Assembly (NCBI RefSeq): GCF_016827605.1
Contig: NZ_JAEPJQ010000001.1
Span: 186,001-250,000 of the forward strand
Direction: 5' to 3'
Length of the DNA stretch: 64,000 bases
Source of the DNA: Hyunsoonleella ulvae
Lineage (GTDB): Bacteria > Bacteroidota > Bacteroidia > Flavobacteriales > Flavobacteriaceae
Shown here one piece after another: positions 1 to 64,000 of the stretch. Each line of letters starts with the position of its first letter. The first letter of the stretch is position 1. The position numbers and the translations under genes were made by a program. The notes beneath the pieces were generated by a model, which saw only the letters and a program-made list of their open reading frames with translations, made no database searches and had not been told where the DNA came from.

Positions 1-1
1 C

Positions 2-535
2 TGGCATTACAAAGGCAATACACTTTTAATGGGAGATGCGGCACATGCTATTGTCCCTTTTTATGGTCAAGGTATGAATGCCTCTTTTGAAGATGTTGTA
101 GAATTTGATGCTATTTTAGATAAATATGAGGGCAATTGGGAAACTGTATTTTCTGAATATGAAAAAACCCGAAAAAAAGATACTGATGCCATTGCCGATT
201 TGGCTATTGATAATTTCCATGAAATGAAAGATCATGTGGCCAAATCTATATTCAAAGAAAAGCGAAAAATTGAGATGGCTCTGGAAAAAGAATTCCCAAA
301 TGACTATGCATCAAAATATAGTTTGGTTACCTTCAATGAAAACATAGGTTACCGCGAAGCTATGCTTCGAGGAAGAGCTCAAGATAAAGCCATTTTAAAT
401 ATGCTTTCTGATGGTGTGATTTCATCAACAGATAACATCAAAGTTATTTTAGAAAAAGTAAAATTAGAAACTGCCACTATTTTAGAGGATGACAAAATTG
501 CTGGGTTGAGCACAGAACCCAAGGAAGGAATTTAA
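2..535 (+). CDS. kmo: Kynurenine 3-monooxygenase, C-terminal part (5' cut by window edge)
   Basis: Only the C-terminal 177 residues are present; the frame is open to the window edge. The visible part holds the second FAD-binding motif of group A flavin monooxygenases (MGDAAHAIVPFYGQGMN), where the Asp contacts the flavin ribityl chain, followed by the helical C-terminal region. The family hydroxylates L-kynurenine to 3-hydroxykynurenine using NADPH and O2. The next genes encode 3-hydroxyanthranilate dioxygenase and an ACMS-decarboxylase-like enzyme, which supports kynurenine as the substrate over other aromatic acids. Kynureninase is not in the window and may lie upstream. The N-terminal Rossmann motif cannot be checked. 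Confidence 0.88.
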   Translation, partial: WHYKGNTLLMGDAAHAIVPFYGQGMNASFEDVVEFDAILDKYEGNWETVFSEYEKTRKKDTDAIADLAIDNFHEMKDHVAKSIFKEKRKIEMALEKEFPNDYASKYSLVTFNENIGYREAMLRGRAQDKAILNMLSDGVISSTDNIKVILEKVKLETATILEDDKIAGLSTEPKEGI

Positions 536-585
536 AACAAAAAATTAATTAAACATATCAACCAACTCCAAAACCCTGTTGAGAG

Positions 586-613
586 TTTCTCCCCAAAAAG
601 GAGATTAAGAGGG
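586..613 (+). repeat. Leader hairpin repeat, copy 1 (upstream of the SDR gene)
   Basis: A short stem TTTCTCC/GGAGA is followed by TTAAGAGGG, ending 8 bases before the ATG of the SDR gene. A near-identical segment sits at 1505-1531 before the dioxygenase gene. The AGAGGG part lies where a ribosome binding site would be. Its role is unknown. Confidence 0.6.
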
Positions 614-621
614 ACGTATTA

Positions 622-1404
622 ATGGATTTAAAACTAAATAACAAAAATGCCTTGGTATGCGGTAGCACACAAGGCATAGGAAAAGCCACTGCTATTGCTC
701 TTGCCCAAGAAGGTGTTAATGTAACACTGGTGGCAAGAAACAGAGAAAAACTAAAGGAGGTTTTAGCAGCACTGCCGCAACATAGAAACCACAGTTACAT
801 AGTGGCAGATTTCTTGAATCCAAGGGATTTACAAGAGCAAGTAATTAAGTTTATTGAGAAACAACATGGTTTCCATATCTTAATCAACAATACAGGTGGA
901 CCTGCCAGTGGCGAAATTGTAAATGCTAGTTTAGAGGCTTTTGAAAATGCATTTACCATGCATTTAAAATGCAATCATTTATTAGCACAATCCACACTAC
1001 CTTTTATGAAAGCAGAGGGTTTTGGCAGGATAGTTAATGTAATTTCAACATCTGTAAAAGAACCTATTCCAAGACTTGGTGTGAGTAACACAATTCGAGG
1101 TGCTGTTGGTAATTGGAGTAAGACCTTAAGCATGGAAGTTGCTGAATTTGGTATCACAGTAAATAATGTGCTCCCAGGATTTACAGACACCGAACGTTTG
1201 GCTGAAATTATTAAAATAAAAGCTAAGTTAGAAGATACCTCTGTAGAAGAAATGACAGAGATAATGAAAAACTACACACCAGCAAAACGGTTTGCACAAG
1301 CAGAAGAAACTGCAAACGCTATTACCTTTTTAGCCAGTGAAGTGGCAGGATATATTAATGGTATTAATCTACCTGTTGATGGTGGTCGGACCAAATCTTT
1401 GTAG
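622..1404 (+). CDS. SDR-family oxidoreductase of the kynurenine cluster, atypical active site
   Basis: The 260-residue protein has the classical short-chain dehydrogenase fold: a GSTQGIG cofactor motif at residues 14-20, an NNTGG motif near 89-93 (usual NNAG), and the active-site serine region around Ser142. The canonical YxxxK pair would fall 13 residues later, at 155 and 159, but these positions hold Ser and Arg. It may therefore be a weak or non-canonical reductase, or a binding protein. It is placed between kmo and the dioxygenase gene and is transcribed with them, so a role in tryptophan breakdown is likely, but I cannot name the substrate. Its 86-base upstream spacer carries a hairpin repeat. 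Confidence 0.85.
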   Translation: MDLKLNNKNALVCGSTQGIGKATAIALAQEGVNVTLVARNREKLKEVLAALPQHRNHSYIVADFLNPRDLQEQVIKFIEKQHGFHILINNTGGPASGEIVNASLEAFENAFTMHLKCNHLLAQSTLPFMKAEGFGRIVNVISTSVKEPIPRLGVSNTIRGAVGNWSKTLSMEVAEFGITVNNVLPGFTDTERLAEIIKIKAKLEDTSVEEMTEIMKNYTPAKRFAQAEETANAITFLASEVAGYINGINLPVDGGRTKSL

Positions 1405-1504
1405 GGACTTCTTATCCCTTTTAAAGGAAATGAAAAATTACCTAATATGTATTATCTTTAATTTAGAAAATCAATTGTAACTAAAATTCAAATACCCGTT
1501 TGGA

Positions 1505-1531
1505 TTTCTCCCTTTGGGAGAATAAGAGGGG
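1505..1531 (+). repeat. Leader hairpin repeat, copy 2 (upstream of the dioxygenase gene)
   Basis: A perfect TCTCCC-TTT-GGGAGA hairpin is followed by ATAAGAGGGG, ending 6 bases before the ATG. It matches the segment at 586-613 in both the TTTCTCCC stem and the AAGAGGG tail. It could act as a translation or processing element shared by the two cistrons, or be a dispersed repeat. Confidence 0.6.
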
Positions 1532-1537
1532 CTTACT

Positions 1538-2068
1538 ATGAGCAATGTAACATCTCCCATAAATTTTAAAGCCTGGATTGAGGAAAACCGACACCTTTTA
1601 AAACCTCCAGTAGGTAACAAAGTGGTTTGGAAGGATAGCGATTTTATTGTTATGGTGGTTGGCGGTCCTAACAGCAGAAAGGATTATCATTATAATGAAA
1701 CACCAGAGTTTTTCTACCAAATAGAGGGCGATATTGTTCTAAAAATAATTGACAATGGTGTGCCTAAAGATGTACATATAAAAGAGGGCGATATTTATTT
1801 ATTACCGCCAAAAGTACCACACTCGCCACAACGAGGTGCAAACACTGTAGGATTGGTTATTGAATATAAGCGCCCTGAAGGCACAAAAGATGCACTGCTG
1901 TGGTTTTGTGAAAACTGTGCAACAAAACTATACGAAGAAGACTTTACTTTAGACAACATTGAAACCGATATGCCTAAGATTTTCGATGCATATTACGGAG
2001 ATAAAAAGAAACGTAGTTGCCCAAATTGCGGTACAGTAATGCAACCCCCTAAAAAGGTTAAACTATAA
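1538..2068 (+). CDS. nbaC: 3-hydroxyanthranilate 3,4-dioxygenase
   Basis: This cupin dioxygenase opens the ring of 3-hydroxyanthranilate to 2-amino-3-carboxymuconate 6-semialdehyde. At 176 residues it has the bacterial length. The iron ligands known from the Cupriavidus enzyme are present at the same numbers (His51, Glu57, His95), as are the substrate-binding arginines Arg47 and Arg99. The C-terminus carries two CxxC pairs (Cys124/127 and Cys161/164), the rubredoxin-like second metal site typical of bacterial and fungal forms. It acts in the cytoplasm, directly before the predicted decarboxylase in the pathway and in the gene order. Confidence 0.95.
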   Translation: MSNVTSPINFKAWIEENRHLLKPPVGNKVVWKDSDFIVMVVGGPNSRKDYHYNETPEFFYQIEGDIVLKIIDNGVPKDVHIKEGDIYLLPPKVPHSPQRGANTVGLVIEYKRPEGTKDALLWFCENCATKLYEEDFTLDNIETDMPKIFDAYYGDKKKRSCPNCGTVMQPPKKVKL

Positions 2069-2108
2069 AATTAATTACCATTCCTGTCTTCACTAAGAAT
2101 ACCCTATA

Positions 2109-3194
2109 ATGAATAAACGTAAACTAAGAATAAACGGTCACTCCCACCTGTTACCTTATCCTGAGGAAATCCCAGAATTTATGAGGGAAAAAGGCATTTT
2201 TTGGGTTGATAAAGACCGTAAATTCATGTTGCAAAAAGGGTGGAAACGTCCCGTTACTGATTCTAGCTTTTTTTTAAATGAAAAGTTAGAATGGATGGAA
2301 CGCAATAAGTTAGACCATGCGGTGGTGTTGAATTTATCCCAACTTTATGGTAACGGCTTGCGTGTAGAAGAAATGAAAAAAGCATTACGCTTTCAAAATG
2401 ATTTTAATGCTAGAATTCAGCATGAACACCCAGATAAATTCACTTGTGGCTTTGTGGTACACCCCGGTTTTATAAGAAGTGCCGGTTGGGAAATAGAACG
2501 TTGTGTGGAAACTTTAGGGATGCGCTTATTATGTTTACCAACGCATTACATGGACACTATTGGTACGTGGCGTTGTATTTTTGATGAGGAAAACGAACCT
2601 CTTTTTGAGTTAGCTAATAAATATAATTTAGCTGTTGAAATCCATCCGTATGATGGGGAAAAATTTATAAACCTTGAAAATACTGCATGGAGGTTTCACC
2701 TAATTTGGATGTTGGCCCAATGTGCAGATGCTTATCATTTTTTAACATTAAATGGTTATCAAGAAAAGTTCCCCAACATGCGTACATGCTTCGCACATGG
2801 CGGACAATTGGCACAAATTAATTTAGGGAGGCGCATTCAGGGGTTTGATGGTAGACCTGATTTGTTTGAAGGCAAGCACCACCCCAGAAAAGCAGTTGGC
2901 CACAAAAATATTTTCTTTGATACGTTAGTACATGATACAGGAGGATTAGATTTGTTGATAAGAAATCACGGTTCTAAGCAAGTTATTATGGGGCTAGACG
3001 ATCCATATCCTCTGGGAGAAATGGAAAGTGAACCGCAATCTTCCTATCCTGGCAAACTTCTAGACTTAGCTATTGAACGAGATATCATTACAGAAACCGA
3101 ATATAATGCTATTTGGGAAGATAACGTTTTACAATGGTTATATGGTGATGATGAAAATGGCAAAAAAGAATTGGTTGATAGAATTCTATCCTAA
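2109..3194 (+). CDS. nbaD: Amidohydrolase-family 2-amino-3-carboxymuconate 6-semialdehyde decarboxylase (ACMSD-like)
   Basis: The 361-residue TIM-barrel protein has the amidohydrolase zinc ligands: HSH at residues 11-13, later histidines in AVEIHPYDG and CFAHGG, and the catalytic Asp in MGLDDPYPLGE, which resembles the GSDYPFPLG motif of ACMSD. ACMSD decarboxylates the product of the preceding dioxygenase to 2-aminomuconate semialdehyde and so diverts it from quinolinate and NAD synthesis. The gene follows the dioxygenase by 40 bases, which fits an operon. It is somewhat longer than Pseudomonas ACMSD (about 330 residues). Another amidohydrolase-2 activity is possible but less likely here. Confidence 0.85.
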   Translation: MNKRKLRINGHSHLLPYPEEIPEFMREKGIFWVDKDRKFMLQKGWKRPVTDSSFFLNEKLEWMERNKLDHAVVLNLSQLYGNGLRVEEMKKALRFQNDFNARIQHEHPDKFTCGFVVHPGFIRSAGWEIERCVETLGMRLLCLPTHYMDTIGTWRCIFDEENEPLFELANKYNLAVEIHPYDGEKFINLENTAWRFHLIWMLAQCADAYHFLTLNGYQEKFPNMRTCFAHGGQLAQINLGRRIQGFDGRPDLFEGKHHPRKAVGHKNIFFDTLVHDTGGLDLLIRNHGSKQVIMGLDDPYPLGEMESEPQSSYPGKLLDLAIERDIITETEYNAIWEDNVLQWLYGDDENGKKELVDRILS

Positions 3195-3252
3195 AAAATG
3201 CTATTTAGTTTACTTTTCTTTCATATATTTAAACAATCAACAAACTAAAATT

Positions 3253-3492
3253 ATGAGAAAAATAGGTTCTTACATGGTCTTTTTTGGACTCTTCGCAATT
3301 GTTTTGAATTTCATAGATAGAGTACCAACCATATTAATGTGGATATACAGCTGGGGAGATACTACAGCTTGGATAATAAAAATAGCATTAGTCGTTGTAG
3401 GAGCCATACTCTTTATAATGGGAGGAAAAGCTGAAGGGACTGAAACTGGAAACCCTACTAGTGATAATGCTGCTCCAAAAGCAGAAGAATAA
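3253..3492 (+). CDS. Small membrane protein, 79 residues
   Basis: The start at the ATG giving MRKIGSYMVFFG is preferred. The frame is open further upstream, but that part overlaps the end of the amidohydrolase gene and has no membrane or signal character. Two hydrophobic segments are visible, at about residues 5-20 and 42-60, separated by a WIYSWGDTTAW stretch rich in tryptophan. The C-terminus is polar and low in complexity. No family is recognised with certainty; similar short proteins are common in Flavobacteriaceae. It lies 58 bases after the kynurenine cluster and may be independent of it. Confidence 0.7.
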   Translation: MRKIGSYMVFFGLFAIVLNFIDRVPTILMWIYSWGDTTAWIIKIALVVVGAILFIMGGKAEGTETGNPTSDNAAPKAEE

Positions 3493-3557
3493 TAATCGTA
3501 CTTTTTAGTGATTACCCTAAATTTGTTTTCTATTTTTAGAACTCAAACAGGTAACTT

Positions 3558-4208
3558 ATGCATTTTATTCCTGAAGATTTAGATGATTATGTTGTGGCAC
3601 ACTCTGAAAATGAGCCTGAATTACTACAACAACTTACAAGAGAAACTTACCAGAAAATTTTACAGCCACGCATGTTAAGTGGTCCATACCAAGGAAGGGT
3701 TTTAAGTATGATATCTAAACTGGTACATCCAAAAAATATTTTAGAAATTGGAACATATACTGGCTATTCAGCCTTATGCTTAGCAGAAGGTATGCAACCT
3801 GATGGCATATTACATACTATTGACATAAATGAGGAGTTAGTAGATTTCCAGAGGAAGTACTTTGATTTGTCTGAATACGGTTCCCGTATTCATCAACATT
3901 TAGGAAATGCTTTGGATATTATTCCCAGTTTAGATGTAACTTTTGATTTGGTATTTATTGACGCAGATAAAGAAAACTATTCCAATTATTTCAACATTGT
4001 GATAGATAAATTGAGTTCTGGAGGTATTATTTTATCTGATAATGTACTTTGGAGTGGTAAGGTTTTAAATACTTTATTTAAAAAAGAAGACACTTCTACT
4101 CCAGCACTAATTGCATATAACAAACTTTTAAAAGAAGATAAAAGGGTAGAAACGGTGGTTTTACCTATTAGAGATGGGTTAACCATAAGTAGAAAAAAGG
4201 ATTCTTAA
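3558..4208 (+). CDS. O-methyltransferase (class I SAM-dependent, catechol/caffeoyl-CoA type)
   Basis: The 216-residue protein shows SAM motif I in LEIGTYTGYSALCLAEG, an acidic residue after the second strand (HTIDINEE), and the FDLVFIDADKENY segment with the Asp that binds the divalent metal in the cation-dependent O-methyltransferase family. The second metal site is in SDNVLWSG. Bacterial members methylate catechol-like hydroxyls, but the natural substrate is usually unknown. The stop codon is 12 bases before the next gene, so the two are probably co-transcribed. It is not an obvious part of the kynurenine route. Confidence 0.9.
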   Translation: MHFIPEDLDDYVVAHSENEPELLQQLTRETYQKILQPRMLSGPYQGRVLSMISKLVHPKNILEIGTYTGYSALCLAEGMQPDGILHTIDINEELVDFQRKYFDLSEYGSRIHQHLGNALDIIPSLDVTFDLVFIDADKENYSNYFNIVIDKLSSGGIILSDNVLWSGKVLNTLFKKEDTSTPALIAYNKLLKEDKRVETVVLPIRDGLTISRKKDS

Positions 4209-4220
4209 ACACAAAAAGAT

Positions 4221-5006
4221 ATGACTTTATTAAATTTTAAGCTATTAAGCGCAGTTTTAATTATTTCTAGTTTTAGCGTAGTAAATTCTCAATCTACTTC
4301 ATCACTTTTCAGTTATGAAGAATATGTGGACACCCAAGGAGATACCTTAAAATACAGACAGTTAGTTTGTGATTATGCTGATAACACTAAAAAATATCCG
4401 TTAGTAATTTTTTTACACGGAATGGGTGAGCGAGGTAGTAATAATGAAGCCCAGTTAAAATGGGGTGTTAGAAATTTTGCAACAAGCGAAAATATGTCTC
4501 AAAACCCATGTATATTAATTGCGCCGCAGTGTCCTGATAATAGTGTATGGGGAAATTATAATAGAAATATGGAACTTCAAGCTCAACCTACTAAACCAAT
4601 GCAGCTTCTTAGGGAACTTATAAATGAAGTGATAAAAAAATCTCCCGTAGACCCTAATAGAATATATATTACAGGACTTTCAATGGGCGGTTTTGGAACC
4701 TATGATGCCATTTCAAGGTATCCAGACTTATTTGCTGCAGCCGTGCCTGTTTGCGGAGGAGGCGATATTTCTAAAGCTAAAGACTTTGCGCATATACCAA
4801 TTTGGATATTTCATGGAGCAATAGATAGTATAGTAAACCCCATTTTATCAGTAAACATGCTAAATGCCCTAACAGAAGCTGGTGCTACACCCGGTTACAC
4901 ACAATATCCAGAAGTGGGGCACTTTTCTTGGATTATGTCATATAGCGACAAAAATATGATGACTTGGCTATTTAAGCAACGTAAAAAAACCAAAGTTACA
5001 GATTAA
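4221..5006 (+). CDS. Secreted alpha/beta hydrolase (prolyl oligopeptidase / PHB-depolymerase-like esterase)
   Basis: The 261-residue protein begins with a signal peptide ending near NSQS. The alpha/beta hydrolase elements are visible in order: the oxyanion region LVIFLHGMGERG, the nucleophile elbow GLSMGGFG with its Ser, the acidic residue in FHGAIDSIV, and the catalytic His in EVGHFSW. This pattern matches the predicted peptidases and carbohydrate or feruloyl-type esterases related to PHB depolymerase. It acts in the periplasm or outside the cell. Substrate is unknown; the adjacent methyltransferase gives no clear hint. Confidence 0.85.
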   Translation: MTLLNFKLLSAVLIISSFSVVNSQSTSSLFSYEEYVDTQGDTLKYRQLVCDYADNTKKYPLVIFLHGMGERGSNNEAQLKWGVRNFATSENMSQNPCILIAPQCPDNSVWGNYNRNMELQAQPTKPMQLLRELINEVIKKSPVDPNRIYITGLSMGGFGTYDAISRYPDLFAAAVPVCGGGDISKAKDFAHIPIWIFHGAIDSIVNPILSVNMLNALTEAGATPGYTQYPEVGHFSWIMSYSDKNMMTWLFKQRKKTKVTD

Positions 5007-5027
5007 GAGTAAAAGAGTATAACTTAA

Positions 5028-5315
5028 TTAAAATTTTCGTTTTACTGATCCTGTGAAGTCCTCCAAATCTTCTTTTACCTTATCTATTTCTTGCTTCACA
5101 TCTTTGGTTACACTGGTATCTATACCATTATTTTCGGCAGTTTTTGTGATTTCTTGCTTTATATCGTTAGTGGCATCTTTTAGCGTACGCATACCTTTAC
5201 CCAAACCACGTGCAATTTCAGGTAACTTATCTGCACCAAACACCATGATTGCTATAAAAAGGATAAAAGCGATTTCCGTACCGCTAATAAATAAAAATGT
5301 TGAAGTTTGTATCAC
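5028..5315 (-). CDS. tatA: Twin-arginine translocase subunit TatA/TatE
   Basis: TatA forms the translocation pore for folded proteins in the inner membrane. The protein has a short N-terminal membrane segment (FISGTEIAFILFIAIMVFG), the hinge ADKLPEIARGLGKGMRTLKDA, and a charged amphipathic tail. The GTG start gives 95 residues. A longer ATG version would begin inside the upstream gene's terminator hairpin and add 22 unrelated residues, so it is rejected. A TATATTTG promoter box lies just 4 bases before the GTG, implying a very short leader. TatC is not in the window. Confidence 0.88.
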   Translation of the reverse strand: MIQTSTFLFISGTEIAFILFIAIMVFGADKLPEIARGLGKGMRTLKDATNDIKQEITKTAENNGIDTSVTKDVKQEIDKVKEDLEDFTGSVKRKF

Positions 5316-5318
5316 AGT

Positions 5319-5326
5319 ACAAATAT
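5319..5326 (-). promoter_or_regulatory. Probable tatA promoter -7 box (TATATTTG)
   Basis: It matches the Bacteroidota TAnnTTTG box. Its place only 4 bases before the GTG start implies a leaderless or nearly leaderless mRNA. Confidence 0.5.
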
Positions 5327-5346
5327 AGTAAGTTGTTTTGAGAGCA

Positions 5347-5378
5347 TAAAAAAAAGCCGATTTTAAAAAAATCGGCTT
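5347..5378 (-). terminator. Rho-independent terminator of the M1 peptidase gene
   Basis: An 11-base-pair stem (AAGCCGATTTT with AAAATCGGCTT) and a 3-base loop are followed on the minus strand by a run of T. It lies 20 bases after the M1 stop codon. Confidence 0.85.
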
Positions 5379-5398
5379 CATAGGAATAATTAAATTGT

Positions 5399-7702
5399 TT
5401 ACCCTTTTATACCTTGCTTAAAGTTTTCAAATTCTCCTTTCTCTTCTTTTTTAGGCCAATAATTATTTGTTGTATCAACATCAGCAGTTTCCTCATTAGG
5501 ATCAATGGCAATGTTTACAATCTCCTTATCACTTGCTATTGCTTTACTTACTTCATTATCATTAAGCCTCCATATTTGTGCTGGGTATTTTTCTGTTTTC
5601 TTAGTACCATCAGCGTAGGTATACTCCACAATAATAGGCATTACTAAACCTCCTGGTTTTTCAAAGGTAATATTGTAAAAATACTTTGGTGCTTTTATAT
5701 GTTGACGCTCTTCCTCCGAGAAATTATCCATTAAATATTCTTTTACTGTTTTAACGTCTTTAGGGTTCTGATCTAACATTGATTTCTTAAAATCCTCACT
5801 TCCCTCTTCTACCATATATACTAAAGGTCTTAATTGTTTTTTCTTAATCCCCCTTTCTTTCATTATATTCTTCATGTAAGCATTAGGTTCAGAGGATACA
5901 TAGTACTTTTTAACATCCTTAAGCCCTATATCTACCCAATCAGTGGTATAAAACCAACCTCTCCAATACCAATCTAAATCAAAAGCTGAAGCATCTTCCA
6001 TTGTTCTGAAGAAATCTTCTGGTGTTGGGTGTTTAAACATCCATCTGTTAGCATATTCCTTAAATGCATAATCAAATAAATCTCTGCCCATAACCGTTTC
6101 TCTTAAAATATTTAGAGCTGTAGCCGGCTTGCCATATGCATTATTCCCAAACTGGTAGGTGTTAATACCTTTGGTCATAATTGGTGCTATGTAATCTTGA
6201 TTTCCACTCATGTAAGGCACAATCTTTTTTGCAGGCCCTCTTCTATGAGGAAATTCTGTATCACCCTCAGCTAACGCATCAGGATAAGCCTTAGCAAAAT
6301 CTACTTGAGCCACGTACTGCACAAAACTGTTTAAGCCTTCGTCCATCCATGTCCACTGGCGCTCGTCACTATTTACAATCATTGGAAAAAAGTTATGCCC
6401 TACCTCATGGATAATAACTCCCATCATACCATAGCGTACACGATCACTATACGTACCATCTTCCTTAGGGCGTCCATAGTTCCAACAAATCATAGGATAC
6501 TCCATACCTTGTTGCTTTGCATGAACAGAAATTGCTTTATGGTAAGGATAATCAAACGTCATTCTAGAATACGTTTTTAAAGTACTAGCCACCGCTTTTG
6601 TAGACCAGTCCTCCCAAAGTGGATTACCCTCTTTTGGGTACATTGAAACTGCCATTACATCCTTATCTCCTATTTTAACCACCATCATGTCCCAAATAAA
6701 TTTACGTGAGGTTGCAAAACCAAAATCTCTAACATTCTCTGCTTTTAATTTCCAAGTTTTTGTTGCTGTTGAAAATCCTTTTTCTGCAGCCTCAGCTTCT
6801 TCTTGGGTAACAATTAAAACAGGTTCATCATACGATTTTTTTGCTTGCTCATAACGTTCCATCATTGTTTTAGAAAACACTTCTTCTCTATTTGTCAACA
6901 CACCTGTACCATCTAAAATATGATCTGCCGGAACTGTAATATTAACTTCATAATCCCCAAAGGCTAATGCAAACTCGTCACGCCCCCAGAATTGTGAGTT
7001 TTGCCATCCCTCAACATCACTATATACTGCCATTCTTGGAAAAAACTGAGCAATAACATAGGCTCTGTTCCCATCTTTAGGGAAAAATTCATACCCTGAA
7101 CGACCTTCTTGCTTTACATGGTCATTAATATTGTACCACCACTTTACTGAAAATGAGAACTTATCTCCTGTTGTCATAGGTTTAGGGAGTTCAATACGCA
7201 TCATGGTGCGGTTAATTATGTGAGGTAGAGGCTTTCCATCAACATCTATAACAGCTTCAATATTAAAACCACCATCAAAAGGTGCCGCTAAATAATCATC
7301 TGTAAATTGGCTTGGATACATTACCGGTTCTACCTCATTCCCTTCTATCAAGGGACTCTTAGAATCTTTAGCCCTAACATTCTGGTCTAATTGCACCCAA
7401 AGATATTTTAATACATCTGGGGAATTATTAGTATAAGTAATGGTTTCAAAACCTGATAATTTTGCATTTTTATCATCTAAAACAATATCCATTTTGTAAT
7501 CGGCCTTTTGCTGGTAGTAAGCATGTCCTGGCGCACCAGATGCAGCTCTGTAGACGTTTGGCGTAGAAAACTCATCATAAAGCTGCTTGAATTTATTAGT
7601 ATTGGTATGCCCTTTTTTAGGAGCTGAATTTTCTTTCTCTTGTGCACAAATACCTGAAGAAATAAAAATTAAAGACAGAAAATAATACAAAAGATGTTTC
7701 AT
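5399..7702 (-). CDS. Secreted M1-family metallopeptidase
   Basis: This is a zinc aminopeptidase-type enzyme of about 767 residues, with a signal peptide ending at ICAQ. With the start at MKHLLYYF, the HEVGH zinc motif is at residues 432-436 and the third ligand Glu455 follows at the family's usual spacing of 18 residues. The N-terminal region (about 60-280) looks like the M1 beta-saddle domain. The GAMEN-type substrate motif is not obvious; HAKQQGMEYPMI is the matching place. Such proteins probably trim peptides in the periplasm. A three-codon-longer ATG start (to 7711) is possible, but it would put extra residues before the signal peptide. Confidence 0.9.
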   Translation of the reverse strand: MKHLLYYFLSLIFISSGICAQEKENSAPKKGHTNTNKFKQLYDEFSTPNVYRAASGAPGHAYYQQKADYKMDIVLDDKNAKLSGFETITYTNNSPDVLKYLWVQLDQNVRAKDSKSPLIEGNEVEPVMYPSQFTDDYLAAPFDGGFNIEAVIDVDGKPLPHIINRTMMRIELPKPMTTGDKFSFSVKWWYNINDHVKQEGRSGYEFFPKDGNRAYVIAQFFPRMAVYSDVEGWQNSQFWGRDEFALAFGDYEVNITVPADHILDGTGVLTNREEVFSKTMMERYEQAKKSYDEPVLIVTQEEAEAAEKGFSTATKTWKLKAENVRDFGFATSRKFIWDMMVVKIGDKDVMAVSMYPKEGNPLWEDWSTKAVASTLKTYSRMTFDYPYHKAISVHAKQQGMEYPMICWNYGRPKEDGTYSDRVRYGMMGVIIHEVGHNFFPMIVNSDERQWTWMDEGLNSFVQYVAQVDFAKAYPDALAEGDTEFPHRRGPAKKIVPYMSGNQDYIAPIMTKGINTYQFGNNAYGKPATALNILRETVMGRDLFDYAFKEYANRWMFKHPTPEDFFRTMEDASAFDLDWYWRGWFYTTDWVDIGLKDVKKYYVSSEPNAYMKNIMKERGIKKKQLRPLVYMVEEGSEDFKKSMLDQNPKDVKTVKEYLMDNFSEEERQHIKAPKYFYNITFEKPGGLVMPIIVEYTYADGTKKTEKYPAQIWRLNDNEVSKAIASDKEIVNIAIDPNEETADVDTTNNYWPKKEEKGEFENFKQGIKG

Positions 7703-7811
7703 TTGATACATTATAATTTTTAAAAAAATTTGTTAATTCTGGTAACACTTTTTCAGAAATGTCACGTAATGCGCGCTAAAATATGACTTTAAAGAAGTTT
7801 TGTCCTTTAAT

Positions 7812-8312
7812 TTAATTAAAATTTAACACTGCTTTAGCATTTTGCTTTGTTAAAATAAAACTCTTTCTATTAGAGTTGATGTTAAGTTTTGTAATATTCT
7901 GTTGGGTAGCATATAAATCGAATAGGGTTTCATTAGAAACCTCGATGGTTTCTATTTTTGAGACATCTTGAATTTCGAGGTAACATTTTACAATTCCCGC
8001 CTCAATTTCCTTACCTATATAATTCATACTTTTTTCAGAGTTATCTATCTTTATCCTTAACTTTTCACTAAGGTACTTGTCCACATAAAAATCTATGTTA
8101 CTTTGCGTATCATCAAATGTTAAACTTTCATCGTATCGTTCTTTTAGTACATCCTCGAAATCATCAATAAATAGACGGGATATTATTTGAACGGATGCTT
8201 TATCTTTAGCATACTCAATTTGTGTATTACTGATGTAGTACTTATGCTCTAGAGAAAAAGAAGACACAGTAAAAACGAAAAGAAATAGAATGACAACTTT
8301 CAAGAACCTCAT
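7812..8312 (-). CDS. DUF6702 family protein, exported
   Basis: The 166-residue protein starts with a signal peptide (MRFLKVVILFLFVFTVSSFS) and then HKYYISNTQIEY, the usual opening of the DUF6702 family of Bacteroidota, in which a short beta-rich domain of unknown function follows. The gene neighbourhood, with an M1 peptidase downstream and carboxypeptidase-like regulatory domain proteins upstream on the same strand, is the arrangement I associate with this family. It probably works with them in the periplasm or outer membrane, but no catalytic motif is visible. Confidence 0.75.
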   Translation of the reverse strand: MRFLKVVILFLFVFTVSSFSLEHKYYISNTQIEYAKDKASVQIISRLFIDDFEDVLKERYDESLTFDDTQSNIDFYVDKYLSEKLRIKIDNSEKSMNYIGKEIEAGIVKCYLEIQDVSKIETIEVSNETLFDLYATQQNITKLNINSNRKSFILTKQNAKAVLNFN

Positions 8313-8374
8313 AACCTTTGTAAAATTTCTGCTAATGTAATTATTTTATAAGCTTTCAAAAAGTATTCCAAAAA

Positions 8375-9163
8375 TCAATCCTTGTCCTTCTGGTTTACTT
8401 TATATTGTTTAAGTTTTTGTTTTAAAAATTCTAGAATTTCTAAATCTGATTTTTCATGACACCTTTCATGGAAATTCTCATCCATCTCGCAGAAATAAAA
8501 GAAATCTATTCTAAATTCTTCTTCAAGTGAAATGATACTGAACAACGTCTCTGAAAATGTCTCTCTTATTTTAACAATTAACGCTTCATTACGTTCATGT
8601 TTTACGCGTTGTTTTAGCATTTTTGTTCTGCCAGTTATTCCATTAAGTATTGGATCAAGCGGGATAGATCCTGTTAACGCTCCAAGTAACATTTTAGGTT
8701 TAAACTCACCAGCTTCAGCAAGTCTTCGTTCACTTTGTGTAGCAATCTTACCTTTATAACCAGGGATACCTACATCATAAAAATTAATTGGTGCACTACC
8801 TTCTACATTTTCAATATCTGAACTTAAATTACCAGACAACACCTTACCAACTGTCACTAAATTTAACGCATTAACCTGTTCAACTAAAATAACCGAAACT
8901 GTTCTTGAATCAAAAATAGTTTTAGAAATTATAACATCTTTTACTTCATGTTGTACCGAAGAAAAACTTAAAGTATCATTTATACTTACAGGAATTGTAA
9001 AATTCCCCAATTTGTCAGTTATAGTAAACCTCTTTGCTGTTTTATTAATTACATGGATATTTTCCACATTGGCGCTACTTTCAACTTTACCAGTAATTTC
9101 AGTAGATTGTGCTATCCCAAACTGAATAGAAAAAAGAATTATAAGAGGTAATGTTAACTTCAA
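8375..9163 (-). CDS. Exported protein with carboxypeptidase-like regulatory (CarboxypepD_reg) domain, copy A
   Basis: After a signal peptide ending near GIAQS comes a beta-sandwich of the carboxypeptidase regulatory type (about residues 20-95): ITGKVES..., TDKLGNFTIPVSINDTLSFSSVQH and the VILVEQVNALNLVTV end. The rest (about 100-262) is helical and of unknown function. The N-terminal domain is the one found at the start of TonB-dependent receptors, but no barrel follows, so this is a stand-alone member. It is a diverged paralogue of the next gene upstream. Confidence 0.8.
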   Translation of the reverse strand: MKLTLPLIILFSIQFGIAQSTEITGKVESSANVENIHVINKTAKRFTITDKLGNFTIPVSINDTLSFSSVQHEVKDVIISKTIFDSRTVSVILVEQVNALNLVTVGKVLSGNLSSDIENVEGSAPINFYDVGIPGYKGKIATQSERRLAEAGEFKPKMLLGALTGSIPLDPILNGITGRTKMLKQRVKHERNEALIVKIRETFSETLFSIISLEEEFRIDFFYFCEMDENFHERCHEKSDLEILEFLKQKLKQYKVNQKDKD

Positions 9164-9258
9164 AGAATGAGGATATTTAAAACCTCAATAACGGAAGTAA
9201 AGTCTTAAACAAAATAAAAAATGCATCTAAAGTTTTGTTAAATAAGAAGTTACCCTCT

Positions 9259-10056
9259 TTAATCCTTCTTTAAAAACTCTATGCTTTTTTGATTTAAAAG
9301 TTCTAAAAATTCTAATTCCCTACCATAATTAAGCAGAGTAAAATCAAAATCATCACTTTCCACATAAGCTATAAAATCTTCAACACGGTGTTCTGGGATG
9401 TTAAAATTATCAACTAAAAACTCCGAGGCAAAATAGTACTTTATGGCATTTGCAGGTACATCAGGCATATCCTTGGGCTTTTTCTCCTTGGCCTCAGATC
9501 TAAAGATAGGCAACAACAGTTGGTCCACAACATTTACCACATTTAAACCATTATACAAGGTATTGCGCTGAATATCATCTCCAATATTTTTTACCTCTGT
9601 TTTGTAATCGGTTTCAAAATTATACTCACTACTATGTTTCACGCCAAAATAAAGTGCATCCAACTTAGGATTAAAGGTTTTAGAATCATCAATATCAGTT
9701 ATTAAATTACCCGTTAACCCTTTGGACTTTACAACAATCTCATCAAGCTTATTAATTTCTTCAATCAAAAAGATTTTCATGCTTTTCGATTTTATGATAT
9801 CTGCATTCACTTTAAAATTTAAGTTTTGAAACTGCAAAGCACTAACCTCTATAATATCATTTTCTGCTATGGCGATAGTAAATTCTCCATTATTATCTGT
9901 AACCGTACCTTTGTTAGAGGATGAATTAAAAATGGTTATTCCAGAAATATCACTGTGCTCCACAACAATTTTACCTTTAACATCTGTCCTCGTAATGTTT
10001 TGGGCATTTATATTCATGGTAGCAAAAATCAGTAATACGTATACAATCTTTTTCAT
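9259..10056 (-). CDS. Exported protein with carboxypeptidase-like regulatory domain, copy B
   Basis: The 265-residue protein has a signal peptide (to about residue 18, NAQN) and a CarboxypepD_reg domain with VKGKIVVEHSDISGITIFN and TVTDNNGEFTIAIAENDIIEVSALQFQ. Its C-terminal half shares with copy A the pattern LTGNL..DI, Pro-Leu-rich turns, and the ending LEFLxxxxxEFLKK. The two genes are 95 bases apart on the same strand and look like an old tandem duplication. Function is not known; a cell-envelope location is likely. Confidence 0.8.
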   Translation of the reverse strand: MKKIVYVLLIFATMNINAQNITRTDVKGKIVVEHSDISGITIFNSSSNKGTVTDNNGEFTIAIAENDIIEVSALQFQNLNFKVNADIIKSKSMKIFLIEEINKLDEIVVKSKGLTGNLITDIDDSKTFNPKLDALYFGVKHSSEYNFETDYKTEVKNIGDDIQRNTLYNGLNVVNVVDQLLLPIFRSEAKEKKPKDMPDVPANAIKYYFASEFLVDNFNIPEHRVEDFIAYVESDDFDFTLLNYGRELEFLELLNQKSIEFLKKD

Positions 10057-10203
10057 AGGTTAGGTTTTTAACAAAAATGCATTGTTTTTTAAATTAAGCA
10101 ATTCTTTGTCCTTTAAAAATACGATTAAAAACGCATTTTGTAAAATATGTCTCTCTTAATATTTGTTAAAAAAATAGTTAGATTTACGCCATATTGAAAT
10201 AAA

Positions 10204-10911
10204 ATGAAAAATGTAATTATCGCCAGCACGTCTACTTTGCACGGTAGTAGGTATTTAGAATACATACTTGAAGAACTTTCCGTGCTATATAAAAATGTAA
10301 AAACCATAGTTTTTATCCCATATGCAAGACCAAGTGGCATTTCTCATGATGATTACACAGAAATAGCACGTAAAGCTTTTTCTAAAATTGGAAAAAACAT
10401 TGTTGGATTACACACCTCTAAAAACCCCAAACAAACCTTAAAAAATGCCGAAGGTATTTTTACAGGAGGGGGCAATACGTTTGTTTTGATTCATCAACTA
10501 TACAAAAATGAATTGATAACCACTCTTAAAGATACCATTAACGCAGGTACACCCTATTTAGGCACAAGTGCAGGGAGCAATATTTGTGGATTAACAATAA
10601 AAACTACCAATGATATGCCTATTGTATACCCGCCAAACTTTAATGCTCTGGGCATAGTACCCTTTAATATAAACCCACACTATTTAGATCCAGACAAAAA
10701 CAGTAAACATATGGGGGAAACCCGTGAGACTAGAATTAAAGAGTTTCATTACCATAACACACAACCCGTAGTTGGGTTAAGAGAAGGCAGTTGGTTACGG
10801 ATAGAAAACAAAAACATTACACTAAAAGGCACATTACAAGCAAGAGTTTTTGAGTACAACAAACCACCTTACGAGATAAATCCGGACACCAATCTTGATA
10901 CATTAAATTAA
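10204..10911 (+). CDS. pepE: Peptidase E (alpha-aspartyl dipeptidase), S51 family
   Basis: PepE splits dipeptides with an N-terminal aspartate. The 235-residue protein has the glutamine-amidotransferase-like fold with the nucleophile in GTSAGSNI and the preceding GIFTGGGNTFVL, both hallmarks of the family. A later histidine in FNINPHYLDPD fits the catalytic triad. The length matches Salmonella PepE (229). It acts in the cytoplasm. It is alone on its strand between two minus-strand units, so it probably has its own promoter. Confidence 0.93.
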   Translation: MKNVIIASTSTLHGSRYLEYILEELSVLYKNVKTIVFIPYARPSGISHDDYTEIARKAFSKIGKNIVGLHTSKNPKQTLKNAEGIFTGGGNTFVLIHQLYKNELITTLKDTINAGTPYLGTSAGSNICGLTIKTTNDMPIVYPPNFNALGIVPFNINPHYLDPDKNSKHMGETRETRIKEFHYHNTQPVVGLREGSWLRIENKNITLKGTLQARVFEYNKPPYEINPDTNLDTLN

Positions 10912-10927
10912 ATGTATCTTTAAACAT

Positions 10928-10953
10928 AAAAAGCCCCATGTAACATGAGGCTT
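10928..10953 (-). terminator. Terminator downstream of tRNA-Gly
   Basis: On the minus strand, AAGCCTCATG-TTA-CATGGGGCTT forms a stem with one mismatch, followed by TTTTT. It begins two bases after the encoded CCA end of the tRNA. Confidence 0.75.
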
Positions 10954-10954
10954 G

Positions 10955-11030
10955 TGGAGCGGGAGACCAGGTTCGAACTGGCGACATTCAGCTTGGAAGG
11001 CTGACGCTCTACCAACTGAGCTACTCCCGC
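10955..11030 (-). tRNA. tRNA-Gly (anticodon TCC)
   Basis: Read on the minus strand, the 76-base sequence folds as a full cloverleaf: acceptor GCGGGAG pairing with CTCCCGC, a D arm with AGCTCAGTTGGTAGAGC, an anticodon stem TCAGC/GCTGA enclosing CTTCCAA (anticodon TCC, reading GGA/GGG), and a T arm with GTTCGAA. The discriminator base and CCA are encoded. Confidence 0.97.
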
Positions 11031-11077
11031 ATTAGCGATGGCAAATATATAATACTTCCCAAATACACCAAAGAAAA

Positions 11078-11503
11078 TTATAATTTCTTTAAAAAATGAT
11101 AACCCAAAATTTTAAAACCCTCGTTGTAATAAAATTTATGGGAGGCATAATTACTTACATAAGTATTTAATTCCACAGTGTTGCAACCTTTGTCACCCAC
11201 ATAATTGTAAATCCATTTAAAAAACTGTTTCCCAACACCTTTTCCCCTGTAGTTTTCTTCAATATAAACATGATCTACCTCAACACTTTTTCCAGCATAG
11301 TGCCTCGTACAAAACCATAAACCACAAACCCCCACAATACTATCATTATCATAAATTACAGCACACTCATAATGTTGTGTTGCCATTTCTAAAAAGCGCT
11401 CCTCTAAAACAGACTTAGGTACTTTAAAATCGTTCAACTTTTCAACCAAAGGCACTATTTTAAGTATATCGCTTTTATTGAGTATCCCAAAACTAAAACT
11501 CAT
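11078..11503 (-). CDS. GNAT-family N-acetyltransferase
   Basis: The 141-residue protein is a compact acetyl-CoA-dependent acyltransferase. The CoA-binding loop is seen in YIEENYRGKGVGKQFF (the R/Q-x-x-G-x-G/A pattern), preceded by the beta-4 strand VEVDHVYI and followed by the C-terminal YASHKFYYNEGFKILGY segment that closes the site. The acceptor substrate is not predictable from sequence. It stands divergently from the second GNAT gene, with the short shared spacer likely holding both promoters. Confidence 0.88.
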   Translation of the reverse strand: MSFSFGILNKSDILKIVPLVEKLNDFKVPKSVLEERFLEMATQHYECAVIYDNDSIVGVCGLWFCTRHYAGKSVEVDHVYIEENYRGKGVGKQFFKWIYNYVGDKGCNTVELNTYVSNYASHKFYYNEGFKILGYHFLKKL

Positions 11504-11588
11504 ATAAAATTTTTAACGTGAAGATAAAAAGTAAATTTTGTTATTACTAAATTTTATTAAGTTTGAATATCGCTTCACAACCCATACA

Positions 11589-12041
11589 ATGTTAGTAAAA
11601 AAGGAATACCAAGTTAAAGAAATATCAGCAGAGGAGACGTACTTAGTAAGGCATCCTGTTTTAAGAACTGGAAAACCTATTGCTACTTGCGCCTTTGTTG
11701 GGGATAATTTAGCGTCCACTATACATTTGGGACTATTTCATAAAAATAATATAATAGGTGTGGTATCTTTTATGCAAACTAAACATGAATTATTTAATAA
11801 AACATCGCAATACCAACTAAGAGGTATGGCCATTTTACAACCCTATCAAGGTAAAGGATTAGGAAATATACTATTGCAATATGGCGAGGCACTATTAGCA
11901 AACAAAAACGTAGACCTTATTTGGTGCAATGCCAGAAAAAAAGCCCTAAATTTCTATAAACGTAGGGCATACAAAATAAAAGGTACATCATTTAACATTT
12001 CTGATATCGGCGAGCACTTTAGGATGTATAAAGTTTTGTAA
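11589..12041 (+). CDS. GNAT-family N-acetyltransferase
   Basis: Starting at MLVKKEYQVKEI gives 150 residues; the frame is open 17 codons further upstream, but this part (MLLLNFIKFEYRF) lies in the likely promoter zone and does not fit the fold's first strand. The acetyl-CoA loop is in LQPYQGKGLGNILLQYGE, and the end YKRRAYKIKGTSFNI fits the GNAT C-terminal strand. It resembles small YitI/ElaA-like acetyltransferases acting on unknown amines. It is transcribed away from the other GNAT gene and only weakly similar to it. Confidence 0.85.
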   Translation: MLVKKEYQVKEISAEETYLVRHPVLRTGKPIATCAFVGDNLASTIHLGLFHKNNIIGVVSFMQTKHELFNKTSQYQLRGMAILQPYQGKGLGNILLQYGEALLANKNVDLIWCNARKKALNFYKRRAYKIKGTSFNISDIGEHFRMYKVL

Positions 12042-12126
12042 AACCTTAATGTGACATTTTTATAAAAAAGGTGTCTTAAATACATACACCAAATTTTTGT
12101 AATTTACTACTCTAAAACTGTCAGAC

Positions 12127-12894
12127 ATGAGAGGAAGAAATCTTAAAGTAAGGCTACTTATAGGAGTCGCCATTGCCCTATTTTTTGTTTTAAAACGTTG
12201 TAGCCAACGAGAGGAAAACCCTTATACAGGGAGAATGCAAACCATATCTATGACTCCAGATAAAGAAATTGCCATAGGTATACAAAATGCACCTCAAATG
12301 GCACAACAACATGGAGGGTTACATCCAAATAACGAGTATCAAGCATTAGTAGACAATGTAGGGCACAAACTTGTAAATAACAGCGTAGCTAGAAGCACAC
12401 CATACAGATACGAATTCCATTTATTAAACGATTCCAGAACAATTAATGCTTTTGCACTTCCAGGAGGACAAATATTTATCACTTATGCCTTGTTCTCTAA
12501 ACTTGAGAACGAAGACCAATTGGCTGGTGTTTTGGGACATGAAATAGGTCATGTTTTAGGAAGACATAGTGCAGAACGTATTGCAGAGAGCGAATATTGG
12601 CAGGGTTTAGCAACCGCAGGATCAGTAGGTGCAGATATGGGCGGATTAGTAAGCGGTATTGGACAACAAACCTTGTTAACAAATGGTAGGGATGATGAAT
12701 TAGAAAGTGATGATTTAGGTGTGAAATTTATGATAAAAGCTGGTTATAATCCAAAAGAGATGATTGGTGTAATGAAAATTTTAAAAGAGGCTGCAGGGCC
12801 AAATCGCGTTCCAGAATTTCAAAGTACACACCCAGATCCTGAAAATAGAATGGAAAAAATAAGAGAATCCATAGAAAAATATAAAAGCTTATAA
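12127..12894 (+). CDS. Membrane-anchored M48-family zinc metallopeptidase
   Basis: The 255-residue protein has one N-terminal hydrophobic segment (about residues 9-22) that anchors it, with the catalytic domain most likely in the periplasm. The HEIGH zinc motif is at residues 138-142, followed by VLGRHSAER, and a third ligand in DELESDDLG. The last part, FQSTHPDPENRMEKI, is the conserved C-terminal motif of the BepA/LoiP-like group. Relatives degrade misassembled outer-membrane proteins, so envelope quality control is the likely job. No lipobox is evident. Confidence 0.92.
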   Translation: MRGRNLKVRLLIGVAIALFFVLKRCSQREENPYTGRMQTISMTPDKEIAIGIQNAPQMAQQHGGLHPNNEYQALVDNVGHKLVNNSVARSTPYRYEFHLLNDSRTINAFALPGGQIFITYALFSKLENEDQLAGVLGHEIGHVLGRHSAERIAESEYWQGLATAGSVGADMGGLVSGIGQQTLLTNGRDDELESDDLGVKFMIKAGYNPKEMIGVMKILKEAAGPNRVPEFQSTHPDPENRMEKIRESIEKYKSL

Positions 12895-12995
12895 TTTAAG
12901 CATATAGGTTAAAAAATAAAATATAATTTGAATAGCTCATAATAATGTTTTTTTTAAGCCGTTTGAATTATTACTTAACCTATAAATAAATTAAA

Positions 12996-13484
12996 ATGTT
13001 AAAAACACGCAAAAAAACGAAAAAACAAAGCCCCATTACCATTAATCTCTTTAAAGTATGTATCGCTCTCTTAATTTGTGGTTTTACGCTTACTAGTTGT
13101 GATAGTGATGACACCCCTAAAGATGAACTGGAGGAAATGGACGACAGACAAGATGGATTAATTATCCTTAGTTCTTACAGTGTTGATTTTGGAGAAGTTA
13201 ATAGCACTACAAACACTGCAAAAAGTAATAACGACACTGTTGTCCCCGTTACTTTAACCAACAATTCCAACGAAGTTTTAACAGGCTTAAGCGCCTCTAT
13301 TGACTTCCCAGGAAAAGCTGCTGTAGAGTTTCAATTTAAAGCCCTTGATCCAGGAGAATCAATGACTGTTAATTTTACCTTTGGCCCATCAAACTTAGGT
13401 CCAGGAGTGTATACAGGAGAAGCCGTTCTTACACCATCTATTGGTGAGGAAATTAAAGTTGAATTGAAAGCCACAGTTATATAA
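12996..13484 (+). CDS. Lipoprotein with an immunoglobulin-like (DUF1573/ASH-type) domain
   Basis: A signal sequence ends in a lipobox (LTSC) with Asp/Ser/Asp-rich residues after the cysteine (CDSDDTPKDE), a pattern linked in Flavobacteria to surface-exposed lipoproteins. Residues about 55-160 form one beta-sandwich domain with YSVDFGEVNSTT, PVTLTNNSNEVL and a final EIKVELKATV strand, as in ASH/DUF1573-like modules. No enzymatic motif is seen. The gene stands alone and is followed by a strong terminator. Confidence 0.75.
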   Translation: MLKTRKKTKKQSPITINLFKVCIALLICGFTLTSCDSDDTPKDELEEMDDRQDGLIILSSYSVDFGEVNSTTNTAKSNNDTVVPVTLTNNSNEVLTGLSASIDFPGKAAVEFQFKALDPGESMTVNFTFGPSNLGPGVYTGEAVLTPSIGEEIKVELKATVI

Positions 13485-13546
13485 TAAGTAACATGTGCTT
13501 GAATTATATTTAATTAGTTTTTCCAAACTAAAAATTAGTTGAATAA

Positions 13547-13587
13547 GAAAACCGTCCTATTAAAAAATGGGACGGTTTTCTATTTTT
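13547..13587 (+). terminator. Terminator of the lipoprotein gene
   Basis: A perfect 11-base-pair stem GAAAACCGTCC / GGACGGTTTTC is followed by the T-rich TATTTTTATTT on the plus strand. Confidence 0.85.
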
Positions 13588-13811
13588 ATTTAAAGTTATA
13601 TACGAAAGTTATTTTTTTGAATGATAAGCATACATGGATTCAGCTCTTGTAATTTTAACCTACATACAACGAGTTATACCTCAAGCAGAAACATAAGTTA
13701 CTTTCTCTTGTTTTAGTTTAAATATTGTGTCTAAAACCTAAATCTTGTGCATTGCCCCATAGTTATGGGAATAAATAACAGAAACTAAATGTCGAGAACT
13801 CTTGTACATTA

Positions 13812-13838
13812 AAAAAGCCCTCTCTCAAGGGCTTTTTA
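13812..13838. terminator. Bidirectional terminator hairpin
   Basis: AAAAAGCCCT and AGGGCTTTTT form a 10-base-pair stem with T runs on both strands. On the minus strand it lies 40 bases after the ankyrin gene. On the plus strand it could end an unseen transcript. Confidence 0.8.
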
Positions 13839-13878
13839 TTGTGACTAACTCAAAATAATTATAATAGTTTTTCAATAA

Positions 13879-14274
13879 TTATTTTTTCTTTTTGGCAAGA
13901 GCCTCTTTTAAAACTTTTTCGGCATCTACAGCTTTATGCAATTTTGCATATTTCATAGCAGTCATACCCTTTGTAGATTTTACCTTTAATTTAGCTCCTT
14001 TAGCTATTAAAAGTTTTAAAATATCGCATCTGTTAAACTTTGCCGCATACATCGCAGGAGTCATGCCATTAGATTTTTCGTTTACATTAGCACCAAGCTC
14101 AATTAATTTTTTTACCGTTTCTAAATCGCCCTTGGCAATAGATACACAAAACGGACTTACTTCTGAAATAGCTACTGAGCTATATACTTTTGTTGGTGTA
14201 AATGAAGTTGTAGCGTTAACACTGATAATAGAAAAACATAACGCAAATGCGGAAATAATGATTGATTTTTTCAT
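13879..14274 (-). CDS. Exported ankyrin-repeat protein
   Basis: The 131-residue protein has a signal peptide (to about residue 21, NATTS) followed by about three ankyrin repeats: SPFCVSIAKGDLETVKKLIELGANVNEK, then GMTPAMYAAKFNRCDILKLLIAKGAKL, then GMTAMKYAKLHKAVDAEKVL. Each shows the helix-loop-helix pattern with the G-ADVN/GAKL turn. The tail is lysine-rich. It is probably a periplasmic protein-binding module. Partner unknown; small exported ankyrin proteins of this kind are common in Flavobacteriaceae. Confidence 0.85.
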   Translation of the reverse strand: MKKSIIISAFALCFSIISVNATTSFTPTKVYSSVAISEVSPFCVSIAKGDLETVKKLIELGANVNEKSNGMTPAMYAAKFNRCDILKLLIAKGAKLKVKSTKGMTAMKYAKLHKAVDAEKVLKEALAKKKK

Positions 14275-14492
14275 GATGAAAGAATTTAATTTTGATTAAT
14301 GATTGTTTTTTGATTACACTAAAGAGACGACATAAAAATCAATTTGTTACACTAAAAAATCTTAAATAACATTTTTTTAACGTTTAACATATCTCATTTT
14401 AACATTTTAAACTATCAAAAAAAGCTCCAAATAGAAATATAAAAACACTGGTTTTTTAATATCATACTCTCTTCCAATCCCTTTAAATTCCA

Positions 14493-14500
14493 TATCTTTG
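14493..14500 (+). promoter_or_regulatory. gpmI promoter -7 box (TATCTTTG)
   Basis: It is an exact match to TAnnTTTG, 22 bases before the gpmI ATG. Confidence 0.6.
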
Positions 14501-14522
14501 CAGCTTAATTAAACAAACACAA

Positions 14523-16040
14523 ATGAACAAAAAAGTCATCCTCATGATACTTGATGGCTGGGGAAAATCTCCTGATCCAAAAGTTTCTGCAATTGATAAT
14601 GCAAATACACCTTTTATAGATAATTTATATACAAAATATCCAAGTGCATCCTTGAGAACAGATGGGTTACATGTAGGCTTACCTGAAGGGCAAATGGGTA
14701 ATAGTGAGGTTGGACACATGAATTTAGGGGCAGGAAGAATTGTATATCAAGATCTGGTTAAAATCAATCTGGCCGTAGAAAACAAAAGCTTAAATAACGA
14801 GGAAGTTTTGGTTAATGCATTTAACTACGCCAAAACAAATGATAAAGATGTTCACTTTTTAGGGTTGTTAAGTAATGGCGGTGTGCACTCACACATTAAT
14901 CACCTAAAAGGTTTAATAGATGCCGCTAATGAAGCCGGAGTAAAAAACTCATACGTACATGGATTTACTGATGGACGCGATGTAGATCCAAAATCTGGAG
15001 CTGGCTTTGTAAAAGATTTTGAAGAACACATTTCCAATACAAATACTAAGATCGCAACTATTTCTGGGCGTTATTATGCCATGGATAGAGATAAGCGTTG
15101 GGAACGTATTAAATTAGTATACGATGCATTGGTTAATACCCAAGGAGAAACTTCCAAAAACATTGTTAATTCTATCGAAGAAAGTTATGCTAATGATATA
15201 ACCGATGAGTTTATAAAACCAATTATTGCTGTTGATGAAAACAACATCCCTTTAACACAAGTTAAAGAAGGCGATGTGATTATCTTTTTCAATTTTAGAA
15301 CAGATAGAGGACGTGAATTAACCGAAGTATTATCGCAACAAGACTTTCCTGACTACAACATGAATTCATTAAACTTGCATTATGTTACCCTAACTAATTA
15401 TAATGATGAGTATAAAAATATAAATGTTGTATTCAATAAAGACAATTTAAGCGAAACACTAGGCGAGGTTTTAGAAAAGCATAATAAAAAGCAAATTAGA
15501 ATTGCCGAAACAGAAAAATACCCACACGTTACATTTTTCTTTTCTGGTGGACGCGAAGAGCCTTTTACAGGAGAACAACGCATCTTAAGAAATTCTCCTA
15601 AAGTTGCAACCTACGACTTAAAACCTGAAATGAGTGCTTACGAATTAAAAGATGCCTTAATACCAGAATTACAAAAAGGAGATGCTGATTTTGTATGCCT
15701 AAATTTTGCCAATGGAGATATGGTTGGGCATACTGGAGTTATGGAAGCCGCCATAAAAGCATGTGAAGCTGTAGATAAGTGTGTAGAAGAAGTCGTTACC
15801 ACTGCCTTAAACAACAATTACACTACGTTATTGATTGCAGATCATGGGAACTGTGAAACTATGATAAACCCAGACGGCACACCAAATACTGCACATACAA
15901 CAAATCCTGTTCCTATTATCTTAATTGATAATGATTTAAAAGAAATTAAAGACGGGATTCTTGGAGATTTAGCACCAACAATTTTAAAACTCATTGGTGT
16001 ACAGCAACCAGAAGCTATGACACAACACCCTTTGATTTAA
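14523..16040 (+). CDS. gpmI: 2,3-bisphosphoglycerate-independent phosphoglycerate mutase
   Basis: GpmI interconverts 3- and 2-phosphoglycerate in glycolysis with two Mn2+ ions and a phosphoserine intermediate. The 505-residue length is typical. The first metal ligands are in MILDGWGKS, the nucleophilic Ser in GQMGNSEVGHMNLGAGR, the phosphate-binding part in GRDVDPKSG, RYYAMDRDKRW and FFNFRTDRGRE, and the second metal site in FANGDMVGHTG and IADHGNCE. It opens a run of five plus-strand genes and has a good flavobacterial promoter box in front. Confidence 0.97.
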   Translation: MNKKVILMILDGWGKSPDPKVSAIDNANTPFIDNLYTKYPSASLRTDGLHVGLPEGQMGNSEVGHMNLGAGRIVYQDLVKINLAVENKSLNNEEVLVNAFNYAKTNDKDVHFLGLLSNGGVHSHINHLKGLIDAANEAGVKNSYVHGFTDGRDVDPKSGAGFVKDFEEHISNTNTKIATISGRYYAMDRDKRWERIKLVYDALVNTQGETSKNIVNSIEESYANDITDEFIKPIIAVDENNIPLTQVKEGDVIIFFNFRTDRGRELTEVLSQQDFPDYNMNSLNLHYVTLTNYNDEYKNINVVFNKDNLSETLGEVLEKHNKKQIRIAETEKYPHVTFFFSGGREEPFTGEQRILRNSPKVATYDLKPEMSAYELKDALIPELQKGDADFVCLNFANGDMVGHTGVMEAAIKACEAVDKCVEEVVTTALNNNYTTLLIADHGNCETMINPDGTPNTAHTTNPVPIILIDNDLKEIKDGILGDLAPTILKLIGVQQPEAMTQHPLI

Positions 16041-16090
16041 AGAGATAAAGAAAAAGACTTAACTTTACATAAAAACAAACCCTGAATTGA

Positions 16091-16504
16091 ATGAATTTTG
16101 CAGACACACTCATCATAGCAGTTGATTTTGATGGTACTATTGTAGAAGATGCCTACCCCAGAATAGGCAAACCACAGATGTTTGCTTTTGAGACGTTAAA
16201 AAAACTTCAGGAAGAGGGGCACAGACTAATTTTGTGGACTTACCGTTGTGGCGATAAACTGGACGAGGCTGTTAAGTTTTGCGAAGATAACGGCATTCGG
16301 TTTTATGCTGTAAATAAAAGTTTTCCTGAGGAAGAATACACCAACGACATCAGTAGAAAAATAAATGCAGATTTATTTATCGACGATAGAAACATTGGTG
16401 GTTTTTACGGTTGGGGAGAAATTTACCAATTATTAACCAATAGTGATGCTAAACCCTTGGAGTACAAAAGGAAGAAAGGCTTTTTAGATTTTTTTAGAAA
16501 ATGA
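16091..16504 (+). CDS. BT0820-family HAD-type phosphatase
   Basis: The 137-residue protein is a small haloacid-dehalogenase-fold hydrolase. Motif I is AVDFDGTIVED with the nucleophile and acid/base Asp, motif II is LILWTYR, and the third acidic motif is DLFIDDRNIGG. No large cap domain is present. The length and the DISRKINADLFIDDRN ending match the Bacteroidota family named after BT0820. The substrate is unknown. It overlaps the map gene by 4 bases (ATGA), so translation of the two is probably coupled. Confidence 0.9.
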   Translation: MNFADTLIIAVDFDGTIVEDAYPRIGKPQMFAFETLKKLQEEGHRLILWTYRCGDKLDEAVKFCEDNGIRFYAVNKSFPEEEYTNDISRKINADLFIDDRNIGGFYGWGEIYQLLTNSDAKPLEYKRKKGFLDFFRK

Positions 16505-17319
16505 TTAAGATAAAAACAAGAGAAGAGATAGAACTAATGCGCGAAAGTGCATTAATAGTATCCAAAACATTAGGCGTTTTAGCTAAAGAAATAAAGCCCG
16601 GGATAACTACGTTACAACTAGATAAAATTGCTGAAGAACATATAAGAGACCATGGAGCAGAGCCAGGGTTTTTAGGATTGTACGATTTTCCTAATACACT
16701 TTGCATGAGCCCCAATTCGCAAGTTGTGCATGGTATTCCTAATAACGAACCCTTAGTTGAAGGAGACATTATCTCTATTGATTGTGGCGCTCTTAAAAAT
16801 GGATTTTATGGAGATCATGCCTATACCTTTGCTGTTGGAGAAATTAGCAACGACACCAAAAAACTACTCCAAGTAACGAAAGAATCCCTTTATGTTGGCA
16901 TAAGAGAATTTAAAGCGAACAATAGGGTGGGCGACGTTGGTTTTGCCATTCAAAAATATTGCGAAGCCCACGGTTATGGTGTAGTTAGGGAGTTGGTTGG
17001 TCATGGGTTAGGAAAGAAAATGCATGAAGCCCCTGAAATGCCAAATTACGGACGTAGAGGGCGAGGTAAAAAATTTATAGAAGGTATGGTTGTAGCCATC
17101 GAACCCATGATAAATATGGGCACACAACGCATTAAGCAACATAGAGATGGTTGGACAATAACCACCCTAGATAATTTACCATCTGCTCATTTTGAGCACA
17201 ATGTGGCATTAGTAGATGGTAAACCCGAATTACTTTCTACCTTTGCTTACATTTATGAAGCTTTGGGAATAACTAGTGATGAGGAAAACGAGTTCAGACA
17301 AAAATCTTTAGCTATATAA
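16501..17319 (+). CDS. map: Type I methionine aminopeptidase
   Basis: This essential cytoplasmic enzyme removes the N-terminal methionine from new proteins. All five metal ligands are visible in their motifs: two Asp in SIDCGALKNGFYGDHAYTF, His in GHGLGKKMHEAPEMPNYG, Glu in AIEPMIN and Glu in HFEHNVALV. The 272-residue length suits a bacterial type Ia enzyme without the N-terminal zinc finger. Compared with E. coli MetAP it carries about 8 extra C-terminal residues. Confidence 0.97.
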   Translation: MIKIKTREEIELMRESALIVSKTLGVLAKEIKPGITTLQLDKIAEEHIRDHGAEPGFLGLYDFPNTLCMSPNSQVVHGIPNNEPLVEGDIISIDCGALKNGFYGDHAYTFAVGEISNDTKKLLQVTKESLYVGIREFKANNRVGDVGFAIQKYCEAHGYGVVRELVGHGLGKKMHEAPEMPNYGRRGRGKKFIEGMVVAIEPMINMGTQRIKQHRDGWTITTLDNLPSAHFEHNVALVDGKPELLSTFAYIYEALGITSDEENEFRQKSLAI

Positions 17320-17471
17320 ATACCCAAAAGCGCTTTTTCCTAATACTTTTATTGATACGAATTAACTCTAATTAATATAAACCCATGTCACATTTGGAGA
17401 AGATAGCCTTAACTGCAAAAGGGTTATTTTTTAGTTTTTTTTACTGTTAATTTGAGAAATTCGTATCCCAT

Positions 17472-18242
17472 ATGAAACAGCTTTTCAAAACCATATTAAA
17501 TATAGTTCCAAGACCTTTATTAATTAGGCTAAGCTATATTGTGCGTCCTATTTTAGTAGTTTTTCTTAAAGGAAACAAGTATATAGATCCCATAGATGGC
17601 AAAAGCTTCAAAACATTCCTGCCTTATGGTTATGAAAAACAACGCCATAATGTATTATCACCATCTACCCTTTCATTAGAACGCCATCGTTTACTTTGGC
17701 TATACCTTAAGCGCGAAACCAACTTCTTTACAGCACAATTAAAGGTATTACACTTTGCTCCAGAACAAGCATTTTACAAACGTTTTAAGAACATGGACAA
17801 TCTAGATTACCTCACTACAGATTTAAATTCTCCTTTGGCAGATGTAAAAGCTGATATTTGCAATCTCCCTTTTAAAGATAAAGAATTCGATGTTATTTTT
17901 TGTAATCACGTTCTAGAACATATTCCAGATGACACCAAAGCTATGGAGGAATTACATAGAATAATGAAACCAGGTGGCTGGGGTGTTTTCCAAATTCCAC
18001 AAGACTTAAATAGAACTACTACTTTTGAGGATGATTCTATTACAGATAAAAAGGAACGTGCAAAAATATTTGGACAGTATGACCACGTTAGGGTTTATGG
18101 GCGTGATTATTTTGATAAGCTAAGAGCGTGTGGTTTTAAAGTAGATGAAATAACCTATTCTAAAACACTCCCAAAAGCTGATGTAGAAGTATTTTGTTTA
18201 AATAAAGAGGAAATTATTCCTGTAGTTTCAAAACCTATTTAG
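17472..18242 (+). CDS. Class I SAM-dependent methyltransferase
   Basis: The 256-residue protein starts with a basic, hydrophobic stretch (LFKTILNIVPRPLLIRLSYIVRPILV) that could lie on the membrane. The Methyltransf_11-type core follows: a motif I that is atypical (VLHFAPEQAFYKRF instead of a glycine-rich loop), then DVKADICNLPFKDKEFDVIFCNHVLEHIPDD and MKPGGWGVFQIP. The sequence DHVRVYGRDYFDKLRACGF closes it. The HFAPE start is shared by a Bacteroidota group next to glycan or lipid genes. The acceptor is unknown. Confidence 0.85.
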   Translation: MKQLFKTILNIVPRPLLIRLSYIVRPILVVFLKGNKYIDPIDGKSFKTFLPYGYEKQRHNVLSPSTLSLERHRLLWLYLKRETNFFTAQLKVLHFAPEQAFYKRFKNMDNLDYLTTDLNSPLADVKADICNLPFKDKEFDVIFCNHVLEHIPDDTKAMEELHRIMKPGGWGVFQIPQDLNRTTTFEDDSITDKKERAKIFGQYDHVRVYGRDYFDKLRACGFKVDEITYSKTLPKADVEVFCLNKEEIIPVVSKPI

Positions 18243-18307
18243 ATTCTTAAAATTCAAAAATTAGTATCTTAATCGTATAAAAAACCTTCAGAAGGCACTA
18301 ATTATTT

Positions 18308-19747
18308 ATGACTTACCAACCTTTATCCAAACGCATAGGGCTTTTTTTGGGACCCCTTCTTTTTATCATTCTAAATATTTTACCCTCCCATTTAGTTTCA
18401 AATAAAGGAGACCTTGTTATAGCAACCGCACTCTGGATGATTGTTTGGTGGATTACCGAGGCTGTTTCAATATCAGTAACCGCACTTCTACCCTTACTCC
18501 TGTTTCCATTACTAAATGTGATGTCCCTACCAGATGTTGGCGCTAATTACGGAAGCCCAATAATATTTCTGTTTTTTGGTGGATTTGTGCTTGCCTTAGC
18601 CCTTGAAAAAGTAAATCTCCATAAAAGAATTGCGCTTAACATTATTAAAAAAACAGGCACCTCTCCAAACAAAGTTATTTTAGGTTTTATGATAGCCACA
18701 GCATTTATGAGTATGTGGATAAGCAATACAGCAAGCACTGTGGTTATGCTACCAATAGCCATGTCTGTTATAAGGCTTTTAATAAATGATGATGACGGTT
18801 TCACAAAAAAAGACAGAAATTTTGCTTTGAGTGTTATGTTGGGAATTGCATTCTCTGCAAATGCAGGTGGAATAGCCACAATTATTGGCACGCCTCCAAA
18901 TTCTGTTTTAGTGGGATTATTGGAGAATGAATACCAAATCGAAATTTCATTCTTAAAATGGATGCTTTTAGGATTACCTTTTTCCATTGTACTCATTACC
19001 ATTATTTATTTAATTATAGTTAAATGGTTATTCCCCAATACTGGCTTAAATTTTAACACATCCAATACTATTATTGATGAAGAAATACAAAAACTAGGAA
19101 AGTTATCTGCGAAAGAAAAACAGGTTTTAATAGTGTTTGCATCTATGGTGTTTTTGTGGATTTTTAGAAGTACCATAAATACACTTCTGCCCCAGTTAAA
19201 ATTATCAGATACTACCATAAGCATTGCTGGAGCAATTGCGCTATTTGCAATCCCCCATAAACTAAAAAAAGGAGATTTCATTTTAAAATGGGAAGACACA
19301 AAACATTTAGCTTGGGGCATCCTAATTCTATTTGGTGGTGGTTTAGCTCTAGCAAAAGGCATGTCGGCTACTGGCATTGTAGCCATGGTGGCAGATACCA
19401 TAGCTAATGCTAATATTAGTGTTATTCTAATAGCAACACTGCTAATTATACTTATGCTTTTTATGACTGAACTAATGAGTAATGTTGCATTAGTCGCTGT
19501 ATTAGCTCCTGTTGTGGCAGGCATTGCAATTGGCTTGGATATACCAATATTGTATCTTTTAATCCCCGTAACTATGGCTAGTAGTTGTGCTTTTATGCTT
19601 CCAATGGCTACACCACCAAATGCCATAGTTTTTGCCAGTGGCTACGTTAAGGTAAGCGACATGGCTAAAGCGGGTGTGGTAATAAATCTTATTGCTGTGC
19701 TCTTATTAATTGGAGTTTTTAAATTTGTTGTTCCGCTCATCTTTTAA
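18308..19747 (+). CDS. DASS/SLC13-family sodium-coupled anion (dicarboxylate-type) symporter
   Basis: The 479-residue inner-membrane protein has about 11-13 membrane segments. It has the two signature hairpin motifs of VcINDY-type transporters: SNTASTVVMLP in the first half and MSNVALVAVLAP in the second, with the MATPPNAIVFASG loop near the end. The family imports C4-dicarboxylates, citrate or sulfate with Na+. The substrate cannot be told from these motifs. Na+ coupling suits a cell that makes a sodium gradient with the Nqr complex found 11 kb away. Confidence 0.92.
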   Translation: MTYQPLSKRIGLFLGPLLFIILNILPSHLVSNKGDLVIATALWMIVWWITEAVSISVTALLPLLLFPLLNVMSLPDVGANYGSPIIFLFFGGFVLALALEKVNLHKRIALNIIKKTGTSPNKVILGFMIATAFMSMWISNTASTVVMLPIAMSVIRLLINDDDGFTKKDRNFALSVMLGIAFSANAGGIATIIGTPPNSVLVGLLENEYQIEISFLKWMLLGLPFSIVLITIIYLIIVKWLFPNTGLNFNTSNTIIDEEIQKLGKLSAKEKQVLIVFASMVFLWIFRSTINTLLPQLKLSDTTISIAGAIALFAIPHKLKKGDFILKWEDTKHLAWGILILFGGGLALAKGMSATGIVAMVADTIANANISVILIATLLIILMLFMTELMSNVALVAVLAPVVAGIAIGLDIPILYLLIPVTMASSCAFMLPMATPPNAIVFASGYVKVSDMAKAGVVINLIAVLLLIGVFKFVVPLIF

Positions 19748-19757
19748 CATAAACAGA

Positions 19758-20759
19758 TTAGTTCTCAGGGAACCCGTTTAATGCTAAAGTCTCTAGAGCA
19801 TTAGCATCATTTTCAAAAATTAAAAATACTTTCAATTCAGGATGCGATTTTAAAAAAGATTGTACTGCATCAATCCCCATGGCTTGAAATGCTGTTGCAT
19901 AACCATCTGCCACCATACAGTCTTTTGCAATAACCGAGACACTTAAAATATTAGTTCTGGTAGGATACCCCGTTTTTGTGTTTATAATGTGGGCAAATTT
20001 ATTGCCGTTTTCATCTACTTTAAACTTTCTATATGTACCAGATGTTGCCATAGCTTCATCCTTTAAATTTATTGCTTTAAAAACACTCTGCTCCCCATCA
20101 AACCTAGGTTCATCTAAACCAACCCGCCAAGGTTTACGCTTTTCTTTATTCTCTCCTTTAACCCTTAACTCTCCCCCTATTTCAACCAAATAGTTATTGA
20201 TGTTTTTACTTTCTAAAAATGCACTGATTACATCAACGCCATACCCTTTGGCAATGGCATTAAACTCTAAGTAGGCATCCAAAGGTTTTATAATTTTTTT
20301 ACCTTCTAATTTTACTTTATCAAAACCTACATGTGCCATCAACCCATTAATAGTAGTACTATCAGTTAAAAATTTATTTTGGTCAGCACCAAAACTCCAC
20401 GCATTTACAACATCCCCAATAGTAGGATCAAAAACACCATGAGTTGCTTCGTATATTTTTTTTGAAGTTGAAAACACACATTCAAAATGGTGGTCTACAA
20501 CAACAGGTTCGTTTCTATTTAATTTAGAAATATCTGAATTGGGTATATATGTTGATAAAGACTTATTAATTACAGCAAACAAACTATCAAACTGTACTGT
20601 ATAATCAATTTCATCATCATAAATAACATTATAACTCGTACCAAAAACAGCTCCAGAAAGTTTTGTATTATGAGAAGTATCAACAGTGGTAGATGTTTGT
20701 TGGTGTTTTTTACAGGAAAATGCAATGAGAACTATTAAAAACGTAATTAGCTTCTTCAT
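19758..20759 (-). CDS. apbE: FAD:protein FMN transferase
   Basis: ApbE attaches FMN covalently to threonines in NqrB, NqrC and RnfG-type proteins, using FAD and Mg2+. The 333-residue protein has a lipoprotein-type signal (LIVLIAFSCKK), so it sits in the periplasm at the membrane. Family motifs are present: FGTSYNVIY, LNRNEPVVV, FDPTIGDVVNAWSFG, FNAIAKGYGVDVI, VEIGGELRVKG and the end VIAKDCMVADGYATAF with the metal-binding Asp. HIINTKTGYPT stands in place of the usual HIIDPxTG. Its ATG follows the stop of the small upstream gene directly, so the two form one unit. The targets NqrB and NqrC are encoded at 32.8-34.8 kb. Confidence 0.95.
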   Translation of the reverse strand: MKKLITFLIVLIAFSCKKHQQTSTTVDTSHNTKLSGAVFGTSYNVIYDDEIDYTVQFDSLFAVINKSLSTYIPNSDISKLNRNEPVVVDHHFECVFSTSKKIYEATHGVFDPTIGDVVNAWSFGADQNKFLTDSTTINGLMAHVGFDKVKLEGKKIIKPLDAYLEFNAIAKGYGVDVISAFLESKNINNYLVEIGGELRVKGENKEKRKPWRVGLDEPRFDGEQSVFKAINLKDEAMATSGTYRKFKVDENGNKFAHIINTKTGYPTRTNILSVSVIAKDCMVADGYATAFQAMGIDAVQSFLKSHPELKVFLIFENDANALETLALNGFPEN

Positions 20760-21137
20760 CTAGTTTAAGTTTGATTCTATGTATTGAATACCATTGTATT
20801 CTATTAAATAATCTTCGTTAAGGTATACAGGTAAATCTTCTCCATTAGGGTTGCCTAAACCTACTCCAGCATAGAGTACCTTAGCATCTTTCTCAAAGGC
20901 ATGCTTTTTAAAAGACTCCATCCAAACCACATCATAGTTATTGGGGTTGTCTGGTAAAACTACAGCACGAACTACTACAAAATAATACTGATTGTTTTTG
21001 TCGATACATACAAATTGAGGATGTCTCTTAAGTTGGCTATTAATAGCCACAAATTCAAAACCACGTTGTTCCAAATCTTTTCCAACATGATTCATTGCCA
21101 GATTATGTAATTCCTGCTTAGAAAGTGGTTTACTCAT
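20760..21137 (-). CDS. Small conserved protein co-transcribed with apbE
   Basis: The 125-residue soluble protein has no signal peptide. It has an alpha/beta look, with strands such as YYFVVVRAVVLP and AKVLYAGVGLGNP, and could belong to a restriction-endonuclease-like or similar small fold; this is a guess. Relatives in Flavobacteriaceae are, as I recall, often labelled Na+-translocating NADH-quinone reductase subunit F, which is misleading because no FAD, NADH or iron-sulfur motif is present. A TATTTTTG box ends 4 bases before the ATG, so the mRNA would be nearly leaderless. It abuts apbE, which suggests a link to flavin attachment. Confidence 0.7.
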   Translation of the reverse strand: MSKPLSKQELHNLAMNHVGKDLEQRGFEFVAINSQLKRHPQFVCIDKNNQYYFVVVRAVVLPDNPNNYDVVWMESFKKHAFEKDAKVLYAGVGLGNPNGEDLPVYLNEDYLIEYNGIQYIESNLN

Positions 21138-21141
21138 GCTG

Positions 21142-21149
21142 CAAAAATA
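21142..21149 (-). promoter_or_regulatory. Probable promoter -7 box (TATTTTTG) of the small gene-apbE unit
   Basis: It fits TAnnTTTG on the minus strand and is only 4 bases from the ATG. Confidence 0.5.
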
Positions 21150-21164
21150 CTAAAACTTACTAGG

Positions 21165-21194
21165 ATGATGACATTTTTAAGCACTTTCGATGTA
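21165..21194 (+). repeat. 30-base intergenic repeat, copy 1
   Basis: It begins ATGATGACATTTT and ends TTCGATGTA. Both ends are exactly repeated at 22382-22411, with 24 of 30 positions identical overall. It lies 39 bases before the following lipoprotein gene. Confidence 0.7.
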
Positions 21195-21233
21195 GTAATA
21201 TAAGTAATTGTTAACCCATTAAATAAACGTACT

Positions 21234-22379
21234 ATGACACCTAAACTATATTGCCTTAGCATACTTACGCTACTACTCTTTTCTTGTGGACAAAACACAA
21301 AAAACAACAGTGATTTTGCTGATTTTGGTTATGATTCTGAAACCCTATTAGATGAAAATAACACCTCAGAGTTTGAGGAACAAAAACCCAAAATATCCCA
21401 TAGCCTAAAGGGATATAAAGTTATGAGCAAACAATTTGGGATACCTGTAGGTATTATGCCAATACCAAAGGACTGGAAGGTAAAGCGTAAAAACAACGAA
21501 GGTATTTTATTTGAATCTTCCAGTGACATTAAGGTCTATGGTGAACGTTTTATTTCTTACTTCTTCTCTAACAACCAACAACTTAATTACATTACACAAC
21601 AGAGTGGCAGGCCAGTAGCACCAGTAAAAAACTTAAATAGAGTACTTCAAGAAGATATTTTGCCGCATGCTGAAGCCCAAGGTGTAAAATTAACAAATCA
21701 GTTCTCGCTACCAGCCCTATCCCAATTTGATAAACGCTTTGACAGTTACCTGTTTAAAGGGATACCCGAAAACAAACAATTTCAATGCCTCGCTACAGAG
21801 TGGATAGATAAAAAGGGAATAAAATCAATAGGTATTATCCGATATTTCACAAACCATTATCCAACTACTGGAGGTATGGATTGGGGATATACCTTAAATG
21901 CTATGGAAGCTCCTATTCATGAATATGAAAGTGCTAAAAAAGCATTCATCAACGCGTTAGTGCATTTTGAAATTAACCCACAATGGGTACAAAGTAACAA
22001 TACCTTTTATTCACAAAAATCAAGACAAGGTGCAGCACAACACCAACAACGTATGGCAGCAATCAACGCACAAGGTCAAGCCGCTAGAAATCTTGGTAAC
22101 ACCTACAGCTCTATATCTGACAGTAGTTTTGAAAGCTGGCAACGTAGAAATAACATGAATAACGCTGGACATTCCAAATCCATAAATAATGGTATATGGG
22201 AACGCACAACGGTATCTAGCCCAAATACTGGACAACAGTATTATGTAGAAGGGCAAAATAATTATTACTGGATGAACCAGAATAATGAATATGTGGGAAC
22301 CGATAATTCACTTTACAACCCAAACATAGATAATTCTATGAACCAACAAGACTGGACACAATACAATATTGAAAACTAA
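21234..22379 (+). CDS. Predicted lipoprotein, 381 residues, unknown function
   Basis: The signal sequence ends at the lipobox LLFSCGQN. Residues about 60-250 form a mixed domain with GIPVGIMPIPKDWKVKRKN and TEWIDKKGIKSIGIIRYF, which looks like a stress-sensing or LpqN-like alpha/beta fold, but I do not recognise it. The C-terminal third is rich in Gln, Asn and Tyr (QQRMAAINAQGQAARNLGNTYSSISDSS, then several YW/NN repeats) and is probably extended. The gene is led by the 30-base repeat shared with the next gene. Confidence 0.7.
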   Translation: MTPKLYCLSILTLLLFSCGQNTKNNSDFADFGYDSETLLDENNTSEFEEQKPKISHSLKGYKVMSKQFGIPVGIMPIPKDWKVKRKNNEGILFESSSDIKVYGERFISYFFSNNQQLNYITQQSGRPVAPVKNLNRVLQEDILPHAEAQGVKLTNQFSLPALSQFDKRFDSYLFKGIPENKQFQCLATEWIDKKGIKSIGIIRYFTNHYPTTGGMDWGYTLNAMEAPIHEYESAKKAFINALVHFEINPQWVQSNNTFYSQKSRQGAAQHQQRMAAINAQGQAARNLGNTYSSISDSSFESWQRRNNMNNAGHSKSINNGIWERTTVSSPNTGQQYYVEGQNNYYWMNQNNEYVGTDNSLYNPNIDNSMNQQDWTQYNIEN

Positions 22380-22381
22380 TA

Positions 22382-22411
22382 ATGATGACATTTTAAAAGT
22401 ACTTCGATGTA
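22382..22411 (+). repeat. 30-base intergenic repeat, copy 2
   Basis: It starts 2 bases after the stop of the preceding gene and lies 34 bases before the next ATG, nearly the same distance as copy 1 has to its gene. Confidence 0.7.
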
Positions 22412-22445
22412 CCAATAAACAAAAAACTATTAAAGCAAAACATCT

Positions 22446-23234
22446 ATGAAAGCATTTAAGTTATACAGCCTTTTAGCCATTGTTATTTTATTAACCTCAT
22501 GCAGTTCGAATGATGATAATGATAACGCTAATAGTCTCGTAGGATTTACAACACAAGATAATTGTCCTGAATTACCCATAGGTGCAACCTCTGCGTATTG
22601 GGAATACGCCAAAGGCAATCCCATTCCCTTAAATCAAATACCAGTACTGCAAAATCCTCAAGCACCATTTTCCTATGCTCATAGCAACAGGAATCTACCT
22701 CCGCTAACCTTAACACCCCCTCAAGGTTATCAAGCTATTGATTATATAAATCCCAATACCAATCCTTTTGGGGTAAATATGATTAGGAACGACGGTGCAG
22801 TGGTATGGAGATACGTTCCCATTTCAACGTATCCTGTTAATTTTTCAGACTCAAATATTTTAGACACTGAAGTAAATAATGTTACCAATGCTTTTGGTTT
22901 CAATGCTAATTATAATACACTTTGCGAAGCAACTCCAATAGTATTTAGTGAAAATGGTATCACAAGAATTTTTAGAGCCAGAATGATAGAATTTAACAAT
23001 ACAACAGCACTCATTTGGATCGCAGCAACTTATGTGGAAAGCTTGTTTACGGTAAGTGTAGCTTCATCAGTATCTGCGGGACCTAGTAATGAATATGCTA
23101 ATCTAGTTATGGATATATTTTTACCTATGAGTTTTCAATTATATCCATCAGGGAGCAGTCCATTATCAGATAGAGATAATGATGGAACACCAGATATTTT
23201 TGATCCCGAGCCTGATAATCCTAATGTAAAATAA
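22446..23234 (+). CDS. Predicted surface lipoprotein, 262 residues
   Basis: A lipobox LLTSCSSNDDNDN, acidic after the cysteine, suggests export to the cell surface. The body (about 35-245) is beta-rich with no family I can name; it contains AYWEYAKGNPIPLNQIPVL and a stretch MDIFLPMSFQLYPSG. The end, LSDRDNDGTPDIFDPEPDNP, is a thrombospondin type-3-like calcium-binding repeat of the DxDxDGxxD form, frequent in secreted flavobacterial proteins. It is not followed by a type IX sorting domain. The gene is probably co-transcribed with the next, 22 bases on. Confidence 0.72.
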   Translation: MKAFKLYSLLAIVILLTSCSSNDDNDNANSLVGFTTQDNCPELPIGATSAYWEYAKGNPIPLNQIPVLQNPQAPFSYAHSNRNLPPLTLTPPQGYQAIDYINPNTNPFGVNMIRNDGAVVWRYVPISTYPVNFSDSNILDTEVNNVTNAFGFNANYNTLCEATPIVFSENGITRIFRARMIEFNNTTALIWIAATYVESLFTVSVASSVSAGPSNEYANLVMDIFLPMSFQLYPSGSSPLSDRDNDGTPDIFDPEPDNPNVK

Positions 23235-23256
23235 AAAACAACTCGTACTTATAATT

Positions 23257-24312
23257 ATGAAAACAAATAATCATTTTAACAACCTTTTTATAACTCTTTT
23301 AGTCATCTCTTTTTTTACGATTAGCTGTAGTAAAAATGATGAGAGTGAAAAAATGGAAGAAGACACAACCGGCCTAAACGTTTATGTTGCTGGTACAAAA
23401 TCTATAGATGCGTTAACATCAGTTGCTGAATTGTGGGTAAATAACACCCCAAGAAATATAGCTAAAAGTAACGGTACTGGAACTGCCAGTTCTGTATTTG
23501 TTGCAGGTAACGATGTGTATGTTACCGGGCACGAATCTAACGGTTCACTTAATATTGCTACTGTGTGGAAAAATGGTACAGCAACAACACTTACAGATGG
23601 CAGTAAAAACTCCACATCTGCATCAATCTTTGTAGATAACGGCGACGTTTATGTTGCTGGCGATGAAATAGAAAATATAGGGTTTAATGCTAGGGTATGG
23701 AAAAACGGCATTGCAACCGATTTGTCAGATGGTTTTCAATCCAGAGCAACTTCTGTTTTTGTATCAAATGGCAATGTTTATGCCGCAGGTTGGCAATACA
23801 TACAGTCGGAATTTAGAGCCGTAGTTTGGAAAAATGGTATCGCAACACAACTTACTGATGGAACTAAATTTGCAACTGCTAGTTCTGTATATGTAGATGG
23901 CGACGATGTTTATGTTGGAGGCTCTGAGTACAACACTTCTACAGACAAAATATTAATTGCTAAAATTTGGAAAAACGGAGTACCTATAGATCTAACAGAT
24001 GGGACAAATAGTGCTTTAGTTGAAGCTGTTTTAATTTCAGGAAATGATGTATACGCTGTTGGTATGGAAAATCTGGGCAATCAATTTGAAGACGCTGCTG
24101 CCATGTGGAAAAATGGAGTCATTACATATCTAACCGATGGTAATAACTATGCAAGAGCACATTCAATTTTTATACATGAAAATGATGTATATGTAGCAGG
24201 TACTGAAAGAGGAGAAAATAACGAAGCAGCAACGGTTTGGAAAAATGGCGTTGCCACAAATTTAACCGATGGTAAAAATTTTGCCAGAGCACTTTCTATT
24301 TTTGTTAAATAA
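23257..24312 (+). CDS. Lipoprotein with seven WKNG repeats, probable beta-propeller
   Basis: After the lipobox FFTISCSKNDE the rest is made of seven repeats of about 45 residues with the pattern VWKNGxATxLTDG, Ala/Ser-rich, SIFVxxxDVYVAGxE. The first starts with the variant LWVNNTPRNIA, the others with WKNG. The chain begins with LNVYVAGTKS and ends with LSIFVK, so the last blade seems to be completed by the N-terminal strand, as in a closed seven-bladed propeller. It probably binds a partner or a polysaccharide at the surface. No catalytic motif is seen. Confidence 0.85.
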   Translation: MKTNNHFNNLFITLLVISFFTISCSKNDESEKMEEDTTGLNVYVAGTKSIDALTSVAELWVNNTPRNIAKSNGTGTASSVFVAGNDVYVTGHESNGSLNIATVWKNGTATTLTDGSKNSTSASIFVDNGDVYVAGDEIENIGFNARVWKNGIATDLSDGFQSRATSVFVSNGNVYAAGWQYIQSEFRAVVWKNGIATQLTDGTKFATASSVYVDGDDVYVGGSEYNTSTDKILIAKIWKNGVPIDLTDGTNSALVEAVLISGNDVYAVGMENLGNQFEDAAAMWKNGVITYLTDGNNYARAHSIFIHENDVYVAGTERGENNEAATVWKNGVATNLTDGKNFARALSIFVK

Positions 24313-24368
24313 AAAAAGTAAAATATGAAGTTGATAATCGAAATAATAGTCATTTAATAGCCTAGTAT

Positions 24369-24398
24369 TTGTAACAATATGAAATAATTGTATCTTTC
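24369..24398 (+). promoter_or_regulatory. Promoter of the sigma/TPR/CHAT module
   Basis: TTG at 24369-24371, 19 bases, then TATCTTTC at 24391-24398, close to the flavobacterial consensus TTG-N17-19-TAnnTTTG. It lies 16 bases before the ATG of the sigma factor gene. Confidence 0.6.
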
Positions 24399-24414
24399 CT
24401 CTAGCTATTAATTC

Positions 24415-24981
24415 ATGGGGAAAAAAATACACTTATTGAGTCAGTCTCAACTAGTAGATGCTATCAAAGAAAATGATGCTAACATCTTGAAAGCGCTATA
24501 TACATCCAATTATCCTAAAATAGAAGCTTTGGTGTTAAAAAACAGTGGTTCTTCTGCACACGCAAAAGATATTTATCAAGACGCATTTATTACCGTTTGG
24601 ACACATATAAAACAAAATAAATTTGCACCACAAAACGATAGTGCCCTACAAGGGTATTTATACAGAATATGTAAAAACAAGTGGACAGATGTTCTAAGAT
24701 CTAAAGCCTTTAGGGATGTAAAACCATTGAATACTGATACTATAAAAACAGTGAAATCTGAAGAAACATATGATACGCTAGAAGATAAAAAGCTAAAACT
24801 AACTATGGCTGCTTTTGAAAACCTAGGGCAACCGTGCAAACAACTCCTTAAAACATTTTATTTTGAAAAGAAATCATTAAAAGAAATCTCTAAAGAATTA
24901 AACATAGAAGAAACCACTGCTCGTAATAAAAAATACAGGTGCATGCAAAAATTAAGAGCTGTGGTTTTAGCCTCAAAATAG
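24415..24981 (+). CDS. ECF-type RNA polymerase sigma-70 factor
   Basis: At 188 residues this is a two-domain extracytoplasmic-function-like sigma factor. Region 2 is in YQDAFITVWTHIKQNK and LQGYLYRICKNKWTDVLRS; region 4, with its helix-turn-helix, is in QPCKQLLKTFYFEKKSLKEISKELNIEETTARNKKYRCMQKLR. It directs polymerase to its own set of promoters. The next two genes, separated by only 6 and about 50 bases, encode a membrane TPR protein and a CHAT protein, so its likely task is to control this module, possibly under membrane-protein control. Confidence 0.92.
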   Translation: MGKKIHLLSQSQLVDAIKENDANILKALYTSNYPKIEALVLKNSGSSAHAKDIYQDAFITVWTHIKQNKFAPQNDSALQGYLYRICKNKWTDVLRSKAFRDVKPLNTDTIKTVKSEETYDTLEDKKLKLTMAAFENLGQPCKQLLKTFYFEKKSLKEISKELNIEETTARNKKYRCMQKLRAVVLASK

Positions 24982-24987
24982 CAAACA

Positions 24988-25728
24988 TTGAAAAAGAATA
25001 ACAACATATCAGAAGAATTACTAGAAACCATAGAGCGTTACTTAAACGGTACTCTAAGCACCCTAGAGCGTGAAGACTTCAATAGACTTTTAGATCTTGA
25101 TGAAGATTTTAAAGCACAGGTTGAAGATGTTCGTACTATGCTTTTTGGTATAGAAGCCCAGTCTTTAAAAGAACAGTTAAATGAATTTCATGAGGAAATC
25201 CCACAAACAAAGGCTGAACCAACCCCAGAACAAAAAGTTCGTTTTTTAAGGTATAGCAAAATTGCCGCTGCAGCTGCTATTATTATTGCGGTTGGAAGTA
25301 TATGGTTTTTTAGTGGATCTCCAAACGAAACACTTTATGCAAAGTACTTTAAACCAGATCCTGGCTTACCAACAACTATGAGCAGTACCAATAATTTTGA
25401 ATTTTATGATGCTATGGTAAGCTACAAACATGGTGACTATAAAATAGCCATTGATAAATGGAACATTTTAAACAAACAAAAACCCGAAAACGATACCCTA
25501 AACTACTTTTTGGGTGTTGCCCACCTGGCTGCTAAAAACGCTGAAGAAGCCATACCTTACTTAGAGCGCGCAAGTGAAGCGAAAGATGGTTTTGAATTTT
25601 TAAGTGATGCCTATTTCTACTTAGGACTTGCATATATTAAAGAAGGGAACCTTGAGCTTGCAAAAAAGAATCTAGGTTTAAGTAATAGTGAAATAAGTAA
25701 AACTGTATTAAAGGAACTTGATAACTAA
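24988..25728 (+). CDS. Membrane-anchored TPR protein, likely partner of the sigma factor
   Basis: It begins at a TTG codon 6 bases after the sigma factor stop; no ATG fits the conserved N-terminus. Residues 1-85 are cytoplasmic, acidic and helical (LLETIERYLNGTLSTLEREDF), the kind of region anti-sigma factors use. A membrane segment is at 91-108 (KIAAAAAIIIAVGSIWFF). Residues about 130-240 carry TPR-like helix pairs (YKIAIDKWNILNKQKPENDTLNYFLGVAHLAA). Its place and topology suggest an anti-sigma factor or anchor, but it has no zinc-binding HxxxCxxC motif. Function is inferred only. Confidence 0.78.
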   Translation: MKKNNNISEELLETIERYLNGTLSTLEREDFNRLLDLDEDFKAQVEDVRTMLFGIEAQSLKEQLNEFHEEIPQTKAEPTPEQKVRFLRYSKIAAAAAIIIAVGSIWFFSGSPNETLYAKYFKPDPGLPTTMSSTNNFEFYDAMVSYKHGDYKIAIDKWNILNKQKPENDTLNYFLGVAHLAAKNAEEAIPYLERASEAKDGFEFLSDAYFYLGLAYIKEGNLELAKKNLGLSNSEISKTVLKELDN

Positions 25729-25782
25729 TTAAAAAGCAAAAGGTTTTCCTCTAAAGAAAGAACATGTTGCTTCATAACATTG

Positions 25783-28641
25783 ATGAAACATATCAAAATC
25801 ATATTAACCTTTTTTACTATTTTTTGCGTTTTACCAATTGATGCACAATCTCCTGAAAAAGATGTGCTTTTAAAAAGTTATGATTTGGCCGATAGCCTAT
25901 ATAGGTCTAGAGATTATAAAGGTTCTGAAACTACACTTCATCAACTCGTAAAATCATTTAACAACAACCATCAAAACCAAATACACCTAAAGTATAAAAC
26001 CTACAATCTGCTAGGTTTGGTAAATGTTAAATCCCAACAGCTAGATAGCTCAAATTACTATCTCAAAAAATCTTTAATATACATTGAAAACCCTGCCTTT
26101 AAAGATGAAGACAAAGCATATAATTTGGGCCTCACGAAAAACAGCATAGCGTTAAATTTTTTCAATACAGGACACGTAGAGCTTTCCATTTCTACATTAC
26201 ATGAGGCCATAAAACACCTCCACAATTATACTGCTCAAGTAAAGGATGAAGAAAAAAAGTTGAAAGCTATCAAGAAAAGACTAGCTTGTATTGATAATCT
26301 AGCTGGTTTTTATAGAGGTGTTGGAGATAATGAGCGTGCTATAAATTTAGCAACGTACTCCTACAAGAAAAAACAAAAAATTTTACCTCCTGATGATACT
26401 GCCCTTATTATTTCCCAATTAATTCTTGGGCACCTTCACCTTATTGCTAGAAACTACGATACAGCAGGAAACATAATTGACAAAGGCATCAAAAATATTG
26501 ACAAAATCCCTTTTGCAAAAAGTTACGCATATTTAGTAAGAGCTTCAATATATGAGAATGTAGAAGACTTTAAAAATGCAAAAAAAGTGTATGAGTTATG
26601 TGAAGATGCTTTTAGAGAAAATTTTAATGGCGTATACTCAAACTCGTTTTTAGATGGGCTAGTGGAGATGTCTAATTTTTACACAAAAATTGGAATGCAG
26701 AAAAAGGCATTATCCTTAGCTATGGAAGGCTATAATTTTACACAACAAAACACCTATAAAAATCTGTTGTTAGCATATTACCAAGTACAAAATTTAGCGA
26801 ACGTTTATTTTGGTATAAACGACTATAAAAACGCCATAAAGTATAGTAACGAGGCACTTTCGTTTTTTGAAAAAAGACAATTAAAAATGAATAGTTTGTT
26901 AGATTCTATTCAAAACGAAACAAGAAAACCAATATCGCTTTTAATCAAATCTAAATCAGAATATTTTTTAAAAGACAAGCATACAATTCACAGTTTAGAT
27001 AGTATCTTAAAGCAGACAAAAAAAGCGCTAGATATTTTAGAAAAAAAGAGAACCATCATAAAAAACCCTTCAGATCTTGAAACTCTTCTTTCCGAAAACA
27101 ATGAGCTTATAGATTTTAGAAAACAATTACTTGTAGACCTCTATAACAAAACTAAAAGTGATGATTATTTAACCAAACTCATCAGCCTCCATGAATCTAG
27201 CCTTTATAATAGAATACGATCTAGGTTAAACCTAAAAAAGGTTAGTTTTTCAAATATCCCAAAAACTATAATTGCTAGAGAGCAATTTTTAAAAGACGAG
27301 ATGATTAATGCTTTGAGTGAAACAAGTACATCCATAGAAGCGTTTTTTAAAGCCAACGACCAATGGAATACGTTTTTAGACTCATTAAAGTATCAACATC
27401 CTAAGTATTACAAAATGCGCTATGCCACTTTAGAAGAGCCTTTAGATAGTCTACATAAAAACATACCGCAAAACACATCCATAGTTAGGTATCTTTATAT
27501 AAGAGATACGTTATATACTGCTGTAATAAACAAAACCGATAAAAAACTATTTAAATTAAAAACTAATCATCTAAAAACGCATATTACAACGCTTTCCCAA
27601 GATATACTAGACATAAAAACAACAGCAAACACTTTACATGAGCTTTACAAAGATTTATGGGAACCTATTGCACCCGAAATCACAACTAAAAACATAGTGA
27701 TTATACCAGATAGGGATTTATTTAATTTAAGTTTTGAGAGTTTAACAAGTTCTAAAATCACATCTTTTAAAGAACTCGTTACAAAAAGCTTATTATCAAA
27801 ACACATTATTTCGTATAACTATAGCCTTTTACTCGTAGAACCTTCTAAAACTATTATAGAATACCCTAAAGACTTTATTGCATTTGCCCCTGAATTCAAT
27901 GAGAATATGAAGAAAAAGTACAGTGTTTCCATTAGTGATTCGCTATCAATGGATAAAACATATTTAAGCCTTCTTCCACAGCCATTCAGTGTAGATTTAG
28001 CCAAAGAGTATTCACGCTTATTTGATGGTGACTATTTTATAAATGAAAATGCCTCGAAACAAATCTTTAAAAATGAAGCTAACGAACATAAAATAATACA
28101 CATTGGCACACATGCTGAATCTAATAATGTTTCTCCAGAACTATCGCGTTTAATCTTTGCCAAAAATAGTGAAAGTGATGACAACTCCCTGTATACCTAT
28201 GAAATCTACAATGAAAACTTAAACTCCAACCTTGCTATTTTAACCGCTTGTGAGACTGGTAAACCTACCTACCAAGCAGGAGAAGGTATGATATCATTAG
28301 CACACGCTTTTAATTATGCAGGAAGTGAGAGTATCTTAACTAGTCGTTGGAAAATCGATGAAAAATCTAGTTCACAAATTATTGAGTTTTTCTTCAATAA
28401 TATCAGAAAAGGAATGCCTAAGGATGAAGCTTTACAGGTGGCAAAACTTCATTATTTGTCTCAAGCCGAAGGTAGAACAATAGCCCCTAACTATTGGGCG
28501 GGTTTAGTACTAATTGGCGATACCACTCCAATACATTTACAATCTTCTAAACATGTAATATGGTATTTTGTGATAGCATTACTACTTGCCATAATCACGT
28601 ACTTAATCTTGAAAAGAAAAAAATCAAAGCGCGCTACTTAA
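25783..28641 (+). CDS. TPR-CHAT caspase-like protein, membrane-tethered
   Basis: The 952-residue protein has a signal peptide (to about residue 20, IDAQ), TPR repeats to about residue 380, a long helical linker, then a CHAT domain. The catalytic pair of the caspase-separase family is present: His777 in HIGTHAE and Cys823 in LTACETGK. The motifs GEGMISLAHAFNYAGSESILTSRWKID and NYWAGLVLIGD also fit. A single membrane segment near the end (WYFVIALLLAIITYLIL) tethers it, with the protease domain outside the cytoplasm. A start at ATG 25783 is preferred to the adjoining TTG. It is the third gene after the sigma factor. Substrate unknown. Confidence 0.92.
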   Translation: MKHIKIILTFFTIFCVLPIDAQSPEKDVLLKSYDLADSLYRSRDYKGSETTLHQLVKSFNNNHQNQIHLKYKTYNLLGLVNVKSQQLDSSNYYLKKSLIYIENPAFKDEDKAYNLGLTKNSIALNFFNTGHVELSISTLHEAIKHLHNYTAQVKDEEKKLKAIKKRLACIDNLAGFYRGVGDNERAINLATYSYKKKQKILPPDDTALIISQLILGHLHLIARNYDTAGNIIDKGIKNIDKIPFAKSYAYLVRASIYENVEDFKNAKKVYELCEDAFRENFNGVYSNSFLDGLVEMSNFYTKIGMQKKALSLAMEGYNFTQQNTYKNLLLAYYQVQNLANVYFGINDYKNAIKYSNEALSFFEKRQLKMNSLLDSIQNETRKPISLLIKSKSEYFLKDKHTIHSLDSILKQTKKALDILEKKRTIIKNPSDLETLLSENNELIDFRKQLLVDLYNKTKSDDYLTKLISLHESSLYNRIRSRLNLKKVSFSNIPKTIIAREQFLKDEMINALSETSTSIEAFFKANDQWNTFLDSLKYQHPKYYKMRYATLEEPLDSLHKNIPQNTSIVRYLYIRDTLYTAVINKTDKKLFKLKTNHLKTHITTLSQDILDIKTTANTLHELYKDLWEPIAPEITTKNIVIIPDRDLFNLSFESLTSSKITSFKELVTKSLLSKHIISYNYSLLLVEPSKTIIEYPKDFIAFAPEFNENMKKKYSVSISDSLSMDKTYLSLLPQPFSVDLAKEYSRLFDGDYFINENASKQIFKNEANEHKIIHIGTHAESNNVSPELSRLIFAKNSESDDNSLYTYEIYNENLNSNLAILTACETGKPTYQAGEGMISLAHAFNYAGSESILTSRWKIDEKSSSQIIEFFFNNIRKGMPKDEALQVAKLHYLSQAEGRTIAPNYWAGLVLIGDTTPIHLQSSKHVIWYFVIALLLAIITYLILKRKKSKRAT

Positions 28642-29503
28642 ATCTTACAAACTTGGAGTCGAAAAACGTGTAATTAGAGACAGGTATAATAGCATCTTTC
28701 TCTAAATGATACCAAGGCGAGTATTTAGTATCTTCTAAATTTTTAACCAAATGTACACTTTGCGCTGGTGTATTTCCTTGAAATAATAAATATATTTTAT
28801 CGCCTTTTGTATTTACAGCTTCATCACAAATCATAACAATATGCCCAGGAGAACCACCTTTAATAAGCATATCTCCCAACTTAAGACTTTTTACATCATT
28901 TATTTTGGGAAGCTCATTATATAAGGACAACGTACCAGAATACATATAGATAAGGTTAAGGTATTTGTAGAAGTTATCTTTAGAGTAATTTGCAGTTGCT
29001 GTTTTTTGAAACCTTACTTTATTTCCATTAATCTTTGGTCTGTAACCCTCAGCGTACTTTTTCCAAGAGCAATAATGGCCACTTGTAAAGTTAAACCCAA
29101 TTTCATTTTTTCTGTTAGTGTCCCAAAGATATTCGCTACGTATTCTAATTAATGCATCTGCACACTGTTGTAATCCGTTTTTAGGCACTGGAATATCCAA
29201 AATTCCAATATGTCCACGTTGCCAAAAGTATTCAGTATCATCATAATTAATAATTTTAGTTCCAAATGGTTTTAACTCGTAGTTTCTCAAATACTCTTGA
29301 AATGAACCCTTTGGATAAGTGACCCTTGTGTATCCTTCAGGTAGATTTACTCTAGACTTAATCGTTAGACTGTCCCTGTTTAAAAGGTCTGTAAATACAT
29401 TAGCAGTTAACACAGTAGCAATACTATTCTGATGAGGCATCATCAACAAGTATGATATCCCAAAAACTAAAACAAAACCCGCAAAAAGTAAAATTTTCTT
29501 CAT
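28634..29503 (-). CDS. DUF4846 domain protein
   Basis: The 289-residue protein has a signal or anchor segment (ILLFAGFVLVFGISYLLMM). It has the conserved DUF4846 features WQRGHIGILDIPVPKNGLQQCADALIRIR and YLWDTNRKNEIGFNFTSGHYCSWKKYAEGYRP, then SPGHIVMICDEAVNTKGDKIYLLFQGNTPAQS near the end. The GHIVMI part with a conserved His recalls NlpC/P60-like folds, but this is not a firm link. It meets the CHAT gene tail to tail with an 8-base overlap, so the two are not co-transcribed. Confidence 0.85.
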   Translation of the reverse strand: MKKILLFAGFVLVFGISYLLMMPHQNSIATVLTANVFTDLLNRDSLTIKSRVNLPEGYTRVTYPKGSFQEYLRNYELKPFGTKIINYDDTEYFWQRGHIGILDIPVPKNGLQQCADALIRIRSEYLWDTNRKNEIGFNFTSGHYCSWKKYAEGYRPKINGNKVRFQKTATANYSKDNFYKYLNLIYMYSGTLSLYNELPKINDVKSLKLGDMLIKGGSPGHIVMICDEAVNTKGDKIYLLFQGNTPAQSVHLVKNLEDTKYSPWYHLEKDAIIPVSNYTFFDSKFVRFK

Positions 29504-29611
29504 GCTTAAGAAACGTTATAAAGCTTTTCTTCGTATGAATACAGTTAAAATTAAGAGTAATTTCACATCTATAATTGATAATTTTAGTAATTTAATGTCA
29601 AAATTGTGCTT

Positions 29612-30061
29612 ATGGAAACTTCGCCTCGTTTAGAATCGGCAATAAAAAAATTATATACTGCATTTCATAACAATACCTTAAATCCTGAATGTTGCCAACA
29701 ATGTGCAGTAGGCAATATTTTAGATAACAGAGATAGCTGGAAACATCTTTCAGATAGCCATGGCAGTTTGGTATTAAATTACGTTGGTAAAGTACACCAA
29801 ACTTTAGGCAGGACATTTAATGGCTATACCCCTCTTGGATTGCTTCAAATTGAACATACTTTTTTAAGTGCATGTGGCTTTCAAGTCCCTTTACATCATA
29901 TTAACACTAAACCTAAAAATCCAACTGATAAAAATGTGTTGTTTGAAGGTTTATGTGCTGTAATAAGTTATTTGTGTGAATTAGAGGGCGTAGAAAATAT
30001 TATGAATTACACTAAATTATTTGAATTAGAAAACGATAAGCCAAAATACATGTTTGCTTAA
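29612..30061 (+). CDS. Conserved 149-residue protein beside the nqr operon
   Basis: The ATG start (METSPRLESAIKKLYTAFHNN) is preferred to a GTG two codons upstream. The protein is soluble and helical with a Cys-rich place LNPECCQQCAVGNIL and a motif GYTPLGLLQIEHTFLSACGFQVPLHH; the Cys and His residues could bind a metal. I recall close relatives in Flavobacteriaceae being labelled Na+-translocating NADH-quinone reductase subunit F, which is clearly wrong by length and motifs, but the location next to nqrF is conserved. It runs convergently to nqrF. Function is unknown. Confidence 0.7.
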   Translation: METSPRLESAIKKLYTAFHNNTLNPECCQQCAVGNILDNRDSWKHLSDSHGSLVLNYVGKVHQTLGRTFNGYTPLGLLQIEHTFLSACGFQVPLHHINTKPKNPTDKNVLFEGLCAVISYLCELEGVENIMNYTKLFELENDKPKYMFA

Positions 30062-30080
30062 AACGTGTTTTTTCGACATA

Positions 30081-30111
30081 AAAAAACCAACTCTAAATAA
30101 GTTGGTTTTTT
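30081..30111. terminator. Bidirectional terminator between the 149-residue gene and nqrF
   Basis: AAAAAACCAAC and GTTGGTTTTTT form an 11-base-pair stem with T tracts on both strands, in a convergent intergenic space. Confidence 0.88.
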
Positions 30112-30129
30112 ATTATCATAAATTGAAGA

Positions 30130-31437
30130 TTATCCTCCAAAGTCATCAAATCGAATGTGCTCATCTGGGATACCGAAATCTTCTCCCATTTTTTGAACCG
30201 CTTTATTCATTAAAGGAGGTCCACAGAAATATAATTCTATATCCTCTGGCGACTCATGCTTGCTTAAATAGTTATCTATTACACAATTATGAATAAATCC
30301 AACAAAACCGTCTCCAGGAGCATCTAAATCTTCTTTCACTTTCCAATTATCTTCTTCTAAAGGTTCAGATAATGCTAAGTAGAATTTAAAGTTAGGGAAG
30401 TTCTTTTCTAAATCATAGAAATGGTCTAGATAAAACAATTCACGCTTAGAACGTCCACCATACCAATACGTAACCTTTCTACCTGTTTTTAAGGTTTTGA
30501 ATAAGTGATATAAGTGAGAACGCATTGGTGCCATACCTGCTCCACCTCCTACATAAAGCATTTCACTTTCAGACTCGTTAATGAAGAACTCACCGTAAGG
30601 TCCGGAAATAGTTACTTTATCTCCTGGTTTTTGAGCAAAAATATAAGATGATGCTACCCCTGGATTTACATCCATCCAGCCATTTTTAGCACGATCCCAT
30701 GGTGGCGTAGCAATACGTACGTTCAACATAATATCACGTCCTTCAGCTGGGTAAGATGCCATAGAATATGCCCTTTCAACAGTCTCATCATTCTTCATTA
30801 CTAGAGGCCAAAGTCCAAATTTATCCCATTCAGCTTGAAACTTATCTGGAGTTTCATGCTCTTCTGGGTGTGCTGTAATGTCAATATCAGCATATTTTAT
30901 CTCACATGGTGGGATTTCAATTTGAATATATCCACCTGCCTTGTAATTCATGTCTTCTGGAATACGTACAACAAACTCTTTAATAAAAGAAGCTACATTG
31001 TAATTACGAACTACTTCTGCTTCCCACTTCTTGATACCAAATACCTCTTCAGGAATTGTGATATCCATGTCTTGTTTCACTTTAACTTGACATGCTAAAC
31101 GGGCACCATGCTGTAACTCCTTTCTTGAGAAATGTGGTGTTTCAGTTGGTAACGCTTCTCCTCCCCCGGAATTTACATGACATTCACATTGAATACAAGT
31201 TCCACCACCACCACAAGCAGATGGTAAGAATATTTTATTTCCTCCTAACGTAGACAATAGTGTTCCACCTGAAGCTACTTCTATTTCCTTTTCACCATTA
31301 ATCGTAATCTTTACTGGACCAGATGGTGATAATTTTTGTTTTACAAAAAGTAATAGACTGACTAACAACAACGTAATCAATAAAAACGCCGCCACAGTTG
31401 CTATAACTATTCCTGTTGTTCCTGCTGCTAAAATCAT
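30130..31437 (-). CDS. nqrF: Na+-translocating NADH:quinone reductase subunit F
   Basis: NqrF accepts electrons from NADH through FAD and a 2Fe-2S cluster. The 435-residue protein has an N-terminal membrane helix (about residues 5-30), a ferredoxin domain with cluster cysteines Cys75, Cys81, Cys84 and Cys116 (CGGGGTCIQC and ARLACQ), then the FAD domain (ERAYSMASYPAE) and NADH domain (MLYVGGGAGMAPMRSHL, ELYFCGPPLMNKAV). It is the last gene of the six-gene operon, with a strong terminator beyond it. Confidence 0.98.
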   Translation of the reverse strand: MILAAGTTGIVIATVAAFLLITLLLVSLLLFVKQKLSPSGPVKITINGEKEIEVASGGTLLSTLGGNKIFLPSACGGGGTCIQCECHVNSGGGEALPTETPHFSRKELQHGARLACQVKVKQDMDITIPEEVFGIKKWEAEVVRNYNVASFIKEFVVRIPEDMNYKAGGYIQIEIPPCEIKYADIDITAHPEEHETPDKFQAEWDKFGLWPLVMKNDETVERAYSMASYPAEGRDIMLNVRIATPPWDRAKNGWMDVNPGVASSYIFAQKPGDKVTISGPYGEFFINESESEMLYVGGGAGMAPMRSHLYHLFKTLKTGRKVTYWYGGRSKRELFYLDHFYDLEKNFPNFKFYLALSEPLEEDNWKVKEDLDAPGDGFVGFIHNCVIDNYLSKHESPEDIELYFCGPPLMNKAVQKMGEDFGIPDEHIRFDDFGG

Positions 31438-31438
31438 A

Positions 31439-32161
31439 CTACTCGATTATTTTTGTGTTATCTGCTAATTCTTTCGCTTCCTCAGTCTCTACCTGCTGAA
31501 TCTCTATGGCTGCTTCCGTTTTAGCTTCGCTTTCTTCATCTCCTCCAGTTAACATTCCCCCAAAACTAAGAAAACCAATCCCCATTAATCCTGTTATGAT
31601 AAACGTGATACCAAGCCCTCTTAGAGGAGCTGGCACCGCACTGTATCTAATCTTCTCTCGGATAGCAGCAATTGCTAAAATAGCTAAGAACCACCCAATT
31701 CCTGAAGCTATACCGTAATTAAATGCTAAACCTAAAGTTTCAATTTCACGAGATTGCATGAATAATGACCCCCCTAAAATCGCACAGTTTACTGCAATTA
31801 AAGGCAAGAATATACCAAGGGAATTGTATAATGATGGCGAAAATTTCTCTACTACTATTTCAACCAATTGTACCATAGTTGCGATGGTTGCAATAAACAT
31901 AATAAAGGACAAGAAACTTAAATCATAATCAGCATATTCCTCTCCTAACCAGGACAAAGCTCCTGGTTGTAACAAATATTGATCTAGCAACCAGTTTAGT
32001 GGTACTGTAATTGCTAAAACAAATATTACTGCTGCACCAAGGCCAACAGCTGTTGAAACTTTTTTAGAAACGGCTAGGTATGAACACATACCTAAAAACA
32101 CCGCAAACACCATGTTGTCTATAAAAATTGACTTGAAAAATAATTCGATGTGTTCTATCAT
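31439..32161 (-). CDS. nqrE: Na+-translocating NADH:quinone reductase subunit E
   Basis: NqrE is an integral membrane subunit that with NqrD holds an inter-subunit iron site. The family start IELFFKSIFIDNMVFAVFLGMCSYLAVSKK is clear, with a cysteine (Cys26 or near) for iron, and the second one in LIAVNCAILGGSLFMQ. Six membrane segments are seen. At 240 residues it is longer than the Vibrio protein (198) because of an acidic C-terminal tail (about 205-240, rich in Glu) that does not belong to the membrane core. The stop is one base from nqrF. Confidence 0.97.
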   Translation of the reverse strand: MIEHIELFFKSIFIDNMVFAVFLGMCSYLAVSKKVSTAVGLGAAVIFVLAITVPLNWLLDQYLLQPGALSWLGEEYADYDLSFLSFIMFIATIATMVQLVEIVVEKFSPSLYNSLGIFLPLIAVNCAILGGSLFMQSREIETLGLAFNYGIASGIGWFLAILAIAAIREKIRYSAVPAPLRGLGITFIITGLMGIGFLSFGGMLTGGDEESEAKTEAAIEIQQVETEEAKELADNTKIIE

Positions 32162-32192
32162 TGTTTTATTTTTTAATTCTTAAAAAAGAATA

Positions 32193-32837
32193 TTAGTCTT
32201 CAATTAAAGCTTTATTTCTACTGCGTTGTACCCAAATAATTAATCCCACAACTATTAAAGCCATTGGGGGCATTAACATAAATCCGTTATTCTCATAACC
32301 TATAGAATACACACCTGTTTTCTCAATTGGATCTCCTAAAACAGGAATACCAAATAATGTTCCTGAACCTAAGAGCTCTCTAAAGAAGCCCACTATTAGA
32401 AGAATTATTGCGTATCCCGCTGCATTACCTACACCATCTAAAAATGATTTCCAAGGACCGTTACCCAAAGCAAATGCTTCAAAACGTCCCATGATAATAC
32501 AGTTAGTAATAATCAGTCCAACAAATACAGAAAGTGTTTTACTTAATTCATAAGCAAAAGCCTTTAATACTTGGTCTACTATAATTACTAAAGCAGCAAC
32601 TACAATTAACTGAACGATAATTCTAATTTTTGAAGGAATGATATTTCTCATTAAAGAGATAACTACGTTACCTACACCTAAAACAAATAGTACAGCAATT
32701 CCCATTACCAACGAAGCTTTTAGTTCTGCAGTAATTGCAAGAGCGGAACATATTCCTAAAACTTGTATAGTAATTGGATTATTATCCGTTAACGGGTCTG
32801 TAATTAACTTTGCATCTTTTTTTGAAAGTAGTCCCAT
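32193..32837 (-). CDS. nqrD: Na+-translocating NADH:quinone reductase subunit D
   Basis: NqrD is the inverted-topology partner of NqrE, with six membrane helices. It shows DPLTDNNPITIQVLGICSALAITAELKASLVMG with the Cys that binds the NqrD/E iron, and the second Cys in VGLIITNCIIMGRFEAFA. The length of 214 residues matches Vibrio NqrD (210). It follows nqrC with a one-base gap and precedes nqrE by 31 bases, the widest gap in this part of the operon. Confidence 0.97.
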   Translation of the reverse strand: MGLLSKKDAKLITDPLTDNNPITIQVLGICSALAITAELKASLVMGIAVLFVLGVGNVVISLMRNIIPSKIRIIVQLIVVAALVIIVDQVLKAFAYELSKTLSVFVGLIITNCIIMGRFEAFALGNGPWKSFLDGVGNAAGYAIILLIVGFFRELLGSGTLFGIPVLGDPIEKTGVYSIGYENNGFMLMPPMALIVVGLIIWVQRSRNKALIED

Positions 32838-32838
32838 A

Positions 32839-33585
32839 TTATTTTAACGTTTTAAAGTAAGGTAAATACAATTTTAAATCTTTCTTAATCATGGCCGTAA
32901 CACCATCTCCTGTGATAGTAGCTCCAGCTAATGCATCAACTTCATAATCATCTTTAATTTCATTCTTAGGGTCTGCATTTCCTTTTGCAACAGTAATACC
33001 TTTAAAGACACCAGAATCAGTTAATAACTGCTCTCCCTCAAAATCATCCATAAAATAACGTTGCTTGATATTAGCTCCTAAACCTGGGGTTTCTCCTGCA
33101 TGGTCAAAAAAAGCACCTTGAACAACCATATCTTTATCTAGGGCTACGTATCCCCAAATAGCATCCCATAAACCTTTACCTCTTATTGGAGCTATATAAA
33201 ATGTCTTATCATCTTTTTCTCCAACAAATAAAGGCAAGCGTCTTACACCTCCATTTTTAGCTTTAGCCTGTTCTTTCTTAATATCAATTAAGTAAGCTTC
33301 ATCATCTTCAGTTGCTCTGCCATTTTCAATAACTAATTGTTTTTTAATGTATTTTGAAAACTCTTCCCCAACTACATCTGTACTTACAAAAGTTATATCT
33401 CCATCTCCTTCATTACCATTAACACCCATAGCGTATAGAATATTTTGCTGTTTTTCCATACGTTTATTTTCATCAATATTTGGCCTCAAAGATGATGCTG
33501 TAAACGCCAATAATGAACCTACAACCACTACCATGGCTATAGCAAATATTATTGTATACGAATTTTTATCTGTATCCATTGCCAT
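32839..33585 (-). CDS. nqrC: Na+-translocating NADH:quinone reductase subunit C
   Basis: NqrC has one N-terminal membrane helix (about residues 10-30) and a periplasmic domain with covalently bound FMN. The flavin attachment motif is DALAGATITG, with Thr223 as the expected acceptor; the usual Ser of DxxSGAT is Ala here. Other family parts are GKGLWDAIWGYVALDKD and FFDHAGETPGLGANI. Flavin attachment should depend on the ApbE encoded 12 kb away. Confidence 0.97.
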   Translation of the reverse strand: MAMDTDKNSYTIIFAIAMVVVVGSLLAFTASSLRPNIDENKRMEKQQNILYAMGVNGNEGDGDITFVSTDVVGEEFSKYIKKQLVIENGRATEDDEAYLIDIKKEQAKAKNGGVRRLPLFVGEKDDKTFYIAPIRGKGLWDAIWGYVALDKDMVVQGAFFDHAGETPGLGANIKQRYFMDDFEGEQLLTDSGVFKGITVAKGNADPKNEIKDDYEVDALAGATITGDGVTAMIKKDLKLYLPYFKTLK

Positions 33586-33587
33586 AA

Positions 33588-34811
33588 CTAAGCTGTTTTA
33601 ACTTTTAAACGTTTCATTCTTTTCTTCACGTTACCTTGTACCACATAGTGATCTATAGTTGGTGCAAATACATTCATTAATAAAATTGCTAAAAATACAC
33701 CTTCTGGATATGCTGGATTAAAGACACGAATCATAATTGAAATAAAACCAATTAAAAATCCGTAAATCCATTTTCCTTTATTGGTTTGAGAAGCTGTTAC
33801 GGGGTCTGTAGCCATGTAAACTGCACCAAATAAAATACTTCCAATTATCAAGTGCTGCCAGAATGGTACGCTCATTAAGCCATAGAATTTACTTGATTCT
33901 CCAATCCAACCAGCATCAACAACACCATTAAAGATTAATCCCATAGTTAGAGCTCCTATTAATGTCGATACAATTATTCTCCAGCTACCTATTTTGGTAA
34001 AGATTAAAAATAAAGCACCTATAATAATCAAGAATTTTGAAGTCTCCCCTACAGAACCAGGTATTATTCCCCAAAACATGTCCCAATAACTGTAATCAAC
34101 CGGGTTATTTGCTGCATAGGTACCCAGGATTGTTTCGCCTGATATGGCATCTAAGTTCTGGCCGGCAGCAATCATTTGATCACGTTCAACAGCACCATGT
34201 ACCCAAACTTTATCTCCAGACATCCATGTTGGGTATGCGAAGAATAAAAAGGCTCTAATGGTTAAAGCTGGGTTAAGAATATTCATTCCTGTTCCTCCAA
34301 ATACTTCTTTACCTATTACAACACCAAATATTACTGCAACAGCCAACATCCATAATGGGATGTCTACTGGAACAATTAAAGGTACTAACATTCCTGTAAC
34401 CAAATACCCTTCTTCTACTTCATGTCCCTTAAGTACGGCAAATAAAAATTCTACTGCCAAACCAACACCATAAGATACTACAACTAATGGTAAAACTTGT
34501 GTAAGCCCTACAATAAAGTTGTCCATAGTCCAAAACGAAGCTCCTAAAAATCCTTTAGCAGACTCTATTTCCCCCAAGGCTAAGTAGTGTTGATAACCTG
34601 CGTTGAACATACCAAAAATTAAACATGGTACTAAGGCCATGATAACGGTATTCATGGTACGCTTCAAGTCATCGGCTACCTTAATATGAGTTCCTCCGTG
34701 AGTCGTCTCATTTGGCAGGTATAAAAATGTATGAATAGCATTAAAGGCTGGTGCCATTTTTTTGCCTTCATACTTCTTTTTAATTTTATGTAATTTCTCT
34801 TTTAAACCCAT
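33588..34811 (-). CDS. nqrB: Na+-translocating NADH:quinone reductase subunit B
   Basis: NqrB is the large membrane subunit that carries a covalent FMN and riboflavin and takes part in Na+ transport and quinone reduction. The 407-residue protein has about ten membrane segments. The FMN site is DAISGETILG with acceptor Thr227; the usual Ala or Ser before Thr is Glu. The motifs GMLVPLIVPVDIPLWMLAVAVIFGVVIGKEVFGGTGMN, split over the membrane core, and MATDPVTASQTNKGKWIYG are well conserved. It is separated from nqrA by 73 bases. Confidence 0.97.
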   Translation of the reverse strand: MGLKEKLHKIKKKYEGKKMAPAFNAIHTFLYLPNETTHGGTHIKVADDLKRTMNTVIMALVPCLIFGMFNAGYQHYLALGEIESAKGFLGASFWTMDNFIVGLTQVLPLVVVSYGVGLAVEFLFAVLKGHEVEEGYLVTGMLVPLIVPVDIPLWMLAVAVIFGVVIGKEVFGGTGMNILNPALTIRAFLFFAYPTWMSGDKVWVHGAVERDQMIAAGQNLDAISGETILGTYAANNPVDYSYWDMFWGIIPGSVGETSKFLIIIGALFLIFTKIGSWRIIVSTLIGALTMGLIFNGVVDAGWIGESSKFYGLMSVPFWQHLIIGSILFGAVYMATDPVTASQTNKGKWIYGFLIGFISIMIRVFNPAYPEGVFLAILLMNVFAPTIDHYVVQGNVKKRMKRLKVKTA

Positions 34812-34884
34812 CTTGTAATATTTTTCATTTCACTATTGCTAAATGAATAAAATGTTATTTTTCATTTCGTTCCTCAATGAATAA

Positions 34885-36240
34885 TTATCCAATTTCTTTA
34901 AGCATTAAGTCTAAACCTTCTCTTATTATTTTTTGATGTGGTTGTTTAGAAACACATACAAATTCTGTTAGTGCAAAATCTTCGGGAGCAACTTCATACA
35001 TACCTAAAGCCTCCATTTCATCTAAATCTTGATACATACAAGCTTTAAGGATTTGCATCGGGAATATATCTAAAGGAAAAACTTCCTCATAAGTCCCTGT
35101 GGTTACAAAAGCCCTATGTTCACCATTGGTGTTTGTATTTAAATCATAGGCTTTTTTAGGAGTTAACCAAGAAAATGTCAAGGCTCTTGAGGTAGAAATT
35201 TTATTGAAAATTGGTTTGTTCCAACCAAAAAACTCATAATCGTCACCTTCTGGGATGATAGAAATTACATTACTGTAATAATCTAAATAACCATCTGGCT
35301 TAATTTCTTTACCTGTTAATACATTACCAGATATGATTCTAGCATTGGCATCTTTTTCAACACCTTTATCATAAATCATGGTTGCTACTTCACTACCTAG
35401 TTTTGTTTTAAAATAACGAGGCGCTTTTACTTGAGATCCTGCTAACGCTACAATACGCTCTGCATTAAATTTACCTGTTAGCAATAATTCTCCAATAATC
35501 ACTAAATCTTGTGCATTAACAGTCCAAACGGTCTCTCCTTTATTTACAGGATCTACTTTGTTTATAAGTGTACCAACATTTCCAGCAGGATGCGGACCAG
35601 ACACTTTGTGTAGTACAATTCCAGATAAACCTGCAAGTGGTGAGTTAGAATTTTTGCCTACAGACACATGAACTTGACCTTCGGTTAATTTCCCTAAAGC
35701 TGTAATAGCTGCTTGTAACTCAGCTTCTTTGCCTTGTAATGTAAAGTCTAAATCAGCAGCTAAAGGTGCACTGGCATATCCAGAAATAAAAATAGCTTTT
35801 GGAGCTTTTTCAGTACTAGCAATAACATCATAAGGTCTTTGTTTTACAAATGGCCAAAGTCCACTTGCCAATAAATGTGCTTTAACTTCATCTGAAGTTG
35901 CCGCATTTACATCAAACTTACCATTATCTTGGTAGGTTTGTGTTTTATCAGCTTGAATCTTTACTTCTAAAATTTTACGTTTAGCACCACGAGAGATTTC
36001 AATTACCTCACCAGAAACTGGAGAAGCAAATTTAATAGCCTCATTAGATTTGTCATAAAAAACAGCCTCTCCTGCTTTTACTTTTGTGCCAACTTTAGAA
36101 ATTAATTTAGGAATTACGCCATGGAAGTCTTCAGGTCTTAAAACATAAAAGTTACTTAAAACCGCTGTCTCAGTAGTTTTTTCGGCTTCACCTTTAAGTT
36201 TAATATCTAGACCTTTCTTAATGCGAATGTCGTTTGACAT
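34885..36240 (-). CDS. nqrA: Na+-translocating NADH:quinone reductase subunit A
   Basis: NqrA is the cytoplasmic subunit that lies on NqrB. The 451-residue protein begins IRIKKGLDIKLKGEAE, followed by a biotinyl-lipoyl-like domain (FHGVIPKLISKVGTKVKAGEAVFYDKSNEAIKFASPVSGEVIEI, seen in parts) and the RnfC-like barrel with SGPHPAGNVGTLINKVDPV. The end holds CMYQDLDEMEALGMYEVAPEDFALTEFVCVSKQ. It is the first gene of the operon, with a TATTTTTG box upstream. Confidence 0.97.
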   Translation of the reverse strand: MSNDIRIKKGLDIKLKGEAEKTTETAVLSNFYVLRPEDFHGVIPKLISKVGTKVKAGEAVFYDKSNEAIKFASPVSGEVIEISRGAKRKILEVKIQADKTQTYQDNGKFDVNAATSDEVKAHLLASGLWPFVKQRPYDVIASTEKAPKAIFISGYASAPLAADLDFTLQGKEAELQAAITALGKLTEGQVHVSVGKNSNSPLAGLSGIVLHKVSGPHPAGNVGTLINKVDPVNKGETVWTVNAQDLVIIGELLLTGKFNAERIVALAGSQVKAPRYFKTKLGSEVATMIYDKGVEKDANARIISGNVLTGKEIKPDGYLDYYSNVISIIPEGDDYEFFGWNKPIFNKISTSRALTFSWLTPKKAYDLNTNTNGEHRAFVTTGTYEEVFPLDIFPMQILKACMYQDLDEMEALGMYEVAPEDFALTEFVCVSKQPHQKIIREGLDLMLKEIG

Positions 36241-36278
36241 ATTTTCTTTGTTGAAATTAGTTGTCTAAAAAATCGGTG

Positions 36279-36286
36279 CAAAAATA
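36279..36286 (-). promoter_or_regulatory. nqr operon promoter -7 box (TATTTTTG)
   Basis: It fits TAnnTTTG, 38 bases before the nqrA ATG. No clear TTG -33 partner was found at the usual distance. Confidence 0.5.
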
Positions 36287-36391
36287 CGAACTAAAATACA
36301 GTTCCCATAAAAAATTAATATAAATTTATAAGTATTAGTACATCAAAAGCTTTAGGCATCAAATTTGATTATATTTACAAAAATAAAATAC

Positions 36392-37642
36392 ATGCATTGT
36401 AAATTCGCTTTACGTATTGGACTATTTTTAATCTGCCTAAACCTTCAGGCTCAGATAGAAGAAGTAAATCCTCCCGATTATATTAAATCTATCACTTTTA
36501 AAAGTACTAGTAGCGATTTAGGGGAGCTACCTATTTTAAAATTGGGCGAGCGGTTTTATTTGGAATTTGACGCACTCGTAACCAACGAACCTGATTTTTA
36601 TTACAAGATAGAGCATTATGATTATGATTGGACTGAATCTGTTTTAGTACGTACAGAATTTTTACTGGGCGTGGATAACTTTAGGATTCAAGATTACCGC
36701 AACTCTTTTAATACCTTCCAAATATACTCGCATTATAGGTTAACCATTCCTAATGCGCAAACAAGGGCTTTAGTCGTTTCTGGCAACTACCTTATCTCTG
36801 TTTTTGACAGGGATGATAATTTGGTGTTTTCAAGAAAATTAATGGTTTACGAAGACATCGTTACCCCCGGCATTAGCATAAAACGTTCGCGCGATGTGCA
36901 AACTATTGATTACACCCAAACTGTAGATATCGAGATTTCTGCAACGTCTCAGATTAACAACCCGCTACAAACTGTAAAAACGCTTATTATTCAAAATAGA
37001 AATTTAAATACTGCTATAAAAGACATAAAGCCGCAATACACCATTGGTAATAAACTGATTTACCGTTATGTAAACGAAACGGCATTTCCGGGGGGCAACG
37101 AGTACTTGTTTTTTGAAACCAAAGATGTTAGAGCTGCATCCATGGGGGTACAATACATAGAGCTCAACGATATTTACCACAGCTACCTCTTTACCAATCG
37201 CTCTAGAGCAGAATTACCATATACCTACAACCCCGATATTAATGGGCAGTTTAAAATAACAGCTATAGATCGTGACGATGTTTCTGTAGAAGCAGACTAT
37301 GTAGAAATCCATTTTTCTCTGGAATATCCAGAATTGCTCAATGGGGAAAGTATTTATGTGTACGGTAACTACAACAACTATGCGTTAGACGATTACAATA
37401 GAATGGTTTACTATCCTGAAGGTAGAATCTACAAAACCCATTTTAAACTAAAGCAAGGGTTTTACAACTATAAATATGTAGTGGTAAATGCAGATGGCTC
37501 GCTAGACGAAGGACGTATAAGCGGTAACTTCTGGCAAACCGAAAACAACTACAAAGTATTGGTATATTATCGCGATTTAGGTGCCAGATACGACAGGATT
37601 ATAGGTTTTAATGAAGTTTCATCGACAAATATTACCAATTAG
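36392..37642 (+). CDS. Type IX secretion system plug protein (DUF5103 family)
   Basis: The 416-residue protein has a signal peptide ending NLQAQ and the DUF5103 pattern: an N-terminal beta domain (IKSITFKSTSSDLGELPILKLGERFYLEFD in parts), the phrase DFYYKIEHYDYDWTES, ISIKRSRDVQTIDYTQTVDIEI and the late VYGNYNNYALDDYNRMVYYPEGRIYKTHFKLKQGFYNYKY. In the T9SS translocon this family plugs the SprA channel on the periplasmic side. The start at MHCKFALRIG is chosen because it begins the signal peptide; nine more codons are open upstream. It stands divergently to nqrA. Confidence 0.88.
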   Translation: MHCKFALRIGLFLICLNLQAQIEEVNPPDYIKSITFKSTSSDLGELPILKLGERFYLEFDALVTNEPDFYYKIEHYDYDWTESVLVRTEFLLGVDNFRIQDYRNSFNTFQIYSHYRLTIPNAQTRALVVSGNYLISVFDRDDNLVFSRKLMVYEDIVTPGISIKRSRDVQTIDYTQTVDIEISATSQINNPLQTVKTLIIQNRNLNTAIKDIKPQYTIGNKLIYRYVNETAFPGGNEYLFFETKDVRAASMGVQYIELNDIYHSYLFTNRSRAELPYTYNPDINGQFKITAIDRDDVSVEADYVEIHFSLEYPELLNGESIYVYGNYNNYALDDYNRMVYYPEGRIYKTHFKLKQGFYNYKYVVVNADGSLDEGRISGNFWQTENNYKVLVYYRDLGARYDRIIGFNEVSSTNITN

Positions 37643-37726
37643 TCTGTATTTAACGCTTTTTTAGACGATCAAATTTTAAAAATCCTTATTTTAGCACTGC
37701 AAAAGTATTGTATATCAATATTTAAC

Positions 37727-38113
37727 ATGGTTCAACAGGTAACAAAAGGCATAAAAATTTCGGTAGAAACCAATTTTGAAGGTACATTTTATAAAAATTA
37801 TAAAATACAGTATGCCTTTGGATACACCATTACCATTACCAACCAAAGCAAAGACACTGTACAACTATACGCACGCCACTGGGAAATTCTAGATGCCCTA
37901 AACAACATAGAGACTGTAACAGGAGAAGGTATCGTAGGCAAAAAACCGGTACTTAATCCAGGCGAATCCCACACCTATACCTCTGGATGCTTACTCACTG
38001 CTCCTTTTGGTGCCATGCAAGGCCATTATAACATGGTAAACTTTACAACAACAAAAAAGTTTCAGGTTACCATCCCAACATTTAAATTAAGCGCACCGTT
38101 TGCTATTAATTAG
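37727..38113 (+). CDS. apaG: ApaG protein
   Basis: ApaG is a small fibronectin-III-like cytoplasmic protein linked in Enterobacteria to cobalt and magnesium resistance and diadenosine tetraphosphate levels. The 128-residue sequence has the family parts FGYTITITNQSKDTVQLYARHWEILDA, GEGIVGKKPVLNPGESHTYTSGC and MQGHYNM. It follows the T9SS plug gene by 84 bases on the same strand. A structured repeat element begins right at its stop codon. Confidence 0.96.
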   Translation: MVQQVTKGIKISVETNFEGTFYKNYKIQYAFGYTITITNQSKDTVQLYARHWEILDALNNIETVTGEGIVGKKPVLNPGESHTYTSGCLLTAPFGAMQGHYNMVNFTTTKKFQVTIPTFKLSAPFAIN

Positions 38114-38198
38114 GGCGTTACCACAAGGGTCGGGCTTTCACTACTCAATCCCTCCTACGTCGGGGATTTCAAACATGCCGCTCAATCCCTAACGCGGA
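38113..38198 (-). repeat. Structured intergenic element, copy A (possible Flavo-1-like RNA)
   Basis: Read on the minus strand it begins CCGCGTTAGGGATTGAGCGG and ends GTGGTAACGCCC. GCGTTA and TAACGC can pair as an outer stem. Both ends match the element at 48014-48180 on the plus strand, with a shorter interior here. It abuts the apaG stop codon. Confidence 0.6.
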
Positions 38199-38284
38199 AG
38201 AAAATTTTGATTTTCTATTCCAGATTTAACACATTTTAAATTAATACCTATTTTTACTTTCAATCAAGAAAACTATTATAGCTT

Positions 38285-39076
38285 TTGGAAGGTCTATTTT
38301 CAGCTTCGAATTCTAATCATCTCCTACTGCCAATTATTATAGTTGGCGCAGCCTTTCTAACAGCCTCTTATATAACTTGGCATAAAAAACATAGAATTCA
38401 CAAAATTCTATCCAATGCTATTATTGCATTTTTAATAATTTATCTGCCCTTATTAGATTACTGGTCATTTTGGAAAGCTTCATGGTTTTGGCCATCAGAT
38501 TTTTATCATGAAAGCGGAATTGTCTTAACGAGTTCAGATGATTTTCAATTTGGATATTATCCAATAACCCAAATTATCTTTAACACCTTATCTATTCTCT
38601 CAGGTTTTCTATTTCTATTTACAACTATTCTATTTATAAAAAACGTCAACTTAAAACAACCCAACATAAACAAATTATTCAATTGGATACCACTTATTAA
38701 CAGTTTTTCTCTTGGGTATCAAATAAAGAAAATGACAAATCAAAAATGGACAAATAGAGCACTTATACTATTTTGGTCCTTTTTTACATTCTTATTCACA
38801 TACTATAATTTTGTTGTTGGTTGGTTATATTTTGAAGGGTTTGACAGCATAACATTTATAGACAAAATATTATTCCCTCATGCAGAAAATCATACTGAAG
38901 AAAACAACAATTACGACATTGGTTATACCTATGTTGCTGATATTATCAGTGTAGTAACCCCACCTTTAAAGTACATCAGTGGAATTTTAACCTTACTGGT
39001 ATTAATTGTAATTAAAAAAAATACTGAGTCTGAATTAGATGCTGAGATATCCAAAATTGGAAGAAACAATACTTAA
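38285..39076 (+). CDS. Membrane protein of unknown function, TTG start
   Basis: The 263-residue frame has no early ATG; the first in-frame Met is past residue 150, so TTG at 38285 is the best start, giving MEGLFSASNSNHLLLP. Five membrane segments are visible (about residues 13-30, 39-56, 90-112, 157-178 and 228-245), with a WSFWKASWFWPSDFY stretch after the second that may sit at the membrane face. The gene lies 172 bases after apaG, past the structured element. Either it uses a rare start or the 5' end was lost. No family is recognised. Confidence 0.6.
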   Translation: MEGLFSASNSNHLLLPIIIVGAAFLTASYITWHKKHRIHKILSNAIIAFLIIYLPLLDYWSFWKASWFWPSDFYHESGIVLTSSDDFQFGYYPITQIIFNTLSILSGFLFLFTTILFIKNVNLKQPNINKLFNWIPLINSFSLGYQIKKMTNQKWTNRALILFWSFFTFLFTYYNFVVGWLYFEGFDSITFIDKILFPHAENHTEENNNYDIGYTYVADIISVVTPPLKYISGILTLLVLIVIKKNTESELDAEISKIGRNNT

Positions 39077-40065
39077 TGTAACAGGTTAAACATAAATAAT
39101 TTACCCTTCTGATTCACATGAAAGAATTTACAATTTGAGTAATGCACAAACTCATAAGGCTGCTCATAATCAAACCCTTCCTTATTAATAGCGAAAATAG
39201 CATCACAATCTATATTACCATAAGGAGAAATACGTCTAAACCTGTAAACTCCCATTGTTTCCGTTGTGTAAAGCTCAAACCAAGCTCCTGCCGCTATGCC
39301 TGATAGCCACTGGGCATGATCTGCCTTTTCATCATTCTGTCTAGGCTCCAAAGTCCCAATAAGATTTACCTTATGGTCTTTTAACCTATCTAAAAAGTAA
39401 CGTATATTTTCACTCTTTTGCGAACCTTTAAATTCTGATATTGTACCTGTTTCGGAGATCTCATACACATAATTCTCAGTATCAGCTAAGAGCACATTCC
39501 CCACTGTACTAGGTGTAAACCATTTTGATGTTTTGAGCGCTTTCTTAATCTCTGGGTCATTTACTGAAGCAATCAAACTATCAGTCACAAAACGTGCACA
39601 ATTACAAGCATTTTTTATAAAAGCAGCATAGCGGATAAAATGCTTATTTTGCATTTCGGTAATATGCGCTCTTGCTTTTTGATAATCCACAGCATTACAA
39701 ACTGAAGCCACCAATTTACCATCACCATGAGTCAATTTAGGATGAGTCCCTAAAAACCCTAAAATTTCATCTAGGTTTTTTATGTTGTCATTTTCAATTT
39801 TCGCCACTAATGGAAAATCCAATTCGTTATCAGTATCTTTTCCTCGAACACGCCCATTGGGCTCTGGTGTAATGTAACGTCCAAAATCATGATACTCTAA
39901 AACACCTGTAGACTTATCAATTAAAACTAATGCTGCATGTCCGGCACGTAAATAATCCCTCTTTCCAATTCCTAGATATTTTAAATAAGGAGAATACCAC
40001 TCATCGGCAACCATAACAATGGTTTCTGGATAAGCCATAGTTATAATAATACCAGTATTATTCAT
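39073..40065 (-). CDS. DUF6695 family protein
   Basis: The 330-residue soluble protein begins with NNTGIIITMAYPETIVMVADEWYSPYLKYLGIG, which is characteristic of the DUF6695 family in Bacteroidota. It has further conserved places at RAGHAALVLID, NCARFVTDSLIAS (Asn-Cys pair; NlpC/P60-like in feeling but unproven) and WLSGIAAGAWFEL. It overlaps the NRDE gene upstream by 8 bases, so the two are translated from one message and probably act together. No function is known. Confidence 0.82.
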   Translation of the reverse strand: MNNTGIIITMAYPETIVMVADEWYSPYLKYLGIGKRDYLRAGHAALVLIDKSTGVLEYHDFGRYITPEPNGRVRGKDTDNELDFPLVAKIENDNIKNLDEILGFLGTHPKLTHGDGKLVASVCNAVDYQKARAHITEMQNKHFIRYAAFIKNACNCARFVTDSLIASVNDPEIKKALKTSKWFTPSTVGNVLLADTENYVYEISETGTISEFKGSQKSENIRYFLDRLKDHKVNLIGTLEPRQNDEKADHAQWLSGIAAGAWFELYTTETMGVYRFRRISPYGNIDCDAIFAINKEGFDYEQPYEFVHYSNCKFFHVNQKGKLFMFNLLH

Positions 40066-40783
40066 TAACTACTTGTGGAGTTTTAAAAATATTGGACGAC
40101 TTTTCGTTACTTACAATATTCTCATAATACATCGCTACACTATCTTCATTTTTTTCTATTTGTGTAATGCTAGTTGTTTTTACAAAACCCCTATCCATAA
40201 CGACACCATAATCTTCATTACTTGCTCCAGCTGTTTTATGAAACTCTAAAATGGTATCAGACTTAAGAATGTATTCTAATTTATAATCCACAAACCACTG
40301 TTGTCTTTCAGCCCTCATACTTTTATCATACAGCGTAGAGGATGACCACATTTTAGGCTCCAAGGGGAGTTCTTCAAAATATTTTCTAATACCATCCCAA
40401 ACTAATTCGTAAAACTTTAGCGTAGTATTCCAATCAGCGATAACGATAGTAAAAGGCTCAATATCCTCAAAATTATAAGTATCAACTAACTCTTCAATAG
40501 AATCAGCAACCATAAATTGTTTTGCTACTACCCCTCTACTCAGTCGGTAAGATGTTTTGCGTTCATGAATTTCAAAACCACCATTTAATACACAAATCAC
40601 TCGTTTTTTTTCACTAACACCAATCCATGTACCTCCAGACAATTCATCTTTAGGAAATAAAACTTCAGTATTATCAACAGAATAGAACTCAGGTGCTAGA
40701 GATACCCTACTAGGTGCTTCGTCTCGATTTGAGGTTAAAATAAAATCGCTATTACCCTTAGGAATAATTGTAACTGTACACAT
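40058..40783 (-). CDS. NRDE (TANGO2-like) family protein
   Basis: The 241-residue protein starts MCTVTIIPKGNSDFILTSNRDE, the motif that gives the NRDE family its name. Cys2 at the N-terminus, after Met removal, fits an Ntn-hydrolase-like fold, as does the GGTWIGVSE phrase. Eukaryotic TANGO2 is linked to heme and lipid handling, but the bacterial role is unproven. The coupled DUF6695 gene follows. The gene is divergent to pruA with a shared 207-base spacer. Confidence 0.88.
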   Translation of the reverse strand: MCTVTIIPKGNSDFILTSNRDEAPSRVSLAPEFYSVDNTEVLFPKDELSGGTWIGVSEKKRVICVLNGGFEIHERKTSYRLSRGVVAKQFMVADSIEELVDTYNFEDIEPFTIVIADWNTTLKFYELVWDGIRKYFEELPLEPKMWSSSTLYDKSMRAERQQWFVDYKLEYILKSDTILEFHKTAGASNEDYGVVMDRGFVKTTSITQIEKNEDSVAMYYENIVSNEKSSNIFKTPQVVNE

Positions 40784-40940
40784 AAAACAGTAGTCTCTTA
40801 TAGAACAGCCAACTTACAAAAAATAAATAAAAAGTAAATCAAACAAAGGCACATAAAATTATAACCAAAAAGTAACTCTATTTTAAAAATTTAACGCGAT
40901 TTTAAGGTATTTAAGTAATACTTTGTAATTTAATAATTCT

Positions 40941-40948
40941 TAAATTTG
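40941..40948 (+). promoter_or_regulatory. pruA promoter -7 box (TAAATTTG)
   Basis: It fits TAnnTTTG, 42 bases before the pruA ATG; a TTTG lies 15 bases upstream, slightly closer than usual. Confidence 0.5.
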
Positions 40949-40990
40949 TAGCCGATTCACTGAAAATTTTTTATCAAAAACCAATAAATT

Positions 40991-42619
40991 ATGGGAAAAG
41001 GCTTTTTTAATGTACCAGTAGCAGTTAACGAACCCGTAAAATCTTATGCTCCCGGAACTCCAGAACGTGATGCTGTTTTAGAGGCTTATAAAATGATGTA
41101 TAACAGTAAAATTGATGTACCGTTGTACATTAATGGCAAAAATATTACCACCGGCAATACAAGAACCATGTCGCCACCCCACGACCATAAACACGTGGTG
41201 GGCACCTATCATGTAGCAGAACAAAAACATATTGATGATGCTATTGCAACCGCTTTAGAAGCTAGAAAAACATGGAGTAACATCCCATGGGAACAACGTG
41301 CTGGCATCTTTTTAAAAGCTGCGGAACTTATTGCGGGCCCATATCGCGCAAAAATTAATGCAGCTACCATGATAGCGCAATCTAAAACCATACACCAAGC
41401 CGAAATTGATGCTGCTTGTGAGTTGATAGACTTTTTACGTTTTAACGTACAATTCATGGCAGATATTTACATGGAACAACCTGAAAGTACAAGTGATGCT
41501 TGGAACCGTGTAGAATATCGACCTCTAGAAGGGTTTACTTATGCAGTAACGCCTTTTAACTTTACAGCAATTGCAGGAAACTTACCAGCATGCATGGCAT
41601 TAATGGGTAATGTAGTGGTATGGAAGCCTAGTGATAGCCAAGTATATTCTGCAAAAGTAATAATGGATGTCTTTGAAGAAGCTGGTGTGCCTCCTGGAGT
41701 AATAAACGTAGTATTTGGAGATCCCGTGATGATTACCAATACGGTTTTGGCAAGTCCAGATTTTTCAGGTTTACATTTTACTGGATCTACTTTTGTGTTT
41801 AAAGAACTCTGGAAACAAATAGGTAACAATATTCACAATTATAAAACCTATCCAAAAATTGTTGGAGAAACTGGGGGTAAAGATTTTATTATTGCTCATA
41901 AATCAGCTAATCCTAAGCAGGTAGCTACAGCAATTTCTAGAGGTGCTTTTGAATTTCAAGGACAAAAATGTAGTGCCGCCTCAAGAGCTTACATACCAAA
42001 AAGCATTTGGAATGATGTTAAAAGCTTTGTAGTTGAAGACGTAAAATCCTTTAAAATGGGGTCTCCTGAGGATATGACTAATTTTATTACTGCTGTAATC
42101 CACGAAGGGTCTTTTGATAAATTGGCAAAATATATTGACCAAGCAAAATCAGATACTGATGTAGAAGTCTTGATTGGTGGTAATTACGACAAAAGCAAAG
42201 GGTATTTTATTGAACCTACGGTTTTAGTCACTACAAACCCCAAATACCCTACCATGTGTACAGAGTTATTTGGTCCAGTAATTACAATTTATGTTTATGA
42301 AGATGACACTTACGCAGAAACTTTAAAGCTCGTTGACGAAACTAGCGAATATGCATTAACAGGTGCTATTTTAGCAAAAGACAGGTATGCAATCACACAA
42401 GCTACCGAAGCATTGCAAAACAGTGCTGGTAACTTCTACATTAACGACAAGCCAACTGGTGCTGTTGTAGGCCAACAACCATTTGGTGGTGCCAGAGCTT
42501 CCGGAACAAACGATAAAGCTGGTAGTGCACAAAATCTTTTACGATGGGTATCACCTAGACTTATAAAAGAAACATTTGTAACACCTACGGATTATAGGTA
42601 TCCATTTTTAGGAGAATAG
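40991..42619 (+). CDS. pruA: L-glutamate gamma-semialdehyde (1-pyrroline-5-carboxylate) dehydrogenase
   Basis: This NAD+-dependent aldehyde dehydrogenase performs the second step of proline breakdown, giving glutamate. At 542 residues it has the length of the stand-alone P5C dehydrogenases (ALDH4A1-like). The catalytic Cys is in FQGQKCSAASRAYIP and the general-base Glu in KIVGETGGKDF. VTPFNFTAIAGNLPACMALMGN and QPFGGARASGTNDKAGS are also typical. The proline dehydrogenase (PutA/PRODH) is not in the window. Confidence 0.95.
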   Translation: MGKGFFNVPVAVNEPVKSYAPGTPERDAVLEAYKMMYNSKIDVPLYINGKNITTGNTRTMSPPHDHKHVVGTYHVAEQKHIDDAIATALEARKTWSNIPWEQRAGIFLKAAELIAGPYRAKINAATMIAQSKTIHQAEIDAACELIDFLRFNVQFMADIYMEQPESTSDAWNRVEYRPLEGFTYAVTPFNFTAIAGNLPACMALMGNVVVWKPSDSQVYSAKVIMDVFEEAGVPPGVINVVFGDPVMITNTVLASPDFSGLHFTGSTFVFKELWKQIGNNIHNYKTYPKIVGETGGKDFIIAHKSANPKQVATAISRGAFEFQGQKCSAASRAYIPKSIWNDVKSFVVEDVKSFKMGSPEDMTNFITAVIHEGSFDKLAKYIDQAKSDTDVEVLIGGNYDKSKGYFIEPTVLVTTNPKYPTMCTELFGPVITIYVYEDDTYAETLKLVDETSEYALTGAILAKDRYAITQATEALQNSAGNFYINDKPTGAVVGQQPFGGARASGTNDKAGSAQNLLRWVSPRLIKETFVTPTDYRYPFLGE

Positions 42620-42669
42620 TTTTTATTCGTGCTATAAAAAAGGCTGTAATTATATGTATACAAACAATA

Positions 42670-42699
42670 AATCGGAGTAACATAAACGTCACTCCGATT
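42670..42699 (+). terminator. Hairpin after pruA, possible weak terminator
   Basis: AATCGGAGT and ACTCCGATT form a perfect 9-base-pair stem with a 12-base loop. The tail CATTTCCC lacks a proper T tract, so it may be a stabilising 3' hairpin instead. Confidence 0.5.
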
Positions 42700-42870
42700 C
42701 ATTTCCCTAATTTAACAAATTAATCACCCGAAATATTGCAGCATAACATGTCTATTAAATAGCTTGATTTACAAAGCTATAATCTCATATTATTGAAATA
42801 CCATCAATAAAAACCAACCTATATATTTCCTTTCTTTTTTGACAACACTTGCGATAAATGAAAAACACCA

Positions 42871-44049
42871 TTAAAAAAACCAATCATTCTCCCCTCTTTC
42901 AAAAACCCTAGTAGTTACTGAACCTTCTACTCTTGTAGTCCAAATTATATATTTACAACTGATATACGCTTCTATTGAAGAAAAACTTTCATTTGGGCCA
43001 ATATTCGCAAAATTCCCCGGTTCACGTTCTACATAATCTAAGTTTTTAATTATAAACTTATAGAAAGTTCCATAATCATTTGCTGGCTCGTAGGAAAATT
43101 GACCAAAAGCTTGTAGACCAATTTTAGATTGAGAGTAACTAGCAGCTCCTTTACAAAAATCAGATTCACTATAATTAAAGCTATTATAAGTACGATTATA
43201 CCCATAAAAATAATCATCTTGATGTAATTTAATATATTCTAAATTAGTTAAGCTATAATCATTGCGAACCACTAAAACTTCTGTAGGAGGTTTTCCCAGA
43301 CATGGAACAGATTTTTCAGGAATCCGAGATCTGTCACAACACCCCATAGTTTCATAAGTACCTCCTTTGGGATATCCTGGCGCATCAAAAAACTCGCCAT
43401 CTATCGTGGTATAAATCCAAAGATAATATTGTTGATCCACCCTAATAGGACAATTGCCCTTCTCATTACCATCTGGCCCAGCACCTATATCTTCATCAAA
43501 AGGGGGATCTATAAGAACTGGCATCTCAAATTCATCAATTACACCACCGTTAGTATCTGTAGGAGATATAACAATCTTCCCTTCATAGGGTAGATCCAGA
43601 TCTTTTGGATTAATATCAATATAGAACACTGAAATAGAATCTATGCTTTCTTCTTCCACAATTGGCATAGTGTAATACCCATTGGCCCCCAATATATGTA
43701 TTAGAACATTTTTAATAGAAACCTGATCGCGATTCAATATTCGCACACGACTTTTTACCCCTGGCCACAAGTTAATAGTATCTTTATCAATTTTTAAATC
43801 TGAAAGATTACCGCTTGCTGCAGCACTACCACTTCTAAATTCAGCATTACTCAATAACAATGCTGCACTTATATCGTTTGAGCTACTAATTGAACCTGTC
43901 TGTTCTGGATCATCTGGATCTGGGTCAACGGGATCTTCTTGCTCTATATCAGAATCAAAAGAATTCTCCTTCCCATCACATGCTACAATAACAGAAACGA
44001 ATACAACCCCTATTATCAATAAAAACTTATAATTTAGGATATATTTCAT
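42871..44049 (-). CDS. Predicted lipoprotein, 392 residues, unknown function
   Basis: A signal sequence ends at VIVACDGKENSF, followed by a long acidic and proline-rich linker (DIEQEDPVDPDPDDPEQ) that suits a surface lipoprotein. Residues about 70-190 look like beta-sandwich, with TINLWPGVKSRVRILNRDQVSIKNVLI. The rest contains several cysteines (NCPIRVDQQYYLW, GCCDRSRIPEKSVPC) that could form disulfides. It lies downstream of a LytTR regulator on the same strand, 204 bases away, and could be its target. No family is recognised. Confidence 0.7.
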   Translation of the reverse strand: MKYILNYKFLLIIGVVFVSVIVACDGKENSFDSDIEQEDPVDPDPDDPEQTGSISSSNDISAALLLSNAEFRSGSAAASGNLSDLKIDKDTINLWPGVKSRVRILNRDQVSIKNVLIHILGANGYYTMPIVEEESIDSISVFYIDINPKDLDLPYEGKIVISPTDTNGGVIDEFEMPVLIDPPFDEDIGAGPDGNEKGNCPIRVDQQYYLWIYTTIDGEFFDAPGYPKGGTYETMGCCDRSRIPEKSVPCLGKPPTEVLVVRNDYSLTNLEYIKLHQDDYFYGYNRTYNSFNYSESDFCKGAASYSQSKIGLQAFGQFSYEPANDYGTFYKFIIKNLDYVEREPGNFANIGPNESFSSIEAYISCKYIIWTTRVEGSVTTRVFERGENDWFF

Positions 44050-44253
44050 GAGTTTAAAATTCTTTAGATTGCAAGCAAACTTACTATTATCATAAAGAAA
44101 TTTATTACTATGTTACCCTTGTGGTTAATATACTTTTATAAATGGTTTAGTTAGAGGCATAAGTGGACAATAATAAGCGCAAGCTAACTTTCTATAATAA
44201 AAAAATTAGCTCGAGTCTCTACACATTACTGAGGGGGTTACAAAAACCTAAGA

Positions 44254-45003
44254 CTATATTTTATTTAATTGACTTAAAAACGCTTCTCTACGGCGACGAG
44301 ATATATTAACATGATGCCCTTCTGTGAGTATCACATACCCTCCCTCTCCTTTAACATATTGATTTACATGTTTAATATTTATTAACGATGCATGGTGTAC
44401 ACGACAAAACCCAGATTCGCCCAACATAATTTCAAACTCTTTTAATTTCTTTGAAAACAAATGCGTTTTATTGCCTGTTAAATATATTCTGCTATAACTG
44501 CCTTCTGCAGCACAATAAATAATTTTGGCAGTATCTAACATGAGAATACCTTCCATATCTGAAATCGCTAATCTCTCTATTTTTCCTGGCGCACTTCTCA
44601 TGTTTTTAAGCATGGCATCGTACTTATAAATAAGATTCTTATGATCCTTGCGTTCCTTTACTTTACTTATAGCCTGAATTAACTCAGTAGACTCAATAGG
44701 TTTTAGCAAATAGTCTAGTGCGCTAAATTTAATAGCTTGGATGGCGTATTGACTATATGCGGTAACAAAAATTATTTCGAAATCTATTTCTTTAATTTGA
44801 ACAAGTAAGTCGAATCCTGAACCATTTGGCATTTGAATATCTAAAAACACTAAATCTGGACGATGCAACTGGATTGCCTTCATACCCTCTTGGATATTTT
44901 CACATGTCCCCAAGACATTTACCTCAGGACAATATTTCTCTAATTGCAACCTTAGCGCCTCTCTACCATCAAATTGATCGTCAATAATTATGGATTGTAT
45001 CAT
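44254..45003 (-). CDS. LytTR-family response regulator
   Basis: The 249-residue protein has a receiver domain with the acidic pocket IIIDDQ, phospho-acceptor Asp55 in LVFLDIQMPNGSGF, Thr in FVTAYS and Lys in LLKPIE. A LytTR DNA-binding domain fills residues about 150-249 (IIYCAAEGSYSRIYLTGN, FCRVHHASLINIKHVNQY, VNISRRRREAFL). It lies two bases after the sensor kinase gene and is surely its partner. LytTR proteins bind direct repeats upstream of few target genes. Confidence 0.96.
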   Translation of the reverse strand: MIQSIIIDDQFDGREALRLQLEKYCPEVNVLGTCENIQEGMKAIQLHRPDLVFLDIQMPNGSGFDLLVQIKEIDFEIIFVTAYSQYAIQAIKFSALDYLLKPIESTELIQAISKVKERKDHKNLIYKYDAMLKNMRSAPGKIERLAISDMEGILMLDTAKIIYCAAEGSYSRIYLTGNKTHLFSKKLKEFEIMLGESGFCRVHHASLINIKHVNQYVKGEGGYVILTEGHHVNISRRRREAFLSQLNKI

Positions 45004-45005
45004 AT

Positions 45006-46994
45006 CTAAGATATTGGAATAAGAATATCTACACTTGTACCTATTGGCTGTCCTTTAACATCTTTCATATCTGTAAAACTAATCATCTCATCAAATTTTT
45101 CTTCACTTAATAGCTGCAAACGCCTTTGAGTAATACTTAAACCCATTGATTTGGTTTTTATAACAGCGCTATTTTTTAACTCAAGTGCTTTCTCACGTCC
45201 TACCCCATTATCCTTAATATTACACTTTAATAAGTCTCCATCTTGTTTAATAGCTATTTTTATTATTCGTTCTCCTTCTTTCATATTCATCAACCCATGC
45301 CAAATAGCATTTTCAATAAAAGGTTGCAACACCATGGAAGGTATCTGTATGACATCAACTTCAATATTTGAATCGATTGAAGTTTCAAAACTTATCTTTG
45401 TTTGGTTGGTTAACGCCTCTAACTGTATGTAAGATTGCAACATATTCAGTTCATTTTGAAGAAAAACCATATCACTTTCAGAGTTTTCAAGTATTAATCG
45501 AATAAGCTTTGCGAATTTAGTTAACAATGCTGAAGCATCCTCACTGTGATTGTTGATTATCATCCTATTAATAGAGTTCATACAATTAAAGATAAAATGC
45601 GGATTCATTTGAGAACGAAGTGCTTTATTCTCTAAATCACCTAGCTGTTGACGAAATTTAGTTGTTTTTATTTCTTCATTTTTAGCAGCTATCATCTTCT
45701 CGCTTTTAAACTTTTGTTGCATCCCATAAAACACAAGACCACCAATAATGGCAATTAATAGTATCCCTCCTGTAAGTGCATTATTTAGTATTGCTTGTTT
45801 GTTAGCTTTTGTCTCTTGCACCTCAGCTTCCTTGGTAAGTAGCATAATTTCCTTTTCTTGCTCAACAGAATTATATTTCATTTCCATTTTTTTAACCTTG
45901 TTCAGATAATTTTCCTTAGACAAACTATCTTTCAATGTTTCATACTTTTTCCAGTAGGCTAAGGCCAACTCAGGATTAACAGTAGTTTCATATAAATCTG
46001 CAAAACTTAAATAGATGTTTTTTGTTTCATCTTTGGTTCCCATTTCAAGCGACTGGTCTAAAGCTTCATTTAACTTTTTAATAGCAATTTTATAGTTACC
46101 AAGTTTACTTTTTATTTTACCAATCCCATGATTAGTATAAAGTATACCAAGTTTATCATCAATACTATGCGACAACTGGTTGGATTCTTGGTAATAGCGC
46201 AATGCTTGATTATAATCTTCAAGAGCAAAGTACAAGGCTCCTATATTTAGCAGATTAATGGATGCATCTAATTTTTGATTATTCTCTCTATTAATATCCA
46301 AAGACTGCTGATAATAATCCAAAGCCTTTTTGTAATCTTTTTTTGCTTTATATACTAGTCCAATATTTCCAAGAATACCTGATTTAAACTTATAATCTTG
46401 AGTGTTTTTATTTGTTTCAAGAGATTTCCGGTAATGGGTTACTGCATCATCATAAGCTTTTAACTTCCAGTAGTTCATCCCAATATTACTGTAGCATTTA
46501 GCAACCCCAAGCGTATCCCCGATAGTTTTATAATACACCATTGCTTTTATAAAATTATCTACTGATGTTTCGTAGGATTCTTTATAGTAATCTATTATGC
46601 CTTGTTGCATATAAAAAGTAGCTTCAATATTTGGATCCTGAAGCGATGGAATTAGCGCTTTTACCCTTAAAAGTGCATCACTAGCTCTTTTATATTGCCC
46701 TTTTCTCCATCTAAAATTACTTTCTTCAAGATAGGCCTTAGACAATCTAGCATCATTCTTTATTTGTTTACTCAAAGTAATTGCATCGTCTAAATACTTT
46801 AATGACGTTACGGTGTCTTGAGAAGCCAGAGCTTTGTGAATATCTAAGTAAATGTCTATCCTAACTGTATCAGCTTTCGTTTCATTTAATACCACTAGAA
46901 GGCTATCTAAATCTTTTGCCTCTTGAGCAAACACAAAAGAATCATAAAAAGACAAATAAAAAATTATGGAAAAGAACACAAAACAACGTCTCAT
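45006..46994 (-). CDS. TPR-containing LytS/YehU-type sensor histidine kinase
   Basis: The 662-residue kinase has a signal peptide, a periplasmic array of about seven TPR repeats (residues 55-350), a coiled stretch, a membrane helix at 405-424, and a cytoplasmic His-kinase domain. The phospho-acceptor is His466 in LRSQMNPHFIFN. The ATP-binding part has ENAIWHGL and IKDNGVGREKA. TPR sensors of this type are frequent in Bacteroidota. The signal is unknown but could be a protein or peptide bound by the TPR array. It is the first gene of the kinase-regulator pair. Confidence 0.94.
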   Translation of the reverse strand: MRRCFVFFSIIFYLSFYDSFVFAQEAKDLDSLLVVLNETKADTVRIDIYLDIHKALASQDTVTSLKYLDDAITLSKQIKNDARLSKAYLEESNFRWRKGQYKRASDALLRVKALIPSLQDPNIEATFYMQQGIIDYYKESYETSVDNFIKAMVYYKTIGDTLGVAKCYSNIGMNYWKLKAYDDAVTHYRKSLETNKNTQDYKFKSGILGNIGLVYKAKKDYKKALDYYQQSLDINRENNQKLDASINLLNIGALYFALEDYNQALRYYQESNQLSHSIDDKLGILYTNHGIGKIKSKLGNYKIAIKKLNEALDQSLEMGTKDETKNIYLSFADLYETTVNPELALAYWKKYETLKDSLSKENYLNKVKKMEMKYNSVEQEKEIMLLTKEAEVQETKANKQAILNNALTGGILLIAIIGGLVFYGMQQKFKSEKMIAAKNEEIKTTKFRQQLGDLENKALRSQMNPHFIFNCMNSINRMIINNHSEDASALLTKFAKLIRLILENSESDMVFLQNELNMLQSYIQLEALTNQTKISFETSIDSNIEVDVIQIPSMVLQPFIENAIWHGLMNMKEGERIIKIAIKQDGDLLKCNIKDNGVGREKALELKNSAVIKTKSMGLSITQRRLQLLSEEKFDEMISFTDMKDVKGQPIGTSVDILIPIS

Positions 46995-47090
46995 AAATAT
47001 TACTTAATAGCATTAATGTAATCTGATTCTGCGGTTAAAATTAATAAAATTCAGATACATCACTTTTGTAACAAAGATCAATTTACCTCA

Positions 47091-47777
47091 TTATTTCCTA
47101 CTGAAATACCACCAATTCATAGCTCTAGTTAGCTGAAATCCTAAAGATTGGTACAAACGAATAGCAGGATTACCTTTAGTAGTATGTAAAATAGGATGTT
47201 TTCCTGATTTTATAATTTCTTTAGTAGTATGGGTAATGAGTTGTTTTGCTAATCCGCGTCGGGTATAATTTGGATGGGTTACTACACCACTTACTTCAAT
47301 AAAATCGTTGGTTTGCATGCGTTGACCAGAAATCGCCACTAGTTTACCCTCTTTAAAAATACCAAAGTAATCGCCCATATCAAAAGTGCGTTTTTTGTAA
47401 TACCCTGGCATTACCAACCATATTAAATCGTAGATCTCTTGGATATGTGTTTCGGTTAATGGCAGTATGGTTTCTGTAATATCAACTTCAATTAATGTAT
47501 TAAGTACCATTTGGCAACCTTCCATTTTTTTGTTGAGTATCACGTGGTTTCCATCATAGGTTGGAATAGCGCTTTCCGAGACTAAAAATATATCTTTCGT
47601 TAATTTAGAATATGCCGTTAATGCTGCTTTGGTTTTTACAGCATTGGTAAATGCCCCAAAAGGACATATTTCTGGATGATAAAATAGCACCTCATCATAA
47701 GCCACAGCAAAGTTTTGATGTGTTTCTTTAAGGGAATACCAAATTGGGTTTTGTAATGTTTTTTGAAAATAGTCCAT
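47091..47777 (-). CDS. GNAT-family N-acetyltransferase, two-domain
   Basis: The start MDYFQKTLQNP gives 228 residues. Seven more codons are open upstream to an ATG at 47798, but this part overlaps the TACATTTG promoter box and is therefore not translated. The C-terminal half is the GNAT domain with VAISGQRMQTNDFIEVSGVVTHPNYTRRGLAKQL in its usual order and NPAIRLYQSLGF at the end. The N-terminal half is a FR47-like partner domain. The substrate is unknown. Confidence 0.85.
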   Translation of the reverse strand: MDYFQKTLQNPIWYSLKETHQNFAVAYDEVLFYHPEICPFGAFTNAVKTKAALTAYSKLTKDIFLVSESAIPTYDGNHVILNKKMEGCQMVLNTLIEVDITETILPLTETHIQEIYDLIWLVMPGYYKKRTFDMGDYFGIFKEGKLVAISGQRMQTNDFIEVSGVVTHPNYTRRGLAKQLITHTTKEIIKSGKHPILHTTKGNPAIRLYQSLGFQLTRAMNWWYFSRK

Positions 47778-47795
47778 ACATAACAACTCAAAGAC

Positions 47796-47803
47796 CAAAT
47801 GTA
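47796..47803 (-). promoter_or_regulatory. Promoter -7 box (TACATTTG) of the acetyltransferase gene
   Basis: It fits TAnnTTTG on the minus strand, 18 bases upstream of the chosen ATG. It decides the start in favour of the downstream ATG. Confidence 0.55.
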
Positions 47804-47885
47804 ATTTGAAAAGTTGAAATGGTATAAAAAAGTATGATTTGGTATTGATTTGAATTGCTTGACTTTGTAAAAATTTTCAACTACC

Positions 47886-47947
47886 TTCGTTTACCGGCGG
47901 ATATAAGCCATAAGCAACGGCGCATATCCGTGTTAGCGGTAAACGAA
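47886..47947. repeat. 62-base palindromic element
   Basis: TTCGTTTACCG pairs perfectly with CGGTAAACGAA (11 bp). Inside, CGGATAT pairs with ATATCCG (7 bp), and GCC with GGC, around a loop. It is far more GC-rich than the surroundings. It resembles a REP-like dispersed element. No second copy is in the window. Confidence 0.7.
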
Positions 47948-48013
47948 ACAATAACATTGCACCAATTGAAACACACAACTAGTGGTGTTTGAGAAAGAAC
48001 CTGACCAAACACA

Positions 48014-48180
48014 CCCCGCGTTAAGGATTGCAGCGGCATCCTTTTTGCGAATCTTTAAAGACGAAAAATTAAATTAAGATAACGGTTTATTTTAAGTGGC
48101 TGAGACCCCGAAACAAGTTCGGGATACTTCGCGAAAAGATATAGCGAAAAGCCTGACCCGACGTAAGGAGGGTAACGCCC
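48014..48180 (+). repeat. Structured intergenic element, copy B (possible Flavo-1-like RNA)
   Basis: It begins CCCCGCGTTAAGGATTGCAG and ends GGAGGGTAACGCCC, with the GCGTTA/TAACGC outer stem. The interior has a CCCGAA-ACAAG-TTCGGG hairpin and the phrase GCGAAAAGATATAGCGAAAAGCC. Copy A at 38113-38198 shares both ends in the opposite orientation. The end is followed by AAAAAAA, not T. Confidence 0.6.
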
Positions 48181-48284
48181 AAAAAAATATAATTATACTC
48201 CCTAATTAATTATTTTTGAAAAAAGTTGTCCCCTTTTACTTTTTGGCAACCGTCTTACTGATATAAACTTTAAAATTTACAATT

Positions 48285-48632
48285 ATGAAAGAATTTATGA
48301 TGATTTTTATTGGAGCCGATTACACCGCTTTAGGTTTGTCACCTGAAGATTTGCAAAACCGTATGGGAAAATGGTTTGCTTGGAATGATAAAATGACACA
48401 GGCTGGCATTGTTAACCATGGGAATGCCTTAACGCCGCAAGTGCGTCGTGTTTCTGGTGCCAATAGAACGGTTACCGATTTAACTTCGGCCGAGGTTAAA
48501 GAAATTGTAGGGGGTTATTATGTGGTTAAAGCTAACAACTTTGACGAAGTGCAGGAAATTGCCAAGGACTACCCTGATTACGATTTGGGAGGCACGGTAG
48601 AAATTCGTGAAATTATGGTATTTGACCAATAA
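48285..48632 (+). CDS. YCII-related (DGPF-type) protein
   Basis: The 115-residue protein has the ferredoxin-like YCII fold: KEFMMIFIGADYTALGLSPEDLQNRMGKWFAWNDKMTQAG, a middle strand set, GGYYVVKANNFDEVQEIAKDYPDYDLGGTVEIREIM. Proteins of this family are regularly encoded next to ECF42 sigma factors; the next gene is such a sigma factor and overlaps this stop codon by one base. The biochemical role is unknown; some relatives have weak dehydrochlorinase-like activity. Confidence 0.92.
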   Translation: MKEFMMIFIGADYTALGLSPEDLQNRMGKWFAWNDKMTQAGIVNHGNALTPQVRRVSGANRTVTDLTSAEVKEIVGGYYVVKANNFDEVQEIAKDYPDYDLGGTVEIREIMVFDQ

Positions 48633-49876
48633 TGAGTTCTAACCTAATAGACCATCTTTTTCGCCACCATAGCGGAAAGATGGTCTCTGTTTTAACTAGA
48701 ATTTTTGGGCTTAAACATCTTGATATTATTGAGGATGCTGTACAGGATACTTTTATTAAGGCTAGTATAAGTTGGAGAAACCAACAACCAGAACACCCTG
48801 AAGCATGGTTGACCCAGGCCGCCAAAAACAGGGTTCTTGATATTTTTAGAAAGCTAAAAACAGAGCAAAAACACCTACCTAACATCAATCAAGGAACGGA
48901 CGCCATTGCTATAAACGATCTGTTTTTAGACTCTGAGATTGAGGATGCACAACTGCGTATGATTTTTACTGCCTGCCACCCTAGCTTAGATCCTAGAGAT
49001 CGTATTTCTTTTGCTCTAAAAACAGTATCTGGATTTAGTATTAAAGAAATTGCCTCTGCATTGCTAACCAAAGAGGAAACCGTAAAAAAGCGACTATCCA
49101 GAGCCAGAAAAACAATTAAACAGGCAGATATTAAATTTAAAATTCCACAAGGAAAATCTTTAGCTTCTAGACTGGAGAGCGTCATGGAAGTATTATATCT
49201 TATTTTTAATGAGGGGTTTCATTCCAATAAAAAAGAGACATTGATTAGACAAGAATTATGCACAGAGGCTTTACGTTTATCGCAAATGCTTTTAAAAAAA
49301 GAACTTACTAGAACTCCAGAAACTTACGCTCTTTGTGCCTTAATGTGTTTTCATGCTGCTAGAATTGATAGCAAAACCAATGCTGACAATGAGCTGCTAG
49401 ACCTAAAACATCAGGATCGTAGCAAATGGCATTTTCCTTTACTTCAATTAGGTAATTCTATGATGTATAAAGCAGTAGAAACAGAAGAGTTTTCTTGCTA
49501 CCACTACGAAGCTGCTATTGCTGCTGAACATTTAAAAGCCAGAACCTTTGAGGATACCGATTGGAAAAAAATTCTACATTGGTATCAATGTCTGCATGCA
49601 CTACAGCCTATGCCTTCTCACTTACTTACCATAGCAGTAATATGTTTGCAAACTAAAGATTACAAACTAGCTAAATCTTACTTATCTAAATTAAAACCTG
49701 AGGATTTTGAACAACGATCCTACCTATATTATGGCGCATTAGCTGACTTACATACTGCCATATCTAACACCGAAAAAGCTTTAAAATATATTAACCTAGC
49801 CCTAGATTATGTGACTAACGATTTAGAAAAGGCTTTTTTAGAAAAGAAAAAACAAAATCTACTATCAAAAAAGTAA
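48632..49876 (+). CDS. ECF42-type RNA polymerase sigma factor with long C-terminal (DUF6596/TPR-like) extension
   Basis: The 414-residue protein has sigma region 2 in EDAVQDTFIKASISWRNQQPEHPEAWLTQAAKNRVLDIFRK and region 4 in SGFSIKEIASALLTKEETVKKRLSRARKTIK, which together fill about 185 residues. The rest is the helical DUF6596 region, with YLIFNEGFHSN, LTRTPETYALCALMCFHAAR and LLQLGNSMMYKAVE. This layout and the coupled YCII gene define the ECF42 group, which has no classical anti-sigma factor and uses its own C-terminal domain for activity. The target is usually the YCII gene itself. Confidence 0.93.
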   Translation: MSSNLIDHLFRHHSGKMVSVLTRIFGLKHLDIIEDAVQDTFIKASISWRNQQPEHPEAWLTQAAKNRVLDIFRKLKTEQKHLPNINQGTDAIAINDLFLDSEIEDAQLRMIFTACHPSLDPRDRISFALKTVSGFSIKEIASALLTKEETVKKRLSRARKTIKQADIKFKIPQGKSLASRLESVMEVLYLIFNEGFHSNKKETLIRQELCTEALRLSQMLLKKELTRTPETYALCALMCFHAARIDSKTNADNELLDLKHQDRSKWHFPLLQLGNSMMYKAVETEEFSCYHYEAAIAAEHLKARTFEDTDWKKILHWYQCLHALQPMPSHLLTIAVICLQTKDYKLAKSYLSKLKPEDFEQRSYLYYGALADLHTAISNTEKALKYINLALDYVTNDLEKAFLEKKKQNLLSKK

Positions 49877-49996
49877 AAGGAGTAATATTGTCTTTAAAAT
49901 TTCATTAGTTTTATACATCAATTATCGTGGAATAGTTTTTGATACTCTACTAACGTTAAAAACAATACCCATTAAGAATTGACGTTTTTTAAAAGT

Positions 49997-50947
49997 ATGA
50001 AAAAGACATTACTAATTTTATTCTTTGTGCCTTTATTAAGTGTTGGGCAAGCTACAAAATTTGTTAGGCAAGCCTTAAGGCTAGATGATCCCAAAGCACA
50101 AATAGAAATGTTAAATCAAGCTCTAGAAATTGACAATAAACATTTAGACGCCTTATTCTACAGAGGTATTGCCAAATACAATTTAGAGGATTATGATGGT
50201 GCTATTTTAGATTTTACAAAAATAATTTTCTTTGAACCTGATGCAGACAGCTACTATAACCGTGGTAATTGTAAGTTTAACTTAATGGATTACGAAGGTG
50301 CTTTGGTGGATTACGAGGAAGCCATAAAATTAGATCCTGATTTAATAGGTGCCTACTTCAACTTAGGAAATGCCAAATTCAATCTAGAAGATTACAAAGG
50401 TGCTGTAGACGCCTTTACAAAAGTAATTCGTTTTTTTCCTAACGACTATAAGTCCTACAGTCAGCGTGCCCTGGCCTATATGGAACTAAAAAATTACAAA
50501 TTAGCTTTTAAAGATTTTGGTGCCTGTATATTGATTAGGCCCAATAGTAAATCTTATTATAATCGTGGCTATGCACTATTAGAAATTAATTATTACAAGG
50601 AGTCTAAAGGAGACTTTTTACAAGCAATAAAAGAAAATATAAATAACACTCCAGCGTATTTCTACTTAGGCGTTAATAATATCTTATTGGGAGAATTTCA
50701 GGAGGCAATAGAAAGCCTATCCGTATCAGTAATTAGGGATAAAATGGACTACGACGCCCATTTTGGTTTAGCAATAGCCTACTATCACGAAGGGAATTAC
50801 GAGAAAGCCAAGTTAAGTTTTAAAAGTGCAAAAAATCTCTTAGGAGCAAAAGGCAACAATGCCATTTCGGTGTTTAAAGACACATATTGGGAGGTTAATG
50901 AAAAACAAATGTTTTCTGAAATGTTTAGAAAACTAAATGTACTGTAA
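49997..50947 (+). CDS. Exported TPR protein, tandem copy 1
   Basis: Starting at MKKTLLILFFVPLLSVGQ gives a signal peptide and 316 residues; a TTG six codons upstream is less likely. The mature part is made of about seven TPR units, for example NRGNCKFNLMDYEGALVDYEEAIKLDPD and NLGNAKFNLEDYKGAVDAFTKVIRFFPND. It probably forms a protein-binding solenoid in the periplasm. The next gene is a clear paralogue of nearly the same length. Confidence 0.9.
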   Translation: MKKTLLILFFVPLLSVGQATKFVRQALRLDDPKAQIEMLNQALEIDNKHLDALFYRGIAKYNLEDYDGAILDFTKIIFFEPDADSYYNRGNCKFNLMDYEGALVDYEEAIKLDPDLIGAYFNLGNAKFNLEDYKGAVDAFTKVIRFFPNDYKSYSQRALAYMELKNYKLAFKDFGACILIRPNSKSYYNRGYALLEINYYKESKGDFLQAIKENINNTPAYFYLGVNNILLGEFQEAIESLSVSVIRDKMDYDAHFGLAIAYYHEGNYEKAKLSFKSAKNLLGAKGNNAISVFKDTYWEVNEKQMFSEMFRKLNVL

Positions 50948-51117
50948 ACATAACATCTACTACATTCAGACCCCTAAATTTGTCTTAAAACTGACATCTA
51001 CAAATTAGATATTTCGTATATTTAATACACAAAACACACTACAAGTCAATTATTTGATAAGTCATCTAGTTGGTTTCAATATTTTTTATTTGTTAAATAT
51101 CGATTATTCTTATCATC

Positions 51118-52101
51118 ATGAACAAATACGTTTTCGCATCAACATTCACAGTTCTTTTCTTGTTTTGTCACACAGCTTCATTCGGACAATCAAAAAAATT
51201 AGTGCGACAAGCTAAAAAGCTTTCTAACCCTAAAGAACAGATAACAATTTTCACAAAAGCTATCGAATTGGATAATGAGAATTTAGATGCCTACTTTTAC
51301 CGTGGTTTAGCGAGATATGAATTAGAGAATTACTGGGGCTCTATTTTGGATTTCACGAAAATACTATTCACAAAACCAGATGCTGATACATTTTACAATC
51401 GTGGTAATGCTAAATTTGCTCTAGGTGACTTTAAAGGTGCATATGATGATTACATAATGTCTATAGAATATAACCGTGATTTTTTTCAAGCCTACTACAA
51501 TTTGGGAATAACCCAGTTTAATTTAGGCAAATATAGACAGGCACTGCGTTCTTTTAATTTTTTGATAAAGCACTTTCCCAATGATGTAAATACTAATATT
51601 CAAATGGGATTAACGCTTGCTGAACTCAAACAAAATCCATTAGCTATTTACTTTCTCAATAAAAGCATAACACTAGAACCCAATAGTGACACATACCATA
51701 ACAGAGGTGTTGCATATTTAAATATGAAAGCCTATAAACAAGCTGCAGAAGATTTTAAAACAGCAATTAGCTTAGACAAAACTAACGATTCCGCATATTT
51801 CTACCTTGGCTTATCGCAATTATTCGCCAGAGACTATAAAGCAGCTACAAAGAGTTTTGAAGACACACTTACCTTTAATTCTGTAGACCATGAAACCCTT
51901 ATTGCTTTGGCCGTAGCTAATTACCATTCCAAAAATTATGACAAGGCGAAACTTTGTTTTAAAAAAGCAAAAAATATACTAGCTGCCGAAAATGAATTTT
52001 ATAAATACAAAAACGACATCTCTCTATTTGCTGATGCATCTTGGAGCATAGATGAGGGTTATATTTTTGAAAGTTATGTTGAACGACTAAACGCTCTCTA
52101 A
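51118..52101 (+). CDS. Exported TPR protein, tandem copy 2
   Basis: The 327-residue protein has a signal peptide ending at ASFGQ and about seven TPR units. It aligns with copy 1 along its full length: KKLVRQAKKLSNPKEQI versus KFVRQALRLDDPKAQI, YNRGNAKFALGDFKGAYDDY, and the end KLCFKKAKNILAAENEF versus KLSFKSAKNLLGAKGNN. The two arose by tandem duplication and have since diverged strongly. Partner unknown. The 170 bases between them hold no gene. Confidence 0.9.
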   Translation: MNKYVFASTFTVLFLFCHTASFGQSKKLVRQAKKLSNPKEQITIFTKAIELDNENLDAYFYRGLARYELENYWGSILDFTKILFTKPDADTFYNRGNAKFALGDFKGAYDDYIMSIEYNRDFFQAYYNLGITQFNLGKYRQALRSFNFLIKHFPNDVNTNIQMGLTLAELKQNPLAIYFLNKSITLEPNSDTYHNRGVAYLNMKAYKQAAEDFKTAISLDKTNDSAYFYLGLSQLFARDYKAATKSFEDTLTFNSVDHETLIALAVANYHSKNYDKAKLCFKKAKNILAAENEFYKYKNDISLFADASWSIDEGYIFESYVERLNAL

Positions 52102-52108
52102 TTCCCTG

Positions 52109-52738
52109 CTAATTTTTAAACTTCTGAGGCAAATACACTAATTTTTTAGTATTAAAAAAATCTTCTTCAAAATAATCACTTAAGTTGTAGATTTTAGCCG
52201 TAGTGTAAGCTTTCAATTCTTCAGTTAAATCACCTCCTTTAAGATAAAGAATACCGTTTTTTAGTTCATTATTTTGTTTTTTAGCTATTTTCCCTCTGGT
52301 CCAATGCACAAAAGTTGGCATTGCAGCTACAGCCCTACTTACAATAAAATCGTAAGTCTCATCAATAGCTTCAACCCTAGTATGGGTTGTTCTTACGTTA
52401 GTTAAGCCCAAACCTTCAATAACCTCATTTACTACCTTAAGTTTTTTAGCAATACTATCTACCAAATGAAAATCACAATTCGGAAACATAATAGCCAATG
52501 GAATCCCAGGAAAACCTCCTCCTGTACCAACATCCATAACCCGTGTATTATCTTTAAATGAGATGAATTTTGCTATGGCCAAAGCATGTAAAACATGACG
52601 TAAATACAATTCATCAATATCCTTTCTTGATACTACATTAATTTTTAAATTCCAGTCCTTGTATAAACTTTCAAGTTTATGGAATTGAGACATTTGATCC
52701 TCTGAAAGATTGGGAAAATACTTAGAGATTAATTCCAT
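52109..52738 (-). CDS. rsmG: 16S rRNA (guanine-527-N7)-methyltransferase
   Basis: RsmG methylates G527 of 16S rRNA; its loss gives low-level streptomycin resistance. The start MELISKYFPNLSEDQ gives 209 residues; an ATG six codons upstream overlaps the TATTTTTG promoter box and is not used. The family motifs NVVSRKDIDELYLRHVLHALAIA, RVMDVGTGGGFPGIPLAIMFPN and DFIVSRAVAAMPTFVHW are clear. It is divergent to the desaturase gene. Confidence 0.96.
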   Translation of the reverse strand: MELISKYFPNLSEDQMSQFHKLESLYKDWNLKINVVSRKDIDELYLRHVLHALAIAKFISFKDNTRVMDVGTGGGFPGIPLAIMFPNCDFHLVDSIAKKLKVVNEVIEGLGLTNVRTTHTRVEAIDETYDFIVSRAVAAMPTFVHWTRGKIAKKQNNELKNGILYLKGGDLTEELKAYTTAKIYNLSDYFEEDFFNTKKLVYLPQKFKN

Positions 52739-52755
52739 TGATGTTAAATTTTGCA

Positions 52756-52763
52756 CAAAAATA
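52756..52763 (-). promoter_or_regulatory. rsmG promoter -7 box (TATTTTTG)
   Basis: It fits TAnnTTTG on the minus strand, 17 bases before the chosen ATG, and supports the shorter start. Confidence 0.55.
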
Positions 52764-52799
52764 GAACTTTAAAGTACATTTTTTTACATCAAAACGTTC

Positions 52800-52828
52800 T
52801 TTGTTGCACATATTAATATTTATCTTTG
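52800..52828 (+). promoter_or_regulatory. Desaturase gene promoter
   Basis: TTTG at 52800-52803, 17 bases, then TATCTTTG at 52821-52828, a full match to the flavobacterial promoter. Confidence 0.65.
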
Positions 52829-52884
52829 CCTTTCGTATTTAGAGGATTAATTTTATACGAACTGATTAAACTAGCATTATAATT

Positions 52885-53982
52885 ATGAATAAGCAAGCCC
52901 TTTCATTTTCAAGAAAAGATCCTGCGAAATTTTTTAAAACGTTAAATAAACGCGTAAACGATTACTTTAAGGAAAACAATCTTAAACGTACCGGTAATTG
53001 GAAATTATACACAAAGGCTATTGTTATGTTTTCCTTACTTATTGTTCCTGTAGTTTTAATTCTAACCATTGAAAGCTTACCTGGTTGGGCACAACTATTA
53101 GGAATGGTAATAGTAGGAGTTGGTATGGCCGGAGTTGGCATGAATGTAATGCATGATGCAAACCATGGCTCATTTTCCAGTAAAAAATGGGTAAATAAAC
53201 TAATGGGAAGCAGCATATACATTTTGGCTGGAAACGATTACAACTGGAAAGTGCAACATAATGTATTACACCACACCTATACAAACATTCAAGGACACGA
53301 TGAAGATATAGACGCAGGAAGAATTATCAGGTTTTCAAAACATGCAAAATGGTACAGCTTTCATAGATACCAGAAGTTTTATGCATTTTTTCTATATGGT
53401 TTTTTAACTGCAAATTGGGCAATTACTACTGATTTTACACAAACATATCGCTATTTAAAAAGAAAATTGGCTTATGGTAAAATGCCACATCCCGCCACAC
53501 AATGGACTAAACTAATTATTGGAAAAATTGTCTATTACTCCATTTGGGTAGTACTGCCATTAGCTTTAGGATTTAAATGGTGGGAAGTTTTAATTGGTTT
53601 CTTAGTAATGCATTATACTGCAGGTATTATTTTAAGTGTTATATTTCAACTAGCACACGTTATGCCAAATACTGAAATGCCACTTCCTGACGAGCAAGGT
53701 AATATTAAGAATACCTGGGCAATCCATCAGTTGTTTACAACATCAAATTTTTCTCCTAAAAGTTGGCTTGTAGGTTTTTATACAGGAGGTTTAAACAGAC
53801 AGGTAGAACACCATTTATTTTCTCACATAAGTCACATCCATTATAGCAAGTTGGCTAAAATAGTTAAAGAAACAGCCTTAGAATTTAGCTTACCATATAA
53901 CGAGTACAATACGTTTTGGCAAGCAGTGGCAGAACACTACAATCAATTAAAAACCCTAGGACGAAAACCTAGTTTAGCTTAA
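52885..53982 (+). CDS. Membrane fatty acid desaturase (acyl-CoA/lipid desaturase type)
   Basis: The 365-residue membrane enzyme introduces a double bond into acyl chains using a di-iron centre. Three histidine boxes are visible: HDANH, HNVLHH and the late QVEHHLF with HISHIHY. About four membrane helices flank them. The sequence is closest to the DesA3/linoleoyl-CoA desaturase-like group. It probably adjusts membrane fluidity in the cold. The strong promoter and the divergent rsmG suggest its own control; aminotransferase follows after 32 bases. Confidence 0.93.
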   Translation: MNKQALSFSRKDPAKFFKTLNKRVNDYFKENNLKRTGNWKLYTKAIVMFSLLIVPVVLILTIESLPGWAQLLGMVIVGVGMAGVGMNVMHDANHGSFSSKKWVNKLMGSSIYILAGNDYNWKVQHNVLHHTYTNIQGHDEDIDAGRIIRFSKHAKWYSFHRYQKFYAFFLYGFLTANWAITTDFTQTYRYLKRKLAYGKMPHPATQWTKLIIGKIVYYSIWVVLPLALGFKWWEVLIGFLVMHYTAGIILSVIFQLAHVMPNTEMPLPDEQGNIKNTWAIHQLFTTSNFSPKSWLVGFYTGGLNRQVEHHLFSHISHIHYSKLAKIVKETALEFSLPYNEYNTFWQAVAEHYNQLKTLGRKPSLA

Positions 53983-54014
53983 ATAATAATATATACCGAT
54001 CAAAATACACTAAA

Positions 54015-55199
54015 ATGCAATTATTATCAGATAGGATTTTAAACATGTCTACGTCTGCCACATTAGCAATGGCAGCAAAAGCAAGAGAACTTAGAGGAGA
54101 AGGAAAAGACATTATAGGCTTAAGTCTGGGAGAACCTGACTTTAAAGTTCCAGATTTTATTCGAGAAGCCGCTATTCAAGCAGTAAATGATGGCTATAAC
54201 TCATACACACCTGTTGATGGTTATGGCGAGTTAAAAGATGCCGTAATTAAAAAATTTAAGCGAGATAATAACTTAACATATACTCCCTCACAAATAGTAG
54301 TATCTACTGGAGCAAAACAATGTTTAGCTAATGTTGCTGGAGTAATGCTAAATGAAGGCGATGAAGTTATTTTACCTTGTCCATATTGGGTAAGTTATTC
54401 TGATATCGTAAAATTAAACGATGGTGTACCTGTTGAAGTAAAAACTTCGATTGATACTGATTTTAAAATGACTGCTGATCAGTTAGAAGCAGCTATCACA
54501 CCAAAAACTAAAATGATGTGGTTTAGCTCTCCTTGTAACCCAAGTGGATCGGTTTACAGCAAAGAAGAATTAAAAGCTTTGGTTGAAGTTTTGGCAAAAC
54601 ACCCTAACATCTATGTGGTTTCAGATGAAATTTACGAGCACATAAACTATGGAAAAGGCCACACAAGCATTGCTAGTTTTCCAGAAATGTATGACAGAAC
54701 CATTACTGTAAACGGCGTATCAAAAGCCTTTGCTATGACTGGTTGGAGGATAGGATTTATTGGTGCTCCAGAAAAAATCGCAAGAGCTTGTAATAAACTG
54801 CAAGGGCAAACTACCAGTGGTGCCAATTGTATTGCACAACGCGCTGTGATAACTGCTTTAAACGAAGATCCCTCATCTGTAAAATATATGATTGATGAGT
54901 TTAAAGTACGTCGAGATTTAATCTTGGATTTATTAGGAGGTATAGAAGGATTTAAATCCAACACTCCAGACGGAGCATTTTATGTGTTTCCTGATGTAAC
55001 TCATTTCTTTGGAAAAACGTTAAAAGGACATAAAATAAATAATGCCACAGATTTTTCTTTGTTTTTACTAGAAGAAGCTTTGGTTGCTACTGTTACAGGA
55101 GATGCTTTTGGAAACCCCAATTGTATTAGAATTTCTTATGCCGCTTCTCAAGAGCAAATTATTGAAGCCATTAAGCGTATTGAAGCTGCAGTGAGCTAA
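54015..55199 (+). CDS. aspC: Class I PLP-dependent aspartate aminotransferase
   Basis: The 394-residue enzyme has the fold type I aminotransferase pattern of the 1-gamma (Thermus-like) group: IIGLSLGEPDFKVPDFI, YTPVDGYGELKDAV, the PLP-binding Asn in SPCNPSGSVYSKEE, Asp/Tyr in VVSDEIYEHINY, and the Schiff-base Lys in VNGVSKAFAMTGWRIGF. C-terminal Arg in NCIRISYA binds the substrate carboxylate. It exchanges amino groups between aspartate and 2-oxoglutarate and may also serve prephenate. A strong terminator follows. Confidence 0.93.
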   Translation: MQLLSDRILNMSTSATLAMAAKARELRGEGKDIIGLSLGEPDFKVPDFIREAAIQAVNDGYNSYTPVDGYGELKDAVIKKFKRDNNLTYTPSQIVVSTGAKQCLANVAGVMLNEGDEVILPCPYWVSYSDIVKLNDGVPVEVKTSIDTDFKMTADQLEAAITPKTKMMWFSSPCNPSGSVYSKEELKALVEVLAKHPNIYVVSDEIYEHINYGKGHTSIASFPEMYDRTITVNGVSKAFAMTGWRIGFIGAPEKIARACNKLQGQTTSGANCIAQRAVITALNEDPSSVKYMIDEFKVRRDLILDLLGGIEGFKSNTPDGAFYVFPDVTHFFGKTLKGHKINNATDFSLFLLEEALVATVTGDAFGNPNCIRISYAASQEQIIEAIKRIEAAVS

Positions 55200-55224
55200 A
55201 TATCTTGATTAAAAGATAAATTGT

Positions 55225-55249
55225 AAAGCCGCTTATAGCGGCTTTTTTT
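55225..55249 (+). terminator. Terminator of the aminotransferase gene
   Basis: AAAGCCGCT and AGCGGCTTT form a 9-base-pair stem with a 3-base loop, followed by a T tract. It overlaps the last codon of the minus-strand gene that follows. Confidence 0.9.
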
Positions 55250-55517
55250 AGTTATTTATATAATACAGTAGAGCTATCAAGGCTATAACTACAATCACAA
55301 AAAAAATAGAAAATAATTTTATGCTTCTAATCCTGTTTTGTTTTTCCATTCTGTTTCTAATTTCTTTTAGTTGCTGGGGAGTAGCTTCAGGAAAATCAAA
55401 CTGGCCTTCCCCAGACCATTCAAACCCTCCTAAAGTCTTCCTAAAATACCTAGATTTATCAGGAAGAATAGACTTGTTACTTTTTAAAGTAGTTTGAAAT
55501 GACTCAAAAAACGGCAT
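55248..55517 (-). CDS. Small single-pass membrane protein, tandem paralogue 1
   Basis: Starting at MPFFESFQTTLKSNKS gives 89 residues; a longer start adds 13 residues that overlap the end of the neighbour. The cytoplasmic part contains FEWSGEGQFDFPEATPQQLKEIRNRMEKQNRIRSIK, then a C-terminal membrane helix (LFSIFFVIVVIALIALLYYI). It shares with the neighbour the pattern FPxATxxQ, hxxIRxxhxxQNRxxxxRSI. No family is known to me. Together they may form a small membrane complex. Confidence 0.72.
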   Translation of the reverse strand: MPFFESFQTTLKSNKSILPDKSRYFRKTLGGFEWSGEGQFDFPEATPQQLKEIRNRMEKQNRIRSIKLFSIFFVIVVIALIALLYYINN

Positions 55518-55521
55518 AAGA

Positions 55522-55782
55522 TTACAATAAAGTGAATAGCAAAACCAGTATAACAATCAAAATACAAAAAGCAATGATACTTCTTAACTGAGTCTTTCTA
55601 TTTTGTGCTTTAATGTTATCCCTTACTGCTTGTATTTGTTCTTCTGTAGCCTTGGGAAACTCCTTCAGCTCAATACCAGCATAACTTCCTTCTAACCCTT
55701 TTTTTTCCTTTCGTTTTGATAGTTGCCCCCTATTAGTCTTAAGAGAACTATTTGCAGCCATCATTGAACCTTCTCCTCCCAT
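55522..55782 (-). CDS. Small single-pass membrane protein, tandem paralogue 2
   Basis: The 86-residue protein has a basic N-terminal half (SLKTNRGQLSKRKEKKG), then GIELKEFPKATEEQIQAVRDNIKAQNRKTQLRSI and a C-terminal membrane helix (AFCILIVILVLLFTLL). It is a clear homologue of the next gene, 4 bases downstream of its stop, so both come from one message. The tail-anchored topology and charged helix suggest a regulatory or scaffold role, with no direct evidence. Confidence 0.72.
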   Translation of the reverse strand: MGGEGSMMAANSSLKTNRGQLSKRKEKKGLEGSYAGIELKEFPKATEEQIQAVRDNIKAQNRKTQLRSIIAFCILIVILVLLFTLL

Positions 55783-56035
55783 AGTGAAATAAATTTAACT
55801 TTCAATTATAGGTATCCATTAACCCAAAAAAGTTACAAAATCTACATTTTCGATATGCTTTATTATTTTACTTACATTTCAAAAAAGACCTTTCTAAATA
55901 ATTATTACATGAAAAACAAATAGTTTTATACAAATCTTCTTCATAACAACTAAAAACACAAAGCAAATACCTCTACTGAGAGCAAACCATGCAAAGCATG
56001 TAAATTATTGATATTAAAATTGAGTCGTCCTAAAA

Positions 56036-56096
<61 letters not shown>

Positions 56097-56286
56097 TTAT
56101 TGTTTAATGAGTAAAATTGAAAGCCCATAACTCGAAAAACAATATACAAATAACCGGGTTTAAAATCTTTCAACAATGTGGTTTTTCCACATATTTTTCC
56201 TACGTACACAAAACACCGAGAAACTATTTATACTTTTAACAATTAAATTTCACATTAAAAACTATCTACCTAAAATACTGTGACTT

Positions 56287-56943
56287 ATGTCCATAAAAAG
56301 GTTAAATGTATTAATAATCGAAGATCATAAAATAATAGCTCGCGCCTATAAAAACATTTTAAATGAAATAGAAGATTATCAGTTCTGTATAAATTTTGCG
56401 GAAAATTGCGACGAAGCTGTTTTTCAAATATCTAATAATGAGAATGATATCGTTATATTAGACTTACAATTGCCAACATCTAAAGACGATAAATTTCTTA
56501 GCGGTGAAGACGTAGGACTTTTTCTAAGAAAAAAAACATCAAAAACAAAAATTATTATCCTTACTTCAATTACAAATCAAATAAGAGTGCTCAACATCGT
56601 TAAGGAGATAAATCCTGAGGGATACATGATTAAATCTGATATTGATGTAAAGGATCTTAAGAATTCTATCCATAGCGTTTTACAAGGAAAGCATTTTTAT
56701 AGCAAGACCATAAAAAAAATAACCGAAGTAATTACCTATAAAGGCGTAACCATTGATGATTTTGATAGGCAAATACTGTATCATCTGTCTATGGGAGAAA
56801 AAACCAAAGATTTATATAAATACATTCCTCTGTCAACAAGAGCCATTGAAGTAAGAAAGACCAAACTAAAAACCCTTCTTGATGTAAATAAAGACGATAA
56901 CTTTAACCTGGTAAAAGAAGCAAAAAAACTAGGCTTTATTTAA
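56287..56943 (+). CDS. Orphan response regulator with helix-turn-helix output domain
   Basis: The 218-residue protein has a receiver domain with LIIEDH, phospho-acceptor Asp59 in DIVILDLQLPTS, Thr in ILTS and Lys in YMIKSD. The C-terminal domain (about 150-218) looks like a LuxR/NarL-type HTH: DFDRQILYHLSMGEKTKDLYKYIPLSTRAIEVRKTKLKTLL. The usual conserved Glu-rich LTxRExEVL opening is diverged. No sensor kinase is nearby. It may instead be controlled by an orphan hybrid kinase elsewhere. It is convergent to trkH. Confidence 0.88.
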   Translation: MSIKRLNVLIIEDHKIIARAYKNILNEIEDYQFCINFAENCDEAVFQISNNENDIVILDLQLPTSKDDKFLSGEDVGLFLRKKTSKTKIIILTSITNQIRVLNIVKEINPEGYMIKSDIDVKDLKNSIHSVLQGKHFYSKTIKKITEVITYKGVTIDDFDRQILYHLSMGEKTKDLYKYIPLSTRAIEVRKTKLKTLLDVNKDDNFNLVKEAKKLGFI

Positions 56944-56947
56944 CAAA

Positions 56948-58441
56948 TTATCTATTTCTCCAGAAAAATGGTGTAAACAATACCAAAACAGTAAACAATT
57001 CCAGTCTACCAATTAACATTAAAAAAGAAGCCCACCATTGTGCCAAAGGTGGCAAAGCAGCATAATTATTAACTGGTCCAAAATCTCCTAACGCTGGCCC
57101 CACATTACCTAAACTAGATGCGGCCAAACCTATTGCCGAAGAAAAATCTATCTTAAACATTGAAAACACCAATGCTCCGATAATAAAAGAAAGCATATAT
57201 AAAATAAAGAAAGCTAGTATATTAAAAACTATATCTCCCGAAATAGCCTTCATATTATAGCGTACAGGTAAAATAGCACTTGGGTGCAATGCCCGTTTAA
57301 ACTCCAGAAAACCATTTTTAATCAACAGTAAATGGCGCACTACTTTTACTCCTCCGGACGTGCTTCCTGCGGAACCTCCCAAAAACATCAAACCAAAAAA
57401 GAACACTACTAAAAATGGAGTCCACATGGTATAATCAGCCGTAACAAACCCAGTAGTAGTTACAATAGCTAAAACTTGAAATAACGCATGTCGCACAGCA
57501 CTTTCGCCTTCTCCCCATACCATAGGATGATCGATGGAAGATAACGATACATCGGCTCTGAAATAAATTAATAAAGCTGCTATTATTGTAAATATAGCAA
57601 TGAATTTAAAATACAACTTAAACTCTTCATCATGCAATACTTTTTGCACCTTTCCTTTAAAAGCAAAGTAACTTAATACAAAATTAGTACCTGCCAAAAA
57701 CATAAACAGAATGATAATATACTGAATAATGGGCTGTCCATTCCAATACGCAACACTAGCATTTTTCGTAGAAAATCCTCCAGTTGATACTGTACAGAGT
57801 GCATGGTTTATAGCATCAAAAAAAGACATCCCCGCTACACTCAACAAAAGGGTTTCTGCGGCTGTATATCCAAAGTAAATTAACCATAAGCGTTTTGCTG
57901 TATCTGTAATTCTAGGGTGTAATTTATCTGCACTAGGGCCAGGAGCTTCAGCAGCAAACATCTGCATACCTCCAATACCTAAAAGAGGAAGGATAGCTAT
58001 CGCCAAAACAATAATACCCATACCGCCTATCCAATGTGTTAAACTACGCCAGAATAAAATCCCTTTAGGCATGGCCTCAATATCATTTAATATTGATGCA
58101 CCAGTAGTAGTATACCCAGACATGGTTTCAAAAAACGCATTGGTAAAATTTGGTATACTTTCAGTAATTACATAAGGCAATGTACCTGTTAATGCCATGA
58201 TAATCCAGCCAAAAGCTACAACTATATAGCCTTCACGCTTATTCATTTCTTTGTTGTGTTTTCTGGTAAATACCATCGCAAGCCCCCCAAGTGCTAGGGT
58301 AACTAATGCTGCAAAAAGAAGGTTTAACGTTACACCATCCTTGTAAAGTAGACTTACTAAAGTAGACAACAACATAAACCCTCCATTAAATAAAATAAGG
58401 AGGCCTAAAAAATGAAAAATAATTTTATAGTTGAGTTTCAT
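56948..58441 (-). CDS. trkH: Potassium uptake protein TrkH/KtrB family
   Basis: The 497-residue membrane protein is the K+ translocating subunit with four pore-loop repeats. The selectivity-loop glycines are visible in MSGYTTTGASIL, CTVSTGGFSTKN, VTTTGFVTADYTMW and SSLGNVGPALGDFG. A GGMGIIVLAIAILPLLGIGG segment follows the first pore loop. It works with TrkA, encoded just upstream with a 15-base gap, at the inner membrane. Confidence 0.96.
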   Translation of the reverse strand: MKLNYKIIFHFLGLLILFNGGFMLLSTLVSLLYKDGVTLNLLFAALVTLALGGLAMVFTRKHNKEMNKREGYIVVAFGWIIMALTGTLPYVITESIPNFTNAFFETMSGYTTTGASILNDIEAMPKGILFWRSLTHWIGGMGIIVLAIAILPLLGIGGMQMFAAEAPGPSADKLHPRITDTAKRLWLIYFGYTAAETLLLSVAGMSFFDAINHALCTVSTGGFSTKNASVAYWNGQPIIQYIIILFMFLAGTNFVLSYFAFKGKVQKVLHDEEFKLYFKFIAIFTIIAALLIYFRADVSLSSIDHPMVWGEGESAVRHALFQVLAIVTTTGFVTADYTMWTPFLVVFFFGLMFLGGSAGSTSGGVKVVRHLLLIKNGFLEFKRALHPSAILPVRYNMKAISGDIVFNILAFFILYMLSFIIGALVFSMFKIDFSSAIGLAASSLGNVGPALGDFGPVNNYAALPPLAQWWASFLMLIGRLELFTVLVLFTPFFWRNR

Positions 58442-58456
58442 GGTTGTAAATTCATC

Positions 58457-59806
58457 TTATAAAAATAGTTTCTCCACACCTTTTATAGATCGTAATAAAC
58501 TACAAACAACCACTTTATCCCCTTCTTGTATTTTAAAGTTCCCCAAAGCAATATATCCTATATCTCCTCTAATAACACCTCCAATAATTGCAGAGCGAGG
58601 AAAGTCTACATTCTTTATCAACTTATTACAAATCGCTGATGTTGCCTTTACCTCGAACTCTAATAATTCAGCATTCATATTACTAAGTTTGGTCATTGCC
58701 ACAACTTCACCTTTTCTTATGTACCTAAAAATACTATTTGCAGCAAGCAGCTTTTTGTTAATGAGCGTATCTATACCTATGGAATGTGATAACTCAAAAT
58801 AATCCATATTTTCAACCAGTGCAATAGACTTTTTTACACCTTTAGATTTTGCAACCAAACAAGACATAATATTGGTTTCAGAGTTATCACCAACAGCAAT
58901 AAAAGCATCCATATTTCCAATACTTTCTTCGTCTAAAACATCAACTTTTCTACCATCACTCTTTATCACAAGTACATCGGGTAGCTGATCTGCAATATCA
59001 AAGGCACGATCTTTATCCCCTTCCAATAGCTTTACATTAAATCCTTTTTTGCTTAAATCTCGGGCAGCTTTAAAACCAATTTCTGTTCCTCCCAATATCA
59101 TCACGTTCTTGATATCAGTATTCTTTTTTCCTGTTAGTCGGCATAATTCTTCAGCTCCACCTTCAGAAGTGATAAACACTACGTTATCACCTTCCCTAAA
59201 AATAGTATCGCCCCTTGGAATAAGCGTGTATTGTGTGCCTTGACGCTGAATAGCTATTGGGATAAAATGGATCTCTGGAAATATTTTAGCAGCCTCCTTT
59301 ACGTTTTTACCAACAAAAGAAGCCTCTTTAGACAACGTTAACCCAGCCATGGTTAAAGCGCCTTCCTCAAACTCATAAGTATCGCTAAAAGACGATTGCC
59401 TTAAGGATAATTCAATCTCAGAAGCTGCCAAAGCTTCTGGGGATATCAATTCATCAATACCAAATCTTGTAAAACCAATTTCCTCTTTGTTGCTAATAAA
59501 CTCGTTATTAGATATCCTAGCTATGGTACGTTTTGCCCCTAATTGTTTCGCTAATACACAAACTGTGATATTAATGGTCTCCGATGCCGTAACACCGATT
59601 AATAAATCACAAGCATCTACTTTTGCTTCCCTTAAAATCCCTATAGAAGTAGCATCCCCCCGAATTACTTTAATATCTAAATGAGTATCTGCATAGGTTA
59701 AACTCTCTTTATCTATATCTATTAAGGTAATCTCCTGAGATTCGTAGGACAATAATTTTGCCAAATGAAATCCAACTTCACCAGCTCCGGCAATTATTAT
59801 TTTCAT
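58457..59806 (-). CDS. trkA: Trk system potassium-binding regulatory protein TrkA
   Basis: The 449-residue cytoplasmic protein is made of two RCK units, each with an NAD/nucleotide-binding Rossmann domain (MKIIIAGAGEVGFHLAKLL at the start, KNVMILGGTEIGFKAARDLSKKG in the second) and a TrkA_C domain (LTLSKEASFVGKNV, LEFEVKATSAICNKL). It gates TrkH by NAD(H) or ATP/ADP. The double-RCK form is that of E. coli TrkA (458), not single-RCK KtrA. Confidence 0.96.
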   Translation of the reverse strand: MKIIIAGAGEVGFHLAKLLSYESQEITLIDIDKESLTYADTHLDIKVIRGDATSIGILREAKVDACDLLIGVTASETINITVCVLAKQLGAKRTIARISNNEFISNKEEIGFTRFGIDELISPEALAASEIELSLRQSSFSDTYEFEEGALTMAGLTLSKEASFVGKNVKEAAKIFPEIHFIPIAIQRQGTQYTLIPRGDTIFREGDNVVFITSEGGAEELCRLTGKKNTDIKNVMILGGTEIGFKAARDLSKKGFNVKLLEGDKDRAFDIADQLPDVLVIKSDGRKVDVLDEESIGNMDAFIAVGDNSETNIMSCLVAKSKGVKKSIALVENMDYFELSHSIGIDTLINKKLLAANSIFRYIRKGEVVAMTKLSNMNAELLEFEVKATSAICNKLIKNVDFPRSAIIGGVIRGDIGYIALGNFKIQEGDKVVVCSLLRSIKGVEKLFL

Positions 59807-59929
59807 TCTGTAATAATCATAAAAAGTAGTACAAAGATACTATAAAATAAATACCAGCACTGTAAAATGCTACAATATCATTACACCCTGTTTAAACATA
59901 AGCTACTAGGTAAAAATCATTTAAATATG

Positions 59930-59937
59930 TAAGTTTG
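59930..59937 (+). promoter_or_regulatory. ubiE promoter -7 box (TAAGTTTG)
   Basis: It fits TAnnTTTG and lies 16 bases before the TTG start. Confidence 0.6.
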
Positions 59938-59953
59938 CCAAAAAAATAGCGAT

Positions 59954-60679
59954 TTGTCTAAAATTAAACCTTACAAGGATAGTAACCAAAGTAAAAAAGA
60001 ACAGGTTACTAAGATGTTTGATACTATTTCTGGTAAATATGATGGTTTAAACCGTGTAATTTCATTTGGGATAGATGTAAAGTGGCGCAAAAAAGTTGTA
60101 AAACTAATTAATGCGCATCATGCTAAGAACATTTTAGATATTGCCACAGGAACGGGAGATTTAGCGATTGCTATGGCCGATACCAAAGCTGAAAAAATTA
60201 TTGGTTTAGATATCAGCTCTGGAATGCTAGACATTGGAAAACAAAAAATTAGCACAAGAGGATTATCAGATAAAATTGAAATGGTTTTGGGCGATTCTGA
60301 AAACATGCCTTTTGAAGACAATACTTTTGATGCTATTACCGTAGCTTTTGGTGTAAGAAATTTTGAAAATTTACAAAAAGGATTAAAAGACATTCTTAGA
60401 GTGTTAAAGCCAGGAGGCATTTTTGTGATTCTTGAAACCTCTATACCCACAAAAACACCCTATAAACAAGGTTATAAATTTTATACAAAAAATATATTAC
60501 CCCTAATTGGCAGGATTTTTTCTAAAGATAGAAGCGCCTACAAATATTTATGTGAGTCAGCCTCAGCTTTTCCCTATGGAGAAGCCTTAAACAATATTTT
60601 GCGAGAAATTGGGTTTATTAATGTTGAAGATTTTCCTCAAACCTTTGGGGTAGCTACAATTTATAAATCATCAAAGTAA
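59954..60679 (+). CDS. ubiE: Demethylmenaquinone methyltransferase (UbiE/MenG)
   Basis: This SAM-dependent enzyme makes menaquinone from demethylmenaquinone in the last step of the pathway. The 241-residue protein begins at a TTG codon; no ATG precedes the conserved [35 protein letters not shown] opening. Motifs [16 protein letters not shown] and [26 protein letters not shown] are typical, as is [13 protein letters not shown]. Its product is the quinone used by Nqr. It is followed by porT after 2 bases. Confidence 0.96.
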
Positions 60680-60681
60680 TT

Positions 60682-61410
60682 ATGAAACAAATTTTAGTTG
60701 GTTTTGTTTTTCTTTTAACCTTTCAAACTACTCAAGCACAGCTGTTTAAAAAAGAAAAAATTACTTATGATGCTAATCAAGGTCGCGGTACTACTGACTT
60801 TAAATTTTTACGTTGGGGTTACTTCTTGGGAATAAACAATTACGATTTTAATTTTGATTACAACCAAGACCTACCTGATATTTATGTAAAAATGAGCCCA
60901 GGGTTTAGTGTGGGTTTAATTGGTAATATGAGGGTAAATAGTTTTTTAGATTTAAGACTTGAACCAGGACTTTTTATTACTACAAGAGAACTATTTTACA
61001 ACGAAGAATATTTTCAAGGTGTAGATTTTAGGGAGTCTGACTTATCCCGCGAAGTAAAATCTACATATATACACATACCCTTACTTTTAAAAGTATCTAC
61101 AAAACGTATTAATAATTTTAAGCCTTTTATTATAGGAGGCATTTCTACAGCGATAAATTTATCTAGCAATGAGAATAATCCTGATGACAACAGTAAAGGC
61201 CAGTTTAGAACTAAAAGTAGACCTTTATTTTACGAATTAGGCTTCGGTATCGATTTTTACCTCTACAATTTTAAATTCACACCTTCTATTCGTGGTCTTT
61301 TTGGAATGGGAGATGAACTAATAAGGGATAATGACCCCAATAGTCCCTGGACAAGTAACATTACCAGAATGCAAACTCGAGGCATCTTCCTTAATTTTAC
61401 ATTCCAGTAA
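60682..61410 (+). CDS. porT: Type IX secretion/gliding protein PorT family
   Basis: The 242-residue outer-membrane beta-barrel has a signal peptide (to TTQAQ) and an eight-stranded barrel-like sequence: FKFLRWGYFLGINNYDFNF, GFSVGLIGNMRVNSFLDLRLEPGLFITTREL and the final RMQTRGIFLNFTFQ with a C-terminal aromatic residue. It is a core component required for protein secretion by the T9SS. It lies two bases after ubiE, a gene order I associate with Flavobacteriia. Confidence 0.93.
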   Translation: MKQILVGFVFLLTFQTTQAQLFKKEKITYDANQGRGTTDFKFLRWGYFLGINNYDFNFDYNQDLPDIYVKMSPGFSVGLIGNMRVNSFLDLRLEPGLFITTRELFYNEEYFQGVDFRESDLSREVKSTYIHIPLLLKVSTKRINNFKPFIIGGISTAINLSSNENNPDDNSKGQFRTKSRPLFYELGFGIDFYLYNFKFTPSIRGLFGMGDELIRDNDPNSPWTSNITRMQTRGIFLNFTFQ

Positions 61411-61425
61411 ACAATATTTCTTATC

Positions 61426-61968
61426 CTAATTGGATTTAGTAATTCTAAAGTTAAGTGTAGTTTCAGAGGCTGCCCCAGTTTGGTTTAGCCAGATACTATA
61501 GTCGCCAGCAGGCAAAGCCCCAGTAAACCCTTGAGCTCCGTTTAAACTTCCCATGTTTGTTAAAATATCACTCCCTCTGTTGGAAACACCATACACTAAT
61601 CCACCCAACAAATCGCTAGCGTTAGTATTAATGGCATCGGTTGGAAATGTATTTCCGTTTACAATCCCAATAAACCCTGCATCGTCAGACGATTGGTAAT
61701 CTTCTACAATAATTTGAGTCAACTCATAACCAATGGGCACGGTAAAGGTAAAGTAATCTACATCACTAGAAGATTGAGTTGCCGTAACGGTATTTTGGCC
61801 TCCTACAAAAGCTAGGACTGTTGGGGTAGTATTTGTATTTGCCAAATCGCCACTTAAATTCTCGTTATAATCAAAACTTTGTACAGGTGGATCCGTTATA
61901 ATGTCATCATCATTATTACATGCCGTTATAAAAACTAAGCCTAAGGTTAGCAAAAGAATCTTTTTCAT
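61426..61968 (-). CDS. Predicted surface lipoprotein with PPC-like domain
   Basis: Starting at MKKILLLTLGLVFITACNN gives 180 residues with a clear lipobox and an acidic tail after it (CNNDDDIITD); eight codons are open upstream and less likely. Residues about 25-180 are beta-rich: DYNENLSGDLANTNTTPT, VTATQSSSDVDYFTFTVPIGYELTQI, ALPAGDYSIWLNQTGA. This looks like a bacterial pre-peptidase C-terminal (PPC) domain, often fused to secreted proteases but here stand-alone. Function unknown. Confidence 0.78.
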   Translation of the reverse strand: MKKILLLTLGLVFITACNNDDDIITDPPVQSFDYNENLSGDLANTNTTPTVLAFVGGQNTVTATQSSSDVDYFTFTVPIGYELTQIIVEDYQSSDDAGFIGIVNGNTFPTDAINTNASDLLGGLVYGVSNRGSDILTNMGSLNGAQGFTGALPAGDYSIWLNQTGAASETTLNFRITKSN

Positions 61969-62080
61969 TTTAATTTTTTTTAGGTTAAACATTCATGATT
62001 TAAGGTCGGGAAAACTTAATTATCATTTCAAAATAAAACGTTTAATCCACTTTCAAATTGCTACAACAGCAATAATAAAG

Positions 62081-62803
62081 CTATATACTTCGCTGAAATT
62101 CGCTTAACAAAATAGCCGTAGCTGTAGCCACGTTTAAGCTCTCTGTGGCTTGTAATTCCCCAAATCTCGGTATGGCTATTCGTTTTGAAATGGTGCTTTC
62201 AACAACTTTAGAGATACCATTTGCCTCGTTACCCATAACCAAAACACCTGCTATGGGAAGTGTGGCTTCATACACATTATCTCCATCCATAAAAGCTCCA
62301 AAAACTGGTAGCTTTGTAGTATTTAAAAACACATTTAAATCTACATAACTAACATTTACTCGTGATATGGAGCCCATAGTAGCTTGTAAAACTTTTGGAT
62401 TATAACAATCTGCAGTTTGCTTACTACATACCAAATCTTTAACTCCAAACCAATCACACAATCTGATAATTGTACCCAAATTTCCAGGGTCGCGTACCTC
62501 ATCCAAAGCCACGATTAATCCCTTGTGAGTAATAGGCTCAGGTTTGGGTATATTAAAAACAGCAAGTGCCTTATTAGGTGTTTTTAAAAAACTAATACGT
62601 TTTAAATCCGCTTCTGATATTAAATTTTCAATTTTGGCATCAATATTGAGTGGTTCTGTCGTATGTAACTGATGAAGTTTAAAATGAGACTGTATGAGTT
62701 CCTTGATGGTTTTTATACCTTCAGCCACAAAGTACCCTTCTGCAAGTCTGTATTTTTTTTGACCTAATCGGTTTATAAATTTTATTTGGTTTTTAGAAAG
62801 CAT
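62081..62803 (-). CDS. SpoU/TrmH-family RNA 2'-O-methyltransferase
   Basis: The 240-residue protein (start MLSKNQIKFINRL) has an N-terminal substrate-binding domain of SpoU type and the SPOUT knot motifs LIVALDEVRDPGNLGTIIRLCDWFG, VLVMGNEANGIS and RIAIPRFGELQATESLNVATATAI. It methylates a ribose in rRNA or tRNA. The ATG at 62824 is rejected because it overlaps the TATGTTTG promoter box. It is divergent from the outer-membrane assembly gene. Confidence 0.93.
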   Translation of the reverse strand: MLSKNQIKFINRLGQKKYRLAEGYFVAEGIKTIKELIQSHFKLHQLHTTEPLNIDAKIENLISEADLKRISFLKTPNKALAVFNIPKPEPITHKGLIVALDEVRDPGNLGTIIRLCDWFGVKDLVCSKQTADCYNPKVLQATMGSISRVNVSYVDLNVFLNTTKLPVFGAFMDGDNVYEATLPIAGVLVMGNEANGISKVVESTISKRIAIPRFGELQATESLNVATATAILLSEFQRSI

Positions 62804-62821
62804 TCGGTAAAAATAGTTATG

Positions 62822-62829
62822 CAAACATA
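62822..62829 (-). promoter_or_regulatory. RNA methyltransferase promoter -7 box (TATGTTTG)
   Basis: It fits TAnnTTTG on the minus strand, 18 bases before the chosen ATG. Confidence 0.55.
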
Positions 62830-62888
62830 AAGAAAAAGCTAAACTATCTTTACTTTGGTTTACAAGTCTAATTTAATTTGAAATAGTG

Positions 62889-62896
62889 TATTTTTG
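62889..62896 (+). promoter_or_regulatory. Promoter -7 box (TATTTTTG) of the BamA/TamA-like gene
   Basis: It fits TAnnTTTG on the plus strand, about 70 bases before the likely start. Confidence 0.45.
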
Positions 62897-62965
62897 ACCC
62901 TATAAGTTGTAAATTAAGCTATTTAGAATTCAACTAAATTTCAACCTAAATCTATAACCGTTTTA

Positions 62966-64000
62966 TTGCAAGTGTATTTAAGGCAGCATTCTATTAAAAT
63001 ACTATCATCTGTTGTGCTTTTTAGCTGTTTTACATCCTGTAATATAGTTAAAAGGGTTGCCGAGGACGAATACCTCCTAACGAAAAATACAATCGTTGTT
63101 GATGGGAAGAAAAACACATCGGAAACCTTAAACAATCTCTTAAACCAAAAACCCAATAGTAAAGTCCCTCTACGTCTTGGCATTTATAATTTGGCACGTC
63201 CAAATATAGATTCCATCCTAGCAGTTAAAATAGCAGACTCAAGCAATACAGGACTTAAACGCTTTTTATCACACAAACAGTATTACAAGATGCAAGAGTC
63301 TAAGTTACATTTTAACCAATGGCTCAAAAAAACTGGAGAGGCTCCTGTAATTTTGAATGAAGACAAAACTAAAAAATCTGTGACACGCCTCCAGGAATAC
63401 TACATCAACAATGGATGGTTTAATGTTTCAGGAAATTACAATATTGAAAGAGGAGATAATAAACGCGCTGAAGTAACTTATAACATAGAAAAAGGCCCCG
63501 CTTTTATTATTGATTCAATTTCTGAAAACATCGCTTCTCCTGCCGTAGAGACACTCTACCCCAGATTTAGAAAAAATGCACTAGTAAAAAAAGGAGAGCA
63601 ATACAAAACCATAAATTTTGAATTAGAAAGGGAACGTATTTCTGGTTTACTAAGAAACTATGGATTATTTCATTTTAAACAAGATTACATTACAGTTGAA
63701 ATAGACACCATAGGAACCAACAATAAAGTTAATGTGAATTTTAATATTCAAAATAGAGCCATAAGAACCCCAGACTCTATTATACGCAAACCGTTTAAAA
63801 TTTTTAAAGTAAAAGATGTAAATGTTTACACCGACCATACTTTTGCAAATAACGGAATGCCTATTAAAGATTCTATTACCCATAACGGCTTTAAACTCTA
63901 CAGCTATGGAGATATGCGCTTTAAACCTAAGGCCATTACAGATGCTATTTTTATAAGCCCTAATGCATTATTTAAAGATATTGACAGAACATACACCTAC
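62966..64000 (+). CDS. BamA/TamA-family outer membrane assembly lipoprotein (TamL-like), N-terminal part
   Basis: The frame is open from 62927 to the window end and has no early ATG; TTG at 62966 or GTG at 62972 gives a signal peptide with a lipobox (LFSCFTSCN), the mark of the lipidated TamA-like proteins (TamL) of Bacteroidota. POTRA-type repeats follow: SVTRLQEYYINNGWFNVSGNYNIERGDNKRAEVTYNIEKGPAFIIDSIS and ERERISGLLRNYGLFHFKQDYITVEID. The C-terminal barrel lies beyond the window. It inserts outer-membrane proteins with an inner-membrane TamB-like partner. Confidence 0.88.
   Translation, partial: MQVYLRQHSIKILSSVVLFSCFTSCNIVKRVAEDEYLLTKNTIVVDGKKNTSETLNNLLNQKPNSKVPLRLGIYNLARPNIDSILAVKIADSSNTGLKRFLSHKQYYKMQESKLHFNQWLKKTGEAPVILNEDKTKKSVTRLQEYYINNGWFNVSGNYNIERGDNKRAEVTYNIEKGPAFIIDSISENIASPAVETLYPRFRKNALVKKGEQYKTINFELERERISGLLRNYGLFHFKQDYITVEIDTIGTNNKVNVNFNIQNRAIRTPDSIIRKPFKIFKVKDVNVYTDHTFANNGMPIKDSITHNGFKLYSYGDMRFKPKAITDAIFISPNALFKDIDRTYTY

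Follow-up and report, generated by a model that had tools for sequence, protein, structure and literature searches.

A sigma factor, a membrane TPR protein and an exported TPR-CHAT protein form a conserved Bacteroidota module: a candidate sigma switch with its own site-1 protease

The locus

The window, a stretch of 64,000 nucleotides from Hyunsoonleella ulvae, harbors three genes that, according to the ORF list, follow each other in one direction (+): an ECF sigma factor, a TPR protein and a TPR-CHAT protein. They are separated by 6 bp (sigma–TPR) and 51 bp (TPR–CHAT) and flanked by ApbE-like and Na+-NQR-like genes, named here by resemblance. A single promoter had been proposed for the module, in line with a putative operon promoter (TTTG ... 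TATCTTT, 24368–24397, +), which matches the Bacteroidota housekeeping consensus. This pattern precedes 39 of 63 related sigma genes, whereas about 15% of the controls show it (57 of 400 stretches of coding sequence, 197 of 1260 shuffled sequences).

The first gene (24415–24981, +) encodes a protein of 188 residues, which matches TIGR02937 (E 5.6e-24, 84.6 bits; cut-off 42.9) as well as Sigma70_r2 (E 6.5e-11) and r4 (E 1.3e-5), both over the Pfam cut-off, while region 3 gives no match. With regions 2 and 4 present and region 3 absent, it is an ECF sigma factor.

The second gene (24988–25728, +; TTG start) encodes the membrane TPR protein, a candidate anti-sigma factor of 246 residues. Hydropathy predicts one transmembrane segment (residues 92–110; 25261–25317, +), with a positive-inside bias in the relatives, followed by a periplasmic TPR domain (25387–25728, +) with TPR matches between residues 146 and 227 and matches to TPR folds. 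The cytoplasmic N-terminal part (residues 1–70; 24988–25197, +), helical in the AlphaFold2 (AF2) model, had been called anti-sigma-like in the first-pass annotation. A resemblance stood, in that NF052375 matches residues 17–108 (E 6.2e-5), but at 23.1 bits the match lies far under the cut-off of 100, and only 5 of 24 rows of the TPR-protein alignment A2 match the anti-sigma profile at 1e-3. We therefore treat this part, on the basis of the profile, as a weak candidate for an anti-sigma domain. An AF2 read-through fusion model of the sigma factor and the TPR protein (pTM 0.63) gives no firm sigma contact; its Foldseek matches were TPR proteins and, as separate hits, sigma chains (for example 1or7_A).

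The third gene (25780–28641, +) encodes the TPR-CHAT protein, 953 residues long if counted from a TTG codon, with a likely ATG start at 25783. It has a signal-peptide-like N-terminus (25783–25848, +), a CHAT (caspase-like) domain (residues 618–914; 27631–28521, +; PF12770, E 2e-37, 129.7 bits, cut-off 24) and a C-terminal transmembrane anchor with a positive tail (residues 926–944; 28555–28611, +). Its putative catalytic residues, His778 (28111–28113, +) and Cys824 (28249–28251, +), had been reported as an intact His777–Cys823 pair, which is correct counting from the ATG, and this dyad is invariant in all 66 aligned rows, window included. The window protein is a candidate protease. Across relatives, an export-signal-like N-terminus is predicted in 64 of 66 rows and a C-terminal transmembrane helix in 66 of 66, so that the predicted topology with a periplasmic CHAT domain holds well beyond the window. 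ORFs, profiles and hydropathy thus agree with the original description, in which the sigma factor is ECF-like, the TPR protein crosses the membrane once, and the TPR-CHAT protein is exported and tethered.

Conservation of the module

The module is not a local arrangement, but is carried by many Bacteroidota. Among 119 genomes of the host family, the TPR protein is found in 53 of 57 CHAT-positive and 1 of 62 CHAT-negative genomes (Fisher 8e-28), in a table that was counted by hand and with a TPR threshold chosen after viewing it. TPR proteins near CHAT genes were the source of alignment A2, so that the genome-level TPR counts for both family and phylum favor such proteins; since the family table shows a genome-level gap from E 1e-28 to 1e-11, we argue that this bias is not the whole effect. 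At the level of loci, a CHAT gene lies within 15 kb of 77 of 82 TPR genes, and for 14 of the 92 CHAT places surveyed in the family, no TPR partner is found within this distance. Strong co-conservation of the three genes, the lack of which had been named beforehand as refuting the proposal, is therefore observed, and the 15-kb linkage together with the genome-level table rules out a chance adjacency of TPR and CHAT genes.

In 65 of 80 named loci, sigma, TPR and CHAT genes stand in a row, with the gene of the candidate anti-sigma factor adjoining the ECF sigma gene, and in 60 loci the gaps are shorter than 100 bp. Among the 15 non-tandem loci, 13 are titled Aequorivita and two (L153 and L161) end at a contig edge just upstream. 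The 77 linked TPR–CHAT cases comprise 22 same-strand, 25 convergent and 30 divergent pairs, and these three orientations indicate that the linkage is not only a matter of operon inheritance.

The divergent cases bring up a reversed order of events, in which the sigma/anti-sigma pair senses its signal in some other way and drives the expression of CHAT, which then cuts another periplasmic target. In these 30 cases, the distance from the TPR gene to the CHAT domain is 2.9 to 7.5 kb, and in a divergent example from the same genome as the window, three exported-looking proteins are encoded in between, as regulated genes might be. In the window, however, the CHAT gene comes after the sigma gene, downstream of a promoter pattern of the housekeeping type, and the anti-sigma motif described below tracks the presence of CHAT; we consider this reversed wiring quite improbable.

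Beyond the family, the linkage is weaker. A sigma gene is present in 22 of 60 CHAT neighborhoods among the matches listed; these neighborhoods were hand-picked, one per genome and non-random, some are truncated where a contig ends, and the count of 22 was made by hand. Sigma factors are not simply everywhere, given that 20 control regions, each 16 kb long and drawn from 20 of these genomes, contained none (0/20 versus 22/60, Fisher 0.0009). In the phylum survey, the TPR protein is absent at E 1e-12 from 84 of 126 CHAT-positive genomes among the matches listed.

A conserved juxtamembrane motif

The best conserved part of the TPR protein is neither its TPR domain (mean entropy 1.57 bits), its transmembrane segment (1.78) nor its N-terminus (1.81), but the stretch of residues 111–133 (1.12 bits). 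It includes the predicted periplasmic juxtamembrane motif FKPDPGLPTTMS (residues 121–132; 25348–25383, +), which its conservation and its decay, described below, mark as a candidate site of CHAT cleavage or recognition; the codon of Met131 within it lies at 25378–25380 (+). For its analysis, we collected TPR proteins of 180–340 residues with E 1e-22 or better, counting identical C-termini once, which gave 161 rows; eight weaker distinct TPR proteins were left out (L075, L088, L089, L094, L098, L105, L111 and L117). Four of these rows are orphans, i.e. proteins from loci without CHAT, and the other 157, referred to as non-orphan, include rows with CHAT elsewhere in the genome or truncated by a contig end.

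Just outside the membrane, 150 of the 157 non-orphan proteins have a Met or an Arg, followed by Gly or Ser in 145. The Met type accounts for 80 proteins (next residue Ser in 53, Gly in 27) and the Arg type for 70 (Gly in 45, Ser in 20), with the Arg positioned two residues beyond the Met column. The exceptions are three proteins with Lys and four in which the two columns examined contain no M, R or K.

The four orphan loci are syntenic with the window: all have the ApbE-like, 125-aa, 151-aa and NqrF-like genes, and none has CHAT. None of the four genomes encodes a CHAT protein near those of the window branch; one (G009) has no CHAT, and those of the others reach at most 27–34% identity to the window branch, within which CHAT identity is 39–84%. 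One of the four loci also contains a 155-aa piece of a DUF4846 gene. In the orphan TPR proteins, 15 of 28 conserved motif sites are changed, compared with 9 of 88 TPR-domain sites (Fisher 5e-6), a comparison of four loci from a single branch, to be read against CHAT-linked TPR proteins that may differ at up to four of seven motif sites. Changes are also seen at 5 of 20 sites in the N-terminus and transmembrane segment. The sigma gene is absent from two of the orphan loci, and in the other two its Pfam match is weak or missing, so that the relaxation of selection is in part general; N-terminal sites changed as well. One orphan, L240, still has the motif Met. In G304, a CHAT of the branch resides on a separate contig (47% identity), and the TPR protein retains PDPGLPTTMGT. 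Taken together, the motif has decayed where CHAT is gone.

Such a pattern would suit docking as well as cutting, and the motif may serve for docking instead of being a cut site. CHAT would then be a sensor or clamp that binds the motif without cutting and alters the hold of the anti-sigma factor on sigma, much like a split DdvA (see below). Yet pure docking would not require a dyad that all 66 rows keep unchanged, and a single Met or Arg followed by Gly or Ser resembles a P1–P1' pair, with P1 residues of the kind typical for clan CD proteases (for the Arg of separase, see below). This renders the clamp an unlikely explanation in our eyes. The first-pass annotation had suggested that CHAT could cut the membrane TPR protein; this idea gains new support from a conserved Met/Arg–Gly/Ser motif that decays without CHAT, and the TPR protein is probably indeed cut, as far as sequence comparison can tell.

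Column 741 of the CHAT alignment (L048 numbering) has Glu in 25 of 26 proteins with Arg-type partners and another residue in 70 of 71 with Met-type partners. As a specificity switch, this Glu was rejected: the tree has only two Arg-to-Met changes, one of them without a change of Glu (L062 keeps it), and the match is not independent of phylogeny and hence not counted as evidence. Leu740 (27997–27999, +), where the 66 rows of the CHAT alignment A5 have Leu, Ile, Val or Thr and 25 of the 26 CHATs with Arg-type partners have this Glu, may be a specificity position, although this is speculative. Columns 861–867, one of which may correspond to the separase P1 position, were tabulated, and we base no claim on them.

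Comparison with known systems

In Foldseek, the model of the window CHAT, whose active-site loops have a pLDDT below 50, matches Craspase TPR-CHAT chains best, followed by structures of human separase; DdvA is matched as well. Separase, which cuts after Arg (EXXR), is a eukaryotic cohesin protease and is not known to have a membrane anchor.

In the type III-E CRISPR system Craspase, the TPR-CHAT protease Csx29 cuts Csx30, an inhibitor of the ECF-like CASP-sigma/RpoE, and deletion of Met427 in Csx30 stops cutting (PMC10028731, PMC9729208); for another Craspase, a cited cut site is after Leu407, not Met. The window module may share this logic. It does share the His–Cys dyad, and Craspase is its best PDB match both by fold and by sequence (E 0.00095). 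However, Craspase is an RNA-activated complex with Cas7-11 and its TPR-CHAT protein is soluble, whereas both the TPR-CHAT and the TPR protein of the window are predicted membrane proteins.

This likeness also raises the question whether the locus serves defense or cell death in the manner of Craspase or gasdermin systems, the sigma factor being an accessory; in addition, a 2025 review attributes control of an antiphage island to DdvS, which partners DdvA. Against this stand the predicted periplasmic, not cytosolic, location of the CHAT protein, the setting between ApbE-like and Na+-NQR-like genes, and the PADLOC results: the TPR protein, the CHAT protein and six flanking proteins gave no match, and the sigma factor gave a single weak CARF match (E 0.0066). 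Likewise, no Cas family exceeded its cut-off among seven locus proteins, and apart from the CARF match PADLOC detected no Cas or defense system in nine locus proteins. A link to defense found no support among the scanned locus proteins, and we regard such a role as very improbable.

DdvA–DdvS of Myxococcus xanthus is another system close to the window module. The PDB entries 8ROT and 8RW5 carry DdvA as a transmembrane anti-sigma factor in the title and as a CHAT-domain protein in the molecule name, and this system also ties an ECF sigma factor and a transmembrane anti-sigma factor to a CHAT domain. DdvA has His and Cys at the aligned places, but its sequence similarity to the window CHAT is marginal (E 0.69). 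Moreover, its anti-sigma factor is the CHAT protein itself (a 991-residue chain), whereas the window encodes two membrane proteins in two genes and the separate anti-sigma candidate carries the candidate cut site. An anti-sigma factor of the DdvA type would also be expected to control CBASS/CRISPR genes; among the six proteins flanking the window module, PADLOC gave no match. ECF54 sigma factors likewise have CHAT proteins in their genetic context, yet according to PMC8999054 this group works without an anti-sigma factor, the central link in our proposal. Finally, the RseA–DegS–RseP and RsiW pathways also involve a membrane anti-sigma factor cut first by one protease and then by others, as outlined in PMC10028731. 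The window has a candidate for an RseA-like juxtamembrane site-1 cut; the protease would differ in being a dedicated, co-inherited caspase-like cysteine protease.

A limited literature search returned no description of a sigma/TPR/CHAT module. The claim that no described system has such a logic nevertheless holds only in part, since both DdvA and Craspase come close. As a whole, the original interpretation of the locus is partly supported.

A model of the sigma switch

We propose that the locus encodes a transmembrane sigma/anti-sigma switch served by a dedicated site-1 protease of its own, CHAT, which would make the first cut, and judge this reading to be somewhat probable. The cytoplasmic N-terminus of the TPR protein would tether the ECF sigma factor to the inner membrane. 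The TPR-CHAT protein would be exported and held in this membrane by a C-terminal helix, with its caspase/separase-like domain in the periplasm. The signal may be sensed by the long TPR array of the TPR-CHAT protein or by the TPR domain that the anti-sigma factor has in the periplasm, upon which CHAT would cut the anti-sigma factor about 20 residues outside the membrane, here after Met131 and before Ser/Gly, as conservation and decay suggest; in other branches, Arg would replace Met131 as the cut residue. The remaining stub could be finished by RseP-type and cytoplasmic proteases, releasing the sigma factor; an M50 (site-2 type) protease is available in the genome, with one PF02163 match.

A broader version, to which we would give as much credence as doubt, is that such envelope sigma switches of Bacteroidota form a large family, in which a caspase/separase-like enzyme in the periplasm serves as site-1 protease of the anti-sigma factor, is dedicated to it and is inherited with it. 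The family would have two cut types, Met–Ser/Gly and Arg–Gly/Ser, and three gene orders, and some genomes would carry more than one copy. The soluble Craspase and the fused DdvA would be other branches of this sigma–CHAT theme.

If our proposal is true, ordinary bacteria employ caspase-like proteases beyond the cytoplasm, as site-1 proteases in signal transduction. Many uncharacterized CHAT proteins would gain a substrate, along with a cut site open to testing; there would be an explanation for a class of TPR anti-sigma factors, and Craspase and DdvA would find their place in a wider family that ties TPR-CHAT proteins to sigma control.

Gene content, topology and catalytic dyad

In the 4.06 Mb genome of Hyunsoonleella ulvae (23 contigs), three genes follow one another in the same direction: an open reading frame classified as an ECF-type sigma factor by Pfam and NCBIfam (24415-24981), a gene for a TPR protein with a short N-terminal part, one transmembrane segment and a C-terminal TPR domain (24988-25728), and a gene for a TPR-CHAT protein (25780-28641), assigned to CHAT by the same two databases and 84% identical to its counterpart in H. 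pacifica. The N-terminal part of the TPR protein bears a weak similarity to anti-sigma factors (NF052375, E 6.2e-5, under the model's cut-off), which recurs at E 1e-3 in 5 of the 24 rows of an alignment of TPR proteins found near CHAT genes. Upstream of the sigma gene, positions 24368-24397 fit a housekeeping-type promoter pattern; the pattern also precedes 39 of 63 related sigma genes, compared with 57 among 400 coding stretches and 197 among 1260 shuffled sequences. Further upstream (21234-24312), three exported-looking proteins are encoded, for which no Pfam match over the cut-off was obtained; phmmer detected none of them in the four syntenic loci without CHAT described below. At the other end, a DUF4846 gene (PF16138, E 3.2e-88; 28634-29503) is convergent with the CHAT gene and overlaps its 3' end by 8 bp.

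Based on hydropathy rather than a dedicated topology program, 64 of 66 CHAT proteins have a hydrophobic N-terminus and all 66 a C-terminal transmembrane segment with a positively charged tail, while a transmembrane segment is present in 159 of 161 TPR proteins, with Lys/Arg commoner before than after it in 154. Given these hydrophobic segments and the Lys/Arg bias, both are predicted to be inner-membrane proteins that expose to the periplasm, respectively, the CHAT domain and the anti-sigma candidate's TPR domain. The dyad His778-Cys824 (777 and 823 when counted from the ATG) is invariant in the 66 CHAT proteins. Modelled with AF2 (mean pLDDT 81.3, pTM 0.77; active-site loops below 50), the CHAT protein matches the TPR-CHAT chains of Craspase first, followed by separase and TPR proteins, and also DdvA of Myxococcus xanthus.

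Co-inheritance across genomes

An initial survey of 60 related genomes detected CHAT relatives in 20; in the neighbourhoods examined, sigma and TPR genes adjoin CHAT in tandem, convergent or divergent order, but not in all of them. In a collection of named loci, sigma, TPR and CHAT genes are consecutive in 65 of 80, with gaps below 100 bp in 60 of these. The remaining 15 (L148, L150-L159, L161, L167, L169 and L183; 13 of them titled Aequorivita) encode a CHAT protein of the tandem branch, but the stretch examined has no sigma-TPR pair immediately before its gene. In G304, the sole such genome viewed whole, sigma and TPR genes lie on a different contig from CHAT. Such loci might serve as a natural test of whether the module acts in trans.

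Our family survey covered 119 genomes from 118 genera, 57 with and 62 without CHAT. By hand count, a full-length TPR protein (E 1e-28 or better) is present in 53 of the 57 CHAT-positive genomes, being missing from G024, G307, G314 and G376, and in one of the 62 CHAT-negative ones (G009; Fisher 8e-28). At the gene level, proximity was scored with a 15 kb limit: a CHAT place is that close to 77 of the 82 strong TPR places, and a TPR place to 78 of the 92 CHAT places. The 77 linked pairs comprise 22 on the same strand (20 in close tandem), 25 convergent ones about 0.1 kb apart, and 30 divergent ones in which the TPR gene and the CHAT domain are 2.9-7.5 kb apart. The 14 lonely CHAT places include six in frames of 1058-1137 aa and five in giant frames of 1789-2214 aa (G024, G314, G331, G355 and G383), with no anti-sigma-TPR partner inside the 15 kb limit. 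In the phylum-wide survey, 48 of 247 genomes matched the TPR profile at E 1e-12; by hand count, 42 of these are among the 126 genomes with CHAT, of which the other 84 have no TPR match at this threshold. Not all CHAT proteins, then, belong to the module.

Other arrangements were also encountered. A second module in the H. ulvae genome (L041:1593-10513, about 806.6-815.5 kb of contig C1) has TPR and sigma genes divergent from CHAT, separated from it by genes for exported-looking proteins of 144, 332 and 651 aa; a retropepsin-like aspartyl protease gene (PF13650, E 2.2e-11) overlaps the CHAT 3' end and is followed by a LuxR-type response regulator. At L057:3217-14621, one sigma-TPR pair lies amid three CHAT genes, and seven named loci (L133, L149, L165, L168, L187, L188 and L191) contain two CHAT frames each. 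L046:475-5827 has two convergent CHAT genes without a C-terminal transmembrane segment, and no sigma-TPR pair in the stretch examined.

A candidate cut site in the TPR protein

In the tandem branch, conservation in the TPR protein peaks immediately outside the membrane, at FxPDPGLPTTM-S/G (residues 121-132), of which Asp124, Gly126, Leu127 and Met131 are invariant in 44 rows. Other branches have a different sequence at this place, in which an Arg usually precedes Gly or Ser (e.g. ITRGE, IERGE, TVRGE). Among 161 distinct TPR proteins, 157 of them outside the four orphan loci described below, Met is found in 80 of the 157 (followed by Ser in 53 and Gly in 27), Arg, two residues past the Met place, in 70 (followed by Gly in 45, Ser in 20, Ala in 2, and Asn, Asp and Thr in one each) and Lys in three; four have none of these residues there. 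The P1-P1' pair of a caspase-like protease could take this form, with one long, unbranched side chain ahead of a very small residue. For comparison, Csx30 of Craspase is reported to be cleaved between residues 427 and 429, a reaction blocked by deletion of Met427; another Craspase study cites a cut site after Leu407 (PMC10028731, PMC9729208). An isolated second Met-type motif, TTAMGN, occurs within the Arg branch (L062; TPR 7755-8486, CHAT 3302-6058). CHAT column 741 was considered as a Met/Arg specificity position and rejected on account of this locus, where the partner is Met-type yet CHAT keeps Glu.

Motif decay in loci without CHAT

Four of the strong TPR genes lack a CHAT gene inside 15 kb, and their genomes have no close CHAT relative in trans: G009 (L244/L308), G311 (L249/L309), G322 (L252/L310) and G378 (L240/L311). 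No CHAT match was found anywhere in G009, and the best matches in the other three are 27-34% identical to the H. ulvae protein, versus 39-84% within its branch. By phmmer, all four loci are syntenic with the window, sharing genes named by resemblance as ApbE-like and NqrF-like and genes for proteins of 125 and 151 aa; the TPR gene is present in four, sigma in two and CHAT in none. In L308, from the same genus, the TPR gene is directly followed by a 155-aa fragment of the DUF4846 gene (8158-8625), which in the window sits just beyond CHAT; this junction looks as a deletion scar would.

Counting only sites that the rest of the branch conserves at 90% or more, these orphans have changed 15 of 28 in the motif, versus 9 of 88 across the TPR domain (Fisher 5e-6, sites taken as independent) and 5 of 20 across the N-terminus and transmembrane segment, and three of the four have lost the Met. 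CHAT-linked branch members show mean changes of 0.26 of 7, 0.88 of 22 and 0.21 of 5 sites, respectively, the most altered motif among them differing at 4 of 7. In the control G304, whose TPR gene and branch CHAT (47% identity) lie on separate contigs, the motif is retained as PDPGLPTTMGT. Since the sigma gene is missing from two orphans and has a weak Pfam match or none in the other two, part of the motif decay may reflect general relaxation. The main alternative to cleavage is that CHAT docks on the motif without cutting it, which accounts for the same decay.

A proposed membrane sigma switch and its relation to known systems

Gene content, dyad, co-inheritance, and the motif with its decay fit a sigma switch at the membrane whose anti-sigma protein is cleaved first by the CHAT protein. 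The TPR protein would hold the sigma factor until a signal, for which the CHAT protein's long TPR array would be a natural sensor, triggers this cleavage; an M50 protease, found in the genome, might then assist, and the sigma factor would be released.

By sequence and fold, the nearest known system is Craspase, which follows the same logic but in soluble form. ECF54 sigma factors likewise have CHAT genes nearby, but are described as lacking an anti-sigma factor (PMC8999054). We found no description of the Bacteroidota module in the literature searched, mostly titles and abstracts. The module is real, widespread and testable, a variation on the sigma-anti-sigma-CHAT theme that comes with a concrete cut-site prediction that the first-pass annotation did not contain.
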